From the NCBI GenBank assembly GCA_013348845.1, contig CP054675.1, positions 434,001-498,000 on the forward strand: DNA of 64,000 nt, read 5' to 3'. Position 1 is the first letter of the stretch, and every line of letters begins with the position of its first letter. This stretch comes from Candidatus Tepidiaquacella proteinivora (GTDB taxonomy: Bacteria; Bacteroidota; Ignavibacteria; Tepidaquicellales; Tepidaquicellaceae). Positions 1 to 64,000 of the stretch are shown piece by piece. The position numbers were made by a program, and so were the translations under genes. The notes beneath the pieces were generated by a model, which saw only the letters and a program-made list of their open reading frames with translations, did no database searches and was not told the DNA's origin.

Positions 1-2
1 CT

Positions 3-536
3 CAGGAAATTGTATCTGAGACGTTTTTAAGTTGGGACAGACCAATTCAAATGAGCGCAAATCTGTTTTTTAGAATAGAGAAAGGAAAAGGGATTTTTGG
101 ATTTGCTAAAAATATACTCGATGATATAAATATTAAGACAAGGATATTTTTCCAATCCGGTAAAAGATATACAGAATATGTATACACAGGCACATTAGAA
201 AACGGAAGACCTGAATACACCCCGGATTATAATAACATTAACGGAAAGGTTGGTGATAACTGGTTTTATGTAGATTTAAATATTGATAAGTATATCGAAG
301 TATTTTCACTTGATTGTATTTTATCGTTAACAGTAAAGAATTTATTCAATAACAAAAATTCTGCAATATTGAACCCTGTTACCGGAAGAGCGTATGAATA
401 CGGCGATCCTACACCAAATTTCTGGAATGACCCGTTGTTTCCTGATTTACAAGCACCAATAGATCCATATCCATATAATCCGGCGCGATATACAGCACCG
501 AGACAAATATTATTTGGTATTTCTTTTAAATTATAA
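3..536 (+). CDS. TonB-dependent receptor, C-terminal fragment
   Basis: The reading frame is already open at the first bases, so the gene begins outside the window. The visible part of about 177 residues is rich in aromatic residues and alternating strands. It has the feel of the last beta-strands of an outer-membrane barrel (SVKNLFNNKNS and ending PRQILFGISFKL, with a hydrophobic C-terminal residue near the end). TonB-dependent receptors import large substrates across the outer membrane. A PorV-like gene follows 4 bases later, so the two are probably co-transcribed. The receptor call rests on this C-terminal pattern only; the plug domain cannot be seen. Confidence 0.7.
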   Translation, partial: QEIVSETFLSWDRPIQMSANLFFRIEKGKGIFGFAKNILDDINIKTRIFFQSGKRYTEYVYTGTLENGRPEYTPDYNNINGKVGDNWFYVDLNIDKYIEVFSLDCILSLTVKNLFNNKNSAILNPVTGRAYEYGDPTPNFWNDPLFPDLQAPIDPYPYNPARYTAPRQILFGISFKL

Positions 537-540
537 AAGT

Positions 541-1530
541 ATGAAAAGAGTTTCATTTACCATATTACTTATACTGCTAATTACAATAATTTGTAATGCT
601 CAACTGATACCTAATCTTGGTCATCAAAAAGCAGGGACATCATCTTTACAATTTTTGAAGATTGGTCAGGGAGCGCGGGCAGCCGGAATGGGAGAGACTT
701 TCGTTTCAGTAGTTGATGATATTTCAGCTTTATATTATAATCCTGCCGGCTTAACTTTATTCAAAGAAGATGGAATCATTGTAAATCATACTGAATGGTT
801 TGTTGATACGAGAATGGAATTCTTCGGTGGAGTATATCATTTTGGTGGTAATAATGCTCTTGGTTTAAGTATTACAGCATTGACTACACCGGATATGAAG
901 GTAACGACTGAGTTACAACCTTTTGGTACTGGTGAATATTTCAGATATTCAGATATAGCAATCGGATTAAGTTATGCAAGACAGATGACAGACCAGTTTT
1001 CTTTCGGTGCAACTGTTAAATATGTTGAAGAAACTCTTGCAGATTTAAAAATGCGGACGGTTGTTGCTGATTTAGGTACATATTATAGAACAGGATTGGG
1101 AACAACAAGATTTTCTGTGGTTATTTCAAATTTTGGTGCGCAGGTTTCTCCTACTGGTAGTGTTGATTTAATCAGCGGGAATAAAGTAAGTTCATTTCAG
1201 AAGTTTCCACCTCCAACATTATTCAAAATAGGGTTTGCGTTTGAACCTTTATTAACCGAAACAAATAGAATAACTACAAGCATACAATTGAACAGTCCAA
1301 ATGACAATGCGGAGAATTTTTCACTGGGTGGAGAGTATTCATATAAAGAAATGTTTTTCTTAAGAGCAGGTTATAAATTTAATGTTGATTCCGAGAATTT
1401 TTCTGCAGGGGTAGGTGTCAGAGTACCTGTTTCTTTTGCAAGATTGAATTTTGATTATGCAATATCTAATTACAGGATTCTCGGATTAGCACATAGAATT
1501 TCTTTAAATTTAATGTTACCCAAAAAGTAA
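541..1530 (+). CDS. PorV/PorQ-like outer-membrane protein (UPF0164 family)
   Basis: A 329-residue protein with a clear signal peptide (MKRVSFTILLILLITIICNA, then QLIPN). The ATG at 541 is preferred over an earlier ATG at 514, because the latter would put ten residues ahead of the signal peptide and overlap the upstream gene. The segment GARAAGMGETFVSV followed by ALYYNPAGL is the hallmark of the PorV/PorQ family, FadL-like beta-barrels used as type IX secretion accessory or shuttle proteins. T9SS cargo proteins are present in this window at 4416-6755 and 46057-47919. It sits between a TonB-dependent receptor end and a lipoprotein. Whether it serves secretion or a local uptake system cannot be told. 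Confidence 0.85.
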   Translation: MKRVSFTILLILLITIICNAQLIPNLGHQKAGTSSLQFLKIGQGARAAGMGETFVSVVDDISALYYNPAGLTLFKEDGIIVNHTEWFVDTRMEFFGGVYHFGGNNALGLSITALTTPDMKVTTELQPFGTGEYFRYSDIAIGLSYARQMTDQFSFGATVKYVEETLADLKMRTVVADLGTYYRTGLGTTRFSVVISNFGAQVSPTGSVDLISGNKVSSFQKFPPPTLFKIGFAFEPLLTETNRITTSIQLNSPNDNAENFSLGGEYSYKEMFFLRAGYKFNVDSENFSAGVGVRVPVSFARLNFDYAISNYRILGLAHRISLNLMLPKK

Positions 1531-1536
1531 AAAGTT

Positions 1537-2631
1537 ATGAGAAATAATTTATTTAAATGGGTTTTTGTTTTATTTGTAATTATAATGTTTTTTCTTTCAG
1601 GTTGTGATGAGAAACTTGATTTATCATTATTTCCGATTTCCAATAACCAGACAATTAATATTAGTGATACTGTTTATGTTCAGCAATATCCGGTCTGGAC
1701 ACAATTTAACGCTCCGGAAGATGTATTAGTCGGTTGGGAACCATTAATTTATGTGGCTGATACAAAGAATAACAGAATAGTACAACTTGACCTTGCAGGC
1801 GGAGAAATTGGAACTCTGGATATTTCAGGGGTTAATGTAAATTATCCAAGAAGAATTGCTCAGGATTATAATTTTGATTTACTTGTTTTATGCGATTCTG
1901 CTATTAGTTCTGTTGATACTGTAACTGTTTTATATCGAATTAAGTTAGTTGAAGTTGGAGGTATTATAACCAATGCAAAGAAGAAAAGAATTATGTCAAG
2001 TCTTGATGGAACTGTACTTTCAAGTAGTAAAAGAAAATTTACAGGTATTTCAGTGTTTCCGGATAATTCTTACATTATAACAAGAACAGGTCCTGATAAT
2101 TCAGGTATAGACCCGGATAATGCTCTTTTAAGAGTAAAAGGCAGAGATACAATACAGAATATTTATGTTTATTCCGGCTTCCAGACTACAGGTGGTGGAA
2201 TTTATTCTATAGAAAAAACTTCTTCTGTTAAAGTTGTCAGAAACAGTCAGACGGATTTTATTATAACAAGAAGTACTCTTGAATATGGCTTCAAAGTTGA
2301 ATGGTTTATTTATGATGATGTGAATGGAACATACGAACCAAAGTTTTTACCCGGTAGTTATATAGACCTGATTAAAAAACAATTTGGATCACCAATGTCA
2401 GTTGCAATGGATAATTATATGAATATATTTATTGTTGATGCGGCAAAAGATTCTTTATACAAATATTCGTCAAGTGGTAAATTGCAAAATGGTTCCTTCG
2501 GTGGAAGAGGTTCCGGAGAAAATCAATTAAACTCACCGAAGGGAGTTGCTTTCTTTAATAAAGTTTTATATATCGCAGATACCGGAAACAACAGAATTGT
2601 AAGATATAAATTATCAACGGATATAAATTAA
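1537..2631 (+). CDS. NHL-repeat lipoprotein
   Basis: A 364-residue protein whose N-terminus is a lipoprotein signal: a hydrophobic stretch followed by the lipobox FLSGC, with Cys at residue 23. Two typical NHL repeats are visible, IYVADTKNNRIVQLDL near residue 70 and LYIADTGNNRIVRYKL near the C-terminus. A six-bladed beta-propeller at the cell envelope is therefore likely. NHL propellers bind proteins or ligands and usually have no catalytic activity. It follows the PorV-like gene by 6 bases and is abutted by the next membrane protein, so it belongs to the same operon. Its ligand is unknown. Confidence 0.8.
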   Translation: MRNNLFKWVFVLFVIIMFFLSGCDEKLDLSLFPISNNQTINISDTVYVQQYPVWTQFNAPEDVLVGWEPLIYVADTKNNRIVQLDLAGGEIGTLDISGVNVNYPRRIAQDYNFDLLVLCDSAISSVDTVTVLYRIKLVEVGGIITNAKKKRIMSSLDGTVLSSSKRKFTGISVFPDNSYIITRTGPDNSGIDPDNALLRVKGRDTIQNIYVYSGFQTTGGGIYSIEKTSSVKVVRNSQTDFIITRSTLEYGFKVEWFIYDDVNGTYEPKFLPGSYIDLIKKQFGSPMSVAMDNYMNIFIVDAAKDSLYKYSSSGKLQNGSFGGRGSGENQLNSPKGVAFFNKVLYIADTGNNRIVRYKLSTDIN

Positions 2632-4419
2632 ATGGCAAAATCAAGAAAAGTAATAAGTTCTAAAAAATTTGTTGAGAATCCTTATTTTAATATAATGCTG
2701 ATAGTAGCATTTGCTGCTTTTTTAAGTGTATTTACTACATTTAAAATAACCGGAGATGATGATGTTTTCTGGCATTTAGCTACCGGTAGATATATATTAG
2801 AAACCAGGCATGTTCCATCAACAGATGTATTTGGATATATGACAGAAAATGACCAGTGGATGCCTTTTGAATGGGGATGGGATGTTACTACTTTTCTTAT
2901 TTATCAGTTTGCCGGCATACCCGGATTATCTATATTCAGAACTTTAATGTTTCTTTTAATATTTGCTCTTTATCTTTATTTACTCAGAAGATTTAAGGTA
3001 AGTTATGTAATAAGTTTTATATATCTCTTTCTTCTTGCCTTTGCTATTATGGACAGACTTACACCGCGTCCACATATTATGTCATATTTATTTTTTATCT
3101 TGCTGCTTATTATAATTTGCAAATTCAGGTATTTCAATAGGGGAAATTATAAAATTCTTTATTATATACCTTTAATTTTCCTTATTTGGGCAAATATGCA
3201 TATGGGGATAATAGCAGGTTTATTCTTATTAGGGATTTATGTTTTTTCTGAAATAATTACATATCTTTTCCCAAATATAGCAAGGAAATCAGAGATAAAA
3301 CCTTTAGAGAAAAAGCAACTGTTTATTTTAATACTGATATCATTTTTAGCGGTAGTTGTGATGTTTATCAATCCGAATTTTTATCAGACATATATTTATG
3401 CATATGAGCATACAAAAATGAAATTGCTTGAAACTGTTAATGAATGGTTTTCACCTTTTAGTCCGAATTATTCGGACAGTCTCCCGATTATATTATATAA
3501 ATTATTTTTATTTACAGGTTTCTTTATCATAATTTATTCTTTTATTAAAAGGGATTTATTTCCTGCTCTTTTATATATAGGTTTTGCTCTCTATTCAATC
3601 AGAGCAATGAGATTTGTGGTTGATTATGATTTAATTGTGTTTATCTTTATTGTTGTTTCTCATAACTACTTCTATGAAAGAATAAAAAGTGTTGATTTAA
3701 AAAATATGCTATTCAGAGGAGCAGTACCAAAGGTATTGCTATCTGCATTTTTTCTATTTCTGATTTTTCCCATTTCGAATAATAAGTTTTATCTGGAATT
3801 TTTAAAGTATTACAGAGTAACAGGAATTGGTATCAATCAGGATTTCATACCTGTGCAAATGTTTGATTTTATGAAGGAAAATAATGTGCAGGAAATCGGT
3901 AGCAGAATATTTAATCATTTTGGTACCGGTGGATTTTTTGTATGGAATTTTCCCGATAAAAAGAATTTTATAGATAGCAGAAATCTTAATGATGAAATTT
4001 TTAATAAGTATAAGGAAATAATTTCAAAAAAACCGGGTTTTGAGAAAAAGTTGAATGAGTACGGTATTGATTATGCAATATATTTAGCCCCTGATTTAGT
4101 TAGACAACCAGAAGAAATGCAAACTACAGTTATTTCGTATTTCTGCAGAAGTCCTGAGTGGAAATTAATTTTCTGGGATGATAAATCTTTCCTGTGGGTA
4201 AAGGATTTACCAAAATTTTCTGATTTGATTGCTAAATATGAATACAAATATATTACCCCATATAATTATATGTATAATAGAGAACAAATCGAAAAAGGTA
4301 TCAGGGAAGATAGAGAAACAGTGGAAAAAGAATTTAACAGAAAAATTTCAGAAGAACCACAAGGTATTGTAATTAATTCTATAAAAGTTATATATTATAA
4401 TAAAATTATTAATAAATGA
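2632..4419 (+). CDS. polytopic membrane protein, GT-C glycosyltransferase-like
   Basis: A 595-residue protein with about ten hydrophobic segments in its first 390 residues and a soluble C-terminal region of about 200 residues. The loop after the first membrane segment reads TGDDDVFWHLATGRYI, with acidic residues and a nearby His. This resembles the first external loop of GT-C enzymes, which transfer sugars from polyprenyl phosphates on the outer face of the membrane. I do not recognise the exact family, so the enzyme class is inferred. The start codon directly abuts the preceding stop, and the 3' end overlaps the next gene by 4 bases (ATGA). That implies translational coupling with the secreted PLD-like protein. 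Confidence 0.6.
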   Translation: MAKSRKVISSKKFVENPYFNIMLIVAFAAFLSVFTTFKITGDDDVFWHLATGRYILETRHVPSTDVFGYMTENDQWMPFEWGWDVTTFLIYQFAGIPGLSIFRTLMFLLIFALYLYLLRRFKVSYVISFIYLFLLAFAIMDRLTPRPHIMSYLFFILLLIIICKFRYFNRGNYKILYYIPLIFLIWANMHMGIIAGLFLLGIYVFSEIITYLFPNIARKSEIKPLEKKQLFILILISFLAVVVMFINPNFYQTYIYAYEHTKMKLLETVNEWFSPFSPNYSDSLPIILYKLFLFTGFFIIIYSFIKRDLFPALLYIGFALYSIRAMRFVVDYDLIVFIFIVVSHNYFYERIKSVDLKNMLFRGAVPKVLLSAFFLFLIFPISNNKFYLEFLKYYRVTGIGINQDFIPVQMFDFMKENNVQEIGSRIFNHFGTGGFFVWNFPDKKNFIDSRNLNDEIFNKYKEIISKKPGFEKKLNEYGIDYAIYLAPDLVRQPEEMQTTVISYFCRSPEWKLIFWDDKSFLWVKDLPKFSDLIAKYEYKYITPYNYMYNREQIEKGIREDRETVEKEFNRKISEEPQGIVINSIKVIYYNKIINK

Positions 4420-6755
4420 TGAGAAAATACATTTTCTTTATATTGTATATGTTTTTAATTGGACAAGTTTTTTCTCAGGTTGTTCCAATTTCTTCTATAA
4501 GAATGAATGATGCTAATGGAGTACCGCTATTATTAAATCAGACCCGTACTGTGACAGGTGTTGTAACTGCAAAATTTGGATATATGCAAAGTTTTCTGCA
4601 AGATAATACTGCCGGAATATGTGCTTATGATTCTAATTTTACTTCTTCTGTTGAAATAGGGGATAGCGTTATAGTTACGGGGGTTATTGTTCATTATAAC
4701 GGATTGACGGAATTTACACCTGTAACAAATTTTTCAATTGTCGGTTCAGGGAAAACAGTCAACCCTGTTGTTATTACACTGCAACAATTTACAAATCAAC
4801 AATGGAACGGTCTGGAATTATATGAAAGTGTTTTGATAAGAATAAATGGGGTTACCATTTCAGGTTCGGGAACTTTTCAAGGAAATACAAATTATACCGT
4901 TTCTGATGCAACCGGAACTTATCCTAATACTTTAAGAATAAGCACATATACAAATATCGTTGGGACATTAATTCCTCAGTCTCCCGTAGATATAATTGCT
5001 ATCGGGAGTCAATATAAAACATCACCGCCATATAATAGTGGCTATCAATTTCTACCAAGAAGCACTTCTGATTTTATTTTACCTGGTCCGGGTATTAATT
5101 CAATACCGACTGAAACAAACATAACACAGAATTCAGTTACTATACAATGGACAACAATTTCACCCGGCGATTCAAAAATTAAATATTTTATTTCTGATTC
5201 GTTATATCAACCCATTGTATTTACTGATTCAGTTTATAATCCAACTCAGGTAACAAATCATTTACTTACATTAACAAACCTTAAACCAGGAACGATATAT
5301 TACGCTATGATATCATCAACTAATTCAAATGGAACGAGTATTTATGCGCCAAAATACTTTGCTACTTCTTCACATAGTAGTTCTACCGGAAAAATTGAGT
5401 TATACTTTAATTTTTCTGTTGATACATCAATCGCATATCCAAATAATAAGGCAAATGGAAATACTGATTTGAAAACCCGTTTAATACACAGAATAGATTC
5501 TGCACAGCATTCAATAGATATCGCACTTTATTCATTTGATAATATAACTTTGATTCGTGATAAACTTATTAATGCTTTTGCCAGAGGTGTTAAAATAAGA
5601 ATTGTATATGATTATAGAGATGGTGTAATACAACCATTGATGCAAGACCTTATTAATGCTGGAATCCCAGTACAGATTAGGCCACAAAATACAAGTGGTT
5701 ATATAATGCATAATAAATTTTTCATATTTGATTCAAGGGATACAAATTCATATTCTGATGATTGGATTTGGTTTGGTTCTGCAAATGTTACTAATCAGCA
5801 GTTTTATAGTGATTATCAGAATGTACTTCTAATACAGGATGAAACATTATGTAAGATTTACACCCGTGAGTTTGAAGAAATGTGGGGATCACATAATAAT
5901 GTAAATAATCCGGCGCTTGCAAAATTTGGATCGCAGAAACTTGATAACACACCACATATATTAGTAATTAATGGAAAGAATTATGAATGTTATTTTTCTC
6001 CCAGTGATGGTGTGTCAACAGTAATAGAAAATTCAATTTTAAATGAAACTCACAAATCCATAAATTTTTGTATTTTTTCATTTACAAGATTTCAGATTGC
6101 CAACAGGATGAAAACCAAATACAATCCCCCTAATGTAATGGTTAGGGGAGTATTTGATTATAAAAATAATTATAATAATAATTTATATCTTGAGATGAAG
6201 GGAATAGGTGGTACATATCCATGGAATCCACCAGCACGGGTTTACCTTGAAACCTATCCGGGTTTATTGCATCATAAATATATTATTATAGATCCTGAGA
6301 TGGCTTCAAGTTCACCGCTTGTGATAACAGGTTCCTTTAATTTTACAAATAATGCAACTCTTGGTAATGATGAGAATATTTTTATTATCTATGATTCATT
6401 AATTGCAAATAAATATTTTCAGGAGTTCGCTAAAAGAATTTCTGATGCCGGAGGTTCAATAGGTATTCAAAATATAAGTTCTTATATACCGGAAAGATTT
6501 GAACTCAGACAGAACTATCCAAATCCGTTTAACAGTGAAACAGTAATTGAATTTGATTTACCTGAAAACAATTTCATAAAGTTGGAAATTTTTGATATTA
6601 CAGGTAGAATGGTTAAGCGAATATGTAATGAATATTTAAATGCTGGTATTTATAAAATAAATTTCAGGGCAAATGATTTACCCTCAGGAATCTATTTTTA
6701 TCAAGTGAAGGCGAATAATATACAAATAACAAAAAAGATGGTATTAATTAAGTAA
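4416..6755 (+). CDS. secreted phospholipase D-fold protein with FN3 and T9SS sorting domain
   Basis: A 779-residue protein. In order: signal peptide (about 1-20), an OB-fold-like region (about 25-215), a fibronectin type III domain (about 225-318), two phospholipase D halves, and a type IX sorting domain (about 690-779, with NYPNPFN and ending KKMVLIK). Both HKD motifs are intact: HNKFFIFD with a downstream GSANVTN, and HHKYIIID followed by GSFNFTN. Such pairs act on phosphodiesters, either DNA or phospholipid, and the OB-fold favours a nuclease. The protein should be exported by the T9SS to the surface or medium. It overlaps the upstream membrane-protein gene by 4 bases. The substrate is inferred. 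Confidence 0.85.
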   Translation: MMRKYIFFILYMFLIGQVFSQVVPISSIRMNDANGVPLLLNQTRTVTGVVTAKFGYMQSFLQDNTAGICAYDSNFTSSVEIGDSVIVTGVIVHYNGLTEFTPVTNFSIVGSGKTVNPVVITLQQFTNQQWNGLELYESVLIRINGVTISGSGTFQGNTNYTVSDATGTYPNTLRISTYTNIVGTLIPQSPVDIIAIGSQYKTSPPYNSGYQFLPRSTSDFILPGPGINSIPTETNITQNSVTIQWTTISPGDSKIKYFISDSLYQPIVFTDSVYNPTQVTNHLLTLTNLKPGTIYYAMISSTNSNGTSIYAPKYFATSSHSSSTGKIELYFNFSVDTSIAYPNNKANGNTDLKTRLIHRIDSAQHSIDIALYSFDNITLIRDKLINAFARGVKIRIVYDYRDGVIQPLMQDLINAGIPVQIRPQNTSGYIMHNKFFIFDSRDTNSYSDDWIWFGSANVTNQQFYSDYQNVLLIQDETLCKIYTREFEEMWGSHNNVNNPALAKFGSQKLDNTPHILVINGKNYECYFSPSDGVSTVIENSILNETHKSINFCIFSFTRFQIANRMKTKYNPPNVMVRGVFDYKNNYNNNLYLEMKGIGGTYPWNPPARVYLETYPGLLHHKYIIIDPEMASSSPLVITGSFNFTNNATLGNDENIFIIYDSLIANKYFQEFAKRISDAGGSIGIQNISSYIPERFELRQNYPNPFNSETVIEFDLPENNFIKLEIFDITGRMVKRICNEYLNAGIYKINFRANDLPSGIYFYQVKANNIQITKKMVLIK

Positions 6756-6808
6756 TTTTTATATATTTATTTATTAATTTTTAAATTATTTTGTAAAAAA
6801 AATTTCTT

Positions 6809-8191
6809 ATGGCTAATGTACTTGTTGTTGATGATGAAGCATCAACAATTTTTACACTAAAAAAAATTCTTGAAAAAGGAAATCATACTGTAACTGCAGT
6901 ATTTGACGCTAAAAGTGCTCTTGACCGTGTCAAGCAATTTAAATTTGATGTTCTGATTACCGATTTTAGTATGCCGGATATGAATGGAATTGAACTAACT
7001 GAACAGGTCTTGAAATTAGAACCTGATATGATTGTTATTCTTGTGACTGCTTTTGATTCAATTAAAAATGTTGTAGAAGCGATGAGAAAGGGTGCATATG
7101 ATTATATGTCTAAACCAATTAATAGTGATGAGTTATTATTATCAATATCAAGAGGTTTAGAGAAAGTTACCCTGATGAATGAGAATTTATTATTAAAACA
7201 GAAACTTATAAAAGAGAAGGAAAGTGTTGAATATGATACATCAAGTGAGAAGGTAAAAAATTTAGTTAAAGAAGCCAAAAGAATCGCTGGAACTGATTCA
7301 TCGGTATTAATTACAGGAGCGAATGGTACAGGTAAAGAAGTACTTGCTAAATTTATACATTATAATAGTAAAAGGAGTGAAAGGCAGTTTGTTGTTTTGA
7401 ATTGTGCTGCTATACCATCTTTATTACTTGAATCAGAACTTTTTGGACATGTAAAAGGTTCATTTACAGGTGCAGTGAAAGACCATAAAGGTTACTTTGA
7501 AATTGCAAATAATGGGACTATATTTCTTGATGAGATTGGGGAATTAGACCCCATGTTACAGATTAAATTACTGAGAGTAATTCAGGAAAAAGAATTTTCA
7601 AGGGTTGGCGATACAAAAATACTTAAAACAGATGTTAGAATTATTGCAGCAACGAATCGGGATTTAAATCAGGCAATTAAGGAAGGAAAATTCAGAGAAG
7701 ATTTATATTACAGACTAAATGTATTTGAATTTCATTTGCCATCACTTGTTGAGAGACCAGAAGATATCCTGTATTATTTTGATAAGTTTGTAAAACAATT
7801 TTCGGAGATTCATAAAAAAGGTGAATTGAGAATTGACAACGAAGTAAAAATTGCATTACAAAAATATTCATGGCCCGGTAACATTCGTGAATTAAAAAAT
7901 GTTGCTGAACGGGTTACTGTTTTGTGTGACAGGGGAATCATTACAACTGATTTATTACCTTCGAATATCAAAAATATTGATGAGGAAAATATGAATGAAA
8001 CAAATGATTATAACTTATGTAAGCAAAAGTATTTAAGACAATTCGAGATAGATTTTATCACCAAACATTTAAAAATACATAACGGAAATGTCGCTGCAAC
8101 TGCAAAGGCAATTAATTTTCATCCTGTAAGTTTAAGACAAAAAATTGCAAAATTAGGAATAAATCCGCATAAATATAAAATAAATAATTAA
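6809..8191 (+). CDS. NtrC-family sigma-54-dependent response regulator
   Basis: A 460-residue protein with a receiver domain (about 1-120, phospho-acceptor Asp52 in LITDFSMPD), an AAA+ domain (about 145-375) and a Fis-type helix-turn-helix at the C-terminus. The AAA+ part shows Walker A (GANGTGKE), the sigma-54 contact loop as GSFTGA in place of GAFTGA, Walker B (GTIFLDEIGE) and the arginine region YYRLNVF. It should activate sigma-54 promoters when phosphorylated. An Hpt protein gene follows 10 bases downstream. No histidine kinase is adjacent, so its signal input is unknown. Confidence 0.93.
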   Translation: MANVLVVDDEASTIFTLKKILEKGNHTVTAVFDAKSALDRVKQFKFDVLITDFSMPDMNGIELTEQVLKLEPDMIVILVTAFDSIKNVVEAMRKGAYDYMSKPINSDELLLSISRGLEKVTLMNENLLLKQKLIKEKESVEYDTSSEKVKNLVKEAKRIAGTDSSVLITGANGTGKEVLAKFIHYNSKRSERQFVVLNCAAIPSLLLESELFGHVKGSFTGAVKDHKGYFEIANNGTIFLDEIGELDPMLQIKLLRVIQEKEFSRVGDTKILKTDVRIIAATNRDLNQAIKEGKFREDLYYRLNVFEFHLPSLVERPEDILYYFDKFVKQFSEIHKKGELRIDNEVKIALQKYSWPGNIRELKNVAERVTVLCDRGIITTDLLPSNIKNIDEENMNETNDYNLCKQKYLRQFEIDFITKHLKIHNGNVAATAKAINFHPVSLRQKIAKLGINPHKYKINN

Positions 8192-8201
8192 AAAAAATAT
8201 T

Positions 8202-8558
8202 ATGGTCTATGATAAAGAAAACCTGCTGAATTATGAAATAATTCAAAATTTAAAGGAGCTTGATTCTGAGGAAAGTAATTTTTTTAATGAGTTAATAGAT
8301 ATATATCTGACAGAATCAAAGAAACTATTAGATAAGATTAACAAGGGTATTTCTAAAAATGACAAGGATATGGTATCAAATAATTCCCATACTTTGAAAG
8401 GCTCCAGCTCTAATATAGGTGCAATGGAACTTTCAAGATTATGTGCGGAAATAGAGAAAAAATCAAGGGAAGGGAATTTAGATGGGGTTAAAAAAATACT
8501 ACCTGAAATGGTAGAGTGTTATGAACTTACCATCGAGAAAATTAAATCATTGATATAA
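8202..8558 (+). CDS. Hpt domain phosphotransfer protein
   Basis: A 118-residue all-helical protein made up of one Hpt domain. The phosphorylated histidine is His63 in the motif SHTLKGSSSNIGA, followed by the helix LCAEIEKKSREG typical of the family. It should pass phosphate between a hybrid histidine kinase and a receiver domain. The neighbouring NtrC-type regulator at 6809-8191, with which it is probably co-transcribed, is the obvious partner. No kinase gene is present nearby. The next gene, aspS, starts 4 bases later, an unrelated function in the same transcript. Confidence 0.9.
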   Translation: MVYDKENLLNYEIIQNLKELDSEESNFFNELIDIYLTESKKLLDKINKGISKNDKDMVSNNSHTLKGSSSNIGAMELSRLCAEIEKKSREGNLDGVKKILPEMVECYELTIEKIKSLI

Positions 8559-8562
8559 GTAA

Positions 8563-10356
8563 ATGGGTTTTAAAAAACGTACACATAATTGCGGAGAACT
8601 TAATATATCCGCTATTGGAAAAATCGTAACCTTGAATGGCTGGGTTTCAAGAATCAGAGATTTAGGAGGATTGTATTTTATTGACCTGAGAGATAGATAT
8701 GGAATTACACAGCTTAAAATTAATCCGGATAAAAAAGATGTTTATGATACCTCATTAAAGCTTAGAAATGAATGTGTAATATCTGCAACAGGAAAAGTTA
8801 TCAAAAGAGAAAGTATTAACAGAAATATCCCAACCGGAGAAATAGAAATTGATGTTGATGAACTTCAAATACTTAATGAAGCGGATGTTTTACCTTTTAA
8901 TGTAGAAGAAGATGTGAAAGCTTCAGAAGAGTTAAGATTAAAATACAGATATCTTGATTTACGGCGAAGAGCAATGACTAAAAATTTATTAATAAGGAAT
9001 GACGTTTATTTTATAGTACATGATTATTACAGAAGGCATAATTTCGTTGAGGTTGAGACACCTATTTTGATGAAATCTACACCTGAAGGTGCACGGGATT
9101 ATCTTGTACCATCAAGGATACACCACGGTAAATTTTATGCTTTGCCACAATCACCACAAACTTACAAACAGATTTTAATGGTTGCAGGTTTAGATAGATA
9201 TGTACAGATTTGTAAATGTTTCAGAGATGAAGATTTAAGAGCAGATAGACAACCTGAGTTTACTCAAATTGATGTTGAAATGAGCTTTGTAACTCAAGAA
9301 GATATATTTGAATTATCCGAAGGACTTTTTAAAGAAATATGGAAAAAAATACTTAATGTTGATATAAAAATTCCTTTCAATAGGTTCACTTATGATGAAG
9401 TTATTAATAAATATGGAACTGATAAACCGGATTTAAGAATTAAAAATGATCTGACGATAAAAAATTTAACAGATATTTTTAAAAACAGTAATTTCAATAT
9501 TTTTAAATCAGCGATTGAATCGAATGGATTTATTGCAGGTATAAAATTAAAAACAAAAGAATATAAAATAGAAATTACTAGGAAAATAATTGATAATTAT
9601 ACGGAATTTGTAAAAAAATCAGGTGTGGGCGGTTTGGTATATATTAAATCGGATGAGACAGGTAAATTAAATTCTCCAATACTTAAATATCTTTCCGAAG
9701 AAGAATTGAAATTAATTTCAGATTTATATGAAGTTCAAAATGGCGATGTTATTTTTATTGTAATTGGTGAGAAAAATAAGGTGTTACTTTCTCTTGGACT
9801 TCTAAGAAATAAGATAGCAGAAGATTTTAATCTTATAGATGAGAATGATTATGAATTTGTCTGGATTACTGACTTTCCATTATTTAAATTTAATGAAGAA
9901 GAAATGAAGTTTGAAGGGGAGCATCATCCTTTCACAAGTCCGAAAGATGAACACCTTAGCTTACTTGATTCACAGGACAGAAAATCTCTTGAGAGTATCA
10001 GGGCTGTATGTTACGACCTTGTTTTAAATGGAAATGAGATAGGTAGCGGAAGTATGAGAATTTATAAACCTGAAATTCAAAGAAAAGTATTTAAAATTAT
10101 TGGCTTATCAGAAGATGAAGCAGAAAAGAAGTTTGGATTTTTAACTGAAGCATTTAAATATGGTGCTCCACCACACGGGGGTATTGCTTTTGGATTTGAT
10201 AGAATTATAGCAATACTTTGTGGGTTAAAATCTATAAAAGATGTAATTGCATTTCCGAAGACCGTGAGCGCAACATCACTTATGGATGATTGCCCTAATT
10301 ATGTTGATGAAAGACAGTTAAAGGAACTTGGAATAAAAATTGAAAAGAAGAAATAA
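8563..10356 (+). CDS. aspS: aspartate--tRNA ligase
   Basis: A 597-residue class II aminoacyl-tRNA synthetase of the long bacterial type. It has an N-terminal OB-fold for the anticodon (VTLNGWVSRIRDLGG), motif 2 at about residue 217 (CFRDEDLRADRQPEFTQID), an inserted GAD domain at about 290-410, and motif 3 near 545 (GIAFGFDRI). It charges tRNA-Asp in the cytoplasm. Length and domain order match the bacterial family. Whether it also charges tRNA-Asn, as in non-discriminating enzymes, cannot be decided here. It follows the Hpt gene by only 4 bases. Confidence 0.97.
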   Translation: MGFKKRTHNCGELNISAIGKIVTLNGWVSRIRDLGGLYFIDLRDRYGITQLKINPDKKDVYDTSLKLRNECVISATGKVIKRESINRNIPTGEIEIDVDELQILNEADVLPFNVEEDVKASEELRLKYRYLDLRRRAMTKNLLIRNDVYFIVHDYYRRHNFVEVETPILMKSTPEGARDYLVPSRIHHGKFYALPQSPQTYKQILMVAGLDRYVQICKCFRDEDLRADRQPEFTQIDVEMSFVTQEDIFELSEGLFKEIWKKILNVDIKIPFNRFTYDEVINKYGTDKPDLRIKNDLTIKNLTDIFKNSNFNIFKSAIESNGFIAGIKLKTKEYKIEITRKIIDNYTEFVKKSGVGGLVYIKSDETGKLNSPILKYLSEEELKLISDLYEVQNGDVIFIVIGEKNKVLLSLGLLRNKIAEDFNLIDENDYEFVWITDFPLFKFNEEEMKFEGEHHPFTSPKDEHLSLLDSQDRKSLESIRAVCYDLVLNGNEIGSGSMRIYKPEIQRKVFKIIGLSEDEAEKKFGFLTEAFKYGAPPHGGIAFGFDRIIAILCGLKSIKDVIAFPKTVSATSLMDDCPNYVDERQLKELGIKIEKKK

Positions 10357-10493
10357 TTACTAATCAGGTTATATCAAATCGGAATTCTGTTTAAAGAAAA
10401 TTTCAAATCTATTTAAAAGTTTAGATATTAAGAAATGACTTCAAAGTAAGGATTTAATTCATTAATTTTACTGATAAATAAATTAAAATATTT

Positions 10494-11759
10494 ATGTTAA
10501 AATTTAAGGTTAAAGATTTAAGTTTGGCAAAGCAAGGGAGAAAAAAAATTGATTGGGCTGAATCCCGTATGCCGGTACTTGCTATGCTGAGAGAAAAATA
10601 CAAAAAGACTAAACCTTTTAAGGGTTATAAAATTGCGGGATGTCTTCATGTAACAAAAGAAACTGCTGTACTCGTCAGAACTTTTATTGATGCTGGTGCA
10701 GAAGTTTCCTGGAGTGGCTGCAATCCACTTTCAACTCAGGATGATGTTGCTGCTGCTCTTGCTGCTGAAGGAGTTTCTATTTTTGCGTGGAATGGAATGA
10801 ATACGAAAGAATTTTATTGGTGCATTGAAAGAACTCTCGATTTCAAACCGAATTTAACTCTTGACGATGGAGCGGATTTAATTTTCACCGTCCATAGAAG
10901 ATTTCAGCATTTAATTCCGGAAATAATCGGTGGTACAGAAGAAACTACAACTGGTGTTCATAGATTAAGGAAGATGGCTGATGATGGCGCTTTGAAATAT
11001 CCTGTATTTGCTGTTAATGATTCAATCACTAAATGGGATTTTGATAATGTATATGGAACCGGTCAATCGACTATTGATGGTATATTAAGAGCAACTTCTG
11101 TTATGATACCTGGTAAAAACTTTGTTATTGCAGGGTATGGGCATTGTGGTAGTGGAGTTGCAAATAAAGCAAAGGGGCTTGGTGCTAATACTTTTGTTAC
11201 TGAAGTAAAACCAACAGCTGCTTTGAAAGCAACTTTAGATGGCCATTCAGTTATGAAAATGGATGATGCAGCAAAAATCGGAGATATATTTGTAACAGCA
11301 ACTGGTGTTAAAGATGTAATTATTGGAAGACACTTTAGAGTGATGAAAGATGGCGCAATTGTATGTAATACGGGGCATTATGATTGTGAAATTAATATTA
11401 TGGACCTTGAGAAATTAGCAAAAAGAAAGAGGTTACTGAGACCTAATTGTGAAGAATATACTTTAAAAAATGGTAAAAGAATTTTTCTACTTGCAAGAGG
11501 AAGACTTGTAAATTTATCTGCAGCTGAGGGTCATCCATCTGAGGTTATGGATATGAGTTTTTCAAATCAGTTTAGCGCTCAATTAAGGTTGGTTGAATTT
11601 CATAAAAAAGGGAAAAAGCTCCCGATAAATGTTTATACCTTACCGGAAGAATTAGACCAGCATATAGCAGGTTTAAAGCTAAAAACAATGAATATTAAAA
11701 TAGATAAACTTACCCCTGAACAAATCAGATATATAAACGACTATTCAGAAGGAACCTAA
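10494..11759 (+). CDS. ahcY: adenosylhomocysteinase
   Basis: A 421-residue cytoplasmic NAD-dependent enzyme that splits S-adenosylhomocysteine into adenosine and homocysteine, recycling the product of methyl transfer. Family landmarks are GCLHVTKETAVLVRTF near the N-terminus, the NAD-binding GYGHCGSGVANKAKGLGA, and a long conserved C-terminal region with NLSAAEGHPSEVMD. Length is typical of the shorter bacterial form. It is a single-gene unit: 137 bases without a visible gene or riboswitch-like structure lie upstream, and a tRNA gene lies downstream. Confidence 0.96.
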   Translation: MLKFKVKDLSLAKQGRKKIDWAESRMPVLAMLREKYKKTKPFKGYKIAGCLHVTKETAVLVRTFIDAGAEVSWSGCNPLSTQDDVAAALAAEGVSIFAWNGMNTKEFYWCIERTLDFKPNLTLDDGADLIFTVHRRFQHLIPEIIGGTEETTTGVHRLRKMADDGALKYPVFAVNDSITKWDFDNVYGTGQSTIDGILRATSVMIPGKNFVIAGYGHCGSGVANKAKGLGANTFVTEVKPTAALKATLDGHSVMKMDDAAKIGDIFVTATGVKDVIIGRHFRVMKDGAIVCNTGHYDCEINIMDLEKLAKRKRLLRPNCEEYTLKNGKRIFLLARGRLVNLSAAEGHPSEVMDMSFSNQFSAQLRLVEFHKKGKKLPINVYTLPEELDQHIAGLKLKTMNIKIDKLTPEQIRYINDYSEGT

Positions 11760-11993
11760 TATATTAAAAGCTAAAAACAAATTATAAATAATTATTAACA
11801 GAAATAGTTAAATAATACAATCTATTTTTATGTATAAAATTATATGAATTTTTTATCAGTGATTTAAATGTTTAATTAGTTTAAGATGCATTAATATTTA
11901 TATAAAGATTTATCATAATTTTATTTCCATTATAATTTTTAAATCTCACTTTGCTCTTTTTTTTTAATTATTAATTTTTAATTTTTCATTGTT

Positions 11994-12069
11994 GCTAGCG
12001 TAGCTCAGTTGGTAGAGCAGTTGATTCGTAATCAACAGGTCAGGGGTTCAAATCCCCTCGCTAGCTCCA
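11994..12069 (+). tRNA. tRNA-Thr (anticodon CGT)
   Basis: A complete cloverleaf can be drawn. The acceptor stem is GCTAGCG with CGCTAGC. The D-arm is GCTCAGTTGGTAGAGC. The anticodon stem GTTGA/TCAAC encloses the loop TTCGTAA, giving anticodon CGT (Thr, reading ACG). The T-arm is AGGGG/CCCCT around TTCAAAT. The discriminator is T and CCA is encoded at 12067-12069. About 230 bases upstream contain no gene. Confidence 0.96.
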
Positions 12070-12141
12070 ATATTAAACAATAAACATTTCAATATTAAAA
12101 GTTCCTTGTTATTAATTCTAAATAATAAATCTCAATAAAAA

Positions 12142-13728
12142 TTGAAAAAGTTAATTATAATTTTAATTCTTCTTGGACTTGTTGTAATTAATGTTATTTT
12201 TCTGATCTTACCACGTACCAGGACTGAAACTCAACTTGAAATTTTAAAGAATAAATATTCAAAGAAAGATAGCAGTTCAGTCAGGCATTCTGATTTCGAA
12301 ATATTGAAGAGAAAATTTTCTAAACCACAAGATGTTACTGAATCTTGTTTGCATTGTCATAATGGTAGAGGACAGGAAGTTTTAGAGTCTAATCATTGGA
12401 ATTGGGAAGAGCCGACTTATATTGAAGGTAAAGGAGTTGTTTATCTCGGTAAGAGAAACGCAATTAACAATTATTGTTTGGGGTCAGAAGGTAATGAGCT
12501 TGCTTGTGCAAAATGTCATATTGGTTATGGTATGCAATCAGTAAAAACATTTGACTTTGAAGATGTAAAAAATATAGATTGTTTAATCTGTCATGATAAT
12601 ACAGAGACCTATGCAAAAGCTCAGGAAAAAGGTGGTGAACCGGAATCTGATCTTGACTTTTCTTATATAGCCCAAAATGTCGGGAAACCCAAACGCTCTA
12701 ATTGTGGAGTTTGTCACTTTTATGGCGGTGGTGGAAATAATGTTAAACATGGTGACCTTGAGAAATCAATGTTTGAACCAACAAGAGATATTGATGTGCA
12801 TATGGGGATTGAAGGTTCTAATTTACAATGTGTTGATTGCCATACTTCAGAAAAGCATAAAATATCCGGTAGATTATATTCTCTGGCTTCTACTAACACA
12901 AACAGGCTCAAATGTGAAAAATGTCATTATGATAACCTGCATAGTAAAAACATATTAAATGAACATTGCTTGAAAGTTGCCTGTCAGACCTGCCACATCC
13001 CTATATACGCTAAAGTAAATGCAACAAAAACTGAGTGGGATTGGTCAACAGCCGGGAAATTGAAAGATGGTGAACCATATGAAATAAACGATGAGGAAGG
13101 AAATCATATTTATCTTTCTACTAAAGGAAGTTTTAAGTGGGGAAAACAGTTAAAGCCGGATTATGTATGGTTTAACGGAACTGCAGATCATTATTTAAAA
13201 GGTGATATAATTAATGACCCAACGAAGCCCGTAATATTAAACAAGTTAAACGGAAGCTATAAAGATAGGGAGTCGAAAATATATCCTGTTAAAATTATGA
13301 AGACAAATCAATGCTACGATTCTGTATATAAAATTCTGACAATCCCCAAATTATTTGACCCAAAACTCGGAACAGGGGCTTTCTGGAAGGATTTCGATTG
13401 TCTTAAAGCACTTGATGTTGGAATGAAAGAACTTGGTTTGCCTTTCAGTGGAACTCTCGCTTTCATTAATACAAAAATGTATTGGCCTATTAATCATATG
13501 GTATCGACAAAAGATAAGTCCGTCCAATGTAAAGAGTGTCATACGAAAAATAACAGCAGACTTGCAGAACTGACAGGTTTTTATTTACCTGGTCGAGATT
13601 CAAATAAATTTGTTGAAATTTTTGGTAATACTATTATAATATTGACTTTCTTCGGAGTAATAATCCATGGGACACTTAGAATAATTATTAACATAAAGAG
13701 AAAAAAAACAAAAAAAGATGAAGACTAA
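12142..13728 (+). CDS. octaheme c-type cytochrome, tetrathionate reductase family
   Basis: A 528-residue protein starting with TTG at 12142, directly before an uncleaved-looking membrane segment or signal (KKLIIILILLGLVVINVIF). Eight CXXCH haem sites are present at about residues 69, 122, 147, 188, 230, 258, 281 and 463. The conserved blocks GKRNAINNYC, CAKCHIGYG, CHFYGGGGNNVKHGDL and DVHMG match the octaheme tetrathionate reductase (Otr) family as I recall it. A second membrane segment (about 494-516) anchors the C-terminus, which the soluble Shewanella enzyme lacks. It overlaps the cytochrome b gene by 11 bases. Likely substrates are tetrathionate, or nitrite/hydroxylamine as known in vitro for this family; direction and substrate in vivo are inferred. 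Confidence 0.85.
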   Translation: MKKLIIILILLGLVVINVIFLILPRTRTETQLEILKNKYSKKDSSSVRHSDFEILKRKFSKPQDVTESCLHCHNGRGQEVLESNHWNWEEPTYIEGKGVVYLGKRNAINNYCLGSEGNELACAKCHIGYGMQSVKTFDFEDVKNIDCLICHDNTETYAKAQEKGGEPESDLDFSYIAQNVGKPKRSNCGVCHFYGGGGNNVKHGDLEKSMFEPTRDIDVHMGIEGSNLQCVDCHTSEKHKISGRLYSLASTNTNRLKCEKCHYDNLHSKNILNEHCLKVACQTCHIPIYAKVNATKTEWDWSTAGKLKDGEPYEINDEEGNHIYLSTKGSFKWGKQLKPDYVWFNGTADHYLKGDIINDPTKPVILNKLNGSYKDRESKIYPVKIMKTNQCYDSVYKILTIPKLFDPKLGTGAFWKDFDCLKALDVGMKELGLPFSGTLAFINTKMYWPINHMVSTKDKSVQCKECHTKNNSRLAELTGFYLPGRDSNKFVEIFGNTIIILTFFGVIIHGTLRIIINIKRKKTKKDED

Positions 13729-14338
13729 AATATATATCTACAAAGGATTCGAAAGATTCTGGCACTGGACACAGGCATTACTTATCTTTCTGCTTATTTT
13801 TACAGGTTTTGAAGTTCATGGTACAATTAATTTTTTCGGATATGAAAATGCAGTTTCTTATCACAAAATAGCAGCTTATGTTTTTCTTATATTAATTGCT
13901 TTTGCAATCTTCTGGCACATAATTACTGGTGAATGGAAACAGTATTTACCAACGAAAAAAAATTTAAAAGCACAACTAAACTACTATATATTTGGAATAT
14001 TTCGGAACGAACCACATCCGACAAAAAAAACCACGTTAAGTAAACTTAATCCATTACAGAAATTAGTTTATGCAGGTTTGAAAATACTTGTCATTCCTGT
14101 ATTAGTTCTTTCTGGAATACTTTATCTGTTTTTCAGATACCCACAATCGATGGGCACGGGATATTTAAATATAGGTTCACTAAATACAATAGCAGTGATT
14201 CACACTGCTGGTGCGTATTTATTGATAGCATTTATTATTGCGCATTTGTATTTGATAACAACTGGTACTACTATTACATCGAATCTGAAAGCTATGATTA
14301 CCGGATATGAAGAGATTGATACTGAGGATAAAGAATAA
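13718..14338 (+). CDS. membrane cytochrome b (b561/thiosulfate reductase type)
   Basis: A 206-residue protein with four hydrophobic segments. Histidines suited to bind two b haems lie in FWHWTQALLIF, GFEVHG, SYHKIAAYVF, FWHIITG, IHTAGAYLL and AHLYLITTG. This is the di-haem cytochrome b fold that links the quinone pool to periplasmic cytochromes. It overlaps the octaheme cytochrome gene by 11 bases, so it is the probable quinol-side partner of that enzyme. Two transporter genes follow. A thiosulfate-reductase or hydrogenase-type b subunit is the alternative label for the same fold, but no molybdoenzyme or hydrogenase gene is near. Confidence 0.85.
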   Translation: MKTKIYIYKGFERFWHWTQALLIFLLIFTGFEVHGTINFFGYENAVSYHKIAAYVFLILIAFAIFWHIITGEWKQYLPTKKNLKAQLNYYIFGIFRNEPHPTKKTTLSKLNPLQKLVYAGLKILVIPVLVLSGILYLFFRYPQSMGTGYLNIGSLNTIAVIHTAGAYLLIAFIIAHLYLITTGTTITSNLKAMITGYEEIDTEDKE

Positions 14339-14385
14339 AAAACGATTCATTTATTTTTATAAAGAAATAAAATATTCTATCTATA

Positions 14386-14901
14386 ATGGAGAAATCAAAA
14401 TATATGAATCCGTACCTTGCAGGATTTTTTCTCGGATTATTATTATTATTGACTATATATATTACAGGTAGGGGACTCGGAGCAAGCGGAGCATTCAAAA
14501 GCATGGTTGTTTATGCTGTTAATACTTTGTCCCCTGAACATACAGCTGCAAAACCTTATTATATTGAATACCTTTCTGAACATGAAGGTAATCCTCTAAA
14601 AAACTGGCTGATTTTCGAATTAATTGGTGTAGTTATAGGAGCATTCATATCTGGTTTAATATCAAACAGACTTGAATTTAAGTTAGAATTTCCGGAAAAA
14701 ATCACGAAGCGTGTGAGAATTATTTCTGCATTAATTGGTGGAGCACTATTTGGATTCGGTGCACAACTTGGGAGAGGTTGCACAAGTGGTGCAGCGTTGA
14801 GTGGTATGGCTGTTATGTCAGCAGGAGGTATTATTACTATGTTGGCTATTTTTGGTGGTGCTTATATGTTTGCATATTTTTTCAGAAAATTATGGATTTA
14901 A
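14386..14901 (+). CDS. YeeE/YedE family transporter (first, short)
   Basis: A 171-residue integral membrane protein with about four hydrophobic segments. It carries the family motif GAQLGRGCTSGAALSGMAVMSAGG, whose Cys is the conserved sulfur-handling residue of YeeE/YedE (TsuA-like) proteins, and GRGLGASGAFKS near the N-terminus. Characterised members import thiosulfate. It comes 47 bases after cytochrome b and 18 before a second family member, so the pair probably forms a two-part transporter. Substrate assignment is by family and by the octaheme-cytochrome neighbour. Confidence 0.85.
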   Translation: MEKSKYMNPYLAGFFLGLLLLLTIYITGRGLGASGAFKSMVVYAVNTLSPEHTAAKPYYIEYLSEHEGNPLKNWLIFELIGVVIGAFISGLISNRLEFKLEFPEKITKRVRIISALIGGALFGFGAQLGRGCTSGAALSGMAVMSAGGIITMLAIFGGAYMFAYFFRKLWI

Positions 14902-14919
14902 AAAAAGGAGAATAATTAT

Positions 14920-16113
14920 ATGGCACCTTTAGTACCTGATATTATTAGTAATGAATTTAATTTCATTATTGCAATCCTAATAGGAATTGCATTTGGTTAT
15001 ATACTAGAACAGGCAGGCTTTTCAAGTTCAAAAAAATTAGTTGGGCTTTTTTATGGCTATGATTTTACTGTTCTCCGTGTTTTCTTTACCGCAGGGATTA
15101 CTGCAATGTTTGGGGTTGTTGTATTAGGACATTTTGGATTACTTGATATTAGTATCATATACATTAATCCTACGTATTTATGGTCAGCTATTGTAGGTGG
15201 TGTTATAATGGGACTTGGTTTTGTTATAGGTGGTTTTTGTCCGGGAACAAGTGTTTGTGCCGCAGCAATAGGAAAAATTGATGCAATGATTTTTATTGTG
15301 GGTTCAATTATAGGTGTATTTGTGTTCTCAGAATTATATCCAATTTTAGAAGGGTTATATAAATCTGAATACTGGGGAAATGTCAGGATATTTGAAGTTA
15401 TTGGAATATCACAAGGATTGTTTTCTTTTCTGATGATTTTAATGGCAGTGTTTGCATTTGTTGTTACTACAATAATTGAAAAAAAGGTTAATAAAAAAGA
15501 CAATCCGGATTTAAAACCAACAGGCAGATATGTAACTTTTGCAGCTATAACAATAATTATTGGTTTATTTTCATTTGCACTACCGGAAAGACAGAAAGTT
15601 TTAATTGAAAAATCTAATAATCCTGATTTACTCGCAACTGCTGATTATAAAATTATGACCGCAGATGAACTTGCATACAGACTAATGTATGATATGAATT
15701 CATTTAGAATTTATGATCTGCGCTCAAAAGAATTATTTAACCAATTTTCATTACCTAATTCAATGAACATTTCACTTGATTATATTTTCAGTAAGGATGC
15801 AAGCAAATTGTTTACTGAAAGTTATAAAATGCAAATATTTGTTGATGAAACAGAAGAAGGGGCAAGAAGAGGAGCATTTCTTGCAGCAGAAATGGGATAT
15901 GAGAATATTTATGTTTTAAAAGGGGGATTAAATGAATTTCGTTCGGAGATATTGGAATTTAAAAAGCCAAACAGAGAATTAACACTGATAGAAAAAGATA
16001 ATTATAGGTTTAGGGAAATAGCTCAAAAGGAAATAAAAATTTTGATAGAAAAAGCAAAAACACAACAAAAACAGGAAGCACCTAAGACAAAACGTGTGTT
16101 GGGTGGCTGCTAA
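14920..16113 (+). CDS. YeeE/YedE transporter fused to a rhodanese-like domain
   Basis: A 397-residue protein. Residues 1 to about 200 form the membrane transporter, with the motif GLGFVIGGFCPGTSVCAAAIGKIDAM holding the conserved Cys. Residues about 245-350 form a rhodanese-like domain (RIYDLRSKELFNQFSLPNSMNIS, then YENIYVLKGGLNEF). The active-site loop reads FVDETEEGARRG, so the catalytic Cys of true rhodaneses is missing. The protein ends in GGC, leaving a single Cys at the extreme C-terminus. A ribosome-binding site AAAAGGAG precedes the ATG. It ends the sulfur-redox gene cluster. It probably imports thiosulfate or a related sulfur anion and hands it on; the role of the domain is inferred. 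Confidence 0.85.
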   Translation: MAPLVPDIISNEFNFIIAILIGIAFGYILEQAGFSSSKKLVGLFYGYDFTVLRVFFTAGITAMFGVVVLGHFGLLDISIIYINPTYLWSAIVGGVIMGLGFVIGGFCPGTSVCAAAIGKIDAMIFIVGSIIGVFVFSELYPILEGLYKSEYWGNVRIFEVIGISQGLFSFLMILMAVFAFVVTTIIEKKVNKKDNPDLKPTGRYVTFAAITIIIGLFSFALPERQKVLIEKSNNPDLLATADYKIMTADELAYRLMYDMNSFRIYDLRSKELFNQFSLPNSMNISLDYIFSKDASKLFTESYKMQIFVDETEEGARRGAFLAAEMGYENIYVLKGGLNEFRSEILEFKKPNRELTLIEKDNYRFREIAQKEIKILIEKAKTQQKQEAPKTKRVLGGC

Positions 16114-16288
16114 AGACATAAAGAATTTCAGGAATTATTAAATAAATACATAAATATATTACTACAAAATAGATTTTATTAAATTGTGAAAACATTTGGA
16201 TAACAAAAATTGATTACAACATTAAATTTTAAGGGAAATTATAATTTTTAATCAGATAGGGAATAAATATTATAAATATGTTGTTGAT

Positions 16289-16307
16289 ACTATTTATTAT
16301 AAATAGT
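16289..16307 (+). terminator. AT-rich hairpin between convergent genes
   Basis: Perfect 8-base arms ACTATTTA (16289-16296) and TAAATAGT (16300-16307) around TTA, followed by TTTTAT. The hairpin lies between the convergent transporter gene (+) and NifX-like gene (-). The stem has only one G-C pair, so its strength as a terminator is doubtful. The rest of 16114-16357 shows no gene. Confidence 0.35.
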
Positions 16308-16357
16308 TTTATAATAAATATTAAATATTCCTATATATAGTTGAGAAATATATTTAT

Positions 16358-16702
16358 TTAATTAGGGGTATGCTCAGATGAATTTTGAAGAATTTCTTTT
16401 ATCGATGGTATAGTAGAAAGATGAGTAAATCTGTCTGATAGCAAAACAAGTTGTACTTTATTTCGGTCGAATATTTTTTTTACCTTAATCCCAAAGTTAT
16501 TTGAGAAAACGGTCTTAACACCTTTATTTATCAAAAATTTAGCTGCTTCAATACCTGAAAAATTTACTTCTTCAGAACCAGGGTTTCGAAAAAATTTATA
16601 ATTTTTATTCTTAGAATCTATAATTATAAAATATTCTGATTTTCCGAAACAATCATTAATTTTCGAGTTAATGTTTTCTTCTTCTATTGTAATTGCAATC
16701 AT
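16358..16702 (-). CDS. NifX/NifB-type dinitrogenase cofactor-domain protein
   Basis: A 114-residue cytoplasmic protein with the small RNase H-like fold of the NifX/NifY/NifB-C-terminal family: MIAITIEEENINSKINDCFGKSEYFIIID at the start and FSGIEAAKFLINKGVKTVFSNNFG in the middle. Family members bind iron-sulfur or iron-molybdenum cofactors. Stand-alone forms are common in organisms without nitrogenase, where their role is unknown. It is the last of three leftward genes and starts 3 bases after the UPF0251 regulator. It is shorter and more divergent than its paralogue at 17107-17496 and lacks that protein's His-rich stretch. Confidence 0.75.
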   Translation of the reverse strand: MIAITIEEENINSKINDCFGKSEYFIIIDSKNKNYKFFRNPGSEEVNFSGIEAAKFLINKGVKTVFSNNFGIKVKKIFDRNKVQLVLLSDRFTHLSTIPSIKEILQNSSEHTPN

Positions 16703-16705
16703 AAA

Positions 16706-17107
16706 TCATAATTTATAAAGTTCTGATGAATTACATACTGGACATAATTCTTGAAATAAGTCCGGGTCGGGTATATTAAATTCGGATCCACAGACTTTAC
16801 ATTTATACCAACTTCCGTGTAATGTTGTATTACCTTCTTTTACTTCAAGTTCTCTTATTTCAATTAGAGCCGTGGCTAATTTTTTTCTTGCTTTTTCATA
16901 AATTCTCGTTATTGTTGGTCTAGAAATTCCCATCACTTTTGCTGCCTGAGAATGATTCAGAAGCTCATAATCAATAAGTCTTAATGCATGATATTCTTCT
17001 GAAAGAAGGGTAACTTTTTTTTTCTCCGCTACATTAGAATTAATAGGAGAAAAAGTTATAGTGGGATGCGGTAAATAAAGTTTCCTTATCTTAATTGGTC
17101 TTACCAT
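16706..17107 (-). CDS. UPF0251 (DUF134) DNA-binding protein with zinc ribbon
   Basis: A 133-residue protein. It starts with MVRPIKIRKLYLPHPTITFSP, the family's characteristic opening. A sigma-70 region-4-like helix-turn-helix follows (NHSQAAKVMGISRPTITRIYEKARKKL). The C-terminus is a zinc ribbon with CKVC and CPVC (about residues 108-128). UPF0251 proteins are typically found beside NifX-like genes, as here on both sides, and are presumed regulators of them. Its start codon overlaps the stop of the preceding gene by one base. A small inverted repeat at 17519-17534, upstream of the operon, could be its operator. Confidence 0.88.
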   Translation of the reverse strand: MVRPIKIRKLYLPHPTITFSPINSNVAEKKKVTLLSEEYHALRLIDYELLNHSQAAKVMGISRPTITRIYEKARKKLATALIEIRELEVKEGNTTLHGSWYKCKVCGSEFNIPDPDLFQELCPVCNSSELYKL

Positions 17108-17496
17108 TAATGATGTTTATCTCCTGAACAACTTCTTGAAGTATCGTTTAATAATTTCCCTTGTAAATATAACTCTACAGCTCTTTCTGCCTGTGTTTCT
17201 GCCGTTAGTACAACATTAATACCATTATTTTCTAAGTCATTAATTAAACCGGGACCAGCGCCGGAACAAATAAGAACAGAACAATCTTTAAGCCCTTCAA
17301 TTATTCTGTGATGTTTCCCTCTATGTTCATGATCGTGATGACCACCTAATCGATGATTAGTAAAATTATTAATTCTTTTTTCAATATTCATAATTTTATC
17401 TTCTTTCGTATCAAAGATTATAAACATTTCACATCTACCAACATGGCCTGTAATATAAATTCCATCATCAGAGGCAACTGCTATTTTCTTTTCCAT
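17107..17496 (-). CDS. NifX/NifB-type protein with His-rich loop
   Basis: A 129-residue protein of the dinitrogenase iron-molybdenum cofactor family: MEKKIAVASDDGIYITGHVGRCEMFIIFD at the N-terminus, and LKDCSVLICSGAGPGLINDLENNGI in the core. A central loop is rich in histidine (LGGHHDHEHRGKHHR, about residues 50-64) and the tail has CSGDKHH, both suited to metal binding. It is the first gene of a three-gene leftward unit with UPF0251 and a second NifX-like gene. No nif structural genes are present, so a metal or Fe-S trafficking role is more likely than nitrogen fixation. That role is inferred. Confidence 0.85.
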   Translation of the reverse strand: MEKKIAVASDDGIYITGHVGRCEMFIIFDTKEDKIMNIEKRINNFTNHRLGGHHDHEHRGKHHRIIEGLKDCSVLICSGAGPGLINDLENNGINVVLTAETQAERAVELYLQGKLLNDTSRSCSGDKHH

Positions 17497-17518
17497 ATAA
17501 ATAATATTTAATTTTATA

Positions 17519-17534
17519 ATGAACTATGGTTCAT
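17519..17534. promoter_or_regulatory. inverted repeat upstream of NifX/UPF0251 operon
   Basis: Six-base arms ATGAAC and GTTCAT separated by TATG, 23 bases upstream of the start codon of the NifX-like gene at 17107-17496. It contains more G and C than its surroundings, and its position suits an operator or promoter-overlapping site. Assignment to the UPF0251 protein of this operon is a guess. Confidence 0.4.
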
Positions 17535-17639
17535 AATAAAAATATATAAATTATCTGATTTTGTCAAGTAATTATTAAATAAATTTAATTCACCAAAAAC
17601 TATGGATATTTATTTGTTATATTGATTTAAAAAATAAAA

Positions 17640-17667
17640 AAGGCTTTCATTTGTAAATGAAAGCCTT
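17640..17667 (-). terminator. rho-independent terminator of the peroxiredoxin operon
   Basis: Perfect 13-base arms AAGGCTTTCATTT (17640-17652) and AAATGAAAGCCTT (17655-17667) around a two-base loop. Read leftward, the stem is followed by a run of T (complement of 17625-17640). It lies 23 bases past the stop of the leftward peroxiredoxin gene. Apart from this and the inverted repeat at 17519, the 17497-17690 gap holds nothing else I can support. Confidence 0.88.
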
Positions 17668-17690
17668 GTGAATAAATTAATATTTTTGTT

Positions 17691-18398
17691 TTATTTTTTT
17701 AGAATCTTATCGTAAATTATTTCTTCGGGGAGTTCTTTTGTACAGAAGAACCAATCATAGCACTTAATATCTTGTTTACCTTCCATCCTTTCTTTAGCAA
17801 CACCACAGGAACCTGGTGGGGGAACGATTACTTCATCTCCAGGACGCCAGTCAGCCGGAGTAGCAACAGAAAATGCATCAGCAGTTTGTAATGCAATTAA
17901 CACCCTGTATAGCTCATCGAAGTTTCTTCCAAGACTTAAAGGGTAATAAATAATTGTTCTGATTATCCCTTTCGGGTCAATAAAGAATACGGCTCGTACT
18001 GCCTTTGTTGAGCTTTCACCAGGCTGTATCATTCCATACTTTTTCGCTACATTCATTGTAATATCTTCAATCAGGGGAAATTTGACTTCAACATCTTTCA
18101 TTCCTTTAAATTGAATTTTCTCTTTAATCGTTCTTAACCATGCGATATGACTATAAAGACCATCAACAGAAAGACCAATAAGTTTGCAATTTGCTTTTGC
18201 AAACTTATCTTCCAAAGAAGCAAAAGTCATAAATTCTGAAGTACATACTGGAGTAAAATCAGCCGGATGACTGAATAAAATAACCCAACTCCCTTTATAA
18301 TCGTTAGGGAAATGGATTGTTCCCTGAGTAGTTTCTGCGGTGAACTCAGGTGCCGGGTCGCCAATTCTTGGCATTGGGAATACATTGTTTTCTTCCAT
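17691..18398 (-). CDS. peroxiredoxin (Prx6-type, AhpC/TSA family)
   Basis: A 235-residue cytoplasmic thiol peroxidase that reduces hydrogen peroxide and organic peroxides. The peroxidatic Cys52 sits in HPADFTPVCTSEF (TxxC motif). The long C-terminal arm contains three further cysteines (GSCGVAKE and KCYDWFFCTK), the arrangement of archaeal-type Prx6 enzymes in which C-terminal cysteines resolve the sulfenic acid. It is the last gene of a leftward trio after a Fur/PerR-like regulator and a ferritin-like protein, and is followed by a strong terminator. Induction by peroxide through that regulator is likely. Confidence 0.93.
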   Translation of the reverse strand: MEENNVFPMPRIGDPAPEFTAETTQGTIHFPNDYKGSWVILFSHPADFTPVCTSEFMTFASLEDKFAKANCKLIGLSVDGLYSHIAWLRTIKEKIQFKGMKDVEVKFPLIEDITMNVAKKYGMIQPGESSTKAVRAVFFIDPKGIIRTIIYYPLSLGRNFDELYRVLIALQTADAFSVATPADWRPGDEVIVPPPGSCGVAKERMEGKQDIKCYDWFFCTKELPEEIIYDKILKK

Positions 18399-18426
18399 AT
18401 CTATTTTATTTAATTTTTTAAAAAAA

Positions 18427-18936
18427 TCATTGATTTTGTTGTGATGTTAATGGTTGAGAAGATATTGCTTTACTATTCTCAATTGATTGTAAAGCAAGAT
18501 AATTATCACCGAATTTTCTTAAGTTTTCTGTTTCTGTGTCAAACTGGTCAAAATGTCTTTCCTCATCCTCCACAAGTGCTTCAAATATTTTTTTCGAGGC
18601 AGAATCTGCATTTTTTGCGCATTCATTTGCCCATAGATTGTAATTTAAAGCACTTTCGTTTTCCATTTTTGCTGCTAAAAGTAACATTTCCTTAGGATCG
18701 TGAATTTTTTTTACTGGTCCGGAAGGAATCATTTCAACTTCACCTTTCAGAAACAAAATTCTTTCTGCCAGTCGTTCAGTGTGAAGCATTTCTTCGATAG
18801 CAATTCTTTTAAATAAATTTGATAATGGAAGATATCCCATATCACTACAGTGAAAATGGAAAAACATATATTGATGAACCGCTGTTAGTTCATCGGCTAC
18901 AGCTTTATTCAGAAGTTCAATGCTTTTTTCTTTCAT
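18427..18936 (-). CDS. bacterioferritin-like iron storage protein
   Basis: A 169-residue four-helix ferritin-like protein. The di-iron ligands expected for bacterioferritin are all visible: Glu16, Glu49 and His52 in EEMLHTERLAERI, a Glu in MENESALNY (about 92), and Glu126 with His129 in EDEERHFDQF. It should oxidise ferrous iron and store it, limiting Fenton chemistry. It lies 28 bases upstream of the peroxiredoxin gene and 26 bases after the Fur/PerR-like gene, so the three form a peroxide/iron defence operon. The haem-binding Met of bacterioferritin is not clearly identifiable, so a non-haem ferritin-like (Dps- or VTC-type) role is possible. Confidence 0.85.
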   Translation of the reverse strand: MKEKSIELLNKAVADELTAVHQYMFFHFHCSDMGYLPLSNLFKRIAIEEMLHTERLAERILFLKGEVEMIPSGPVKKIHDPKEMLLLAAKMENESALNYNLWANECAKNADSASKKIFEALVEDEERHFDQFDTETENLRKFGDNYLALQSIENSKAISSQPLTSQQNQ

Positions 18937-18962
18937 AGCTAATGAATTTAATTTATAATAAG

Positions 18963-19379
18963 TTATTTATTTTTTCTTCCAATAATGTGAACTTTAATAT
19001 TTTCTATTTTTAAATCAGGTATTTTTTTCTTCTTAAAATAGTTTGATAATATTAAATCGAGTTTAACATCGTGGTAATCAACTAAAATGTTTCTATCGGA
19101 GTAATAAATATGATGATGATTTTTATCAGGAAACTCATATCTCATAATATTATTATAAGTCTCAACTTTTCTGATAACTCCATATTTCACTAAAGTTTCA
19201 AGAACTTTATATATTGTGCCAGTTGATATAGATGAGTTAAATTTCTTAACATATTTAATAATACTTTCAGCTGTTGGATGATTCTTGGAAATATAAATTG
19301 CTTTAAGGACCAGTATTCGTTGAGGTGTAATTTTTAATGATTTATCTTTTAGAATATTTATAAATTTGTTGTTATCCAT
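18963..19379 (-). CDS. Fur/PerR-family transcriptional regulator without zinc-site cysteines
   Basis: A 138-residue regulator with an N-terminal winged helix (LKITPQRILVLKAIYISKNHPTAESI, STGTIYKVLETLVKYGVI) and a metal-binding dimerisation half (RYEFPDKNHHHIYYSDRN, DYHD). The protein has no cysteine, so the CxxC structural zinc sites of classic Fur and PerR are absent. The His-rich regulatory site remains. It heads a leftward operon with ferritin-like and peroxiredoxin genes, pointing to PerR-like peroxide sensing. The AT-rich inverted repeat at 19422-19455 upstream is a candidate autoregulatory site. Confidence 0.88.
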   Translation of the reverse strand: MDNNKFINILKDKSLKITPQRILVLKAIYISKNHPTAESIIKYVKKFNSSISTGTIYKVLETLVKYGVIRKVETYNNIMRYEFPDKNHHHIYYSDRNILVDYHDVKLDLILSNYFKKKKIPDLKIENIKVHIIGRKNK

Positions 19380-19421
19380 TTATTAGTTATGAATTATTCT
19401 TATTAAAGAACAAATATACAA

Positions 19422-19455
19422 ATAATAATAATTATTATCAAGTAATTATTATTAT
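19422..19455. promoter_or_regulatory. candidate Fur/PerR operator
   Basis: Perfect 12-base inverted arms ATAATAATAATT (19422-19433) and AATTATTATTAT (19444-19455) with a 10-base spacer. The left arm continues into a second palindrome, ATAATAATTATTAT (19425-19438). The complementary strand reads GATAATAATTATTATTATT, close in form to the classical Fur box. It lies about 43 bases upstream of the Fur/PerR-like start, in the divergent gap with arsR. Low base complexity is the main reservation. Confidence 0.5.
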
Positions 19456-19566
19456 AAGTATTAAATAGTATTTAGATATATATAATATCAAAGTAAAAAA
19501 CTAAAAAGAATATGATAATTTCAATATTAAAACAATTTTAACTTGATAAAGGATTATATCATTTCT

Positions 19567-19582
19567 ATATTTTATAAAATAT
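19567..19582. promoter_or_regulatory. candidate ArsR operator palindrome
   Basis: Perfect 16-base palindrome ATATTTTATAAAATAT ending 9 bases before the arsR start codon. ArsR-family repressors bind AT-rich dyads at their own promoters, so autoregulation is plausible. The AT-rich background makes a chance palindrome possible. Confidence 0.4.
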
Positions 19583-19591
19583 CAAAATAAA

Positions 19592-19930
19592 ATGTTAAAA
19601 AAATATGAAAAAATATATAAAGCATTGTCTGATAAGAGCCGATTAAGAATTTTAAAAATGTTGCAGGTTAAGCCTTTATGTGTATGTGAGATAACTTCAT
19701 TATTAAATCTTGCGATTTCAACAGTTTCTAAACATCTTAGTATTTTAAAGAATTCCGGATTAATAGTTGATGAGAAAGACGGAAAGTGGGTAAACTATAA
19801 ATTGAATAATGATACAAAAGATGATATTGTATTAGACATACTATTATTTATTCGGTTATCTCTTAATAATGATGAAATTATTGTTTCTGATAGAGAAAGA
19901 GCTTTTAAAATTGACAGGAGGTTAATTTAA
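19592..19930 (+). CDS. arsR: ArsR-family transcriptional repressor
   Basis: A 112-residue winged-helix repressor: [45 protein letters not shown]. The CVCE motif in the DNA-binding helix is the classic arsenite-binding pair (Cys33 and Cys35 by count), which releases DNA on binding As(III). The wing follows ([12 protein letters not shown]). It is the first gene of a rightward trio with arsenate reductase and a small thioredoxin. Its function in arsenic response is supported by both motif and neighbours. Confidence 0.92.
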
Positions 19931-19941
19931 AACAACTATTT

Positions 19942-20376
19942 ATGAATAAAATTAAAATACTTTTTGTTTGCGTTCATAACAGCGCGAGAAGTCAAATGGC
20001 AGAAGCTTTTATTAACACTTATTATTCTGATAGATTTGAAGCGGATAGTGCCGGTTTAGAACCGGGGAAATTAAACCCATTGGTTGTTAAGTCAATGTCA
20101 GAAATAGGGATTGATATATCACACAAAAAGACAAAAGATGTTTTTGATTTATACAAATCAGGTGCATTTTATAATTATGTAATTACTGTATGTGATGAAG
20201 CATCAGGGCAAAGGTGCCCTATTTTTCCCAATACCATAAAAACTCTACATTGGTCATTTGAAGACCCTTCAGGTTTTGTTGGAACCGAGGAAGAAAAATT
20301 AAAAAAAATTGCTTTAGTTAGAGATGCAATAAAAGAAAAAATAGATTTATTTATAAAATCAATAAATATTTCTTAA
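19942..20376 (+). CDS. arsC: thioredoxin-coupled arsenate reductase
   Basis: A 144-residue protein of the low-molecular-weight tyrosine phosphatase fold. The catalytic loop is C-X5-R (CVHNSAR, Cys10 to Arg16). The general acid is in FEDPSGF, and two further cysteines lie in [14 protein letters not shown], the relay used by thioredoxin-dependent ArsC. It reduces arsenate to arsenite in the cytoplasm. It sits 11 bases after arsR and is followed 1 base later by a small thioredoxin-like gene that may supply electrons. No arsenite efflux pump gene follows. Confidence 0.92.
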
Positions 20377-20377
20377 T

Positions 20378-20620
20378 ATGGTAAAAGTAAGAATTCTTGG
20401 TACAGGGTGCCCAAGATGTCAGGAACTTGAAAAAATGTGTTTTAATGTTGCTGCTGAATATAATATAGATGCAGATATTCAAAAAGTAACTAATATTGAT
20501 GAAATTCTATCTTACGGTGTAATCCAGACTCCTGCACTTGTTGTTAATGATGAAGTGAAAATAAGCGGTAAGCTTCCTACAAAAATGACACTTTTACATT
20601 GGCTTAAAGATTTAAAGTGA
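20378..20620 (+). CDS. small thioredoxin-like redox-active disulfide protein
   Basis: An 80-residue single-domain thioredoxin fold with the redox motif GTGCPRCQEL (Cys11 and Cys14) and the cis-proline segment GVIQTPALVVNDEVKISGKLP. Such minimal proteins (redox-active disulfide protein 2 family) are common beside ArsR genes and permeases. The gene starts 1 base after arsC, so it may reduce the ArsC disulfide. It is the last gene of the arsenic cluster. Confidence 0.9.
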   Translation: MVKVRILGTGCPRCQELEKMCFNVAAEYNIDADIQKVTNIDEILSYGVIQTPALVVNDEVKISGKLPTKMTLLHWLKDLK

Positions 20621-20926
20621 ATTTTTGTATGTTATAGCAAGTGATAATTTTTTTTTATTATGACAAAATTATATTTTTTTGACTTAATGTTTTTTTTCTA
20701 TAAAGTATAATAGATAATGGGGAATAATTTCTCAACTTTTTTAAAATAATATTCTACAAATATTGTTTATGTTATTATTTAGATGAAGTTTTATTTTTTA
20801 TTATCTTTTTAATAGTGAATATGATAATATTTTTATTGATGTGGTAATATTATAAGAAACTTTTTTTATTGTGAGAGGGTTTTATAAATATAAAAAATTA
20901 ATGTATAAGTAAATTTATAATAAAAA
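20621..20926. other. non-coding gap of 306 bases
   Basis: The gap lies between the convergent thioredoxin-like gene (+) and the FabH-like gene (-). It is extremely AT-rich with long T runs. I see no tRNA, no open frame of coding character and no GC-containing hairpin. Confidence 0.6.
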
Positions 20927-22006
20927 TTATATAGTTCTATAAACGAGTGTGTTAATATTCATTCCAGCACCTACTGAGGCAAGAACGATATTTTCTCCAG
21001 AAGATATTTTATGAGATGGCAACATACCTTTTAAAATTAAATCAAGTAATATAGGAATGGTAGCAACAGAACTGTTACCTAATTTATTTATAATCATTGG
21101 CATAATACCATCTGGAATTTTATTTATATTAAATAATGAAAAAACTCTCTGAAGTATAGCCTCATCCATTTTCTCATTTGCCTGATGCAATAAAACTTTG
21201 CTTACCTTATCAATAGTAAGTTTTGCTTTTTCAATGCATTGTTTAACAAGTAGAGGAACATTATTTAATGCATATTCATATAACTTTCTACCGTTCATTT
21301 TCAAGTATATGCCAAAATCCTTCTTATCAGGGTTATAAGAAGTGTCCATCCACAAATAATTTGACTCAGTGTAAGTATCAGAGCGGCTGATATGAGAGAG
21401 AATACCAATAGGTTCATCACTTTGCATTGCTTCTAAAACAATCGCTCCAGCACCATCAGAATAAATCATACTGTCTCTGTCGTGAAGGTCAGAAACTCTT
21501 GATAAGGCTTCAGCACCAATTACAAGGATAAGCTTTGCATCACCTGATTTAATGTAATAATCCGCCTGAATTACACCTTGAAGCCAGCCAGGGCATCCAA
21601 ATATTATATCATAAGCAACAGTAAAAGGATTTTTAATTTTTAGTTTATTTTTAACCCTTGCTGCGAGAGAAGGAACTAAATCTGAATAAGTATTACCAGA
21701 TTTAACATCTCCAAAATTGTGTGCTAATATAATATAATCAAGTTTTTCAGGGTCAATATTTGCTGATTCAATTGCATTTTTGGCAGAAAAATATGCTAAA
21801 TCAGAGGTTACAAGCTCATCTGTTAAATAGCGTCTTTCTGATATATTTGTAATTTTATGAAATTTTTCTATTAATTCTTCATTACTGATATTGATAATAT
21901 TACCTGTTGAATCATAAAATGTGTTATTTAAAAAATCAGAATTTTTTACAACTTTTGTAGGAATATAACTTCCAGTTGATTTAATTACAGAATAATATTT
22001 TGACAT
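20927..22006 (-). CDS. 3-oxoacyl-ACP synthase III family protein (FabH-like)
   Basis: A 359-residue thiolase-fold condensing enzyme. The catalytic triad is visible: Cys138 in DIIFGCPGWLQG, His in VLLHQANEKMD (about 273) and Asn in NKLGNSSVAT (about 307). FabH enzymes start fatty-acid synthesis by joining acetyl-CoA to malonyl-ACP. This one is longer than typical FabH (about 320), carries an insertion around 25-50, and has GCPG where FabH usually has a CSG/CAG-type motif. It may therefore be the second, specialised FabH-like paralogue known in Bacteroidota. It stands alone rather than in the fabD/fabG cluster at 27912-30212. The precise substrate is uncertain. Confidence 0.85.
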   Translation of the reverse strand: MSKYYSVIKSTGSYIPTKVVKNSDFLNNTFYDSTGNIINISNEELIEKFHKITNISERRYLTDELVTSDLAYFSAKNAIESANIDPEKLDYIILAHNFGDVKSGNTYSDLVPSLAARVKNKLKIKNPFTVAYDIIFGCPGWLQGVIQADYYIKSGDAKLILVIGAEALSRVSDLHDRDSMIYSDGAGAIVLEAMQSDEPIGILSHISRSDTYTESNYLWMDTSYNPDKKDFGIYLKMNGRKLYEYALNNVPLLVKQCIEKAKLTIDKVSKVLLHQANEKMDEAILQRVFSLFNINKIPDGIMPMIINKLGNSSVATIPILLDLILKGMLPSHKISSGENIVLASVGAGMNINTLVYRTI

Positions 22007-22102
22007 ATTTTTTAAAATTAATCTTTTTACAAAATAAAAATATATAAATTTTTGAATACTTAATATGTATAAGTGATAGATATATTAATTTTAAAAAAAT
22101 AA

Positions 22103-23224
22103 CTATTTTATAATAGTTCCAATCCTATCCAATCTTACAGAAGCAAGTAATTTGAAAAAATCTGAGAATTGAATATTTGCATTCCAGGACCAATAAATCA
22201 TAAATGCTTGCCCAACTATATTATCAACAGGCATAAAACCCCAAAATCTACTATCGGATGAGCGGTCGCGATTATCGCCCATCATAAACAGATAATCTCT
22301 TTTTACAGTGTATTCTCCATTAACAAGCTCTGTACCGTCAATAAATACTTTATTATTTCTAAGTTCAATTTTAGAACCTTCCTTCATTACAAACATTCGC
22401 CAGGTATGATAATTCATTGAATCAATTTTTATTATATCTCCGGCTTTTGGAATTCGGATAGGACCATAATTATCTTCATTCCAACCATATCCTAAACATT
22501 TGTAATCGGTTTTTTCAAGAGAGCTTCCTAATAAATTTGTAATAATTTTATATTCTTCTTTAATTAGAGATAGTCTTTCTCTTGGGACTAAAAGTTTACT
22601 GTAATCTTTTAGTTCAATTAATGCATAGTATGTATCCGGTCTGACTTCTTTTGCATCACTAGTCCAGAGCAATAAATCAGCTAAACCATAATTAGCTATT
22701 TTATATTTTATATACTGTTGAGGAAATATTCCAATATTTGGTGTATTTGGTGACACTTTATTTTCAAATCGGGAATTCGGAGGATTCGGTAGAGGATTTC
22801 CATTATTGTATAAAACTTCTTTAATAATTTCTATAGTATCGCCGGGAGTTCCTACACATCTTTTAATATAATTCAAAACTTCTTTTGATTGTAATTCATA
22901 TTGTTCGCCGGGAAAATCAAATACGATTATATCTCCGACTTTTGGCTTTTTAAAACCAGGTAATGTTAGATAGGGGATACGAATATCAGTAAAAGGAATA
23001 TTTCTCGGGGTTGTCGCTCCATATGTGAACTTTGTTACTAAAAGAAAATCACCAACCAATAACGTATTTTCCATTGAGCCAGTGGGAATTCTAAATGCTT
23101 CAAAAAGAAATATTTTAATTATGAATGCGGCAACAGCTGCATAAATTAGTGCATTAAAAAATTCCCTTATTTTGGATTTTTTCTTTTTTTCTGACTTTAA
23201 ATTTTTTTTCTGTTCTTTATTCAA
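22103..23224 (-). CDS. lepB: signal peptidase I
   Basis: A 373-residue inner-membrane protease that removes signal peptides from exported proteins. After a Lys-rich cytoplasmic start there is one membrane segment (about 26-42). The catalytic Ser50 is in IPTGSMENTLL and the catalytic Lys121 in NYIKRCVGTPGD. The last conserved box is GDNRDRSSDSRFWGFMP. An insertion of about 130 residues between the Lys box and the last box makes it longer than the usual 200-300 residues, as is common in Bacteroidota. It lies 15 bases downstream of lepA, the classic lepA-lepB pair. Confidence 0.95.
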   Translation of the reverse strand: MNKEQKKNLKSEKKKKSKIREFFNALIYAAVAAFIIKIFLFEAFRIPTGSMENTLLVGDFLLVTKFTYGATTPRNIPFTDIRIPYLTLPGFKKPKVGDIIVFDFPGEQYELQSKEVLNYIKRCVGTPGDTIEIIKEVLYNNGNPLPNPPNSRFENKVSPNTPNIGIFPQQYIKYKIANYGLADLLLWTSDAKEVRPDTYYALIELKDYSKLLVPRERLSLIKEEYKIITNLLGSSLEKTDYKCLGYGWNEDNYGPIRIPKAGDIIKIDSMNYHTWRMFVMKEGSKIELRNNKVFIDGTELVNGEYTVKRDYLFMMGDNRDRSSDSRFWGFMPVDNIVGQAFMIYWSWNANIQFSDFFKLLASVRLDRIGTIIK

Positions 23225-23239
23225 GGTTAATATATTTAA

Positions 23240-25045
23240 TTATTTATCTATTGATAGTGCAGCTAAAAATGCTTCCTGAGGTATTTCAACAGACCCTACT
23301 TGTTTCATTCGTTTTTTCCCTTCTTTCTGTTTTTCAAGTAATTTTCTTTTCCTTGTAATATCGCCACCATAGCATTTTGCAAGGACATTTTTACGAAGTG
23401 GACTTATTGATTCACGAGCAATTATCTTTGATCCAATTGCTGCCTGGATAACTACTTCAAACATTTGACGAGGAATTAATTTTCTTAATTTATTACATAG
23501 TTTTTTACCCCAGTTATATGCGAAATCTTTATGTATTATTGTAGAAAGTGCATCAACAGGGTCACCATTTAATAAGATATCAAGTTTAACCAAATCAGAC
23601 TTCCTATATTCCTTAAATTCATAATCAAATGATGCGTAACCTCTTGAACTCGATTTTAATTTATCATAAAAATCATATATAATTTCAGAAAGGGGGAATT
23701 CAAAATGTATATCTACTCTTTTTGAATCAATATAATTTGTTGTTTTATATATTCCGCGCCTTTCGGTTGCAATTTTCATAATGTTTCCGATGAATTCTGT
23801 CGGTGTAATTATATGAGCAGCAACAAAAGGTTCTTCAATATAATCAAGTTCAGCAGCATCGGGCATTAAAGCAGGATTATCAACAATCACTATTTCTCCA
23901 TTTTTTTTATGAACTTTGTATTCTACATTAGGTACAGTTGTTACAATGTTTAAACCGTACTCTCTTTCAAGACGTTCCTGGACTATTTCGAGATGAAGAA
24001 GCCCAAGAAATCCACACCTGAAACCAAACCCAAGAGCAACTGAAGTTTCGGGTTCATAATGAAGTGCTGCATCATTGAGTTTTAATTTACCAAGAGAATC
24101 TCTAAGTAGCTCAAAATCATTGCTTTGTGAAGGATAAATACCACTGAAAACCATAGGTTTAAATTCTTTATATCCTTTTAAAGGTTTATCTATAGGTTGA
24201 GAGATATTATAAACAGTATCTCCAACTTTAGAATCGTTAACATCTTTTATATTAGCAATTAAATAACCTACATTTCCAGAATGTAACTCTTTAGTTCTTA
24301 CCCTTTCCATTTTTAAAATTCCGACTTCTTCTGCTTCGAAAATTTTACCTGTTGAATAAAAAGCAATTTTATCACCTTCTTTTAATTTACCATCAAAAAT
24401 TCTTAAATATATTATTACCCCTCTGTAAATATCAAAAATTGAATCAAAAATTAGTGCTTTTAATGGTTTATCATTATCAACTTTAGGTGGTGGAATTTTT
24501 TCTATTATTGCCTTTAAAACCTCTTCTATTCCAATGCCTTCTTTAGCACTAACACAAATAATGTCTTCTTTTGACCCGCCGATAAGTTCAATTATTTGCT
24601 CTTTCGTTTCTTCAATCATAGCACTTTTGACATCAATTTTATTGACAACGGGTATTATTTCTAAGCCATTTTCAATTGCAAGAAAAAGATTACTTATAGT
24701 TTGTGCTTGAATTCCCTGTGTAGCATCAACCACAAGAATTGCCCCTTCACATGCGGCTAAAGAACGAGAAACTTCGTAAGTAAAATCTACATGACCGGGT
24801 GTATCTATAAGATTTAATATATATTCTTTGGAATCAGGTGTTTTGTAGTTCATTTGTATAGCGTGCAATTTAATAGTGATACCACGTTCCTGTTCCAACT
24901 CCATATCATCTAATATTTGCTTAATAACAACTCTTTTCTCAATGGTTTTTGTTATTTCCAATAATCTGTCTGCAAGAGTAGATTTACCATGGTCAATATG
25001 TGCTATTATGCAAAAATTCCTTATATTTGGAGTCTCGTTAGTCAA
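23240..25045 (-). CDS. lepA: elongation factor 4 (LepA GTPase)
   Basis: A 601-residue translational GTPase. G1 is [15 protein letters not shown], the switch is ERGITIK, G3 is DTPGHVDF and G4 is NKID. The C-terminal LepA-specific region follows ([27 protein letters not shown]). It acts on stalled ribosomes and back-translocates or remodels them. Length is normal. It is followed by lepB, and preceded by the terminator of the Hc1-like gene, so its promoter should lie in 25046-25064 or within that hairpin region. Confidence 0.98.
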
Positions 25046-25064
25046 TGTTAATAAAAAATTTATA

Positions 25065-25100
25065 AAAAAGTGGTATCTAAAGGATTAGATTCCACTTTTT
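25065..25100 (-). terminator. rho-independent terminator after Hc1-like gene
   Basis: Long hairpin: AAAAAGTGG (25065-25073) pairs with CCACTTTTT (25092-25100), and inside, after a T/T mismatch, ATCTAA (25075-25080) pairs with TTAGAT (25085-25090). Read leftward it is followed by a T run. It lies 31 bases beyond the Hc1-like stop and just before lepA. Confidence 0.85.
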
Positions 25101-25131
25101 AAAAATAAGAAAATTAGAATAAAAATCTCTT

Positions 25132-25326
25132 TTATTTCTGTTTCTCTTGTTTGCGTTGGTTGCGAATTTGCTGAATGTCTTTTCTAATTTCATTTGCGAG
25201 TTTTCGCATATTGTTTAATTCTTTTCTTAACCTTGCGCCGGCCGAATTCACATTCTTATTATAAAACTTCTCAATATCTGCTTTCATTCCTTCAAGCATT
25301 TGTTGTAATTTTTCAAATTTTTCCAT
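25132..25326 (-). CDS. Hc1-like histone H1 family protein
   Basis: A 64-residue, Lys/Arg-rich, helical protein: FEKLQQMLEGMKADIEKFYN, then GARLRKELNNMRKLANEIRK and a basic tail. The pattern of a helix, the word KFYNK, then a charged coiled-coil matches the short Hc1-type histone-like proteins of Bacteroidota and Chlamydiae, which compact or organise DNA. A good ribosome-binding site (AGGAGT) precedes the ATG. It is a single-gene unit with its own terminator. Family assignment is by remembered pattern; a general coiled-coil protein is the alternative. Confidence 0.75.
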   Translation of the reverse strand: MEKFEKLQQMLEGMKADIEKFYNKNVNSAGARLRKELNNMRKLANEIRKDIQQIRNQRKQEKQK

Positions 25327-25396
25327 TTTTACTCCTTTAATTTAATTTAAATTAGTATTCTTTTATAAGATTAACAATGCATTATAGAAAAATTTC

Positions 25397-25759
25397 CTAT
25401 TTGGCATAAGGTATAGAAAGTACTATATGATAAGCCCATGAAAGAAAAGCTAATCCTAAAACTATAAGAATTGTGATGATTGTAATTTTAGCCCACTTTT
25501 TAAGATTATAATCTCTAAAAATACCCCAAATGCCATTAAGACCGTGATATAATGCAAAAGTAACAAAAACTAAGTCAATTAACCTATACCACGGATATTG
25601 CATTCTTGCAAATACTGCTTCATAGGTTTTACCATTATCTGGATGAAAATGCATAAGTATGTAATGACCGATAGCAAAAACAACAAGAATTATTCCAGTA
25701 ATTCTTTGATAAACCCAACTTTTTACACCTGTATTTTTTGATGATTTATACTTGAACAT
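25397..25759 (-). CDS. sdhD: succinate dehydrogenase membrane anchor subunit (SdhD-like)
   Basis: A 120-residue protein with three membrane segments. WVYQRITGIILVVFAIGHYILMHFHP contains the Arg and His expected near the quinone and haem b sites, and FALYHGLNGIWGIFRDY holds a second His in the conserved H-x-x-N-G pattern. It anchors the SdhAB catalytic subunits and passes electrons to quinone. It directly follows sdhC by 15 bases. The sdhA and sdhB genes are not adjacent: the next leftward gene is the Hc1-like protein. Confidence 0.85.
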   Translation of the reverse strand: MFKYKSSKNTGVKSWVYQRITGIILVVFAIGHYILMHFHPDNGKTYEAVFARMQYPWYRLIDLVFVTFALYHGLNGIWGIFRDYNLKKWAKITIITILIVLGLAFLSWAYHIVLSIPYAK

Positions 25760-25774
25760 AATTATTGATTTGCT

Positions 25775-26188
25775 TTAAAAAATTATGTGTGAAAACATAA
25801 TAATACCCATAGCAATAAACATAATAACACCTATAACAATTGTATAATAAAATAATTGTTTATGATATCTTGCACCTTCTGCCCAGTCAATCAAAATAAT
25901 CCTAACTCCGTTTAATGCATGGAATAAAACGAAGGCGAAAAGAAACCACTCAATAATTGAAAATAGTGTACCAGAATATAAACTCATCTTCTTTTCAAAT
26001 GCATGCTTACCTTCAGTTAAAGGACTGATAGACCAGATATGAAGGAAAAGATACAAAATAAGCGCAATTCCACTTATTCTATGAAATATCCATGCATAAC
26101 TGCCGGTATCTTTGTAATAATAAATGTTTTTGTTAATCCAATCTTTTTGCTCGAAAGTTTTGATTTTTTTATTTTCTGATTCTTGCAT
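25775..26188 (-). CDS. sdhC: succinate dehydrogenase cytochrome b556 subunit
   Basis: A 137-residue protein with three membrane segments. The family signature WIFHRISGIALILYLFLHIWSIS supplies the conserved Arg, Ser and haem-binding His; a further His lies in FVLFHALNGVRIILIDW. Together with the following SdhD-like gene it forms the membrane anchor of complex II. A soluble N-terminal tail of about 30 residues is longer than usual. The catalytic subunits are encoded elsewhere. A TerC gene lies upstream on the same strand. Confidence 0.87.
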   Translation of the reverse strand: MQESENKKIKTFEQKDWINKNIYYYKDTGSYAWIFHRISGIALILYLFLHIWSISPLTEGKHAFEKKMSLYSGTLFSIIEWFLFAFVLFHALNGVRIILIDWAEGARYHKQLFYYTIVIGVIMFIAMGIIMFSHIIF

Positions 26189-26255
26189 AAACGCTAATTT
26201 TATTCAAATTATATAAATAAAAATTTATTTACAATTTAAATTGAAAAATAAATAC

Positions 26256-27173
26256 TTAATTATTTCGTTTTTTAAATACGGATACTAATACTGAAATTGT
26301 AAGCACAAAGATAAGAATTCCTAATGAAATCAAAGTAGGAATTTTATAAAGCTCTGATATTAACATCTTAATACCAATATAAATAAGAATAACTGATAGA
26401 CCATATTTTAAATAAGTAAATTTATCAATGAACTTATCAACAGCAAAATATAATGCTCTCAACCCAAGAATAGCAAAAATATTTGAAGTAAAAACAATAA
26501 ATGGGTCATGAGATATAGCAAGAATTGCAGGGATAGAATCAAAAGCGAATATTAAATCAGTAGTTTCAATTACAGCAAGAACAATTATAAGAGGGGTGGC
26601 GTATAATTTACCATGTGATCTATAGAAAAAAGCGCTTTTTACATATCGAGGTGTGATTGGTAAAAATTTTCTTAGTAATTTAACCACAGGGTTCTTTTCT
26701 GGTTCTAATTTATTATCTTTCTGAAAACCCATTTTAATCCCAGAGATAACTAAAAACCCACCAAAAATATAAATTATCCAATGGAATTTGTAAATAAGAG
26801 CAGTACCAATAAAGATTAAAATTCCTCTAAAAATTATAGCACCAAGTATACCCCAAAAAAGAACACGATGATGATACTTCTTATTTACATTAAAATAAGT
26901 GAATAAAAGAACAAAAACGAAAATGTTATCAACACTTAAAGATTTCTCAATTAAATAGCCGGTAAAGAATTCGATTGCTTTATCTTTTCCATAAAACATA
27001 TATACAAACAGATTAAATATTAGAGCTAAAATAATCCAAACAGCAGTCCAAATTAATGCTTCCTTATAAGAAATAACATGAGATTTTCTGTTAAATACCC
27101 CTAAATCTATTATGAGTAAAATCAGAATTATTATTATAAAACCAATCCAATGAAAAATATTGATTTCCAGCAT
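26256..27173 (-). CDS. TerC family membrane protein
   Basis: A 305-residue protein with eight or nine hydrophobic segments. Family landmarks are IDLGVFNRKSHVISYKEAL near the N-terminus, EKSLSVDNIFVFVLLF, and ETTDLIFAFDSIPAILAIS with acidic residues inside the membrane. TerC proteins act in tellurite resistance and, in better-studied cases, export Mn2+ for metalloenzyme loading. The gene is 9 bases downstream of an SDR gene, with no tellurite cluster nearby, so manganese handling is the more probable role by family knowledge. Confidence 0.92.
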   Translation of the reverse strand: MLEINIFHWIGFIIIILILLIIDLGVFNRKSHVISYKEALIWTAVWIILALIFNLFVYMFYGKDKAIEFFTGYLIEKSLSVDNIFVFVLLFTYFNVNKKYHHRVLFWGILGAIIFRGILIFIGTALIYKFHWIIYIFGGFLVISGIKMGFQKDNKLEPEKNPVVKLLRKFLPITPRYVKSAFFYRSHGKLYATPLIIVLAVIETTDLIFAFDSIPAILAISHDPFIVFTSNIFAILGLRALYFAVDKFIDKFTYLKYGLSVILIYIGIKMLISELYKIPTLISLGILIFVLTISVLVSVFKKRNN

Positions 27174-27182
27174 ATGTACAGG

Positions 27183-27899
27183 TTAGTTTTCCAGATCACC
27201 TTTCTGAGGTCTTAAATATATTTCCTCAATCATATTTTTCCCGGATTTACTATAAGCTTCGTACACTACCTCAGCTACATCTTTTGGTTGCATCATTCTT
27301 TTCCTATACTTTTGACGAGTCTTTGTATCCCATATAGGAGTATCAACCGGACCCGGGAAAACATTTGTAATTTTTATATTATATTTTCTTACTTCTTTTC
27401 TTAATACATTTGACATAGCAACCACTGCTGCTTTTGAAGCGGAGTATATTGAACTATTTTCAAATACTGTATTTGCAGCTACTGAAATAATATTAATAAT
27501 GTGACCATATCTATTCTTAATCATTTGGGGGAGAACGATTTTAGTACATAGAAAGGTACCCCTTGTGTTTATATCAAATAAGTAATCGAAATCATAAATT
27601 TTAGTTTCCAAAAAAGATTTAAAGACTGTTACTCCTGCATTATTAATAAGTACATCAACATTACCACAATGCTCCCTGATTTTTTTATATATATTATGGA
27701 CACTCCTTTCAGAAGAAACATCAGAGACAAAAGCGTACGCCTCTTTCCCTGCAAATTTTATTTCGCCAACTAATGAAACAAGTCTTGATTTTCTTCTACC
27801 ACTTACAACTACAATACAATCTTCTTTTGCAAATTTTTTTGCTATTTCTCTTCCAATTCCAGTGGAAGCACCTGTTACCCATACTATTTTTTTCTTCAT
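27183..27899 (-). CDS. short-chain dehydrogenase/reductase
   Basis: A 238-residue Rossmann-fold oxidoreductase. The cofactor motif is TGASTGIGREIAKKF, the structural NNAG is in VLINNAGVTVFKSF, and the catalytic set is Ser in INIISVAAN with YSASK (Tyr and Lys). The residues after the glycine motif (SGRRKSR) favour NADP. The substrate cannot be read from sequence. It is 12 bases downstream of fabG and shares its fold, so it may have arisen by duplication, but its role in fatty-acid metabolism is only suggested by position. Confidence 0.88.
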   Translation of the reverse strand: MKKKIVWVTGASTGIGREIAKKFAKEDCIVVVSGRRKSRLVSLVGEIKFAGKEAYAFVSDVSSERSVHNIYKKIREHCGNVDVLINNAGVTVFKSFLETKIYDFDYLFDINTRGTFLCTKIVLPQMIKNRYGHIINIISVAANTVFENSSIYSASKAAVVAMSNVLRKEVRKYNIKITNVFPGPVDTPIWDTKTRQKYRKRMMQPKDVAEVVYEAYSKSGKNMIEEIYLRPQKGDLEN

Positions 27900-27911
27900 A
27901 ATAATTAGTTA

Positions 27912-28661
27912 TTACATTACCATACCACCATCAACTGTAATTACCTGTCCGGTTATATAAGCTGATTTATCAGAAGCAAGAAATGCAACTACTTCTGCAA
28001 TTTCTTCTGGTTTACAACCTCTTTTCATTGGTATTATATTCAGAAAAGCATTTTTCTGTTCTTCGGTTAAATGTTGTGTCATTTCTGTTTCTACATAACC
28101 AGGTGCAACTGCATTTACATTTATATTTCTTGAAGCAAATTCCTTAGCAACTGACTTAGTAAATCCAATTAATCCTGCTTTAGATGCAGAATAATTTGAT
28201 TGACCTGCATTACCCATCAGACCCACAACTGATGATATGTTAATAATTTTCCCATATTTTTGAGAAGCCATATATTTTACAGCGGCTTTTGTGGTATTGA
28301 ATGCCCCTTTGAGATTTACATTAATAACAGAATCCCAGTCATCTTCCATCATTCTTAATAATAACTTATCTCTTGTAATACCTGCATTATTTACTAAAAT
28401 ATCAATTCTTTTATAATGAGAAATAATTTCCTCAAAAGTTTTCTGTGTCATTTCAAAATTTGTAACGTCAAGAACTTTATAATCAATGGAGCCACCGCTT
28501 TTTTTAATTTCCTCAACAAAAGAATTAAAATCTTCTGGAAATACTTTATCCAGAGCAATTACTTTTGCTCCATAATCAATAAATAGCTTAACTAATGCTC
28601 TTCCTATACCTCTTCCACCACCTGTTACAAGTGCAATTTTATTTTCTAATAATTTATCCAT
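27912..28661 (-). CDS. fabG: 3-oxoacyl-ACP reductase
   Basis: A 249-residue SDR that reduces 3-oxoacyl-ACP with NADPH in fatty-acid elongation. Visible are TGGGRGIGRALVKLF, NNAGITRDKLLLRM (a FabG-specific block), the catalytic Ser and YSASKAG, and the C-terminal SDKSAYITGQVITVDGGMVM typical of FabG. Length is exact for the family. It belongs to a leftward cluster with fabD and a DUF3109 gene. The acyl carrier protein gene that often follows is replaced here by a second SDR. Confidence 0.93.
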   Translation of the reverse strand: MDKLLENKIALVTGGGRGIGRALVKLFIDYGAKVIALDKVFPEDFNSFVEEIKKSGGSIDYKVLDVTNFEMTQKTFEEIISHYKRIDILVNNAGITRDKLLLRMMEDDWDSVINVNLKGAFNTTKAAVKYMASQKYGKIINISSVVGLMGNAGQSNYSASKAGLIGFTKSVAKEFASRNINVNAVAPGYVETEMTQHLTEEQKNAFLNIIPMKRGCKPEEIAEVVAFLASDKSAYITGQVITVDGGMVM

Positions 28662-28675
28662 ATTAATTTTTTTTG

Positions 28676-29278
28676 TTAGACTTTACTTTTTAAATATTCA
28701 TTTATGATTTTAATAGCATTTTCGCCAAATATATATTTAATTTCTTCATACATCGCATTAAACACTATTTTAGTAAAATTCTCTTTTCTGGTATAACCAC
28801 AATAAGATAAATTTTCGGAGTGTTCAATATCGTATGTTAGTGTTGTATTATTAATAGTAAGCGGATATAAAATGCAATGAGTTGGTTTTAAATCCCATTT
28901 ATGAAACCCAAGATTTTCAGCGGCAACTTGAAGGGAGCAGAAGTTATTAGAATCTTTAAATATGCATTGTTCATTTCCATTTATGTTATTGTATGTATTT
29001 ATAGATACTGCAAATCCAGAAATAAAATCACTATCTTGAATAATTTCATCACCAAACCATAAATCAGGATTTTTGGGTTGATTTTCCGACATTACATTAA
29101 TTATATCGGATTTATATGATAATATTTTTTCTCTAAAATTAACATCAATATAAACTCCAAGATTACAGCACTCACCTTTACAGATAGTAAGATTGCATTT
29201 GGGTACGAATCCCTGAGAAAAAATAATCGGGTCAATTATTAAATCTTCAATTTTATATCTTGGTTTATTAGAGTCCAT
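28676..29278 (-). CDS. DUF3109 family protein
   Basis: A 200-residue soluble protein with several conserved cysteines: KCNLTICKGECCNLGVYID near residue 27, QCIFKDSNNFCSLQ in the middle, THCILYPLTI and YCGYTRKENF toward the end. The Cys pattern resembles the metal or Fe-S binding arrangement of DUF3109, a family widespread in Bacteroidota with no established function. It lies between fabD (4 bases) and fabG (14 bases), so it is co-transcribed with fatty-acid genes. That is context only. Confidence 0.82.
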   Translation of the reverse strand: MDSNKPRYKIEDLIIDPIIFSQGFVPKCNLTICKGECCNLGVYIDVNFREKILSYKSDIINVMSENQPKNPDLWFGDEIIQDSDFISGFAVSINTYNNINGNEQCIFKDSNNFCSLQVAAENLGFHKWDLKPTHCILYPLTINNTTLTYDIEHSENLSYCGYTRKENFTKIVFNAMYEEIKYIFGENAIKIINEYLKSKV

Positions 29279-29282
29279 TCTA

Positions 29283-30212
29283 TTATAATATACCTAAATT
29301 TTTCAAGTCTTCTAAACAGGAAATGTTTATAGTTTCAACATCAGGGGAAATCTTCTTTATTAAACCAGTTAAAACTTTACCTGAACCTATTTCATAGAAT
29401 TTTGAAACACCATCACGAATCATATTTAAAACTGATAATTCCCATAATACCGGGGAAGTTAGTTGTTCCTTCAAAGCTTTTCTAATATTATCCGTATCTT
29501 TTAATGGTTCTCCCGTTGTGTTGTTATAAACAGGGATAGATGGTTCATTTAATTGCATATTATCAAGAGCATCTCTTAAATCTTTATCGGCAGTTCTCAT
29601 TAATTCGGAATGAAATGCACCGCTTACTTCAAGTTTTTTAGCAATTTTACAATTATAGGGAGCATCTTTTGCAATTTTAATGGCAGACTCTATTGCTTTA
29701 ACTTCACCAGATATTACAATTTGACCTGGACAATTAAAATTAGCTGCCTGAACGACTCCATCAGCAGATGCTTTATTACAAATTTCTATTACCTGTTCTT
29801 TAGTTAGACCAATTAATGCAGCCATAGTTCCTTGCGCTATGGTGCCGGAATTTTTCATAAGAATACCTCTTGTTTTAACTATTCTTAATCCGTCTTCAAA
29901 TCCAAAAGTACCAGCGTATGCATTTGCAGTATATTCGCCAAGTGAATGACCCGCAGTGCATTCTGCTTTTATATTATCATTAATTAATTTTGTCAGAATA
30001 TATGAATGCACATATAAAGCAGGTTGAGTAAAATTTGTTTGTTTTAATTCCTCAGCAGGGCCATTAAAAGATATTTCAGATAATTTTACCCCCATTATTT
30101 CATCTGCAAGTTTATATAGTTCTCTTGCGATTTCAAGATTTTCATATAAATCTTTACCCATCCCTACAGCTTGTGAACCCTGCCCAGGAAATACGAAAGC
30201 AATTTTTGACAT
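29283..30212 (-). CDS. fabD: malonyl-CoA:ACP transacylase
   Basis: A 309-residue enzyme that loads malonate onto acyl carrier protein. The opening FVFPGQGSQAVGMGKDLYE and the nucleophile elbow GHSLGEYTA (Ser90) are diagnostic. The catalytic His lies in GAFHSELM (about 200), and the ending EIGSGKVLTGLIKKI matches the family. Length is standard. It leads into DUF3109 and fabG. It is 12 bases after pyrB on the same strand, so the fatty-acid and carbamoyltransferase genes may share a transcript. Confidence 0.95.
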   Translation of the reverse strand: MSKIAFVFPGQGSQAVGMGKDLYENLEIARELYKLADEIMGVKLSEISFNGPAEELKQTNFTQPALYVHSYILTKLINDNIKAECTAGHSLGEYTANAYAGTFGFEDGLRIVKTRGILMKNSGTIAQGTMAALIGLTKEQVIEICNKASADGVVQAANFNCPGQIVISGEVKAIESAIKIAKDAPYNCKIAKKLEVSGAFHSELMRTADKDLRDALDNMQLNEPSIPVYNNTTGEPLKDTDNIRKALKEQLTSPVLWELSVLNMIRDGVSKFYEIGSGKVLTGLIKKISPDVETINISCLEDLKNLGIL

Positions 30213-30224
30213 ATCCGATATTTT

Positions 30225-31304
30225 TTAATTTTGATATTTTAAAATTTCATTTTCTATTGAGAACATATAAGCAATTAAAGCAGACCTTATCCACATACCG
30301 TTTCTTTCCTGTCGCCAATACATAGCTCTTTTATCTTTATCTATTTCTATATCAATTTCTTTTCTACGGGGCAGCGGATGCATTATAATAGAATCTTTCT
30401 TCATTAGTTTTACAAGCTTTTTAGTAAGGTGAAATTTTGTATAATCTATATTTAGTGATTCTTTGTTTATATCGTATTCGTCCTGAATCCTTGTCATATA
30501 TATCGCATCTGCTTCTTTTATATATTCTTCTATATTATCTGTTTCAATATATTGCATTTTTTGTTTTTTCAAAAAGTCTTTTATGTCTTTTCCTATTTTC
30601 AGGTATTCAGGAGAAACATAAATTATTTTTACATCCTTATAATGCTTTAGTAAATAAGTTAGAGAGCGGACAGTTCTACCTCTATTTAGATCACCAACCA
30701 TCATTATAGTTTTGTTATCAATTCCTCCTTTATCTTGAAAAGAAAGATAAAGTGTGTACATATCTAATAGTGCTTGTGTTGGGTGCTGGTCTTTTCCTGA
30801 ACCTCCATTTATAATCCTAACAGGGCGTGGCGTATTATTTAAAATCCAAGCAGCTTTTTCCGCCATACCGGGTTCAAAATGTCTCATAATAATTAAATCT
30901 GCGTATGAACTGAATGTTCGTATTGTATCTTCCGGTGATTCACCCTTAATTTCTGAAGAAGTTGAAGTAGAACGAATTTCACTTACTTTCATTCCTAATA
31001 TGTAACAAGCACTCTGAAATGATAAGAATGTTCTTGTAGATGGTTGAATAAAATACAACATAGCCCTTTTATGAGAAAGCAATGTTTGTAACCAATCATG
31101 ACCACCTTTACTTTTTGCTACTGCTCTAATTTTACTTGCGAGAGTAAATAAATTTTCTAATATGGATTTAGAAAACTGTTGTGAATAAATAACATCAAAT
31201 AAGACATTGTCTTTAATAAAGAAATCATATTTATTTTTTAAAGGAAGTTTATAAAATTCTTCCCAGCTTAATTCTTTGAAATTGTTTTTTTGCTTTTGAG
31301 GCAT
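30225..31304 (-). CDS. pyrB: aspartate carbamoyltransferase
   Basis: A 359-residue enzyme that makes carbamoyl-aspartate for pyrimidine synthesis. The carbamoyl-phosphate site is QPSTRTFLSFQSA (Ser89 to Thr92), with HPTQALLDMYTLY further on. The aspartate side shows MTRIQDEYD (the 240s-loop TRxQ) and HPLPRRKEIDIE. It is about 50 residues longer than classical PyrB because of an N-terminal extension. No regulatory pyrI follows. It is 2 bases downstream of argF, which places two carbamoyltransferases back to back. The TRxQ and HPLPR motifs separate it from ornithine enzymes. Confidence 0.88.
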   Translation of the reverse strand: MPQKQKNNFKELSWEEFYKLPLKNKYDFFIKDNVLFDVIYSQQFSKSILENLFTLASKIRAVAKSKGGHDWLQTLLSHKRAMLYFIQPSTRTFLSFQSACYILGMKVSEIRSTSTSSEIKGESPEDTIRTFSSYADLIIMRHFEPGMAEKAAWILNNTPRPVRIINGGSGKDQHPTQALLDMYTLYLSFQDKGGIDNKTIMMVGDLNRGRTVRSLTYLLKHYKDVKIIYVSPEYLKIGKDIKDFLKKQKMQYIETDNIEEYIKEADAIYMTRIQDEYDINKESLNIDYTKFHLTKKLVKLMKKDSIIMHPLPRRKEIDIEIDKDKRAMYWRQERNGMWIRSALIAYMFSIENEILKYQN

Positions 31305-31306
31305 AA

Positions 31307-32230
31307 TTATGACATTAATAATTTTAAAATTGCTTTTTGAGTATGCATACGATTTTCTGCCTGGTCAAATACTATAGAATTCGGACCATCAATTACATCA
31401 TCAGTAATTTCTTCACCTCTATGGGCAGGTAAGCAATGCATAACTAAGACATTAGATTTTGCTTTTTTCATTAAATCAGAATTCAATTGAAAAGCAAGTA
31501 AATCTTTTTTCCTTTTTTCTTTTTCTTCTTCCTGTCCCATACTGACCCAAACATCTGTATAGATTACATCTGCATCTTTAATAGCAGAAACAGCATCGTT
31601 ATATTCAGTAACTTTTGAACCAGTTGATTTTGCAACTTCTAAAGATTCTTTAACTACTAAGTCAGAAGGTTTGTACCCAACAGGCGAGGCATAATTAATA
31701 TTCATTCCTACCCGAACACACGCTTGAATTAGTGAATGTAATACATTATTTCCATCACCAATATAACTTAAAGTTAAACCTTTTAGATTTCCAAGTTTTT
31801 CATATATTGTGAATAGGTCAGATAATGCTTGGCATGGATGGTCAAAATCAGTCAATCCGTTAATTACAGGGACTGTAGCATACTTAGCGAGATCAAGGAT
31901 TGTCTGATATTTAAAAGTTCTTGCCATAATTCCATCTACATATCTGGAGAGAACTTTTGCTGTATCGTGTATAGTTTCACCTCGTCCTATTTGTAAATCT
32001 TGAGAAGAAAAAAACATCGCATAGCCACCAAGTTGATACATACCAACCTGAAAAGAAACACGTGTCCTTGTGGAAGATTTTTCAAATATCATAGCAAGCG
32101 TCTTGCCTTTAAGATATTCAGTATTGCGAGGTCCTTTTTTTAGCATTTCAGCTTCATTTAATATTAAATTAACTTCTTCAGGTGTTAAGTAGTTAATTGA
32201 AATTAAATCTTTGTTTCTTAATTTTTTCAT
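31307..32230 (-). CDS. argF: ornithine carbamoyltransferase
   Basis: A 307-residue enzyme that joins carbamoyl phosphate and ornithine to give citrulline, or runs in reverse in arginine catabolism. Motifs are KSSTRTRVSFQVG (carbamoyl phosphate), DHPCQALSD, and the ornithine-site HCLPAHRGEEITD. Length is standard. It lies between carbamate kinase and pyrB in one leftward unit. The direction of the reaction is ambiguous: pairing with carbamate kinase is typical of catabolic OTC, but no arginine deiminase is present here. Confidence 0.93.
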   Translation of the reverse strand: MKKLRNKDLISINYLTPEEVNLILNEAEMLKKGPRNTEYLKGKTLAMIFEKSSTRTRVSFQVGMYQLGGYAMFFSSQDLQIGRGETIHDTAKVLSRYVDGIMARTFKYQTILDLAKYATVPVINGLTDFDHPCQALSDLFTIYEKLGNLKGLTLSYIGDGNNVLHSLIQACVRVGMNINYASPVGYKPSDLVVKESLEVAKSTGSKVTEYNDAVSAIKDADVIYTDVWVSMGQEEEKEKRKKDLLAFQLNSDLMKKAKSNVLVMHCLPAHRGEEITDDVIDGPNSIVFDQAENRMHTQKAILKLLMS

Positions 32231-32252
32231 AGTTATTATTGATTATTTTATT

Positions 32253-33218
32253 TTATATATAAATTCTAGTTCCAATTTTACCTTTAATTGCATCTTGAAG
32301 ATATTCTAATTGGGAAATTACGGCTTCTTTTTGAGTTGCAGTTATGAAATCAATTGCTGCTTGTACTTTTGGTCCCATACTTCCAGCAGAAAATTGTCCC
32401 TGTTCCAGGTATGTTATTGCTTCATCTAAATTCATTTCCTTTAAAACAATTTGATTAGGTTTATTATAGTTAAGATAACAATATTCAACATTAGTAAGAA
32501 TTATTAATTTATCTGCATTAATATCTATAGCTAATCTTGCCGATGCTAAATCTTTGTCTATTACTGCTTCTAACCCCTCATATTTATTTGTTGTATGATT
32601 AATATATACCGGAATACCACCACCACCCACAGCAATAATAATATTATCCTTATTTATAATATTTTTTATTATGTTATCCTGTAAAATTTTTATTGGTTTT
32701 GGTGATGGGACAACTCTTCTAAATCCATTTCCAGATGGGTCAGCAATAAAGCGCCAGTTTGGTTTTAATCTTAATATTTCGTTTTTTTGTTCTTGAGTAT
32801 AATAAGGTCCAATAGGTTTTGTATAATTCGAAAAAGCCGGGTCATTTTCGTTAACAATAGCTTCAGTTAAAATAGTTATTATATTTTTTTTAATGTTATG
32901 TGCATCTAATTCGTTTTTTATTGCTTTTTGTAAAATATATCCGATTTCACCTTGTGTTTCCGCTACACAAACATCAAGTGGCAAAGGTGGGACTTTATCA
33001 GAGGCTTCTTCGTTCTGAATTAATATATTGCCAACTTGAGGACCGTTGCCGTGTGTAATAATTATATTATAATCTGAGTCAATAATGTCAATTAATTGTT
33101 TTGCTGTTCTTTCTGCAGCTGCTTCTCTTTCTTCAATAGTACCTTTAGACTTTGAGTCTAATAATGCATTTCCACCAAGTGCTATAACAAGAGTTGAATT
33201 TAATTTAGTACCGGACAT
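32253..33218 (-). CDS. arcC: carbamate kinase
   Basis: A 321-residue amino-acid-kinase-fold enzyme interconverting carbamoyl phosphate plus ADP with carbamate plus ATP. Visible are VIALGGNALLDSKSKG at the N-terminus, THGNGPQVGN, PLDVCVAETQGEIGY, VVPSPKPIKI, AVGGGGIPVY, EAVIDKDLASA and the Lys-containing FSAGSMGPKVQAA. These cover all the family's conserved blocks. It is the first gene of the argF-pyrB unit. It could feed carbamoyl phosphate to both carbamoyltransferases or harvest ATP from it. Confidence 0.94.
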   Translation of the reverse strand: MSGTKLNSTLVIALGGNALLDSKSKGTIEEREAAAERTAKQLIDIIDSDYNIIITHGNGPQVGNILIQNEEASDKVPPLPLDVCVAETQGEIGYILQKAIKNELDAHNIKKNIITILTEAIVNENDPAFSNYTKPIGPYYTQEQKNEILRLKPNWRFIADPSGNGFRRVVPSPKPIKILQDNIIKNIINKDNIIIAVGGGGIPVYINHTTNKYEGLEAVIDKDLASARLAIDINADKLIILTNVEYCYLNYNKPNQIVLKEMNLDEAITYLEQGQFSAGSMGPKVQAAIDFITATQKEAVISQLEYLQDAIKGKIGTRIYI

Positions 33219-33485
33219 AAAAATTTAACATTTAAAAATTCAAATTTACCCATTTTATCAAGAATCTTCAATTCGATAAATTACCCCTTTTTTAATTTAA
33301 GAAATCATTTGTATTATTATGTTTTTAAATTTTATATGAAAATAATAGTAGTGCGATAAGATTATTCAAAATTTTAAAGTGTTGTATAGGAACAATTTTA
33401 TCTTTTTATTTGTAAAAAATTAGAAATATATTATTATATTGTTATACATTAGAAATATTTTTATATTTTTATAAATTATAAATCT

Positions 33486-34313
33486 ATGAATAATTATAAA
33501 AAACTTTACATTATTTTTGTTACATTAATATTATTTACAATAAGTATTATATATAGCTGTGGGGCAAATATTTTCAGTCTTGATGATGATGTTAAATTCG
33601 GGCAAGATATTGATAGGGAAATAAAATCAAGACCTTATGAATATCCGCTACTTACAAATAGACCTGACATTACAGGTTATGTTTCCAATATAGGTAAGTA
33701 CATAATTAACAATTCTCCAAAGATACAATATAAAAATATTTTTCCATACGAGTTTCAGGTAATTAATGATACAATTATTAATGCATTTTGTACACCGGGT
33801 GGTTATATTTATGTTTATAAAGGATTAATGAAATTTGTTGATAATGAAGCAACGCTTGCTGGTGTATTAGCACATGAAATTGCTCATGCAGAAAAGCGAC
33901 ATATGACTCAGAGATTAACTTCATATTATGGAGTTAGTATTATCACTAGCATAATTTTAGGGAATAATCCGAGTACACTCGCTGAAATAATGGCAAATCT
34001 ATTTGTTGGAATTGGATTTCTTGCAAATAGTCGTTCTGATGAGAAAGAAGCTGACGATTATTCTATCCGTTATCTTGCTACAACAAAATATTATCCAGGT
34101 GCAATTAAATTTTTCTTCCAAAAAATATTTGATGAACAAAAAAGAAAAGGTCAAGTACCAGGTGCACTTGATAGATTATTATCTACTCACCCTCTTGCTT
34201 CTGATAGAGTTGAAAATGTTGATATACAATTAAAGGAACTAAAAATTAAAGCAGATTCTACAAAAGGATTGTTCTTTGAAGAATATCAAGCTTTTAAAAA
34301 TAAGTTACCCTGA
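33486..34313 (+). CDS. M48 family metalloprotease lipoprotein
   Basis: A 275-residue zinc protease of the BepA/LoiP-like periplasmic group. The N-terminus is a lipoprotein signal ending SIIYSC, with Cys25 the likely lipidated residue. The zinc site is HEIAHAEKRH (His130, Glu131, His134), with the third ligand in DEKEADDYSIRYL. It probably degrades or helps fold outer-membrane proteins. A hypothetical secreted protein gene follows 3 bases later. The 267-base gap upstream is a divergent AT-rich promoter region shared with carbamate kinase. Confidence 0.93.
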   Translation: MNNYKKLYIIFVTLILFTISIIYSCGANIFSLDDDVKFGQDIDREIKSRPYEYPLLTNRPDITGYVSNIGKYIINNSPKIQYKNIFPYEFQVINDTIINAFCTPGGYIYVYKGLMKFVDNEATLAGVLAHEIAHAEKRHMTQRLTSYYGVSIITSIILGNNPSTLAEIMANLFVGIGFLANSRSDEKEADDYSIRYLATTKYYPGAIKFFFQKIFDEQKRKGQVPGALDRLLSTHPLASDRVENVDIQLKELKIKADSTKGLFFEEYQAFKNKLP

Positions 34314-34316
34314 ATT

Positions 34317-34877
34317 ATGAAAAAATATATAATTCTACTTGTTATAATATTATTTATTCAATGTATTACTTTTGCACAATCCAGAAGTATTTTGAATAAT
34401 GAATATCAATTCACTTTTGAACCTAATTACGAATTCCGTATTACTGAATTAATAGAATCCAGCAACAGGATTTCTATAGTTTATAAAATATCAATGAAAA
34501 TACTGGATGCCACGATTGGAATTGATTCATTATACATATCTATACTAGCATTTAAATGGGAAGAAATTAAAAAGTTATCAGATTTCGTTTATAACATGGA
34601 GAAAGAACTGACTTTCTTAAATCTACCTGATAGGATAGGGGATTATGAAGAATATGATTCTTTATATTATGATACGAAAATCGGTAGATATAAAGATGAT
34701 GAATTTTATCATTTAGTTTATTATTTCAGGACAAAAGATGAAAAACAAATTTACCACTTTACTTATTTAATTGATTTGAAAATTTTAAATAGTTTATTTA
34801 GTGAATCAACAGAAAGTATGTTAAAAAATATTGCGAATTGTTTTTTACCTGTTAGGAAGTTAGTTCCTGAGAATTAG
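34317..34877 (+). CDS. secreted protein of unknown function
   Basis: A 186-residue protein with a signal peptide (MKKYIILLVIILFIQCITFA, then QSRS). The mature part is predicted mixed alpha/beta with no motif I recognise; it contains many Tyr and acidic residues. It is 3 bases downstream of the M48 protease lipoprotein, so the two are probably co-expressed in the periplasm. Its last four bases overlap the end of the convergent MBL-fold gene. No function is proposed. Confidence 0.7.
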   Translation: MKKYIILLVIILFIQCITFAQSRSILNNEYQFTFEPNYEFRITELIESSNRISIVYKISMKILDATIGIDSLYISILAFKWEEIKKLSDFVYNMEKELTFLNLPDRIGDYEEYDSLYYDTKIGRYKDDEFYHLVYYFRTKDEKQIYHFTYLIDLKILNSLFSESTESMLKNIANCFLPVRKLVPEN

Positions 34878-35515
34878 ATTAAAAACTGATTATTTTCTTT
34901 TTCATACAATACAGAAGTTTTTTCTCCATGTCCGGGGAAAATCAAATACTCATTACCACAATTATTAAATAAAATATTCCTTATTGAATTAATAATAAGA
35001 TCATAATTTCCACCTGGTAAATCCGTTCTTCCAATTGAATTTCTAAATATTAAATCACCTGAGAAAATAAATCTATCTTTGTGATTAATTAAACAAATGC
35101 TACCCGGAGAATGACCCGGAGTATGAATAGTAATTATCTCGTTTTCTCCGATTAAAAACTTATCGTTTGGAATTAAATCGTAATCAATATGTGGAATTGT
35201 ATTAGTCTGAAATCCAAAGACTTCTGAATAATCCAGAATGTTATCTCTGAGAAACCAGTCATTCTTATTTAGATAGACAGGTGCTTTTAAAAAATTCTTA
35301 ACAAAATTATTTCCTATAATGTGGTCAATATGACCATGAGTATTTATTATATATTTAATATTTAATTTGTTTTCAAATATGAATTCTATGAGTTTATTTT
35401 TTTCATCTTCATAATAAAAACCGGGGTCAATCAGAATACCTTCCTTTAATTCTGAATCAAAATACAAATATGAATTAACTTCATAATGATTTACAACAAA
35501 AGTTTTTACTTGCAT
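34874..35515 (-). CDS. MBL-fold metallo-hydrolase (glyoxalase II-like)
   Basis: A 213-residue binuclear zinc hydrolase. Metal ligands are His60, His62, Asp64 and His65 in NTHGHIDHIIGN, a further His in HTPGHSPGS, Asp in FSGDLIFRNSIGRTDLPGG, and His in FPGHGEKTSV. The GRTDLPGG block is typical of the small hydroxyacylglutathione-hydrolase-like or YcbL subgroup. Because bshC is nearby, a low-molecular-thiol ester or persulfide substrate is conceivable, but this is inference. It converges on and overlaps by 4 bases the secreted protein gene. Confidence 0.9.
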   Translation of the reverse strand: MQVKTFVVNHYEVNSYLYFDSELKEGILIDPGFYYEDEKNKLIEFIFENKLNIKYIINTHGHIDHIIGNNFVKNFLKAPVYLNKNDWFLRDNILDYSEVFGFQTNTIPHIDYDLIPNDKFLIGENEIITIHTPGHSPGSICLINHKDRFIFSGDLIFRNSIGRTDLPGGNYDLIINSIRNILFNNCGNEYLIFPGHGEKTSVLYEKENNQFLI

Positions 35516-35568
35516 AAATATATTAATTGATTTTACATTCTAATAATAATAACTTTGTAAAATAAGAA

Positions 35569-36018
35569 TTGGAGAAGACAGATAAAATCAAAATTGTCGG
35601 TACCAATCGCAAAGCAAAGTATCAATATGAGATTATTGAGAAATATGAAGCAGGTTTAGTTTTATTAGGTACAGAAGTAAAATCATTAAGAGAATCAAAA
35701 GTTAATATTCAGGAAGCTTATGGAAAATTTATTAATAATGAGTTATGGCTGATAAATTCACATATCTCAGAATATAAATATGGGAATATCAATAATCATG
35801 ACCCGTTAAGACCAAGAAAATTATTGCTAAATCGTCGTGAAATTAAAAAAATAAAAACAAAACTACAGGAAAAAGGATTAACACTCATTCCAATAAAGAT
35901 ATATTTTAAGAATTCTTATGCAAAAGTAGAGATTGCAATTGCAAAAGGAAAGAAGATGTATGATAAAAGAGAAACAATAAAGAAAAGAGAAATAGAAAGA
36001 AAACTAAAGAGAACATAA
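35569..36018 (+). CDS. smpB: SsrA-binding protein
   Basis: A 149-residue RNA-binding protein that carries tmRNA to stalled ribosomes. The family core is present: NRKAKYQYEIIEKYEAGLVLLGTEVKSLRE, then YKYGNINNHDPLRPRKLLLNRREI and the basic tail KKMYDKRETIKKREIERKLKR. Translation begins at a TTG (35569), the only start that includes the conserved N-terminus; no upstream ATG is in frame. tyrS starts 1 base later. Its RNA partner ssrA lies at 56407-56757. Confidence 0.95.
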   Translation: MEKTDKIKIVGTNRKAKYQYEIIEKYEAGLVLLGTEVKSLRESKVNIQEAYGKFINNELWLINSHISEYKYGNINNHDPLRPRKLLLNRREIKKIKTKLQEKGLTLIPIKIYFKNSYAKVEIAIAKGKKMYDKRETIKKREIERKLKRT

Positions 36019-36019
36019 A

Positions 36020-37231
36020 ATGAGAGGAACATTAAACGAACAGATGGATACATACAAAAAGGGAGCAGCTGAAATTATTCCTGAAGAAGAATTATGTTAC
36101 AAAATTGAGAAATCAATTAAAACACAGAAACCCTTGAATGTTAAACTCGGTTGTGACCCATCAAAACCTGATTTACATATAGGACATGCCGTAGTCTTAA
36201 ATAAATTAAGAGAATTTCAGGATTTCGGCCACAAAGCAATTTTAATAATTGGTGATTATACAGCAATGATTGGTGACCCGACCGGGAAAAATAAAACAAG
36301 ACCACAACTTACATTTGAAGAAACAAGAGAATATGGAAGGACATATTACGAACAGGCAACAAAGATATTGGATAGAAAAAATATTGAGATTAGATATAAT
36401 TCTGAGTGGTTAAGTAAACTTACACTTGCAGATATTTTAAAAATAAAAAGTAAGTTTACTGTTCAAAGAATTCTTGAGAGAGATGATTTTACTAAAAGAT
36501 TAAATGAAGAAGTAGAAATTTTCTTGCAAGAAATATTATATCCATTAATGCAGGGATATGATTCGTTGGTTATAAATGCAGATGTAGAACTTGGCGGTAC
36601 AGACCAGAAATTTAATAATTTGATAGGTAGAGATATGCAGAGAAAATTTGGTAAAGAACCGCAGGTAGTTTTATTAATGCCATTATTAGAAGGTATAGAT
36701 GGTAAAGAAAAAATGAGTAAATCACTAGGAAATGCCATAGGAATATGTGAACCACCTAAAGAAATTTATGGAAAGGCTATGAGTATCCCTGACAATATGA
36801 TATTTAAATATTTTTTGCTTGGAACGAGATTAACAATGAGTGAACTCGAAAATATTAAAAAGCAGTTATCAAATCCTGAGGTTAATCCGCGAGATATAAA
36901 GAAAAGATTAGCTTATGAATTAGTTAAATTATATTATAATGAGAATGAAGCAAAGAAATCAGAAGAAGAGTTTGACAGAGTATTTTCAAAGAAGGGATTA
37001 CCTGATGAAATACCGGAATATGTTTTTGATATATCCAATAACAAATTAGTTGATATTCTTGTAAGCACAAAATCAGTTGATTCGAAAAGTTCTGCTCGCA
37101 GACTTATAGAGCAAGGTGGTGTTACTGTTAAAGATGAAAAGGTAACTGATATAAACTATAATTTAAATCAAAAAGGCGAATATATTATAAAAGTTGGGAA
37201 GAAGAAATTTTTAAAAGTAAAAATAAATTGA
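36020..37231 (+). CDS. tyrS: tyrosine--tRNA ligase
   Basis: A 403-residue class I synthetase. HIGH appears as HIGHAVVLNK (about residue 53), the KMSKS motif as EKMSKSLGN (about 231), and a C-terminal S4 RNA-binding domain as SARRLIEQGGVTVKDEKV (about 358-375). The sequence GDYTAMIGDPTGKNKTRPQ is typical of the TyrRZ-type bacterial enzyme. It charges tRNA-Tyr. It begins 1 base after smpB, so both are translated from one message. Confidence 0.96.
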   Translation: MRGTLNEQMDTYKKGAAEIIPEEELCYKIEKSIKTQKPLNVKLGCDPSKPDLHIGHAVVLNKLREFQDFGHKAILIIGDYTAMIGDPTGKNKTRPQLTFEETREYGRTYYEQATKILDRKNIEIRYNSEWLSKLTLADILKIKSKFTVQRILERDDFTKRLNEEVEIFLQEILYPLMQGYDSLVINADVELGGTDQKFNNLIGRDMQRKFGKEPQVVLLMPLLEGIDGKEKMSKSLGNAIGICEPPKEIYGKAMSIPDNMIFKYFLLGTRLTMSELENIKKQLSNPEVNPRDIKKRLAYELVKLYYNENEAKKSEEEFDRVFSKKGLPDEIPEYVFDISNNKLVDILVSTKSVDSKSSARRLIEQGGVTVKDEKVTDINYNLNQKGEYIIKVGKKKFLKVKIN

Positions 37232-37289
37232 TTTTTAATTTAAAAATTTTCTAATACTTTTGTAAAATAAAAAAAGAAAGGAAAAGTCA

Positions 37290-37835
37290 TTGTACAAGCC
37301 AACAAAAATATTTTTTACAAAAGGTGTCGGAAGGCATAAAGACCAACTCCAATCTTTCGAGTTAGCATTAAGACATGCAGGAATCGAAAAATGTAATCTT
37401 GTTTTAGTTTCAAGCATTTATCCTCCAGGTTGTAAAAGAATACCAAGAGAACAAGGTATTGCAATGCTTGAACCAGGTCAAATTACATTTTGCGTAATGG
37501 CAAGAAATTCAACTAATGAACCGAATAGATTAGTAGCAAGTTCAATTGGGGTTGCTCTCCCTTCAGACGAAAGCCATTATGGTTATATTTCAGAACATCA
37601 TCCATATGGAGAAACAGAAAAAGTTGCAGGTGAATATGCAGAGGATCTAGCTGCTACAATGCTTGCAACAACACTGGGTATTGAATTTGATCCGGAAACC
37701 GCATGGAATGAAAGGGAAAATGTTTATAAGCAAAGTGGTAAAATCTTTAAGACATTTAATTACACACAATCAGCCGAAGGTGATAAAAACGGTTTGTGGA
37801 CTACTGTAATTGCAGTAGCAGTTTTCTTACCATAA
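37290..37835 (+). CDS. pyruvoyl-dependent arginine decarboxylase
   Basis: A 181-residue proenzyme that converts arginine to agmatine, the first step of one polyamine route. Self-cleavage should occur within [15 protein letters not shown], between Ser41 and Ser42, turning Ser42 into the pyruvoyl cofactor. Other family blocks are [22 protein letters not shown] and [11 protein letters not shown]. The start is TTG at 37290, preceded by AAAGGAAA. This family is best known from archaea and some Chlamydiae and Bacteroidota/Chlorobi. No agmatine-processing gene lies beside it. Confidence 0.9.
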
Positions 37836-37887
37836 TATAAAATACATTTCTGTATATTATTACTTATCAAGAAGTAAGTAAAGTATA

Positions 37888-38142
37888 TTAAACTAAATTA
37901 TCCAATTGTATAATTTTCCATTTAAAATCATTTAAATCGAATGCTAATTCACATATAACTCCTTGCTCTTTACAAATAACTGTATAATGATATTCATAAT
38001 TATCTCCTGACGATACTCTCCATTTTGAAATTAATTCTGTTACTTTATAAATCGTGTTTTTCCACTTAAACTTTATTATTTCTAATCTTAAGTTGTGGAA
38101 ATATGTAATAACTTCGATGGATTCTGATATTTGTGTTTCCAT
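37888..38142 (-). CDS. small protein of unknown function (DUF6504-like)
   Basis: An 84-residue protein: a short acidic start, then FKWKNTIYKVTELISKWRVSSG, followed by a beta-rich segment YHYTVICKEQGVICELAFDL and WKIIQLDNLV. The pattern of a basic W-containing strand, then W and a final strand, recalls the small DUF6504 family, but the resemblance is weak. It is a single leftward gene between the arginine decarboxylase (convergent) and bshC (divergent). No function is assigned. Confidence 0.6.
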   Translation of the reverse strand: METQISESIEVITYFHNLRLEIIKFKWKNTIYKVTELISKWRVSSGDNYEYHYTVICKEQGVICELAFDLNDFKWKIIQLDNLV

Positions 38143-38305
38143 AATATACCATATATATTTATGGTATAAATTATATTATAATTTTCATAATGTCAATACC
38201 ACAAAAAGGTATTTTTTCGGAAAATATAAAGAAAAAATTTTTATGAATTTATTTTTTATATATTTTTCATAATCTTACATACCTAAGTATTGAAATTAAC
38301 AGCAG

Positions 38306-39958
38306 ATGTCAATTCCTTTTAATAAGTTACCTGGTTTTAATCACTTATTTATTGATTATATAGATAATTTTGAAAATCTTAATGAATTTTTCTCTTATAA
38401 TTATCGGGATGAGGATTCATTTGTGAAATTATCGGATTTTAAAAATCAGTTTTACTTAAGAGATGAAACATTCAATAGAGATACCATTGCAAATATATTA
38501 ACCATACAAAACAAAGCGTTTAATTCATTTGATAAAACATTCAGGAATATAGAGAAGTTGAGGAAAGATAATACCTATGCAATTGTTTCTGGACAGCAGA
38601 TTGGACTTTTCACAGGAAGTTACTATACCATACTTAAAGCTCTAAATACTGTAATGTTATGTAACTATTTAAATGATACATTTAGCAAATATAATTTCAT
38701 TCCAATATTTTGGCTGGAAGGTGACGACCATGATTTGCAGGAAGTAAATCATATAAACATAATCGACAAAAATAATAAGGTTATAAAAATAGAGTACAAA
38801 TCGAATCTTATTAATAATGATAAGAATTTAAAACCAGTCGCAGATATAGAATTTGATGAAAATATTATTACAACAATTAATAACTTGTTTGAAAATTTAC
38901 GAAAAACAGAATTTTCTACAGAACTAAAATCAATTGTTGAGAAGTCATATAAGCCGGGTTTGAATTTTAAATTATCATTTGGGAGGTTTCTTAATTACAT
39001 ACTTGGTGATTTAGGACTGATTTTGTTTGACCCTACAGATGTTGAGGTAAAAAAATTATTGTTACCGATTTTCTTAAAAGAGCTAAACACTTTTCCCAAG
39101 AGTTGCGAGTTAGTTATAGATACTTCTATAAAACTTGAGCAAAACTATGAATTACAAATAAAACCAAAGCCTATTAACTTATTTTATAAACATAACGGCA
39201 ATAGGCATTTAATTGAGCCGAAGCAAAATAAATGTTTTGGTCTAAAAAATACAAAGATTAAATTTTCAGCAGATGAATTATTCAATCGACTTTACGAACA
39301 TCCAGAATATTTTAGCCCAAATGTTGTTTTAAGACCAATATGTCAGGATTATTTGCTCCCAACGGTTTGTTATATTGCTGGTCCTTCTGAAATATCTTAT
39401 TTTGCCCAATTAAAAAGAGTGTATGAATTTTATAATAATGTAATGCCAATAATATTCCCAAGAACTTCAATGACATTTATAGAAATCTCTGTAAATAATT
39501 TTTTATTAAAAAATGATTTAAATTTTGATGATTTATTCTCAGAAACACTTGTTATTCAAAAATCATTAATGAAGCTAAACTCAATTAATATTGATGAAAT
39601 ATTCAACACATTCAGGGAAGGATTAAATACTATAACATACGAAGCCGGGGAAAAATTAAGAATTATTGATAAAAATCTTGAAACATATTTTACAAACAAG
39701 GTTAATAAATTTTCTGAAAATCTAAATACTATTAAAGCAAAAGCTAATGAAGCTTTAATTAGAAACAATCAACATACGATTAATAAATTGAAAGAAATAA
39801 TATCATTTATTTACCCGTCGAATTACCTTCAGGAAAGATACATAAATATATTGTATTATCTAAATAAATATAGCTTAGATTTAATCAAATTTCTGGAAAA
39901 TAATTTAGATTTATATTCAAAAGAACATCAGTTTGTTGTGCTTAATTTCAAAAGATAA
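38306..39958 (+). CDS. bshC: bacillithiol synthase, cysteine-adding enzyme BshC
   Basis: A 550-residue protein that joins cysteine to glucosaminyl-malate in the last step of bacillithiol synthesis. Family landmarks are the start PFNKLPGFNHLFIDYI, the block YAIVSGQQIGLFTGSYYTILKALN, IPIFWLEGDDHDLQEVNH, and VLRPICQDYLLPTVCYIAGPSEISYFAQLK. A long coiled-coil (about 440-505) precedes the C-terminus, as in the known structure. bshA and bshB are not in the window. It is followed 2 bases later by a GT9 gene. Confidence 0.95.
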   Translation: MSIPFNKLPGFNHLFIDYIDNFENLNEFFSYNYRDEDSFVKLSDFKNQFYLRDETFNRDTIANILTIQNKAFNSFDKTFRNIEKLRKDNTYAIVSGQQIGLFTGSYYTILKALNTVMLCNYLNDTFSKYNFIPIFWLEGDDHDLQEVNHINIIDKNNKVIKIEYKSNLINNDKNLKPVADIEFDENIITTINNLFENLRKTEFSTELKSIVEKSYKPGLNFKLSFGRFLNYILGDLGLILFDPTDVEVKKLLLPIFLKELNTFPKSCELVIDTSIKLEQNYELQIKPKPINLFYKHNGNRHLIEPKQNKCFGLKNTKIKFSADELFNRLYEHPEYFSPNVVLRPICQDYLLPTVCYIAGPSEISYFAQLKRVYEFYNNVMPIIFPRTSMTFIEISVNNFLLKNDLNFDDLFSETLVIQKSLMKLNSINIDEIFNTFREGLNTITYEAGEKLRIIDKNLETYFTNKVNKFSENLNTIKAKANEALIRNNQHTINKLKEIISFIYPSNYLQERYINILYYLNKYSLDLIKFLENNLDLYSKEHQFVVLNFKR

Positions 39959-39960
39959 AT

Positions 39961-40908
39961 ATGAAAAATGTAAAGAATATCCTTGTAATTAGATTATCAA
40001 GTTTCGGGGACATTGTTCTTACCTTTCCTTTTTTGAAATTATTAAAAGATTACTTTCCTAATGCTAACATATATTTCATCACTAAAAATATATACAAAAA
40101 TTTAGTGGAGTTAAGCCCGCATATAGATAAAATCATAGCAGTTGATAATGATATAAAGATAACAAAAAAACTCATAAAAAAAATTAAATTTAATTATATA
40201 TTTGACTTACAGAAAAATTTTAGAAGCTACTACTTAACTTTATTTACAAGGGGTAAAAAATATCGTTATAAAAAAGAAAATTTTAAAAAATTTTTATTAA
40301 TAAGATTTAAAATTAATTTATTTAAGGAAATCGTACCTGTCTATAGAAAGTATATTAATACTTTGAGTAATGTAGTAGATAATATTGATTTGTTATTCCC
40401 GAAAATTGATTTAATATTTAATAAAAATCCCCGTTTTGAATTTAATTACATATTACTTTCTCCGAGTTCTAAGCATTTTACAAAAATATATCCTGCTGAA
40501 TACTTTTCAGATATTATTTCAAAAAACAAGGGAAATAAATATATATTAATCGGAGATAATTCTGAACAAGATAGGAATATTTGTGAGATGTTGAGTGATA
40601 ACTGTGAAAATACAATCAATTTATGTAGCAAGACAAATTTCGGGGAGCTTGCTAATTTAATATTCAATGCCGATTATGTAATTTGCAATGATAGTGGAGT
40701 TCTTCATCTTGCAGAGTTATTAGGGAAGAAAGTTTATGTTTTTTTCGGTTCTACGGTTAAGGAATTTGGATTTTATCCTCAGTTATCTTCCACAGTCATA
40801 TTTGAAAATAACAATATTAGATGCAGACCTTGTTCCAGATTTGGGAAAGAAAAATGTCCTAAAAAGCACTTTAAATGTATGAGGGAAATTCAACAGAATA
40901 TATTATGA
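39961..40908 (+). CDS. glycosyltransferase family 9 (heptosyltransferase-like)
   Basis: A 315-residue GT-B enzyme. The N-terminus ILVIRLSSFGDIVLTFPFLKLLKDYFPNA and the C-terminal donor-site block VICNDSGVLHLAELLGKKVYVFFGST are diagnostic of ADP-heptose:LPS heptosyltransferases. A Cys-rich end (CRPCSRFGKEKCPKKHFKCM) is normal for this family. It probably adds a sugar to the lipopolysaccharide core at the inner membrane. The final bases overlap the next gene's ATG (ATGA). Confidence 0.92.
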   Translation: MKNVKNILVIRLSSFGDIVLTFPFLKLLKDYFPNANIYFITKNIYKNLVELSPHIDKIIAVDNDIKITKKLIKKIKFNYIFDLQKNFRSYYLTLFTRGKKYRYKKENFKKFLLIRFKINLFKEIVPVYRKYINTLSNVVDNIDLLFPKIDLIFNKNPRFEFNYILLSPSSKHFTKIYPAEYFSDIISKNKGNKYILIGDNSEQDRNICEMLSDNCENTINLCSKTNFGELANLIFNADYVICNDSGVLHLAELLGKKVYVFFGSTVKEFGFYPQLSSTVIFENNNIRCRPCSRFGKEKCPKKHFKCMREIQQNIL

Positions 40909-42068
40909 AAATATTTTTAAAAAAGAATGAGGAACGAAGAATACTCAGTGGTCACCTATGGGTTTTTAGCAATGAAATAGACTATATTGATAATGTTACC
41001 AGTGATTATGGAATTGCGGATTTGTATTCATATGGGAAAAGATTTTTAGGAAGAGGATTTTATAACAAAAAATCTCTGATTGCTTTTAGATTAATTACAT
41101 ATAAAAAGGAAGATATTGATTTTAATTTTTTCAAAAAAAGAATTGTTGATGCAAATAATAGAAGAATCAAAGTTTTTCCTGATAAAAAAGTCTATAGAGT
41201 AGTTAATGCGGAAAGTGATTTTTTACCGGGTTTAATCATAGATAGGTTTGATGATTATATTTCATTTCAGATTTCATCTGTCGGGATAGAACTTTTTAAA
41301 AAGGAAATTATTGATTTAATAGATTTAGTTTTTTCTCCAAAATATATTATAGAGAAGAACAATATTCCAAGTAGGGAACTTGAAGGTTTAACGCTTTCTC
41401 AAAGTGTGATAAAATCTTCTGGTGAAAGTGAAAAAACTGTTATAATTGATGATATAAAATATATAATAAATTTGGAGGAGGGACAGAAAACAGGATTTTA
41501 TTTGGACCAAAATGAAAACAGAAAGGAAATCCGTAAATATGTTAATAAAGATTCAATTGTTCTTGATTTATTTTGTTATGAAGGTGGATTTTCATTAAAT
41601 GCTGCACATAAAGGAGCTAAAGAAATAACAGGTATAGATAGTTCAGAAAAAGCAATAAAACGAGCGATAAGAAATTCAGAGCTGAACAATTTTAGAAATG
41701 TGGAATTTATAGAAAAAGATGTTTTTAGTTTTTTAAATGAAGAGAATCAACAAAAATATGATATAATAATCCTTGATCCGCCTTCATTTGCAAAAACAAA
41801 AAAGAACATTAAAACAGCTTTTGAAGGGTATTTAGAAATTAATACAAAAGCAATAAAACTTCTCAAAAGAAATTCTATTTTAATTACATTCAGTTGTTCC
41901 CACCATTTAACGGAGGAAAAATTTCTTACTATATTAGGAAAATCAGCGAGAAAATCCGGGAGGGATATTAAGATAATTGCTTCTTCAAAATGTTCTTATG
42001 ACCACCCTATATTACCTCAGATGCCAGAGACAATTTATTTAAAAGGGTTTACTTTATTTGTGGTCTGA
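40905..42068 (+). CDS. class I rRNA cytosine methyltransferase, RlmI-like
   Basis: A 387-residue protein with an N-terminal PUA domain (LKKNEERRILSGHLWVFSNEID) and a Rossmann methyltransferase domain (VLDLFCYEGGFSLNAAHKGAKEITGID; catalytic-type ILDPPSFAKTKKN). This is the RlmI/RlmK family making 5-methylcytosine in 23S rRNA from SAM. The ATG at 40905, overlapping the upstream stop by 4 bases, is chosen over one at 40875, because the family begins with the K-x-x-E-RR stretch. The precise base modified is inferred from the family. Confidence 0.9.
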   Translation: MKIFLKKNEERRILSGHLWVFSNEIDYIDNVTSDYGIADLYSYGKRFLGRGFYNKKSLIAFRLITYKKEDIDFNFFKKRIVDANNRRIKVFPDKKVYRVVNAESDFLPGLIIDRFDDYISFQISSVGIELFKKEIIDLIDLVFSPKYIIEKNNIPSRELEGLTLSQSVIKSSGESEKTVIIDDIKYIINLEEGQKTGFYLDQNENRKEIRKYVNKDSIVLDLFCYEGGFSLNAAHKGAKEITGIDSSEKAIKRAIRNSELNNFRNVEFIEKDVFSFLNEENQQKYDIIILDPPSFAKTKKNIKTAFEGYLEINTKAIKLLKRNSILITFSCSHHLTEEKFLTILGKSARKSGRDIKIIASSKCSYDHPILPQMPETIYLKGFTLFVV

Positions 42069-42069
42069 A

Positions 42070-42092
42070 AATTTCTTAATAATTTCTTAACA
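42070..42092 (+). promoter_or_regulatory. candidate Pho box (PhoB/PhoP operator) upstream of pstC
   Basis: Direct repeat of AATTTCTTAA at 42070-42079 and 42081-42090 with exactly 11-base periodicity, the second continuing into CACA. The repeated TTTCTTAA core resembles Bacillus and cyanobacterial Pho boxes (TTAACA/CTTAAC units, 11-base period). A possible -10 element TATTAT sits at 42111-42116, about 18 bases downstream. It lies directly in front of pstCAB. Confidence 0.55.
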
Positions 42093-42143
42093 CACGAAAA
42101 TAATAATTTTTATTATGTTAGTTTAAAATAAACGACATCTGTT

Positions 42144-43085
42144 ATTAGAAAGATTTCAAACGAAATAAGAAGTAAGCGAAAATTAAGTGATATTATTTTT
42201 GAAAAAGTAACACTTATTTTTGCAATATTTATTATATTTATTGTTTTACTCATTATTTATGAAATATTCAAAGATACAGAACCTACACGCTCCAAATTCG
42301 GTTTCAACTTTTTATTTAGCGCTGAATGGAACCCATATAAAGAAGACTTTGGAGCATTAAATTTCATATATGGTACAGTAGTATCCTCTATTATTGCATT
42401 GATAATATCACTTCCAATAAGTTTAGGTGTCGCGATATTTTTGTCGGAAATTGCAGGGAAAACATTAAGTACAATTGTAAGTTTTCTCGTTGAAATACTT
42501 GCAGCGATACCGAGTATAATCTACGGTTTCTGGGGAATTTTTGTCCTTGCGCCATTTATGAGAGAGACTTTTCAACCGATGCTTAATAAATACTTTGGAT
42601 TTCTACCCATTTTTCAGGGTACTCCTTATGGATTCGGTATGATGACTGCAGGAATAATTCTTGCAATTATGATAACTCCAATAATTACTTCTATTTCAAG
42701 AGAAGTTTTAAAAGTCATTCCTATTTCGCAAAGAGAAGCAGCATATGCATTAGGAGCGACAAAATGGGAGACAATTAAAATGGCGATTTTAAACGCAAAA
42801 AGCGGTATTCTCGGTGCTATTGTTCTCGGATTGGGTAGGGCATTAGGTGAAACTATGGCAGTGACTATGGTTATTGGTAATAAAGCGCAAATGAAAATTT
42901 CCCTCTTCGAACCTGCCTACACAATGGCATCAGTGATTGCAAATGAATTTGCAGAAGCTTCAAGCAGTATGCATATATCAGCACTAATTGAAATTGGTTT
43001 TCTATTATTTGTAGTATCATTTATTATTAATTCTATAGCAAGACTACTTATATACAGTATTACTATTAAAACAGGAGTGAAGTAG
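42144..43085 (+). CDS. pstC: phosphate ABC transporter permease PstC, start codon non-canonical
   Basis: A membrane permease of the high-affinity phosphate importer. The frame is open from 42132, and the expected PstC N-terminus is encoded upstream of the first TTG at 42399: KLSDIIFEKVTLIFAIFIIF, then NFLFSAEWNPYKEDFGALNF and IYGTVVSS. The region 42132-42398 contains no ATG, GTG, TTG or CTG in frame, so initiation is probably at an ATT or ATA near 42144-42165; the start given is a guess. The remainder shows the permease loop REAAYALGATKWETIKMAIL and ends before pstA by 1 base. A candidate Pho box and -10 element lie just upstream. Confidence 0.85.
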   Translation: MRKISNEIRSKRKLSDIIFEKVTLIFAIFIIFIVLLIIYEIFKDTEPTRSKFGFNFLFSAEWNPYKEDFGALNFIYGTVVSSIIALIISLPISLGVAIFLSEIAGKTLSTIVSFLVEILAAIPSIIYGFWGIFVLAPFMRETFQPMLNKYFGFLPIFQGTPYGFGMMTAGIILAIMITPIITSISREVLKVIPISQREAAYALGATKWETIKMAILNAKSGILGAIVLGLGRALGETMAVTMVIGNKAQMKISLFEPAYTMASVIANEFAEASSSMHISALIEIGFLLFVVSFIINSIARLLIYSITIKTGVK

Positions 43086-43086
43086 T

Positions 43087-43953
43087 ATGACAAGAGAAAT
43101 GTTGATAAAAAAGAGTAATATCAGAACCAGAAAAGCGAAAAATTTTTTAATGATTTCTTTTTGTATTTTATCAAGCATAATAACAATTATACCTTTAATT
43201 TATATATTTTTCTACACAACTTTCGCCGGAATTTCTTCATTAAACCTGAATTTTATTATTGAAATGCCAAAACCTGTAGGAGAAGAAGGAGGGGGAATTG
43301 CAAATGCAATTGTCGGGACTTTAATTTTAATCGCAATTGGAAGCTCTTTCGGAATTCCCGTTGGGGTTCTTTCAGGTATTTATTTATCTGAATTTTCCAA
43401 AACCAGGTTCTCTCTTTTGGTAAGGTTTGTTACAGATGTATTAAGTGGCACTCCATCTATTATTATTGGAATATTTATTTACGGATTAATCGTGATTCCT
43501 ATGCAACGATTTTCAGCTATTGCAGGAGGAGTTGCGTTAGGCATTTTAATGATACCAATAATTAGTAGGACGACAGAAGAGATGCTTAAACTTATTCCGA
43601 TTACTATAAGAGAAGCATCTTTAGCATTAGGTATAACAAGATGGAAAACAACCGTATTCATAGTATTGAAAGCTGCATTACCTGGTATCATAAATGGAAT
43701 TTTGTTAGCAATAGCAAGAATTGCCGGAGAGACAGCACCTTTACTTTTTACATCATTCGGTAATAATTTTTGGAGCACGAAATTAGATGAGCCTATATCT
43801 TCAATAGCAGTTCAAATTTTCAATTATGCAATATCACCCTATGAAGATTGGCATAGGAAAGCATGGACAGGGGCATTAATTCTTATTACTCTTGTTTTTA
43901 TTATTAGTTTGATTGTAAAATTTGTAACAAAAGGAAAGTATTCATTAAAATGA
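43087..43953 (+). CDS. pstA: phosphate ABC transporter permease PstA
   Basis: A 288-residue inner-membrane permease with six hydrophobic segments. Diagnostic parts are [55 protein letters not shown], and the ATPase-contact loop [21 protein letters not shown]. With PstC it forms the channel for inorganic phosphate. It lies between pstC (1 base) and pstB (4-base overlap), the standard order. The regulatory gene phoU is not in this operon. Confidence 0.95.
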
Positions 43954-44768
43954 AAGAAGTATTAGACACAGTACAGCATCAAGAAATTGAAGCTCATAGA
44001 AAGAAAATCACAGAATCCGAAGATGCGATAAGAACTGAAAATCTTACTGTAACTTTTTATGGAAAAAGCGCAATTGAAGATATAAACATTTCAATCAAAA
44101 AAAATAAAGTTACTGCTATAATCGGTCCTTCAGGGTGTGGTAAATCCACACTATTGAGGTCTATGAATTTTATGCATGACCTTACCCCTGGTGCGAGAGT
44201 ATTAGGGAAGATATATTTATTTGAAGAAGATATTATGAATATAAATGCAATAGATTTAAGAGAAAAAGTTGGTATGGTTTTTCAAAAACCAAATCCATTC
44301 CCGACAATGTCTATTTTTGAAAATGTAGTTTCCGGATTAAAATATTCAGGGAAATATGATAGGAAAAAAGCCGATGAAATTGTTGAAAACTCATTAATTC
44401 AGGCTGGTTTATGGGAAGAAGTAAAAGACAGGCTGAAAAAATCAGCTCTGGAACTTTCTGGCGGTCAGCAGCAAAGATTGTGTATTGCTCGTAGTATCGC
44501 TGTTTCACCGGAAATAATTTTAATGGATGAACCAACAAGTGCATTAGACCCAAAATCTACAGCAATAATCGAAGAAACAATATACAATATAAAAACTAAT
44601 TATACAGTCGTCATTGTAACTCATAATATGCAGCAGGCAGCACGTGTTAGTGATTATACTGCATTTTTATTTTTAGGGAAATTAATAGAAATTGACAAGA
44701 CATCTAACATTTTCACCCGCCCTAAAGAAAAACTAACTGAGGAATATATAATTGGCAAATTCGGGTAA
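43950..44768 (+). CDS. pstB: phosphate ABC transporter ATP-binding protein PstB
   Basis: A 272-residue ATPase. Walker A is GPSGCGKST (59-67), the signature is [14 protein letters not shown], Walker B is [13 protein letters not shown], and the H-loop is [14 protein letters not shown]. The block [20 protein letters not shown] is specific for PstB. An N-terminal extension of about 28 residues (ending AIRTENLTV) is longer than usual. It energises phosphate import through PstCA. The gene overlaps pstA by 4 bases and ends the operon. Confidence 0.97.
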
Positions 44769-44925
44769 TAATTTCTATAGAGGATTTAGCTTTTTATAGA
44801 TGTTATTTTATTTAACAAGGGATAATAGGAAAGATTTATTCTCAAATCGTATTGTTAAAATAATTTTCTACTTGAAATTTTTAGGTTTATATTTTAGACT
44901 ATTTTCAAAATTAAAGGGAGGTAAA

Positions 44926-45744
44926 ATGAATAAAAGTTTTATTTATTTACCAATCATTTTAGCAATAATTTTAATTTTTTCCTGTAAAGAAAGCAGTAAC
45001 CCCGGAGCACCACCTATTTCAACAAATAGATCAAGAAATGGAATTTTTCTGCATCATTCAACAGGAGAATGTATATGGGGACCAAATGGAAGCAATACAT
45101 CTGTTCCTCAGGAAGTGAGTACTTACAATAATAGTCATGGATTTACAGGTAATAATGCATTTAATCTTTCAGAAACCTGGTTTCCTAATAATCCCGGTGA
45201 TAATAATGAGTGGGAAAGATGGCATAGGATATTTGAAAATCGTGATCCAGGCGCTGTGATAACACCTTATTATAACTCTTATGGTATAATAATAATAAAG
45301 TCTTGTTTCCCTTCATCAGCAATTGAAAGTATTGGAGAACCATCTGATACATTAGAACCGACATTAAAGACAATTTATAATTACAAATGGCACTGGAGAC
45401 ATATCATAAATGCAATGAGAACTCAGCCGAATATTTTCTTTGTAATCTGGACAAATGCACCTTTAGTTGAAGCTGAAACAAATCCAACAGAAGCAGCGCT
45501 ATCCAGACAATTTTGTATTTGGGCTAAAGATACATTAGCACAAGGTCTTGATCCTGTATTTGGACAATTTCCAAGAAATGTATATGTTTTTGATTTCTTC
45601 AGAAAACTAACAGATAGTAATGGTTTTATGTTGCTGCAGTATGCAACAGCCTATAATGATAGTCATCCAAATGCAGCTGCAACGCAACTTGTTGCCCCGC
45701 AGTTAGTTCAGGAAATCTTTAATGCTTATTTATCGTGGAAATAG
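44926..45744 (+). CDS. SGNH-like lipoprotein with HHSTG motif
   Basis: A 272-residue lipoprotein. The ATG at 44926 is chosen because it follows a strong GGGAGG site and gives a clean signal peptide ending IFSCKES (lipid Cys at about 20); an in-frame ATG at 44800 would add 42 non-conserved residues. The mature part starts GIFLHHSTGECIWG and has GIIIIKSCFPSSAIE, then FVIWTNAPLVE and, near the end, NDSHPNA. The order resembles an SGNH/GDSL hydrolase with block I altered to HHSTG and the catalytic Asp-x-x-His as DSHP. The enzymatic role, probably ester or sugar hydrolysis at the envelope, is inferred. It follows pstB with 157 bases between. Confidence 0.65.
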   Translation: MNKSFIYLPIILAIILIFSCKESSNPGAPPISTNRSRNGIFLHHSTGECIWGPNGSNTSVPQEVSTYNNSHGFTGNNAFNLSETWFPNNPGDNNEWERWHRIFENRDPGAVITPYYNSYGIIIIKSCFPSSAIESIGEPSDTLEPTLKTIYNYKWHWRHIINAMRTQPNIFFVIWTNAPLVEAETNPTEAALSRQFCIWAKDTLAQGLDPVFGQFPRNVYVFDFFRKLTDSNGFMLLQYATAYNDSHPNAAATQLVAPQLVQEIFNAYLSWK

Positions 45745-46056
45745 TCTTTTGATTTATGTTTATATCATTGTTGGATTTTTTAAGTTTTAAGGAATATTTT
45801 CGATTTTTAAGTTAGATTTATATAATTTGAGAAAATTTATTCTGCAATGTTAACTGTATAGTTTTTTATGTAGTGGTTAAAAAAATATATTGACATTATT
45901 CATAAATTATATTAGATTCTTGCAGTTAAAAGTTGTTTTAAAAAGAGATAATTTTCAAGTTAAGCATATTATTAGGGAAAGTAGTATAGAAAAGAGAGTG
46001 GAAAAAAATTAATTTAAAGTAAAAACTCTAATTAATTAAATTTAAGGAGTAACAAA
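45745..46056. other. non-coding gap of 312 bases
   Basis: The gap separates the SGNH-like lipoprotein from the T9SS protein. It is AT-rich with no coding frame or RNA gene that I recognise. A sigma-70-like promoter candidate lies within it (see 45890), and a ribosome-binding site AAGGAG just precedes the next gene. Confidence 0.6.
45890..45918 (+). promoter_or_regulatory. possible promoter for the T9SS protein gene
   Basis: A perfect TTGACA at 45890-45895 followed, 17 bases on, by TAGATT at 45913-45918, which matches TATAAT at four of six positions. It lies about 140 bases upstream of the ATG at 46057. Bacteroidota often use a different promoter consensus, so this is tentative. Confidence 0.3.
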
Positions 46057-47919
46057 ATGACACAAAAACTTGCACTTCTTCTCTTTATTCTTTTTTCTTT
46101 TGGGTTATATGCCCAGGAAACAATTTTTATTCCACCTGATGGGAATAATTCAAGAACAACTGACGGGAGCACGATAGGTATGGAGAGTTCTTTTGTCCCG
46201 ACACAAAGACAGATTGAATTACAGAAACAAGTAGCTGAATTAAAAAGGCAGGATACACCAGAAAGTAAAGAAAAGATGTTAAGATTATTAGATGAATTGA
46301 ATTCAACATTACCAAATGTTGTAACTTCGTCTTATGTTCCTTATGATGGAAAAATTGAATATGTACCAGATATACCGATTGAGGGAGATGTTTTCCCGAT
46401 AAATGCAACAAGATTATTTACAAGTTCTCTTAATATCCGTGGAATAGCAACGGCTACACAGACAAGGGGAGCGAATGCCGGTAGAATCTGGGTATTTGTT
46501 GAGTATTATTCGGGGAATACTACATCTCCTGATACAGCAAAGTTATTATATTCTACAAACAATGGTTTAAGCTGGATACTACAAGCAACATTGACATTAG
46601 GAGGGACGGACAAGTTCAGGACAGACGATGTAGATATGGAGATAATAGAACCTACAAGTGGTGATAGTTATATCTGGATAGTCTATGGATTAACCGCATC
46701 GGGAGGATCAGGGAAGGTATTTTCAGGTGGTGCAGTGATAAGGACCCCCACTTTTGCAGGTAGTGCCTTTGCTTTTTCCTGGCCCGGAAATGATCCTGCA
46801 AAGAAGTATTATTTTCCCAGAATTACTACTGATAATGCACAGTATTCTAACTTTGCATATATATATGTAGCGATTTCATTTGATTCAACCAACAATCAGA
46901 ATTCTCAAAAATATCTTTACTGTTCAAATCCATATACAACAACTCCAACATTCACTTACAAAGCTGATCGGGTATTGTGGTATTGCGGAGCTATGCACCC
47001 GAAAGAGCTTCATACCGATATTGCTTATTTTGACAACTCAGGAGATTCCGTGATATTTGTTTTTTCAAATGTGCCGGATTCCACAAAACTGTTTTATTCA
47101 AAAATGGCTGCATTTGGTACATTGGAAGGAAGTAGTGCAGGTAGTAATATTGGTGGTTCTGAAGCTACTGATAGAAAGTCACTTGCTCGCCTATCGACTA
47201 ATGAGAATTCAAATGGTTGTATTATAACATTTTTCAAACAATATACAGGTGGCGTCTGGAGAGCCAAGTATTTCAGAACAACAAATTTCTCTTATCTCGG
47301 TAGCTTTGCTCAGAGTACACTATTTGGTTCTGTAACCAGTAACATTCAAAGATTGGATAGTCGAGGAGTAAGGAATTCAAATACTTATTATCTCGCAATG
47401 ATACAGTGGGGAAGTATTGTTGATTCATTGAGATATCTTAATGTTAATGGTATGACTGGTGGTTGGCCAACAAATATTTATAAGATGAATCCTGACGGTT
47501 TTTTATTATCGGGAATTATTTCTCCAAGACCTGGATTCAGAAATGTAGCAAATGACAGTTGTTTTGCAATTTATTCACAATTTAGCGCTTCGAATGTTTG
47601 GGCATCCTATGGATGTTCTGGTGAAGTATCAAATATTAACAACTTAACAATACCTGCCGAATATGAATTGCACCAGAATTATCCGAATCCATTTAATCCG
47701 ATAACTGCAATAAAGTTCAGCATACCTAAGACTCAATATGTGAAATTAAGTGTGTATGATGTATTGGGAAAAGAAGTATCAGTCCTTGTTAATGGAGTTA
47801 TGCAGGCAGGTAGTTATATAGTTGATTTCAATGCAAGTGATTTACCAAGTGGATTATACTTCTACAAACTTACAGCAGGAGAATACATTTCAGTAAAGAA
47901 GATGATTCTTGTGAAATAA
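46057..47919 (+). CDS. secreted beta-propeller-like protein with T9SS sorting domain
   Basis: A 620-residue protein. A signal peptide (about 1-20, ending GLYAQ) is followed by a short helical stretch (about 50-85), then a beta-rich region of about 440 residues. That region has sialidase-like elements (KLLYSTNNGLSWILQATLT, IWVFVEYY) suggesting a propeller. The last 80 residues are a type IX sorting domain (YELHQNYPNPFNPITAIKFS, ending VKKMILVK). It should be secreted or surface-attached. No catalytic residues are recognised, so binding or adhesion is possible. It has its own strong ribosome-binding site and terminator. Confidence 0.85.
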   Translation: MTQKLALLLFILFSFGLYAQETIFIPPDGNNSRTTDGSTIGMESSFVPTQRQIELQKQVAELKRQDTPESKEKMLRLLDELNSTLPNVVTSSYVPYDGKIEYVPDIPIEGDVFPINATRLFTSSLNIRGIATATQTRGANAGRIWVFVEYYSGNTTSPDTAKLLYSTNNGLSWILQATLTLGGTDKFRTDDVDMEIIEPTSGDSYIWIVYGLTASGGSGKVFSGGAVIRTPTFAGSAFAFSWPGNDPAKKYYFPRITTDNAQYSNFAYIYVAISFDSTNNQNSQKYLYCSNPYTTTPTFTYKADRVLWYCGAMHPKELHTDIAYFDNSGDSVIFVFSNVPDSTKLFYSKMAAFGTLEGSSAGSNIGGSEATDRKSLARLSTNENSNGCIITFFKQYTGGVWRAKYFRTTNFSYLGSFAQSTLFGSVTSNIQRLDSRGVRNSNTYYLAMIQWGSIVDSLRYLNVNGMTGGWPTNIYKMNPDGFLLSGIISPRPGFRNVANDSCFAIYSQFSASNVWASYGCSGEVSNINNLTIPAEYELHQNYPNPFNPITAIKFSIPKTQYVKLSVYDVLGKEVSVLVNGVMQAGSYIVDFNASDLPSGLYFYKLTAGEYISVKKMILVK

Positions 47920-47945
47920 AAATATTCAATAAATAAAAGTAATAT

Positions 47946-47978
47946 AAAAAGCAGGTGAGATATCCTTACCTGCTTTTT
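47946..47978 (+). terminator. rho-independent terminator after the T9SS protein gene
   Basis: Stem AAAAAGCAGGT (47946-47956) with ACCTGCTTTTT (47968-47978) around an 11-base loop, ending in a run of T, 26 bases after the stop codon at 47919. The A/T symmetry would let it act in both directions. An AT-only inverted repeat follows at 48018-48048. Confidence 0.88.
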
Positions 47979-48142
47979 TATGGGAATCACTCAAAAATCT
48001 ATTTGTGATTAAACTAAAATAATAATATTTTCGTGATAAATTATTATTGAAGTATTCATTAATGATTATAATATATTCTAAAATTGATAAATTTTTTTAG
48101 TGTATGATAAATATTTATTTACACCTTTGCATTATGATTTAT

Positions 48143-48775
48143 TTATAAATTCATTTCTCTTACTTTATCCGCAACGGCTTTTCCAAATATTTCATATTGG
48201 TCGGGGAGGGGATGAAGTCCATCTATATCTGATACCTTTAAATATTTATTTGAATCCATAAATTCACTTTTGGAAACTTCAGCAACTGCCTTGTAACATT
48301 CTACAAGTTTTTTTGACTCTCCTTTCTTTCTACCAAATGCCATTTTATTAAATGCGGACAAGTTACCAATTGAAGGAGGAGCTATAATTAATATTTTTGG
48401 AGGAGTACCACCAAATACAGGAGATAATATAATCCTGATAAGAGATAGCAATCCCCATGCAGACTCATCAGCAGTTTTTCCGACTAATTTCATTAAATCA
48501 TTCAAACCAAGCATCAAGATAACTAAATCCAGCGGAGAATGAGATTCTAAAAGCATCGGTAGAAATTCTGCTCCGTTTCGATATGGTGCATAGGGTAAAT
48601 CCCAGCAAGTTGTTCTTCCGGATATTGCTTCAGTGATTACCCTATAACCGCTACCAAGCGATTTTTCCATTACGCCGGGCCATGTTTGATAATATTCAAA
48701 TCGTGTCCCGTCTTCCGGATTATAGCCCCAGGTAATAGAATCTCCATAACACAGGATAGTTTTTAATTTTTCCAT
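48143..48775 (-). CDS. SGNH/GDSL hydrolase (arylesterase-like)
   Basis: A 210-residue esterase of the SGNH fold. Block I is CYGDSITWGYNP (catalytic Ser13), block III is LGLNDLM (Asn), and block V is SDIDGLHPLPDQYEIFG, holding the catalytic Asp and His. The opening and the segment DGTRFEYYQTWPGVME match the arylesterase/acyl-CoA thioesterase I-like subgroup. No signal peptide is present, so it is cytoplasmic. The substrate is unknown. It is 18 bases downstream of an NADP-binding protein gene. Confidence 0.9.
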   Translation of the reverse strand: MEKLKTILCYGDSITWGYNPEDGTRFEYYQTWPGVMEKSLGSGYRVITEAISGRTTCWDLPYAPYRNGAEFLPMLLESHSPLDLVILMLGLNDLMKLVGKTADESAWGLLSLIRIILSPVFGGTPPKILIIAPPSIGNLSAFNKMAFGRKKGESKKLVECYKAVAEVSKSEFMDSNKYLKVSDIDGLHPLPDQYEIFGKAVADKVREMNL

Positions 48776-48793
48776 ATAACTTCTTTGTTTTTT

Positions 48794-49411
48794 TTATCTT
48801 TTAAGAATTTTAAAAGCAATGTTTCTCCCTAAGCCTTGCATTATAGCAAAGTTAATCCAACACATAGCAAATTGTTCAATTAATTCAAATTTATCATTAA
48901 CAACGAAATCATAACAATTTTCATATTCGATATCATCAGAAAGCATCCGAGTAATTTCTTTACCCTTTGCACTATCTCCTGCTATAAACATATCGATTTT
49001 CACATCACCGTATTTTGTATCAAGCATATTTTCAAAGCCGGTTGTATTAAAACATTTTACTATATCTTTGCAATTCGTAAGATTGAGTAATGCTTCTGTA
49101 GTATTTGAGAACGGTTCAGGTTTTATAAAGACTGAATTCATTGTGTCAATAATAACTTTACCGGCAACATCTCCCATAGCTTCTGCAATATATTTTACAG
49201 ATTCAGGATTTGCTGCTATTATTATTACTTCGGATTCTTTAACCGCCTCCCGAATTGCCTTTGCTGTTATTTGTTTACCGAGATTTAAAAGTTTTTTACC
49301 TTTAAAATTATTTAAATCGCAAACTCCGAGGACAACTTTATGTCCTGCATCTGCAAATTTTTCAGCAAGTGCACTTCCGACATTGCCGGAACCAATAATT
49401 GTAATAGTCAT
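48794..49411 (-). CDS. F420/NADP oxidoreductase-like Rossmann protein
   Basis: A 205-residue protein with an N-terminal dinucleotide-binding motif (TITIIGSGNVGSALAEKFADAGHKVVLG). It is followed by the family pattern AKAIREAVKESEVIIIAANPESV and KCFNTTGFENMLD, found in the NADPH-dependent F420 reductase-like and ProC-like family (NADP_Rossmann, F420_ox). In organisms without F420 such proteins are likely NADP-dependent reductases of unknown substrate. It precedes the GDSL hydrolase gene by 18 bases on the same strand. Confidence 0.8.
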   Translation of the reverse strand: MTITIIGSGNVGSALAEKFADAGHKVVLGVCDLNNFKGKKLLNLGKQITAKAIREAVKESEVIIIAANPESVKYIAEAMGDVAGKVIIDTMNSVFIKPEPFSNTTEALLNLTNCKDIVKCFNTTGFENMLDTKYGDVKIDMFIAGDSAKGKEITRMLSDDIEYENCYDFVVNDKFELIEQFAMCWINFAIMQGLGRNIAFKILKR

Positions 49412-49747
49412 AATTTATATTCATTTATTATTTAATGTTTTTAAAGTATGATAAATACACAAAAAAATAGAGATTAAATATTGCGAATACAAGACAATAA
49501 CAGTAAAGAATTGATTCTTTATGAGAATTTTTTTAATATTTGAATATAATAAAATTAAGAAAGATAAAAATTTTATTTTTTCTTAAATTTTCGAAGTTGT
49601 TTTATGAGATGTTAATTTTGAAAATTTATCTTTTATAGGTAGGAGAAATTAATTAGAATTTGTTAATTTTTTTTATCTCTAAATTCATAGCATTTATTTT
49701 ATAAATGCATTATATTGTATGATAATATATTATTTATTTAAAGCAGA
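49412..49747. other. non-coding divergent gap of 336 bases
   Basis: The gap is a divergent promoter region between the F420/NADP-like gene (-) and the L,D-transpeptidase gene (+). It contains an 8-base inverted repeat, GCATTTAT (49690-49697) with ATAAATGC (49701-49708), about 40 bases before the transpeptidase ATG. No gene or RNA is recognised in the rest. Confidence 0.55.
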
Positions 49748-50860
49748 ATGTTAGATAATCCCAATAATGATATCATAGCTGAAAAAAAGGAGGGGAATAA
49801 AAAGAAATATAATGGGAAAATAATTATTTTTTCAATTTATCCAGTTTTATTATTGCTGTTATCTTATCTGGGATTCTGGATTAAAAATAATGATACAGTC
49901 TATTTAGATATATATAAAACAAATTTTGTAGAAATTACAAAGGATAGTTTTCTTTCTGAAAGATATTCTGTTAATATACTTTCAGCAGAGGATTTATCTG
50001 CAAAACTGAAAGATACAGTTTATACTACTCTTGATTGTTGGTTAGAACTAAGAATTGACCAACAAATGTTATATCAACATTGGAGAAATGGAAAAATAAA
50101 CACATATCCGGTTTCAACAGGAAATAGATATCTTTCGCGAAGTGTGGAATCCAGACCGGGCTTATTCGCAATAAATTATAAAAACCCGCATCATTTATCA
50201 TCGCAATATAATAATGCTGATATGTACCACTTTATGACTTTCAATCAAGGTATTGGATTTCATTCACTTAACGGGACCGGTTATTATTATGCGCTTGGGA
50301 AAATGCCATCATCACATGGATGTATAAGAATGAGACATGAAGATGCGGCTAAATTATTCAGAGAATGCCCAATCGGAACTCTTGTACTTGCTCACAACGG
50401 TTATACAGCACGAACTGTTGGATTTGCACCGAAAGATTTTAAATATGAAGAAGAATTGACAAAAGAGGATTATAAATTAATGTTAGCAAAAAATCTTTAC
50501 AACATACTAAACGGTAACTACTATACAAGAGAAAGATATTATGTTGTTATAGATCCTTCAGTGATTCCAACATCAGGTGTTTATATTAGTTACGATAAAA
50601 AGATTCCTAAAACCCAGAAATTACCACAAACAATATATAGAATAGATGCAACCTATATAGATAGATTGAAAGTAAATTCAGAATATTCCGATTTAATTTA
50701 TGAGGACAATGAGGAATATAATTTAATAATAGGTGATTTATCATATGAAGAAATTTCAGAGGAGGAAAATTCAGAAGAGGAATATTCAAATGAAGAATTA
50801 ATCAGGAAATATTTCAGAAATCCAATAGGAATTCTACCATATTTCCCACCCGACAGATAA
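49748..50860 (+). CDS. L,D-transpeptidase (YkuD family), membrane anchored
   Basis: A 370-residue protein with a Lys-rich cytoplasmic start and one membrane segment (about 24-45). The YkuD catalytic domain spans about 95-225. Catalytic residues are His172 in GIGFHSLNG, with His190 and Cys192 in SHGCIRM. It forms 3-3 cross-links in peptidoglycan or attaches proteins to it in the periplasm. A C-terminal tail of about 145 residues, acidic near its end (SEEENSEEEYSNEE), has no recognised domain. It begins the unit that includes the TonB gene. Confidence 0.92.
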   Translation: MLDNPNNDIIAEKKEGNKKKYNGKIIIFSIYPVLLLLLSYLGFWIKNNDTVYLDIYKTNFVEITKDSFLSERYSVNILSAEDLSAKLKDTVYTTLDCWLELRIDQQMLYQHWRNGKINTYPVSTGNRYLSRSVESRPGLFAINYKNPHHLSSQYNNADMYHFMTFNQGIGFHSLNGTGYYYALGKMPSSHGCIRMRHEDAAKLFRECPIGTLVLAHNGYTARTVGFAPKDFKYEEELTKEDYKLMLAKNLYNILNGNYYTRERYYVVIDPSVIPTSGVYISYDKKIPKTQKLPQTIYRIDATYIDRLKVNSEYSDLIYEDNEEYNLIIGDLSYEEISEEENSEEEYSNEELIRKYFRNPIGILPYFPPDR

Positions 50861-50983
50861 AATTTTATTGAGAAAATATGTTTAATATTTTATTTAATTT
50901 ATGTAATTTGCAAGGAACTAATAAAATTAACAAATAGTATATAAAGTAGAATTAAACATAAACTTCAATAATAGGAGGCAGTC

Positions 50984-51931
50984 ATGTCCGAGGAAAAAAA
51001 CATAAAGAAAGAAGAAGGGTTCACCGAACCACTCTTTGAAAAAATGAAATACGGAGCACCAGAGTTAATGAGAGTGTATAAAAAGTTTGCTTTAGGCGGA
51101 TTAATTATTGCTATATTCTTCCATGCATTTTTCATTGCTGCATACGCATTTTCCGAATACATAGAAGCCAAGAGAAAAGAAGAAGAATTAAGAAAGAGGC
51201 AAGAAGTTGTGTTAAAGGATATTCAGACAACTCAAAAAGAGGAGGATGAAAGTGATAAATCTGAGGCTCCACCCGAAGTACAGGAAGCAGAACAGATTAA
51301 GCAGGTAAAAGATTTAGAGCAGTTAAATCCTGAACCAGCAGCAAGAGAAAAGGCGGACATTGATAAGTTGAAAAGCGTTGAACAACAAATGCAGGAGACA
51401 AGAAATATTGGTAAAGAAGACGTAGAGGGTAAAGATATAATTTCCGAAGGTCCTATCAGAAGTAAAGAAGATGTAAAAAAGATTGAGGAAGTAGTTAAGC
51501 AGGAGGAGAGAAAGGATATAACAAAAACTGATAAAGAGAAAACATATAAGCAATTTGAAGTTGATAAAGCACCTCAGGCAGTCAATCTTTCCTCAGTCAG
51601 AGCATCTATGAGATATCCGGAAATAGCAAAGCAAAATGGAATTGAAGGCAGGGTTTCGGTTCAGGTATTAGTTGGTACTGATGGTTCTGTAATTCAGGTA
51701 GGAAGTTATAACGGACCTGATGTATTCAGAGATGAGGTTATGTCAAAAGTAACAGCATTAAGATTCACCCCTGCAATCCAACAAGGTAATGCTGTTAGAT
51801 GTTGGGTTACTGTTCCATTTAATTTCACATTGAAACAAGAAGGATTTAAGAAGAAAGACGACGAAGAAAAGAAAGAAGAAAAGGAAGAAAAGAAGGAAAA
51901 GAAAGAACAACCTAAGAACGAAGAAAATTAA
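50984..51931 (+). CDS. energy transducer TonB with Lys/Glu-rich linker and C-terminal charged tail
   Basis: A 315-residue protein with a membrane segment at about 30-50 (LGGLIIAIFFHAFFIAAYAF). A charged Lys/Glu linker follows (about 55-190) in place of the usual Pro-rich spacer. Next comes a TonB C-terminal domain (about 195-280: MRYPEIAKQNGIEGRVSVQVLV, then ALRFTPAIQQGNAVRCWVTVPFNFTL). A strongly charged Lys/Glu/Asp tail of about 35 residues extends beyond the domain. It transfers energy from ExbBD to outer-membrane receptors. The site AGGAGG precedes the ATG. exbB and exbD are not in the window. It heads a cluster with a PstS-like and a TPR gene. Confidence 0.93.
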   Translation: MSEEKNIKKEEGFTEPLFEKMKYGAPELMRVYKKFALGGLIIAIFFHAFFIAAYAFSEYIEAKRKEEELRKRQEVVLKDIQTTQKEEDESDKSEAPPEVQEAEQIKQVKDLEQLNPEPAAREKADIDKLKSVEQQMQETRNIGKEDVEGKDIISEGPIRSKEDVKKIEEVVKQEERKDITKTDKEKTYKQFEVDKAPQAVNLSSVRASMRYPEIAKQNGIEGRVSVQVLVGTDGSVIQVGSYNGPDVFRDEVMSKVTALRFTPAIQQGNAVRCWVTVPFNFTLKQEGFKKKDDEEKKEEKEEKKEKKEQPKNEEN

Positions 51932-51960
51932 AATACGTGTAGTTTTTACTACACACATAA

Positions 51961-52218
51961 ATGATGAAAACGGCTCTATTAATCAATATTGTAACAGCAA
52001 TAGTTGTAACTGTTATTGGAATATTAATAATAATTGGAATAGCAGCACCTGGTTTAGATATAAAATTACGAATTTCTTTTGGAGTAGTTTTTACTGCTTA
52101 TGGAATATACAGGTTCCTGAATTTTTTATCTAAAATAAAGATGCAAAAATTCCAGGATAAACATGAAAAAATTGAAGAAGCAAAAGATGAGTTGTTTAAA
52201 AAGAAGAATAGGGAATAA
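51961..52218 (+). CDS. small membrane protein of unknown function
   Basis: An 85-residue protein with two hydrophobic segments (about 4-28 and 39-55) and a charged C-terminal tail (FQDKHEKIEEAKDELFKKKNRE). No family is recognised. It lies between TonB and the PstS-like lipoprotein and overlaps the latter by 56 bases, so it belongs to the same unit. Its role could be structural, but no evidence is visible. Confidence 0.7.
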   Translation: MMKTALLINIVTAIVVTVIGILIIIGIAAPGLDIKLRISFGVVFTAYGIYRFLNFLSKIKMQKFQDKHEKIEEAKDELFKKKNRE

Positions 52219-53170
52219 TATCTTACCAATTTTTCTATCCCTCCTTTTTTTCTTTATTTCAGGGTGTGATTATGGTGAAATTAAATCAAAAGCGACAATA
52301 GGCGAAACAACCATATATGTTGATGAAAATCTTGAACCAATATTAAATGACCTTAAATCTGAATTTGAAAGGATATATACACAGGCAAAAGTGAATTTTA
52401 TAGTTAAACCTGCAAAAGTTGCAATAGCAGATTTGCTTAACAGAGACCACAAAATTATTTTAGTAGCACGAGACTTTAATGAAGAGGAAACAAAATTTAT
52501 AAAAGAGATTAAACTTGATATTCAACGCTATGAAGTTGCATTAGATGGAATTGGTTTTGTTGTTAATCCATCTTCACCTATTGAAAGGTTAACTTCTTCT
52601 GATTTAAAGAAAATATTTACAGGTGAAGTTAAATATTGGACTGATATAAAAGTTCAGGATGAAGAACAAAATCAAAAAGCAAAACTGTTTTTCAAAGGAA
52701 GGGATAATGAAATAAGAGTGTATATTCAAAGGCCTAATTCATCAGCATATGAATTTGTAAAAGATACCATACTGGAAAAAATGAATTTTGTTGAGTCAGC
52801 AAGAATATGTTCTACATCTGTTCAATTATTAGAGGGGATTAGAAAACATAAGAATGCTATTGGTTTTATAAATTTAGCCTGGATTTCAGTTGGTAATCAA
52901 GATGAACAGGATACAACCGTGAAACCAGTAAGAATATCAAGGATTATGCCTTCAGGGAAACAATATGATTTTGAAATATTTCATCAGGGAACTGTTGCCT
53001 ATAGAAAGTATCCTTATATAAGGAAAGTGTATCTTTTTTCTACTGAGTTTGATTTTACCGCTGCGACTGGATTTGCTACATTTCTCTTACATTCAGATGG
53101 TCAAAAAGTAATACTTAAAAGGGGTCTGGTACCCATAACTCAACCTATAAGAATAATTCAACTTGAATAA
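52163..53170 (+). CDS. PstS-like phosphate-type substrate-binding lipoprotein
   Basis: A 335-residue protein with a lipobox FFFISGC (lipid Cys at about 35). It has the type 2 substrate-binding fold of PstS-like proteins: VALDGIGFVVNPSSPIERLTSSDLKKIFTGEVKYWTDI, RPNSSAYEFVKDTIL, GINFLAW-type IGFINLAW and a C-terminal AATGFATFLLHSDGQKVILKRGLVP. It probably binds phosphate or a similar anion. The start at 52163 has AGGA at a good distance; an alternative ATG at 52187 gives a shorter signal and is possible. It lies next to TonB and a TPR protein, not beside pstCAB. Confidence 0.88.
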   Translation: MKKLKKQKMSCLKRRIGNNILPIFLSLLFFFISGCDYGEIKSKATIGETTIYVDENLEPILNDLKSEFERIYTQAKVNFIVKPAKVAIADLLNRDHKIILVARDFNEEETKFIKEIKLDIQRYEVALDGIGFVVNPSSPIERLTSSDLKKIFTGEVKYWTDIKVQDEEQNQKAKLFFKGRDNEIRVYIQRPNSSAYEFVKDTILEKMNFVESARICSTSVQLLEGIRKHKNAIGFINLAWISVGNQDEQDTTVKPVRISRIMPSGKQYDFEIFHQGTVAYRKYPYIRKVYLFSTEFDFTAATGFATFLLHSDGQKVILKRGLVPITQPIRIIQLE

Positions 53171-53183
53171 TTAAATATATAAT

Positions 53184-54683
53184 ATGAAAAGAATAATTAA
53201 ATACACTACAATTTTATTTGTGCTGTTTTTTTTACTTAATAGTCTTTTAGCACAAGATAAAAAACAAAGCATTGATGCTGTAAAGAGAGGTGATTATATC
53301 ACCGGTATAAAAATTTTAAAGGATATAGTAAAGTCTGATGATGATTACGATGTGAATTATTGGTATGCCTATGCATTATTTATGACTGAGAATTATAAAG
53401 AAGCAGAAAAATATTTCAAAATTGCTCTTGAAGATGATGACGAAGGTATTGATGCACTAAAATATTTAGGAGATATTAAAGCTCTGGAGAAGGATTATAG
53501 CGCTGCAAATAATTATTACAAAAAAGCACTTAAAATAAACCCAAATTATGTCCCTGTCTTAATTTCTCAATCGAAAATTTATCTTGCACAAGGTAAAATT
53601 GATGATGCTATTACCATACTAACAAATGCAGAAATTAATGACAAAAATAATATTGAAATTATAGTTGCTCTTGGTGATGCATATTATGACAGGGAAACAT
53701 ATAAAGTTGCTATAGAGAAATATAAGAAAGCCCTTGCGATAAAACCAAAATATGCACCGGCATTTTTTGGTATCGGTAAGGCATACTATAAATTATATTT
53801 AATAACAGAAGACGAAGAAAAGAAAAAAGAATATTATAATGAGTCTTTCAAAGCATTTGAGTCAGCTATTTCAGCAGACCCAAAATTTGCAGAAGCATAT
53901 TATGAAAAAGGTTATTTGCTATTTGTTGTAGGTCGATACTCATTAGCAGAAGAATCATTTTTAAGTTATTTAGAATTAAAACCAAATTCTGCAAGAGGTA
54001 AATATTATCTTGCAAGAACGGAATTTAAGTTAAGAAAGTTTGATGAAGCAGAAAAATTATTTAATGAAATAATTAATATTGATACGATATATATTTCTGA
54101 ATGCAACAGATATCTTGGTAAAATATATAATGAAAAACCCGCGCCCGACTCAGCAACTATTGTCGAAAACTATAAAAAATCTTTAATGTATTATGATAAA
54201 ATAAATGAAAATGATTTAGATTTAGATGATTATATTAATTTTATTGAAATATCCACTAATAAATATATGAAAGATTTCGGAGAAGCGTTGAAATATTTTA
54301 ATAAAGGAAAGGAAAAATATCCTGATAACGGTGAATTGTATTTTGAAATGGGCAGGGGATATTTCAACAATGAAATTATCGATTCGGCAATTATTTATTT
54401 CGAAAATGCAATTTCCAAAGATTATAAAAACGGAGCCATATATTTATATTTAGGCTTATCATATAATTACAATAAGAATTATGAATTAGCAATTAAAAAC
54501 TTACTTATATCAACTGAATATAAACCGACTAGTATCGCAAACTTGTTCATAGCAAAATCATACAGAGCTTTAGACGACAAAGAAAATGCAATAAAATATT
54601 ACGAAAAAACACTTGAAATTGAACCAGATAATCAGGAAGCAATTGATGCGATAAAAGTATTAAAAACTCAAAAAAATGGATAA
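53184..54683 (+). CDS. secreted TPR-repeat protein
   Basis: A 499-residue protein with a signal peptide ending SLLAQ (about residue 24). It is built almost wholly of tetratricopeptide repeats, for example YAAANNYYKKALKINPNYVP-like units repeated at about 34-residue spacing from residue 30 to 495. TPR superhelices bind other proteins and serve as scaffolds. It follows the PstS-like lipoprotein by 13 bases and overlaps the dipeptidase by 8. In Bacteroidota such TPR proteins recur next to TonB and PstS-like genes, but the partner here is unknown. Confidence 0.9.
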   Translation: MKRIIKYTTILFVLFFLLNSLLAQDKKQSIDAVKRGDYITGIKILKDIVKSDDDYDVNYWYAYALFMTENYKEAEKYFKIALEDDDEGIDALKYLGDIKALEKDYSAANNYYKKALKINPNYVPVLISQSKIYLAQGKIDDAITILTNAEINDKNNIEIIVALGDAYYDRETYKVAIEKYKKALAIKPKYAPAFFGIGKAYYKLYLITEDEEKKKEYYNESFKAFESAISADPKFAEAYYEKGYLLFVVGRYSLAEESFLSYLELKPNSARGKYYLARTEFKLRKFDEAEKLFNEIINIDTIYISECNRYLGKIYNEKPAPDSATIVENYKKSLMYYDKINENDLDLDDYINFIEISTNKYMKDFGEALKYFNKGKEKYPDNGELYFEMGRGYFNNEIIDSAIIYFENAISKDYKNGAIYLYLGLSYNYNKNYELAIKNLLISTEYKPTSIANLFIAKSYRALDDKENAIKYYEKTLEIEPDNQEAIDAIKVLKTQKNG

Positions 54684-56046
54684 TGTAATAAATTATGTAG
54701 ATAAAAATTTTGAAAGATTTGTTAGTGAGCTTTCTGAATTTTTAAAAATCCCTTCTATCAGCAACGATGCTAATAAAGTAAATGATATTTATAAATGTAC
54801 TAACTGGTTAGCTGAACATTTAGAAAAAATCGGATTAGAGAATATATGTATTTTTGAAACAGACGGTCATCCGATAGTTTATGCAGATTGGCTAAATGCT
54901 GGTAAAGATAAACCTACTATTTTAATTTATGGACATTATGATGTCCAACCCGTTGATCCAATAGAATTATGGAGCAATCCTCCCTTTGAACCGATTATAA
55001 AAAATAATAAAATCTTTGCAAGGGGCGCCACCGATGATAAGGGACAGATAATGATTCACTTGAAAAGTATTGAAGCGCATTTAAAAACTAATCAGCAATT
55101 AGATATTAATGTGAAACTAATTTTAGAAGGTGAAGAAGAGATAGGAAGTCCAAGTATAAGAAATTTTATAGAAGAAAATAAAAAACTCTTGGAATGTGAT
55201 TATGTAGTTATTTCTGATACTGCAATGTATAAGGAAGATTTACCATCGATTTGCTATGCACTTAGAGGATTAGCTTATTTTCAAATAAGTGTAAGAGGTC
55301 CAAATAAAGATTTGCATTCTGGTTCTTTCGGAGGTTGCATTGGAAACCCTATTAATGTTCTATCAAATATTTTAGGAAAATTGACTGATGAAAATGGAAG
55401 AATCACAATAGATGGTTTTTATGAAGATGTTATTGAAATTACTGATGAAGAAAGAAAAGAATTAACAAAACTTCCTTTTGATAAAGAAAGTTTTATAAAA
55501 GATTTAGGATTGAATGAGTTGAACGGAGAAGTAGGTTATACTACGATAGAACAACTGACCGCAAGACCTACTTTAGATTGTAATGGAATTTGGGGTGGAT
55601 ATCAGGGTGAAGGAGCAAAAACAATAATACCCTCGAAAGCATTTGCAAAGGTATCAGTTAGATTAGTTCCGGATCAGGAACCCAATGAAATAGCAAATAT
55701 GTTTATTGAATATATTAAGAAAATTGCCCCAAAAACAGTAAATGTTGAGGTGGAATATTTACATGGTGGAAAACCAGCAATAACACCAATAAGTACACCG
55801 GCAATAAAAGCAGCAGTGAAAGCATTAAAAAAAGGTTTCAATATTGAACCTGTTTTCGTAAGGGAAGGAGGTTCAATACCTATTGTAAATATATTTAAAG
55901 AACTTTTAAATGCAAATACAGTTCTGCTTGGTTTCGGATTACCCAATGAGAATGCACATTCTCCTGATGAACATTTTGATTTAAATAATTACTTGCGTGG
56001 AATAAAGAGCTGTTCGCATTATTATAATGAACTTGCATCTTTGTAA
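54676..56046 (+). CDS. M20 family dipeptidase
   Basis: A 456-residue cytoplasmic zinc peptidase. Metal ligands are visible in GHYDVQPVDP (His), FARGATDDKGQ (Asp), LEGEEEIGSPS (Glu pair), SDTAMY (Asp) and ENAHSPDEHF (His). The insertion with LRGLAYFQISVRG and HSGSFGG is the dimerisation domain of the CNDP-dipeptidase subgroup. It hydrolyses dipeptides; the exact substrates are not predictable. Its start overlaps the TPR gene by 8 bases. Confidence 0.93.
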   Translation: MDNVINYVDKNFERFVSELSEFLKIPSISNDANKVNDIYKCTNWLAEHLEKIGLENICIFETDGHPIVYADWLNAGKDKPTILIYGHYDVQPVDPIELWSNPPFEPIIKNNKIFARGATDDKGQIMIHLKSIEAHLKTNQQLDINVKLILEGEEEIGSPSIRNFIEENKKLLECDYVVISDTAMYKEDLPSICYALRGLAYFQISVRGPNKDLHSGSFGGCIGNPINVLSNILGKLTDENGRITIDGFYEDVIEITDEERKELTKLPFDKESFIKDLGLNELNGEVGYTTIEQLTARPTLDCNGIWGGYQGEGAKTIIPSKAFAKVSVRLVPDQEPNEIANMFIEYIKKIAPKTVNVEVEYLHGGKPAITPISTPAIKAAVKALKKGFNIEPVFVREGGSIPIVNIFKELLNANTVLLGFGLPNENAHSPDEHFDLNNYLRGIKSCSHYYNELASL

Positions 56047-56069
56047 AAAAATTATTATGATTATAATAT

Positions 56070-56399
56070 ATGGCAAAAACAGTCAAAAAAAAGAATAAAG
56101 CAAAGACAAAGGAATTTATAAATCTCAATCTTAGTGCATTTAATTTTGCAATTATAGGATTGGGAATAGCAATTATTATAGTAGGTTATATATTTTTATC
56201 TGAAAATTCTGTTGATGGATTTTTACCAACTGTGTTAGCCCCAATTTTTCTTGTTTTAGGTTATTGTGTAATTATTCCAATTGGTATAATAATAACTGTT
56301 AAGAAGAAGTCTGAAGTATCTATACCTGATGTAATAGATAAAGAAGAAAAAGTTGAAGAAATAAAGACAGATACAACTTCAAATATTCAGACTTATTAA
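56070..56399 (+). CDS. DUF3098-like small membrane protein
   Basis: A 109-residue protein with a Lys-rich start, two hydrophobic segments (about 25-43 and 55-78), and an acidic tail. The words FNFAIIGLGIAIIIVGYIFL and PTVLAPIFLVLGYCVIIPIGI match the DUF3098 pattern of Bacteroidota membrane proteins, whose function is unknown. It stands 23 bases after the dipeptidase and just ahead of tmRNA. A cell-division link is sometimes suggested for the family but nothing here shows it. Confidence 0.65.
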   Translation: MAKTVKKKNKAKTKEFINLNLSAFNFAIIGLGIAIIIVGYIFLSENSVDGFLPTVLAPIFLVLGYCVIIPIGIIITVKKKSEVSIPDVIDKEEKVEEIKTDTTSNIQTY

Positions 56400-56406
56400 G
56401 AAATTT

Positions 56407-56757
56407 GGGAATGCAACGGTTTCGACGGGATGTAAGAGGATTAAAACTGCATATAGTGTTTGCGACCAGCACTTTAAAAAGGTCGTAAAAAAATAAATGC
56501 CGATAACTACGCACTGGCTGCTTAATTAAAATAAGCAACCCATTTTATCACGCTTCCACTCCTGCCGGAATGTGATAAAATGTCGCAAAGGCGGGATAGC
56601 TTATTGGATCGCCCGAACCAATAGGCGAAATTAAAGGGCTGGTGATTTAAAAGGTTTGTTTGTTGACCTCTGAATCACAAGATTTAACAACAAACTAAAT
56701 ATGTAGATGTTTTAATCGGTTTCATCCCGGACCCGAGTTCGACTCTCGGCATTTCCA
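56407..56757 (+). ncRNA. ssrA: transfer-messenger RNA
   Basis: A one-piece tmRNA of about 351 bases. The 5' end GGGAATG pairs with CATTTCC near the 3' end. The conserved CGGTTTCGACGGG follows the 5' strand, and a T-arm with TTCGACT is at 56738. The discriminator is A and CCA is not encoded (CTA follows). The tag frame ends at TAA (56523-56525), reading ...NADNYALAA; if resumed at 56484 it would be RKKINADNYALAA. Its partner SmpB is encoded at 35569. Rescue of stalled ribosomes is the known role. Confidence 0.95.
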
Positions 56758-56763
56758 CTAAAG

Positions 56764-58635
56764 TTATCTACGGCGGGTTTCTTTCCCTTTCCTTTCAGCA
56801 TATTCTGCAACTCTATCCATAAATGATTTCTTCTTTTTAACTTCTTTCTTTGGTTTTTCTTCCTCGGGCTTTTCTTTTTTATATTTTGTATTATATATCT
56901 GTTGTATTATGGATAGCAAGTTGAAAACGAAATAGTATAAATTTAATCCAGATGGGAAACTATAAAAAAGTAATGTAAGTAAAATTGGCATAAGATATAC
57001 CATCATTTTCTGTTTGGGGTCTGTTACTGTCATCTTTTGCTGAATGAACATAGTAATGCCCATTAAGGTAGCAACGCCTGCAATTTCATTTATACCAAAA
57101 AGGGGTATCTTAAATGGAAGAGTTACTATAACATCAGGAGTGGATAAATCTTTAATCCACCAGAAAAAATATGCTTGTCTTAATTCAATTGTTGACCTGA
57201 AAACTGCAAAAAGAGCGTATAAAATTGGTAATTGTAATAGCAATGGCAAACATCCACCAGCGGGATTAATTTTTTCTTCCTTATACAGTTTCATTATTTG
57301 AGCATTTGCCTTGTTCGGATCATCTTTATATTTTTCTCTTATTTCATTAATCTTTGGACTTAGTTTCCCCATCCTTTTCATCGATTCCATCTGTTTCTTT
57401 GTTAAGGGATTCAGTAAAATTTTAAGAACTATCGCAAATATAATTATTACAATCCCATAATTTGGAATGAAACTATGTAAAAATAAGAAAAACGGGATTA
57501 TGAAATATTGCGCTATTGGTCTAACAATGAAATCCAAAGGAAATCTCATTGTCAATTCCAATTCCTTGTCATACGACTTCAAAAGCTTATAATCAATTGG
57601 GGTAATTATTATTTGAAAAGAAGCAGTATCCAGCTTTTCATTTTTAATATCCATTCTGACAGCAATTTCATAAATGTTTCTTAATCCTTCATCTTTTAAT
57701 CGTTCCTTTTTTCCTCTTAAGAAAGCACCATCTCCTTTACGTGAAGTTGGAATAATGAAAACACCAAAATATTTATTTCTTGATGAAACATAATCGGTTG
57801 CACCTGAAATTTTCTTCTCATTAAAGGAATCAAATTTTTCAGCTGTCAAAGTTGTTATTTCTCCACCCATATATGCATACGCTTCAGCAAATGTGGCTTC
57901 TTCATCACTACGGTATTCAGTAAGGTTAAGTGAAGACCCCCAGGAAACTTCATAATATGCATTAGAAATATATTTATCTGAATTTTGGAGTTCGTATTTC
58001 ACATCAAATTCATAAGATGATGGTTGGAAAGTGTATATTTTCTTTATAACCTGGGTGCTGTCTGAATTTATAATTAATGTATAAATAATTTTAAATTCTT
58101 TGTCATTTTCAATGCTAACTTTCTGCCAATTTGAATAATTGCAATCAAAAATCAAATCCTTTGAGTGTATATTTTTACCATCCTTATTTGTGAAAAATAA
58201 ACTTAATTCTCTTCCCGCATTCCAATCTATTAATTGAATAGTATCACCATCCCATTTTTTAAACTCTTTGACAATATATTTTCGGAGAGCACCGCCGTAA
58301 TTGGTGAATTCCATATATACTTTTTCATTTTCCAGAATGATAATCTTTTCATTCTGCATCGTTGAATCAATCTTTGAATAATCGATAGATAGCTTATAGA
58401 AAGAATTTCCATATTTTTCAACTAATTTAGCTGTGCCATCGAGGGAATCTCTTTTAGATTCAGATTTGGTAGTGTCTTTTATTGTAGTATCTTTTCTAAC
58501 AGAATCGGTTTTTATGTTTTCTGTTGTTTGTTTTCTTTCAGGTTGTTGCTTCGGCTTTTGTTGGGACATTATATATACCCAAACTATGAGAATAATACCG
58601 ATTAAAATAAATCCAATAATAGATTTTTTATCCAT
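56764..58635 (-). CDS. yidC: membrane protein insertase YidC
   Basis: A 623-residue insertase of the Gram-negative type. A first membrane segment (about 5-23) is followed by a large periplasmic beta-sandwich domain (about 60-355), then the catalytic membrane part. That part shows IPFFLFLHSFIPNYGIVIIIFAIVLKILLNPLTKKQMESMKRM and PAGGCLPLLLQLPILYALF. The C-terminal tail is highly basic (RRR end). It folds and inserts membrane proteins with or without Sec. It is the last gene of rpmH-rnpA-yidD-yidC. tmRNA lies immediately downstream on the opposite strand. Confidence 0.97.
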   Translation of the reverse strand: MDKKSIIGFILIGIILIVWVYIMSQQKPKQQPERKQTTENIKTDSVRKDTTIKDTTKSESKRDSLDGTAKLVEKYGNSFYKLSIDYSKIDSTMQNEKIIILENEKVYMEFTNYGGALRKYIVKEFKKWDGDTIQLIDWNAGRELSLFFTNKDGKNIHSKDLIFDCNYSNWQKVSIENDKEFKIIYTLIINSDSTQVIKKIYTFQPSSYEFDVKYELQNSDKYISNAYYEVSWGSSLNLTEYRSDEEATFAEAYAYMGGEITTLTAEKFDSFNEKKISGATDYVSSRNKYFGVFIIPTSRKGDGAFLRGKKERLKDEGLRNIYEIAVRMDIKNEKLDTASFQIIITPIDYKLLKSYDKELELTMRFPLDFIVRPIAQYFIIPFFLFLHSFIPNYGIVIIIFAIVLKILLNPLTKKQMESMKRMGKLSPKINEIREKYKDDPNKANAQIMKLYKEEKINPAGGCLPLLLQLPILYALFAVFRSTIELRQAYFFWWIKDLSTPDVIVTLPFKIPLFGINEIAGVATLMGITMFIQQKMTVTDPKQKMMVYLMPILLTLLFYSFPSGLNLYYFVFNLLSIIQQIYNTKYKKEKPEEEKPKKEVKKKKSFMDRVAEYAERKGKETRRR

Positions 58636-58647
58636 ATCCAGGTTTAA

Positions 58648-58878
58648 TTATTCATTTATATTTTTTCTTGGAACAGGGTCGTATCCACCTTTAAAAAAAG
58701 GGTTACATTTTAAAATTCTTTTAATTCCAAATCCAAATCCTTTAATAACACCATGCTCTTTTAATGCTTCAATAAAATAATTAGAACATGTAGGGGTAAA
58801 TCTGCATGACGGTGGAATTAACGGAGAAATCAGAATTTGATAAAACCTTATTAATTTTATTATAATATATTTAATCAA
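58648..58878 (-). CDS. yidD: membrane protein insertion efficiency factor YidD
   Basis: A 76-residue protein with an amphipathic start and the family blocks [32 protein letters not shown] and [17 protein letters not shown]. The three conserved cysteines are present. It aids membrane protein insertion in cooperation with YidC. It overlaps rnpA by 8 bases and precedes yidC by 12, the standard order. Confidence 0.96.
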
Positions 58879-59335
58879 TTAATCCTTTGTTAATATATTT
58901 AATAACTTTTTGCAGTAAAAATTTTATATCACCATATAAAATTTGCATTTTAAAATTTTTATTGGAATTAAATCTTTCATAACCTGTTTCAGTAAGGGAA
59001 AAAACTAAGGTAACTTTTATATTTTTGGTTGATATTTTCGATAATATACTCTTGTTTAATCTGTAAGCTTCTCTTATCAGTCGTTTCAGTCGGTTTCTTT
59101 TAGTTGCTTTGGGAATTTTTTTCTTCGATACTAAAACACCGAATTTTATTGATGAATAGGGGAGTTTATTTTCCAAGTTATTTATGTCTTCATTATTATC
59201 TTTATTATCTTTCTCAATTTTAACGAAAACCCTGACATTGTTAATAGAATAATTCAAAGATGAATTTAGGACTTTTGAAAAAGCCCTAAATCCTCTAAGA
59301 ATTTCACTTTTAGGAAGTTTATGATTTAATTCCAC
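58871..59335 (-). CDS. rnpA: ribonuclease P protein component
   Basis: A 154-residue basic protein that assists the RNase P RNA in trimming tRNA 5' ends. The core motif is [16 protein letters not shown] (about 79-94), and [16 protein letters not shown] precedes it. It is about 30 residues longer than usual, with an acidic Asn/Asp-rich insertion at about 42-58 ([12 protein letters not shown]). It lies 15 bases after rpmH and overlaps yidD. Confidence 0.93.
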
Positions 59336-59350
59336 TTGGAAAACGTATTC

Positions 59351-59506
59351 TTATTTACGGGTAAATTCATCGCTAACAGTAAGTTTTTTTCGTCCCTTCT
59401 TTCGACGCCTTGCTAAAACTTTCCTGCCATTTTTCGATGACATTCTACTTCTGAATCCGTGTTTGTTCTTTCTTTTTCTGTTACTTGGTTGATAAGTTCT
59501 TTTCAT
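59351..59506 (-). CDS. rpmH: 50S ribosomal protein L34
   Basis: A 51-residue basic ribosomal protein read on the minus strand: [20 protein letters not shown], then [20 protein letters not shown] and the end DEFTRK. This matches L34 across its whole length. The gene runs from the start CAT at 59504-59506 to the stop TTA at 59351-59353. It leads the rpmH-rnpA-yidD-yidC group. No dnaA gene or origin lies beside it; lgt is upstream instead. Confidence 0.97.
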
Positions 59507-59580
59507 ATTTAATTAAATAAATTTTCAATTAAAACTTATAAATTAATTTTTATCTTATTTTTTTACAAGGTATTATATAT

Positions 59581-60384
59581 TTATTCATTCTGTATATCAT
59601 TTTGTCTTTTATATTTCATATTGTTATATATGAGCATAAAGCCACCTAAGATTATGATAATTATTGATATCAACTGAGCTTGTGATAAGTTAAAAATAAC
59701 TTTTGGATTTCTTCTTATAAATTCAACTAAAAATCGTCCTAAACCTGTAAAAATTAAATATATATAAAATAGTTGTCCGTAATACTTTGTATTTTTTCTC
59801 AATAGCCATAAAATTATAAATATGATTACAGCGTAACCTAATTCATATAAAGGGGTTGGATGAACAAGTTCACCGGGATTTGTAGGTACGATTCCTTTAG
59901 AATATTCACAACCTATAAATTCCCAGAATGTATTATTAACCTGAATTCCATAACAGCCGTCGCCCGATAAATGACATCCGATTCTTGCAATTCCATATCC
60001 TAATGTAGCACCAGGAACCATAGCATCTATGATTTGCAGAAAATGAAGTTTTTTATATTTTACATAAATATATATTAAAATAATTGCCAGAATTAAACCA
60101 CCATAAAAAGTAAGTCCTGCAGGGGAAAGCAAATCTGAACCCAACAATGATTTAATAGAAGCACCTTTTCCAAAGTTCCACTCTTCCAGTACATAAAAGA
60201 TCTTACCGCCAATTATACCACCGAAAATAGCAAGTATTGTAATCGTAACACCAATATTTTCATCCATACCCATTCTTTTCAATTCACGTGTGAACAAATA
60301 ACTACCAATCAAAAAAGCTAAACCTAACATTAATCCATAACTATAAACAGGAACACCAAAAATTTCAAATAATTTTGGATGCAT
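59581..60384 (-). CDS. lgt: prolipoprotein diacylglyceryl transferase
   Basis: A 267-residue inner-membrane enzyme that transfers diacylglycerol to the lipobox Cys of prolipoproteins. It has seven hydrophobic segments. Conserved parts are PVYSYGLMLGLAFLIG, the region GYGIARIGCHLSGDGCYG, and the signature GRFLVEFIRRNP. Several lipoprotein genes in this window (1537, 33486, 44926, 52163) are its expected substrates. It is 3 bases downstream of a hypothetical gene and 74 upstream of rpmH. Confidence 0.96.
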   Translation of the reverse strand: MHPKLFEIFGVPVYSYGLMLGLAFLIGSYLFTRELKRMGMDENIGVTITILAIFGGIIGGKIFYVLEEWNFGKGASIKSLLGSDLLSPAGLTFYGGLILAIILIYIYVKYKKLHFLQIIDAMVPGATLGYGIARIGCHLSGDGCYGIQVNNTFWEFIGCEYSKGIVPTNPGELVHPTPLYELGYAVIIFIILWLLRKNTKYYGQLFYIYLIFTGLGRFLVEFIRRNPKVIFNLSQAQLISIIIIILGGFMLIYNNMKYKRQNDIQNE

Positions 60385-60387
60385 AAT

Positions 60388-60798
60388 TTATTCTTTTATT
60401 ATTAATTCTAAAAATGATTTTTTGGGTTTAGATATTATCGATATTTTATCTATTTCTATTTTAAATGTATAGAAGATTGGATTTTTGCCATTTCTTAAAA
60501 GTTTGATCTGATAATCATTATAAGTAAAGTCATAAAATTTATATTCAAAATTTGCGTAACCTGATTTAGAAAAATCAATAACAGGTGCTGATAAACCTTC
60601 CACATTGAATTCTAAAAGCCTTTTATTTAATTCAATATTTTTCTGCACATTTATTTTATAAATAAAATTTCTAAAAACTTTTACTGTTCTGAATTCAAAA
60701 AGGATATAATCTTGTTTTTTTATAGAGTCATATTCTTTACTTATATAAAGCTCATACTCATATTTTAACTTAGGAGTTCTTACTTGTCTTGTTCTCAT
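60388..60798 (-). CDS. hypothetical protein between hisS and lgt
   Basis: A 136-residue soluble protein with many aromatic and Lys residues and alternating strands (LKYEYELYISKEYDSI, YANFEYKFYDFTYNDYQIKL). No signal peptide or known motif is visible. It overlaps hisS by one base and precedes lgt by 3, so it is translated from the same message. It has the appearance of a beta-rich domain. I assign no function. Confidence 0.6.
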   Translation of the reverse strand: MRTRQVRTPKLKYEYELYISKEYDSIKKQDYILFEFRTVKVFRNFIYKINVQKNIELNKRLLEFNVEGLSAPVIDFSKSGYANFEYKFYDFTYNDYQIKLLRNGKNPIFYTFKIEIDKISIISKPKKSFLELIIKE

Positions 60799-62063
60799 TA
60801 GTTTCTGAATTTATCTAAATTTATTTTTTCTAATTCATTCAAACTTATTTCAAATTCTTTACCATCTTTCATTCTCTTAATAAGAGCATTGTTTGTGTCA
60901 ATTTCGGAATCACCTATTACAATTGTAAATTCTGAACCAATTTTGTTAGCTTCTTTCATCTGGGATTTTATACTCCTGTCGAGAAAGTCTGTATCACATT
61001 TGATATTACGTTTCCTTAATGCAATTAATGTTTTTAAAGCAAAATCTTTTGCTTTATCTCCGAATGTAACAATAAAAAGATTAACAATACTTTCAGAAGG
61101 AAACTTATAATTGTTTTTTTCCATTAAAAATAATAATCGCTCTATCCCACAAGCAAAACCAATTGCTGGAATTGATTTTCCCCCCAGTTCTTCGACTAAA
61201 TTATCATATCTGCCACCACCTATAATTGCGTTTTGAGACCCTAAATCGTTTGAAATAATTTCAAATGTAGTTGAAGTATAATAGTCAAATCCACGTACTA
61301 AATTATAATCCACCTGATATTTAATATTAAGTTTATCCAGTAAATTCAATAAATTCACGAAATGTTTTTTTGTACTATCATTTAAATAATCATATAATCT
61401 TGGTGCTGATTTCAAAATTTCAATTTCTTTTTCATCTTTTGTATCAAGTATTCTGAGGGGATTTTTTTCTAATCTATTTTTACTGGTATCTGTTAATGAA
61501 CCAATATGATCTTTAAGAAATTTTTTCAACTCATTCAGATAATCTTTCCTTTCAATCGGGGAACCTATTGTATTAATTTTAGTTATTACATTTCCCACTC
61601 CAAAATGTTCAAGTATTTTAATACAAAGCAAAATCATTTCAGCATCAATTAGATAACTACTGCTTCCAATTGCTTCAGCACCGAATTGAGAAAATTCCCG
61701 AAATCTGCCAGCCTGTGGTCTCTCATGCCTATACATATTAGATATATAAAATAACTTTACAACTCCGGGTAAGTTATACATACTATTTTCGAGATATGCA
61801 CGAATTACAGGGGCAGTCATTTCCGGTTTAAGAGTAAATTCATTATTATGGAATGAATACATTTCCTTAGAAACGACATCCGTATAATCTCCGATTCCTC
61901 TTTTGAAAAGTTCTGTTTTTTCAAAAGTAGGCGTTCGGATTTCTTTGTAGTTATAGTTGTTAAAGAAATTTATTAACTCATTCTCTAAATGTCGTCTTTT
62001 TATGCAATCTTCAGGTAATATATCAAGAGTTCCTGTTGGCTTTTTTATTAATTCCTTTTTCAT
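60798..62063 (-). CDS. hisS: histidine--tRNA ligase
   Basis: A 421-residue class II synthetase. Motif 2 is MYRHERPQAGRFREFSQFGAE (about 109-129), the His-specific block is LVRGFDYYTSTTFEI (about 256), and motif 3 is IGFACGIERLLFLM. The C-terminal anticodon domain follows (NLFIVTFGDKA, ALRKRNIKCDTDFLDRSIKSQMKEANK). It charges tRNA-His in the cytoplasm. It is the first gene of the hisS-hypothetical-lgt unit and diverges from gcvP. Confidence 0.96.
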   Translation of the reverse strand: MKKELIKKPTGTLDILPEDCIKRRHLENELINFFNNYNYKEIRTPTFEKTELFKRGIGDYTDVVSKEMYSFHNNEFTLKPEMTAPVIRAYLENSMYNLPGVVKLFYISNMYRHERPQAGRFREFSQFGAEAIGSSSYLIDAEMILLCIKILEHFGVGNVITKINTIGSPIERKDYLNELKKFLKDHIGSLTDTSKNRLEKNPLRILDTKDEKEIEILKSAPRLYDYLNDSTKKHFVNLLNLLDKLNIKYQVDYNLVRGFDYYTSTTFEIISNDLGSQNAIIGGGRYDNLVEELGGKSIPAIGFACGIERLLFLMEKNNYKFPSESIVNLFIVTFGDKAKDFALKTLIALRKRNIKCDTDFLDRSIKSQMKEANKIGSEFTIVIGDSEIDTNNALIKRMKDGKEFEISLNELEKINLDKFRN

Positions 62064-62202
62064 AAATTATTTTAAAAATAATCATTTAGGTTAATAGTTG
62101 AAAGCCAAAAGAAATGTGATATGTGGGATAATTTTTTGAATTTAGATTACTATATATTAATTTTATATTTAAGTTTTACTTAATTAATTTAAAATAGTTA
62201 TT

Positions 62203-64000
62203 ATGAGTAAATTTGAATTTCACGACAAGTTCATTGACCGCCACATTGGTCCCGGAGAAGCAGAAATTAACGAAATGTTAAAAACGGTTGGAGTAAGTTC
62301 TCTTGATGAATTGATTGAACAAACAATTCCAAAGGAGATAAGATTAGATAATAAACTGGAATTACCAGAAGCTTTAAGCGAATTTGAGTATCTGGAAAAA
62401 ATAAAAGAAATTGCTTCTAAAAATAAAATTTTTAAGTCTTATCAAGGACTTGGATATTATCCTACGATATTACCTAAAGCAATTCAAAGGAATATATTGG
62501 AAAATCCCGGCTGGTATACACAATACACACCATATCAGGCGGAAATATCACAGGGTAGGTTGGAAGCATTAATCAACTTTCAAACAATGATTATAGACCT
62601 TACCGGACTTCCAATAGCAAATGCTTCGCTTTTAGATGAAGGAACAGCAGCAGCTGAAGCAATGATTATGTGTTACAATACACGAAAAAATAAAAATGCA
62701 AAAAAGTTTTTTGTATCCGAAAAATGTTTTCCACAAACTATTGATGTTATTCTAACCAGGGCAGAACCTTTAAACATAATTGTAGATATTGGTGATGTAG
62801 ATAAAATTGCTTTAAATGAAGAGTATTTTGCAATCATTGTTCAATATCCGAATTCAGATGGAGAAGTTCCTGATTATAGAGAATTATTTGAAAATGCTCA
62901 CAGTAAAGGTTTATATACTATTACAATTGCAGATATAATGTCTCTTGTTTTATTAACACCTCCGGGTGAATTTGGTTCTGATGTTGCAATTGGAAGTACA
63001 CAAAGGTTTGGAGTTCCAATGATGTTTGGAGGACCACATGCGGCATATTTTTCAGCTAAAGAAGAATTTAAAAGATTTTTACCCGGCAGAATAATAGGTG
63101 TTTCTATAGATAAATTTAATAATATTGCCTATAGAATGGCTTTACAAACAAGAGAGCAACATATAAAAAGAGAGAAAGCAACAAGTAATATTTGTACTTC
63201 ACAGGTCTTATTAGCTATAATATCTGCAATGTATGCAATATATCATGGACCATGCGGATTAAGGGCTATTGCTGAAAGAATTCATAAACTTACGGTAATT
63301 TTAAATAACAGATTATCAAAATTTGAATTTAAACAATTAAATAAAATATTTTTTGATACTTTGGCATTTGAATTTGAAGATAAAAGTATTATAGAAAAAA
63401 TCAGAAAACGGGCAGAAGAAAAGAGAGTAAATTTTAGATATAATGATAATAAAATTGGTATTAGTCTTAATGAACAAACAAGATTATGTGATATTAATGA
63501 GATTATAGAAATCTTCACAGGAGAAAAATTCAGAGATAGTCTTGAAGAAGAATATCTCAGGTCTTCAAGCGAATATCCGGAAACATATAAAAGAAAATCA
63601 GCATTTCTGACTCATCCTGTTTTCAATAGATATTATTCTGAAATGGAATTTATGCGATATGTCAAATCACTTGAAAATAAAGATTTATCTTTAACCGGCT
63701 CGATGATCCCGCTTGGTTCATGTACAATGAAATTAAATGCAGCAGTTGAGATGGTTGCTGTTACTTATCCTGAGTTTACAGAAATTCATCCATTTGCCTC
63801 TGAGGACCAGGTAAAAGGTTATAAACAATTAATTACCGAACTTGGTGAATATTTATGCAAAATTACAGGTTTCGCTGGTATCACTTTTCAACCAAATTCA
63901 GGAGCTCAGGGAGAATATACAGGACTTATGATAATTAGAAAATATCATATTTCAAGAGGGGAAGGAAACAGAAATATTGTTCTAATTCCACATTCCGCTC
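62203..64000 (+). CDS. gcvP: glycine dehydrogenase (decarboxylating), N-terminal part
   Basis: An open frame from ATG 62203 to the window edge, about 599 residues, of the P-protein of the glycine cleavage system. Landmarks are FIDRHIGPGEAEINEML at the start, YQGLGYYPTILPKAIQRN, YTPYQAEISQGRLEALINFQTM, LLDEGTAAAEAM, RFGVPMMFGGPHAAYF, and later SMIPLGSCTMKLNAA with FQPNSGAQGEYTGL. The second half, where the PLP-binding Lys should lie, is outside. It is the single-chain form, since the frame passes through the boundary where gcvPA and gcvPB split. No glycine riboswitch is recognisable in the 139-base divergent gap upstream. Confidence 0.96.
   Translation, partial: MSKFEFHDKFIDRHIGPGEAEINEMLKTVGVSSLDELIEQTIPKEIRLDNKLELPEALSEFEYLEKIKEIASKNKIFKSYQGLGYYPTILPKAIQRNILENPGWYTQYTPYQAEISQGRLEALINFQTMIIDLTGLPIANASLLDEGTAAAEAMIMCYNTRKNKNAKKFFVSEKCFPQTIDVILTRAEPLNIIVDIGDVDKIALNEEYFAIIVQYPNSDGEVPDYRELFENAHSKGLYTITIADIMSLVLLTPPGEFGSDVAIGSTQRFGVPMMFGGPHAAYFSAKEEFKRFLPGRIIGVSIDKFNNIAYRMALQTREQHIKREKATSNICTSQVLLAIISAMYAIYHGPCGLRAIAERIHKLTVILNNRLSKFEFKQLNKIFFDTLAFEFEDKSIIEKIRKRAEEKRVNFRYNDNKIGISLNEQTRLCDINEIIEIFTGEKFRDSLEEEYLRSSSEYPETYKRKSAFLTHPVFNRYYSEMEFMRYVKSLENKDLSLTGSMIPLGSCTMKLNAAVEMVAVTYPEFTEIHPFASEDQVKGYKQLITELGEYLCKITGFAGITFQPNSGAQGEYTGLMIIRKYHISRGEGNRNIVLIPHSA

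Follow-up and report, generated by a model that had tools for sequence, protein, structure and literature searches.

Conserved linkage of an octahaem cytochrome, a split YeeE/YedE transporter and a rhodanese-like domain with a -GGC tail suggests a sulfur hand-over from respiration to uptake

Octahaem cytochromes of the OTR family reduce tetrathionate, nitrite and hydroxylamine in vitro, so the physiological substrate is unsettled. The locus described here raises the question of what such an enzyme does beside a sulfur transporter. The window (the whole stretch analysed, 64,000 nucleotides; contig CP054675.1, positions 434,001 to 498,000) comes from Candidatus Tepidiaquacella proteinivora, a deep-aquifer bacterium. 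It carries four genes, all on the plus strand, flanked by a tRNA-Thr gene (11994-12069) and, on the other side, by a gene read from the opposite strand. A first-pass annotation, made from the letters alone, had read them as one system in which quinol electrons reduce tetrathionate and the thiosulfate formed is imported.

The first gene (12142..13728, plus strand) encodes a 528-amino-acid OTR-family octahaem cytochrome c, starting at a TTG codon where relatives have Met at the same alignment column. It matched TIGR04315 (E=3.4e-168; 560 bits, curated cut-off 375; model positions 2-440) and, over its full length, S. oneidensis OTR (1SP3; E=1e-118), and it contains eight CXXCH motifs (residues 69, 122, 147, 188, 230, 258, 281 and 463). 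Invariant Lys202 aligns with residue 153 of 1SP3, the Lys ligand of the catalytic haem, and the invariant non-haem Cys112 aligns with residue 64. An N-terminal signal anchor and a C-terminal anchor helix (IIILTFFGVIIHGTLRI) are both hydrophobic; the family and the membrane segments proposed earlier thus both stand. The S. oneidensis enzyme interacts with STC and is described as a soluble protein of the periplasm; the window enzyme, in contrast, has a membrane anchor at each end and comes with a cytochrome b and an importer.

The second gene (13718..14338, plus strand) shares 11 bases with the OTR gene, as the first-pass annotation had seen, and encodes a cytochrome b561-type membrane subunit (PF01292, E=6e-30; 104.7 bits, cut-off 30.1) with four predicted transmembrane helices and invariant His residues in the alignment (16, 34, 49, 100, 162 and 176). 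The thiosulfate reductase cytochrome B model also matched (E 9e-34), at a score under that model's cut-off. Among homologous loci, the C-terminal anchor of OTR was present in 91 of 92 cases with the cytochrome b and in 1 of 14 without it. This covariation supports the suggested coupling, with the cytochrome b as the predicted quinone-side partner in a complex with OTR. The authors describing strain Ch128a of this species had listed Otr and cytochrome b561 (PMC7509429), the same first two genes; the available portion of their text does not discuss a split YeeE, a rhodanese domain or an arm. A parallel with measured activity is the BOGUAY_2386 locus of Beggiatoaceae, where OTR lies near a thiosulfate-reductase cytochrome b gene and reduced tetrathionate faster than nitrite in vitro; there, Mo-type reductase genes come next, and the available excerpt of the report mentions no YeeE/rhodanese arm (PMC6449678). 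Tetrathionate also raised otr transcripts 36-fold in Acidobacteriota microcosms (PMC8528874).

The remaining two genes had been taken for twin transporters. Both match PF04143 above its cut-off of 27 bits and carry the conserved Cys motifs noted earlier (GRGCTSG and GGFCPGTS), but the matched parts of the profile are complementary, not duplicate. YeeC (14386..14901, plus strand; E 5e-24, 85.8 bits) covers profile positions 175-309 and YeeN (14920..15583, plus strand; E 4e-14, 53.3 bits) positions 10-162; because different halves are matched, the two genes encode one split transporter, and the twin reading was dropped. The anatomy is that of PmpA/PmpB, a proposed single YeeE-like heterodimer encoded by two half-length genes (PMC11582611): YeeC is the PmpA-like C-terminal half, YeeN the PmpB-like N-terminal half, and each keeps one conserved pore Cys. 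Cys132 of YeeC aligns with Cys293 in the GGCNIG motif of TsuA (profile match of YeeC to 6LEO residues 236-326), and Cys107 is conserved in the YeeN alignment; as in PmpA/PmpB, equivalents of TsuA Cys293 and Cys91 are present and none of Cys22. Unlike PmpB, the window N-terminal half adds a sixth transmembrane helix (residues 203-221), a rhodanese domain and a GGC arm, and the pair is linked to OTR or, elsewhere, to PsrABC. In genome G001, a split pair next to a rhodanese-domain protein has no such arm (L251).

TsuA (YeeE) and TsuB (YeeD), which take up thiosulfate by a proposed cysteine relay (PMC11073785), belong to the same transporter family. The window pair scored 55.8 bits against the 400 of the TsuA equivalog model, has two of the three relay Cys, spread over two chains, and differs further in its split pore, in a genome without TsuB/TusA and in an arm predicted to be periplasmic, not cytoplasmic. 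The idea that the arm stands in for an absent periplasmic pore Cys was rejected because the first Cys of the TsuA relay is Cys293, which YeeC keeps, and the missing Cys22 belongs to the cytoplasmic exit. AlphaFold2 models had low confidence in their transmembrane parts (YeeN and one further model), and our claims stop short of pore and arm geometry.

The last gene as a whole (14920-16113, plus strand) continues beyond the transporter half. The first-pass description contained neither the rhodanese domain, nor the extra helix, nor the -GGC end. A rhodanese-like domain with its linker (15584..16071, plus strand; PF00581 at residues 258-342, E=5e-10) is fused to YeeN; it was modelled at a pLDDT of about 90, has PDB rhodanese matches, and a Foldseek search with the YeeN model ranked rhodanese-domain structures highest. 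Its loop reads FVDETEEG in the window protein, and the catalytic Cys expected of an active rhodanese (thiosulfate sulfurtransferase) occurs in 0 of 77 homologues. The protein ends in -KRVLGGC (16072..16113, plus strand). This tail is predicted to be disordered (residues 384-397, pLDDT < 50), and charge-distribution topology places it and the domain outside the cytoplasm. A GGC or GGLC tail is retained in 76 of the 77 homologues (lost only in L106), though the domain before it conserves few residues.

In the loci surveyed, the GGC ending is confined to these clusters. The 100 neighbourhoods contain 2159 ORFs, and each of the 104 with a C-terminal GGC encodes YeeN or a rhodanese protein of these clusters; 103 are found no more than 6.5 kb from OTR, and the remaining one belongs to a second YeeC/YeeN copy. 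A genome search limited to TAA stops found the GGC-TAA ending in no ORF other than that of the window protein. Among 30 control rhodaneses, 29 lack the ending and the thirtieth belongs to a Psr-type cluster. Two variant cluster types (B and C) encode additional rhodaneses with a GGC end, so that the ending is found on several rhodanese architectures, some with an intact catalytic loop, always by a sulfur-type redox enzyme. In the SoxYZ carrier, SoxY performs sulfur chemistry on a C-terminal GGCGG on a mobile tail. The window tail resembles it in a way of working, as a C-terminal Gly-Gly-Cys on a mobile end, and differs in sitting on a rhodanese fold, in usually terminating at the Cys and in the absence of a SoxY domain (the YeeN protein had no match to one in Pfam and NCBIfam scans). 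The tail is proposed to be a sulfur-carrying arm. A structural or regulatory tail (an inter-subunit disulfide, a metal site or a redox sensor), with the module otherwise as proposed, seems rather unlikely. In its favour, no adduct or structure of the tail is known, and the YeeN-fused domain lacks its catalytic Cys in 77 of 77 homologues; against it, the tail occupies the extreme C-terminus of several architectures including catalytically intact ones, keeps to sulfur-type redox enzymes and is predicted to be disordered. Sud of Wolinella, a periplasmic rhodanese-fold protein, works with its catalytic Cys. Sud serves a membrane sulfur reductase, Psr, and is a weak match to the window protein (1QXN, E 2.5e-5), which in contrast has lost the catalytic Cys, keeps the tail Cys and is attached to an importer.

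Linkage of the genes was conserved well beyond the host. Of 80 named loci, drawn from several phyla and biased toward the query alignment, 55 show the four-gene order. Evenly sampled across Bacteroidota, 395 genomes yielded 41 full-length YeeN homologues, of which 35 had OTR on their own strand no more than 3 kb away; both genes occurred in 36 genomes, YeeN only in 5, OTR only in 20 and neither in 334 (Fisher p=3e-31, phylogeny uncorrected). Chance adjacency is excluded by this sample. The four genes are thus one unit, as first proposed, and their co-occurrence in relatives, on whose absence that proposal would have foundered, is conserved; the remark that an operon joining respiration to scavenging would be unusual fails, as the arrangement is widespread. 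OTR is also found without the importer (25 of 61 in the Bacteroidota sample, e.g., family f30 and the short OTRs); its catalysis therefore does not depend on the importer. Likewise, 12 loci of variant C have GGC rhodaneses and no YeeE detected downstream, some of them on short contigs; delivery to an importer is thus not obligatory for the arm.

The partner enzyme itself is exchangeable. Five of the six YeeN genes distant from OTR lie in operons for a PsrABC-type molybdoenzyme; the contig of the sixth ends too early. The neighbours are a Mo enzyme, whose top hit in the PDB is 2VPW from T. thermophilus (E 8e-223), together with an Fe-S protein and NrfD; this set occurs at L208, L210-L213, L216, L218 and L252, with the families at sister clusters verified on representatives. 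Switches between OTR and PSR occurred at least three times on supported tree branches, and in the genomes examined the GGC arm occurs only beside OTR or this one unrelated sulfur-reducing enzyme. The exchange beside one importer type is independent genomic evidence for sulfur. It bears on the reading of OTR as a nitrite or hydroxylamine reductase, or a detoxification enzyme, with the sulfur transporter adjacent by happenstance. S. oneidensis OTR does reduce both compounds (Atkinson et al. 2007, cited in PMC4484225) and has been placed in a nitrite pathway, and the STC interaction points to nitrite in that organism (PMC4484225). Against this, the window genome encodes NrfA elsewhere (E 4.6e-169), YeeE halves and rhodaneses repeatedly adjoin OTR, and OTR is exchanged with PsrABC, which together make the nitrite reading improbable. 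The earlier preference for sulfur over nitrogen oxides is supported by the same exchange, the rhodaneses of the variant clusters and the separate NrfA.

We give about even chances to an extracytoplasmic module for sulfur respiration and uptake, in which a sulfur-compound reductase is coupled to import through a mobile Cys arm. Quinol electrons would pass through the cytochrome b to the OTR haems, where polysulfide or a sulfur oxyanion, with tetrathionate as the leading candidate, would be reduced. The flexible arm with its GGC end could then pick up sulfane sulfur from the enzyme or its product, as a persulfide or as thiosulfate held as a Cys S-thiosulfonate, and release it for import close to Cys132, where the YeeC/YeeN pore would open to the periplasm. 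Family searches of the genome gave no match for TusA (TusA/TsuB) and no siroheme sulfite/nitrite reductase domain (NIR_SIR, which includes DsrAB), so biosynthesis, and not Dsr-type oxidation, is the most likely use of any sulfur brought in. A YTD or disproportionation cluster, with yedE beside tusA and dsrE genes, was ruled out for this genome by the same two results.

Flow in the reverse direction appears unlikely. OTR would act like SoxXA, oxidatively loading thiosulfate or sulfide onto the GGC arm, with electrons leaving through the cytochrome b to quinone and the loaded arm feeding the importer. The likeness of the mobile C-terminus to the SoxY GGCGG arm and the retention of the invariant non-haem Cys112 in OTR speak for it, as does the position of otr next to soxY-S3/soxZ in lucinid symbionts (PMC11237559). 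However, characterised OTRs are reductases, the alternative partner PsrABC is best known as one, and the genome lacks sulfite-handling Dsr and TusA; in the available text of its description, the host is an anaerobe with NrfAH and OTR as its sole terminal reductases for anaerobic growth, and with a cytochrome bd considered to detoxify oxygen (PMC7509429).

Extended to all the clusters, the reductive proposal becomes a sulfur relay outside the cytoplasm that is undescribed so far, and we hold it at a little under even odds. Rhodanese-fold proteins, tethered to the split YeeE or to the membrane, would use a mobile -GGC arm as a sulfane-sulfur shuttle linking the importer to a quinol-linked reductase, which is OTR-cytochrome b in some clusters and PsrABC in others, with at least three exchanges between the two; respiration and uptake would thereby make up one channelled unit. 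The conserved module suggests such a hand-over from respiration to uptake. What is new is the -GGC tail; the Ch128a authors had noted OTR and the cytochrome b, not the rest. A search of the open-access literature, weak evidence of absence, found no paper that links OTR to both YeeE and a rhodanese and none on such a GGC tail. If the arm carries sulfur, it would be a swinging-arm carrier that works outside the cytoplasm and independently of SoxY, and a rhodanese fold with a GGC end would be a sequence mark for sulfur-respiring clusters, useful where the annotation of Mo or haem enzymes is ambiguous. Cultured carriers (Mariniphaga anaerophila, Gaoshiqia sediminis and Carboxylicivirga linearis) make the sulfur role testable.

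A selenium or tellurium system, with a chalcogen oxyanion as the OTR substrate and selenium as the cargo of the YedE-like pair, is very improbable. YeeN and YeeC match YedE selenium-transporter models weakly, a double rhodanese of variant C matches the ExtH selenite/tellurite model below its cut-off, and the genome has adjacent genes resembling SelD and MnmH (L135). The matches, however, fall far under the curated cut-offs, the SelD-like/MnmH-like pair is about 208 kb from the OTR module, and no selenium genes were recognised among the OTR or PSR clusters inspected.

The four genes reported by the first-pass annotation at 12142-16113 of the window (434001-498000 of a single 2,403,876-bp chromosome) were confirmed. 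All share one strand and comprise an octaheme cytochrome c of the tetrathionate-reductase family (OTR; 12142-13728, +), a b561-type cytochrome b (13718-14338, +), and two YeeE/YedE-type genes, here YeeC (14386-14901, +) and YeeN (14920-16113, +). The OTR and cytochrome b genes share 11 bases; YeeC begins after a gap of 47 bases and YeeN after one of 18. "Candidatus Tepidiaquacella proteinivora" Ch128a is an Ignavibacteriae bacterium assembled from a 2.8-km-deep Siberian aquifer; as anaerobic terminal reductases, its genome description names only NrfAH and an Otr-cytochrome b561 cluster (PMC7509429), and the OTR-cytochrome b and NrfA genes of the present genome match that description.

The earlier interpretation of one respiratory and sulfur-import system stood in outline, but its twin transporters did not: YeeC matched the C half of PF04143 and YeeN the N half, and the two genes are one split transporter with an extra domain. 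The YeeC profile matched the C half of TsuA, placing YeeC Cys132 at the cysteine of GGCNIG (TsuA Cys293), described as the first cysteine in the relay; TsuA Cys22, located where TsuA meets YeeD on the cytoplasmic side (PMC11073785), has no equivalent in YeeN, where Cys107 (Cys91-like) is retained. PmpA/PmpB, proposed to form a heterodimer (PMC11582611), show the same pattern of complementary halves and cysteine complement. Beyond its transporter half, YeeN has a sixth transmembrane helix, then a rhodanese-like domain, and finally a tail with KRVLGGC at its C terminus, a -GGC arm absent from the first-pass annotation. From alternating positive charges, the YeeN N terminus and rhodanese-plus-tail region are predicted to lie outside, consistent with the lipoprotein-like N termini of several variant-cluster rhodaneses. 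All components fall into known families; the literature searched did not describe an importer with such an arm or its exchange between two unrelated reductases.

Among 77 full-length YeeN homologues beside OTR, the rhodanese catalytic cysteine was retained in none and a terminal GGC or GGLC in 76; with only ∼7 of the 172 residues from the last transmembrane helix to the tail conserved at ≥90%, constraint on the tail is stronger than on the domain bearing it. AlphaFold2 pLDDT was ∼90 for the rhodanese domain and <50 for residues 384-397. GGC endings (≤2 residues after) occurred in 104 of 2159 ORFs (≥100 amino acids [aa], 100 loci), all YeeN or rhodanese proteins, of which 103 lay ≤6.5 kb from OTR on its strand; the other was part of a second YeeC/YeeN copy in locus L083. 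This copy (L083:433-2271, −) is divergent, lies ∼6 kb from the OTR cluster, and encodes the N half and the GGC rhodanese in two different ORFs. YeeN was the only ORF ending in GGC-TAA in the window's genome (TAA stops searched). Such a tail was lacking in 29 of 30 control rhodanese ORFs (15 related genomes), and the single tailed control came from a PsrABC-type cluster. In a same-genus genome (G001, locus L251), a split YeeE pair adjoins a rhodanese-domain protein with no arm.

The order OTR-cytochrome b-YeeC-YeeN recurred in 55 of 80 named loci. Variant B (9, perhaps 10, loci) added rhodaneses around YeeC-YeeN, with three GGC proteins in each of nine; variant C (12 loci, some contigs short) had OTR-cytochrome b and a GGC rhodanese with no YeeE detected; and 3 loci were interrupted by contig ends. 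Hosts included Ignavibacteria, Bacteroidia, Acidobacteriota, Planctomycetota, Armatimonadota, and LCP-89 records. Because the named loci were biased towards the query, an even sample of 395 Bacteroidota genomes was searched (twice), in which 35 of 41 full-length YeeN lay ≤3 kb from OTR. Porin-like outer-membrane genes in variant B/C clusters (L110:8600-9634, Porin_O_P; L118:10304-11557, Alginate_exp; L120:11909-13009, position only) are possibly a route for sulfur oxyanion entry.

Five of the six YeeN away from OTR (L208 and L210-L213) were in PsrABC-type operons, in which YeeC and YeeN follow the Mo enzyme, Fe-S protein, and NrfD genes; the rhodanese that comes next has GGC or EGC at its C terminus and is fused to YeeN in L213. 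On the sixth, a short contig (L209), only YeeC, YeeN, and a GGC rhodanese were visible. The same operon with YeeC, YeeN, and rhodanese was found in two more genomes (L216 and L218; half-length matches). The L212 Mo enzyme matched that of T. thermophilus (2VPW; E value, 8e-223), and NrfD and Fe-S families were verified on L210 and L211. On a tree built from the membrane part of YeeN, three changes between OTR and PsrABC-type labels were required, all forced by starred (supported) branches. L252 likewise carries a PsrABC-type operon with YeeC, YeeN, and a GGC- or EGC-terminated rhodanese.

OTR is a full TIGR04315 member (profile match); its alignment with Shewanella oneidensis OTR (1SP3) spans 419 residues, with Lys202 at the position of residue 153 and the invariant nonheme Cys112 at that of residue 64. 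Relatives have Met in the column of the TTG codon, which supports this start. Where the hydrophobic C-terminal segment of OTR was present, cytochrome b followed in 91 of 92 cases, vs 1 of 14 where it was absent (P = 1e-14, phylogeny ignored); the two discordant cases were a start-codon artefact with a cytochrome b ORF present (L102) and a helix slightly below threshold (L072). In family f2/genus g17 (four inspected loci), anchor and cytochrome b were both missing and YeeC-YeeN retained, so the importer there tracks OTR, not cytochrome b. OTR without an importer accounted for 25 of 61 OTR matches in the 395-genome sample, including short OTRs and family f30, whose two inspected loci (L200 and L214) had OTR then cytochrome b only, with no YeeE or rhodanese. 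Variant C cytochrome b is lengthened to 383 to 390 aa (L110:5745-6917, L109, L117, L122, L128, and L129), with a C-terminal extension resembling, by reading, a PAS sensor domain.

As substrate class, sulfur is favoured over nitrogen oxides, given the exchange with a polysulfide/thiosulfate-type reductase, the rhodaneses in clusters, the separately encoded NrfA, and the published tetrathionate activity (PMC6449678) and tetrathionate induction (PMC8528874) of OTRs. Family searches of the window's genome found neither TusA nor a siroheme reductase domain; the only Molybdopterin-domain matches were a 564-aa frame (taken for NuoG by size and a weak match) and a fusion resembling formate dehydrogenase. 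Imported sulfur therefore probably goes to biosynthesis.

Directly downstream, the opposite strand (16358-17496, −) encodes a DUF134-like protein and two NifX-like proteins of small size. The surroundings of the short OTRs in L201 and L202 also contain small genes of NifX-like and ParA-like type (all named by reading only); this is a possible second OTR association. Beyond the operon is a cluster of peroxiredoxin-, ferritin-, Fur-, ArsR-, and low-molecular-weight phosphatase-like genes (17691-20376), likewise named by reading. Elsewhere in the window's genome (L135), SelD-like and MnmH-like genes adjoin each other ∼208 kb from the operon.
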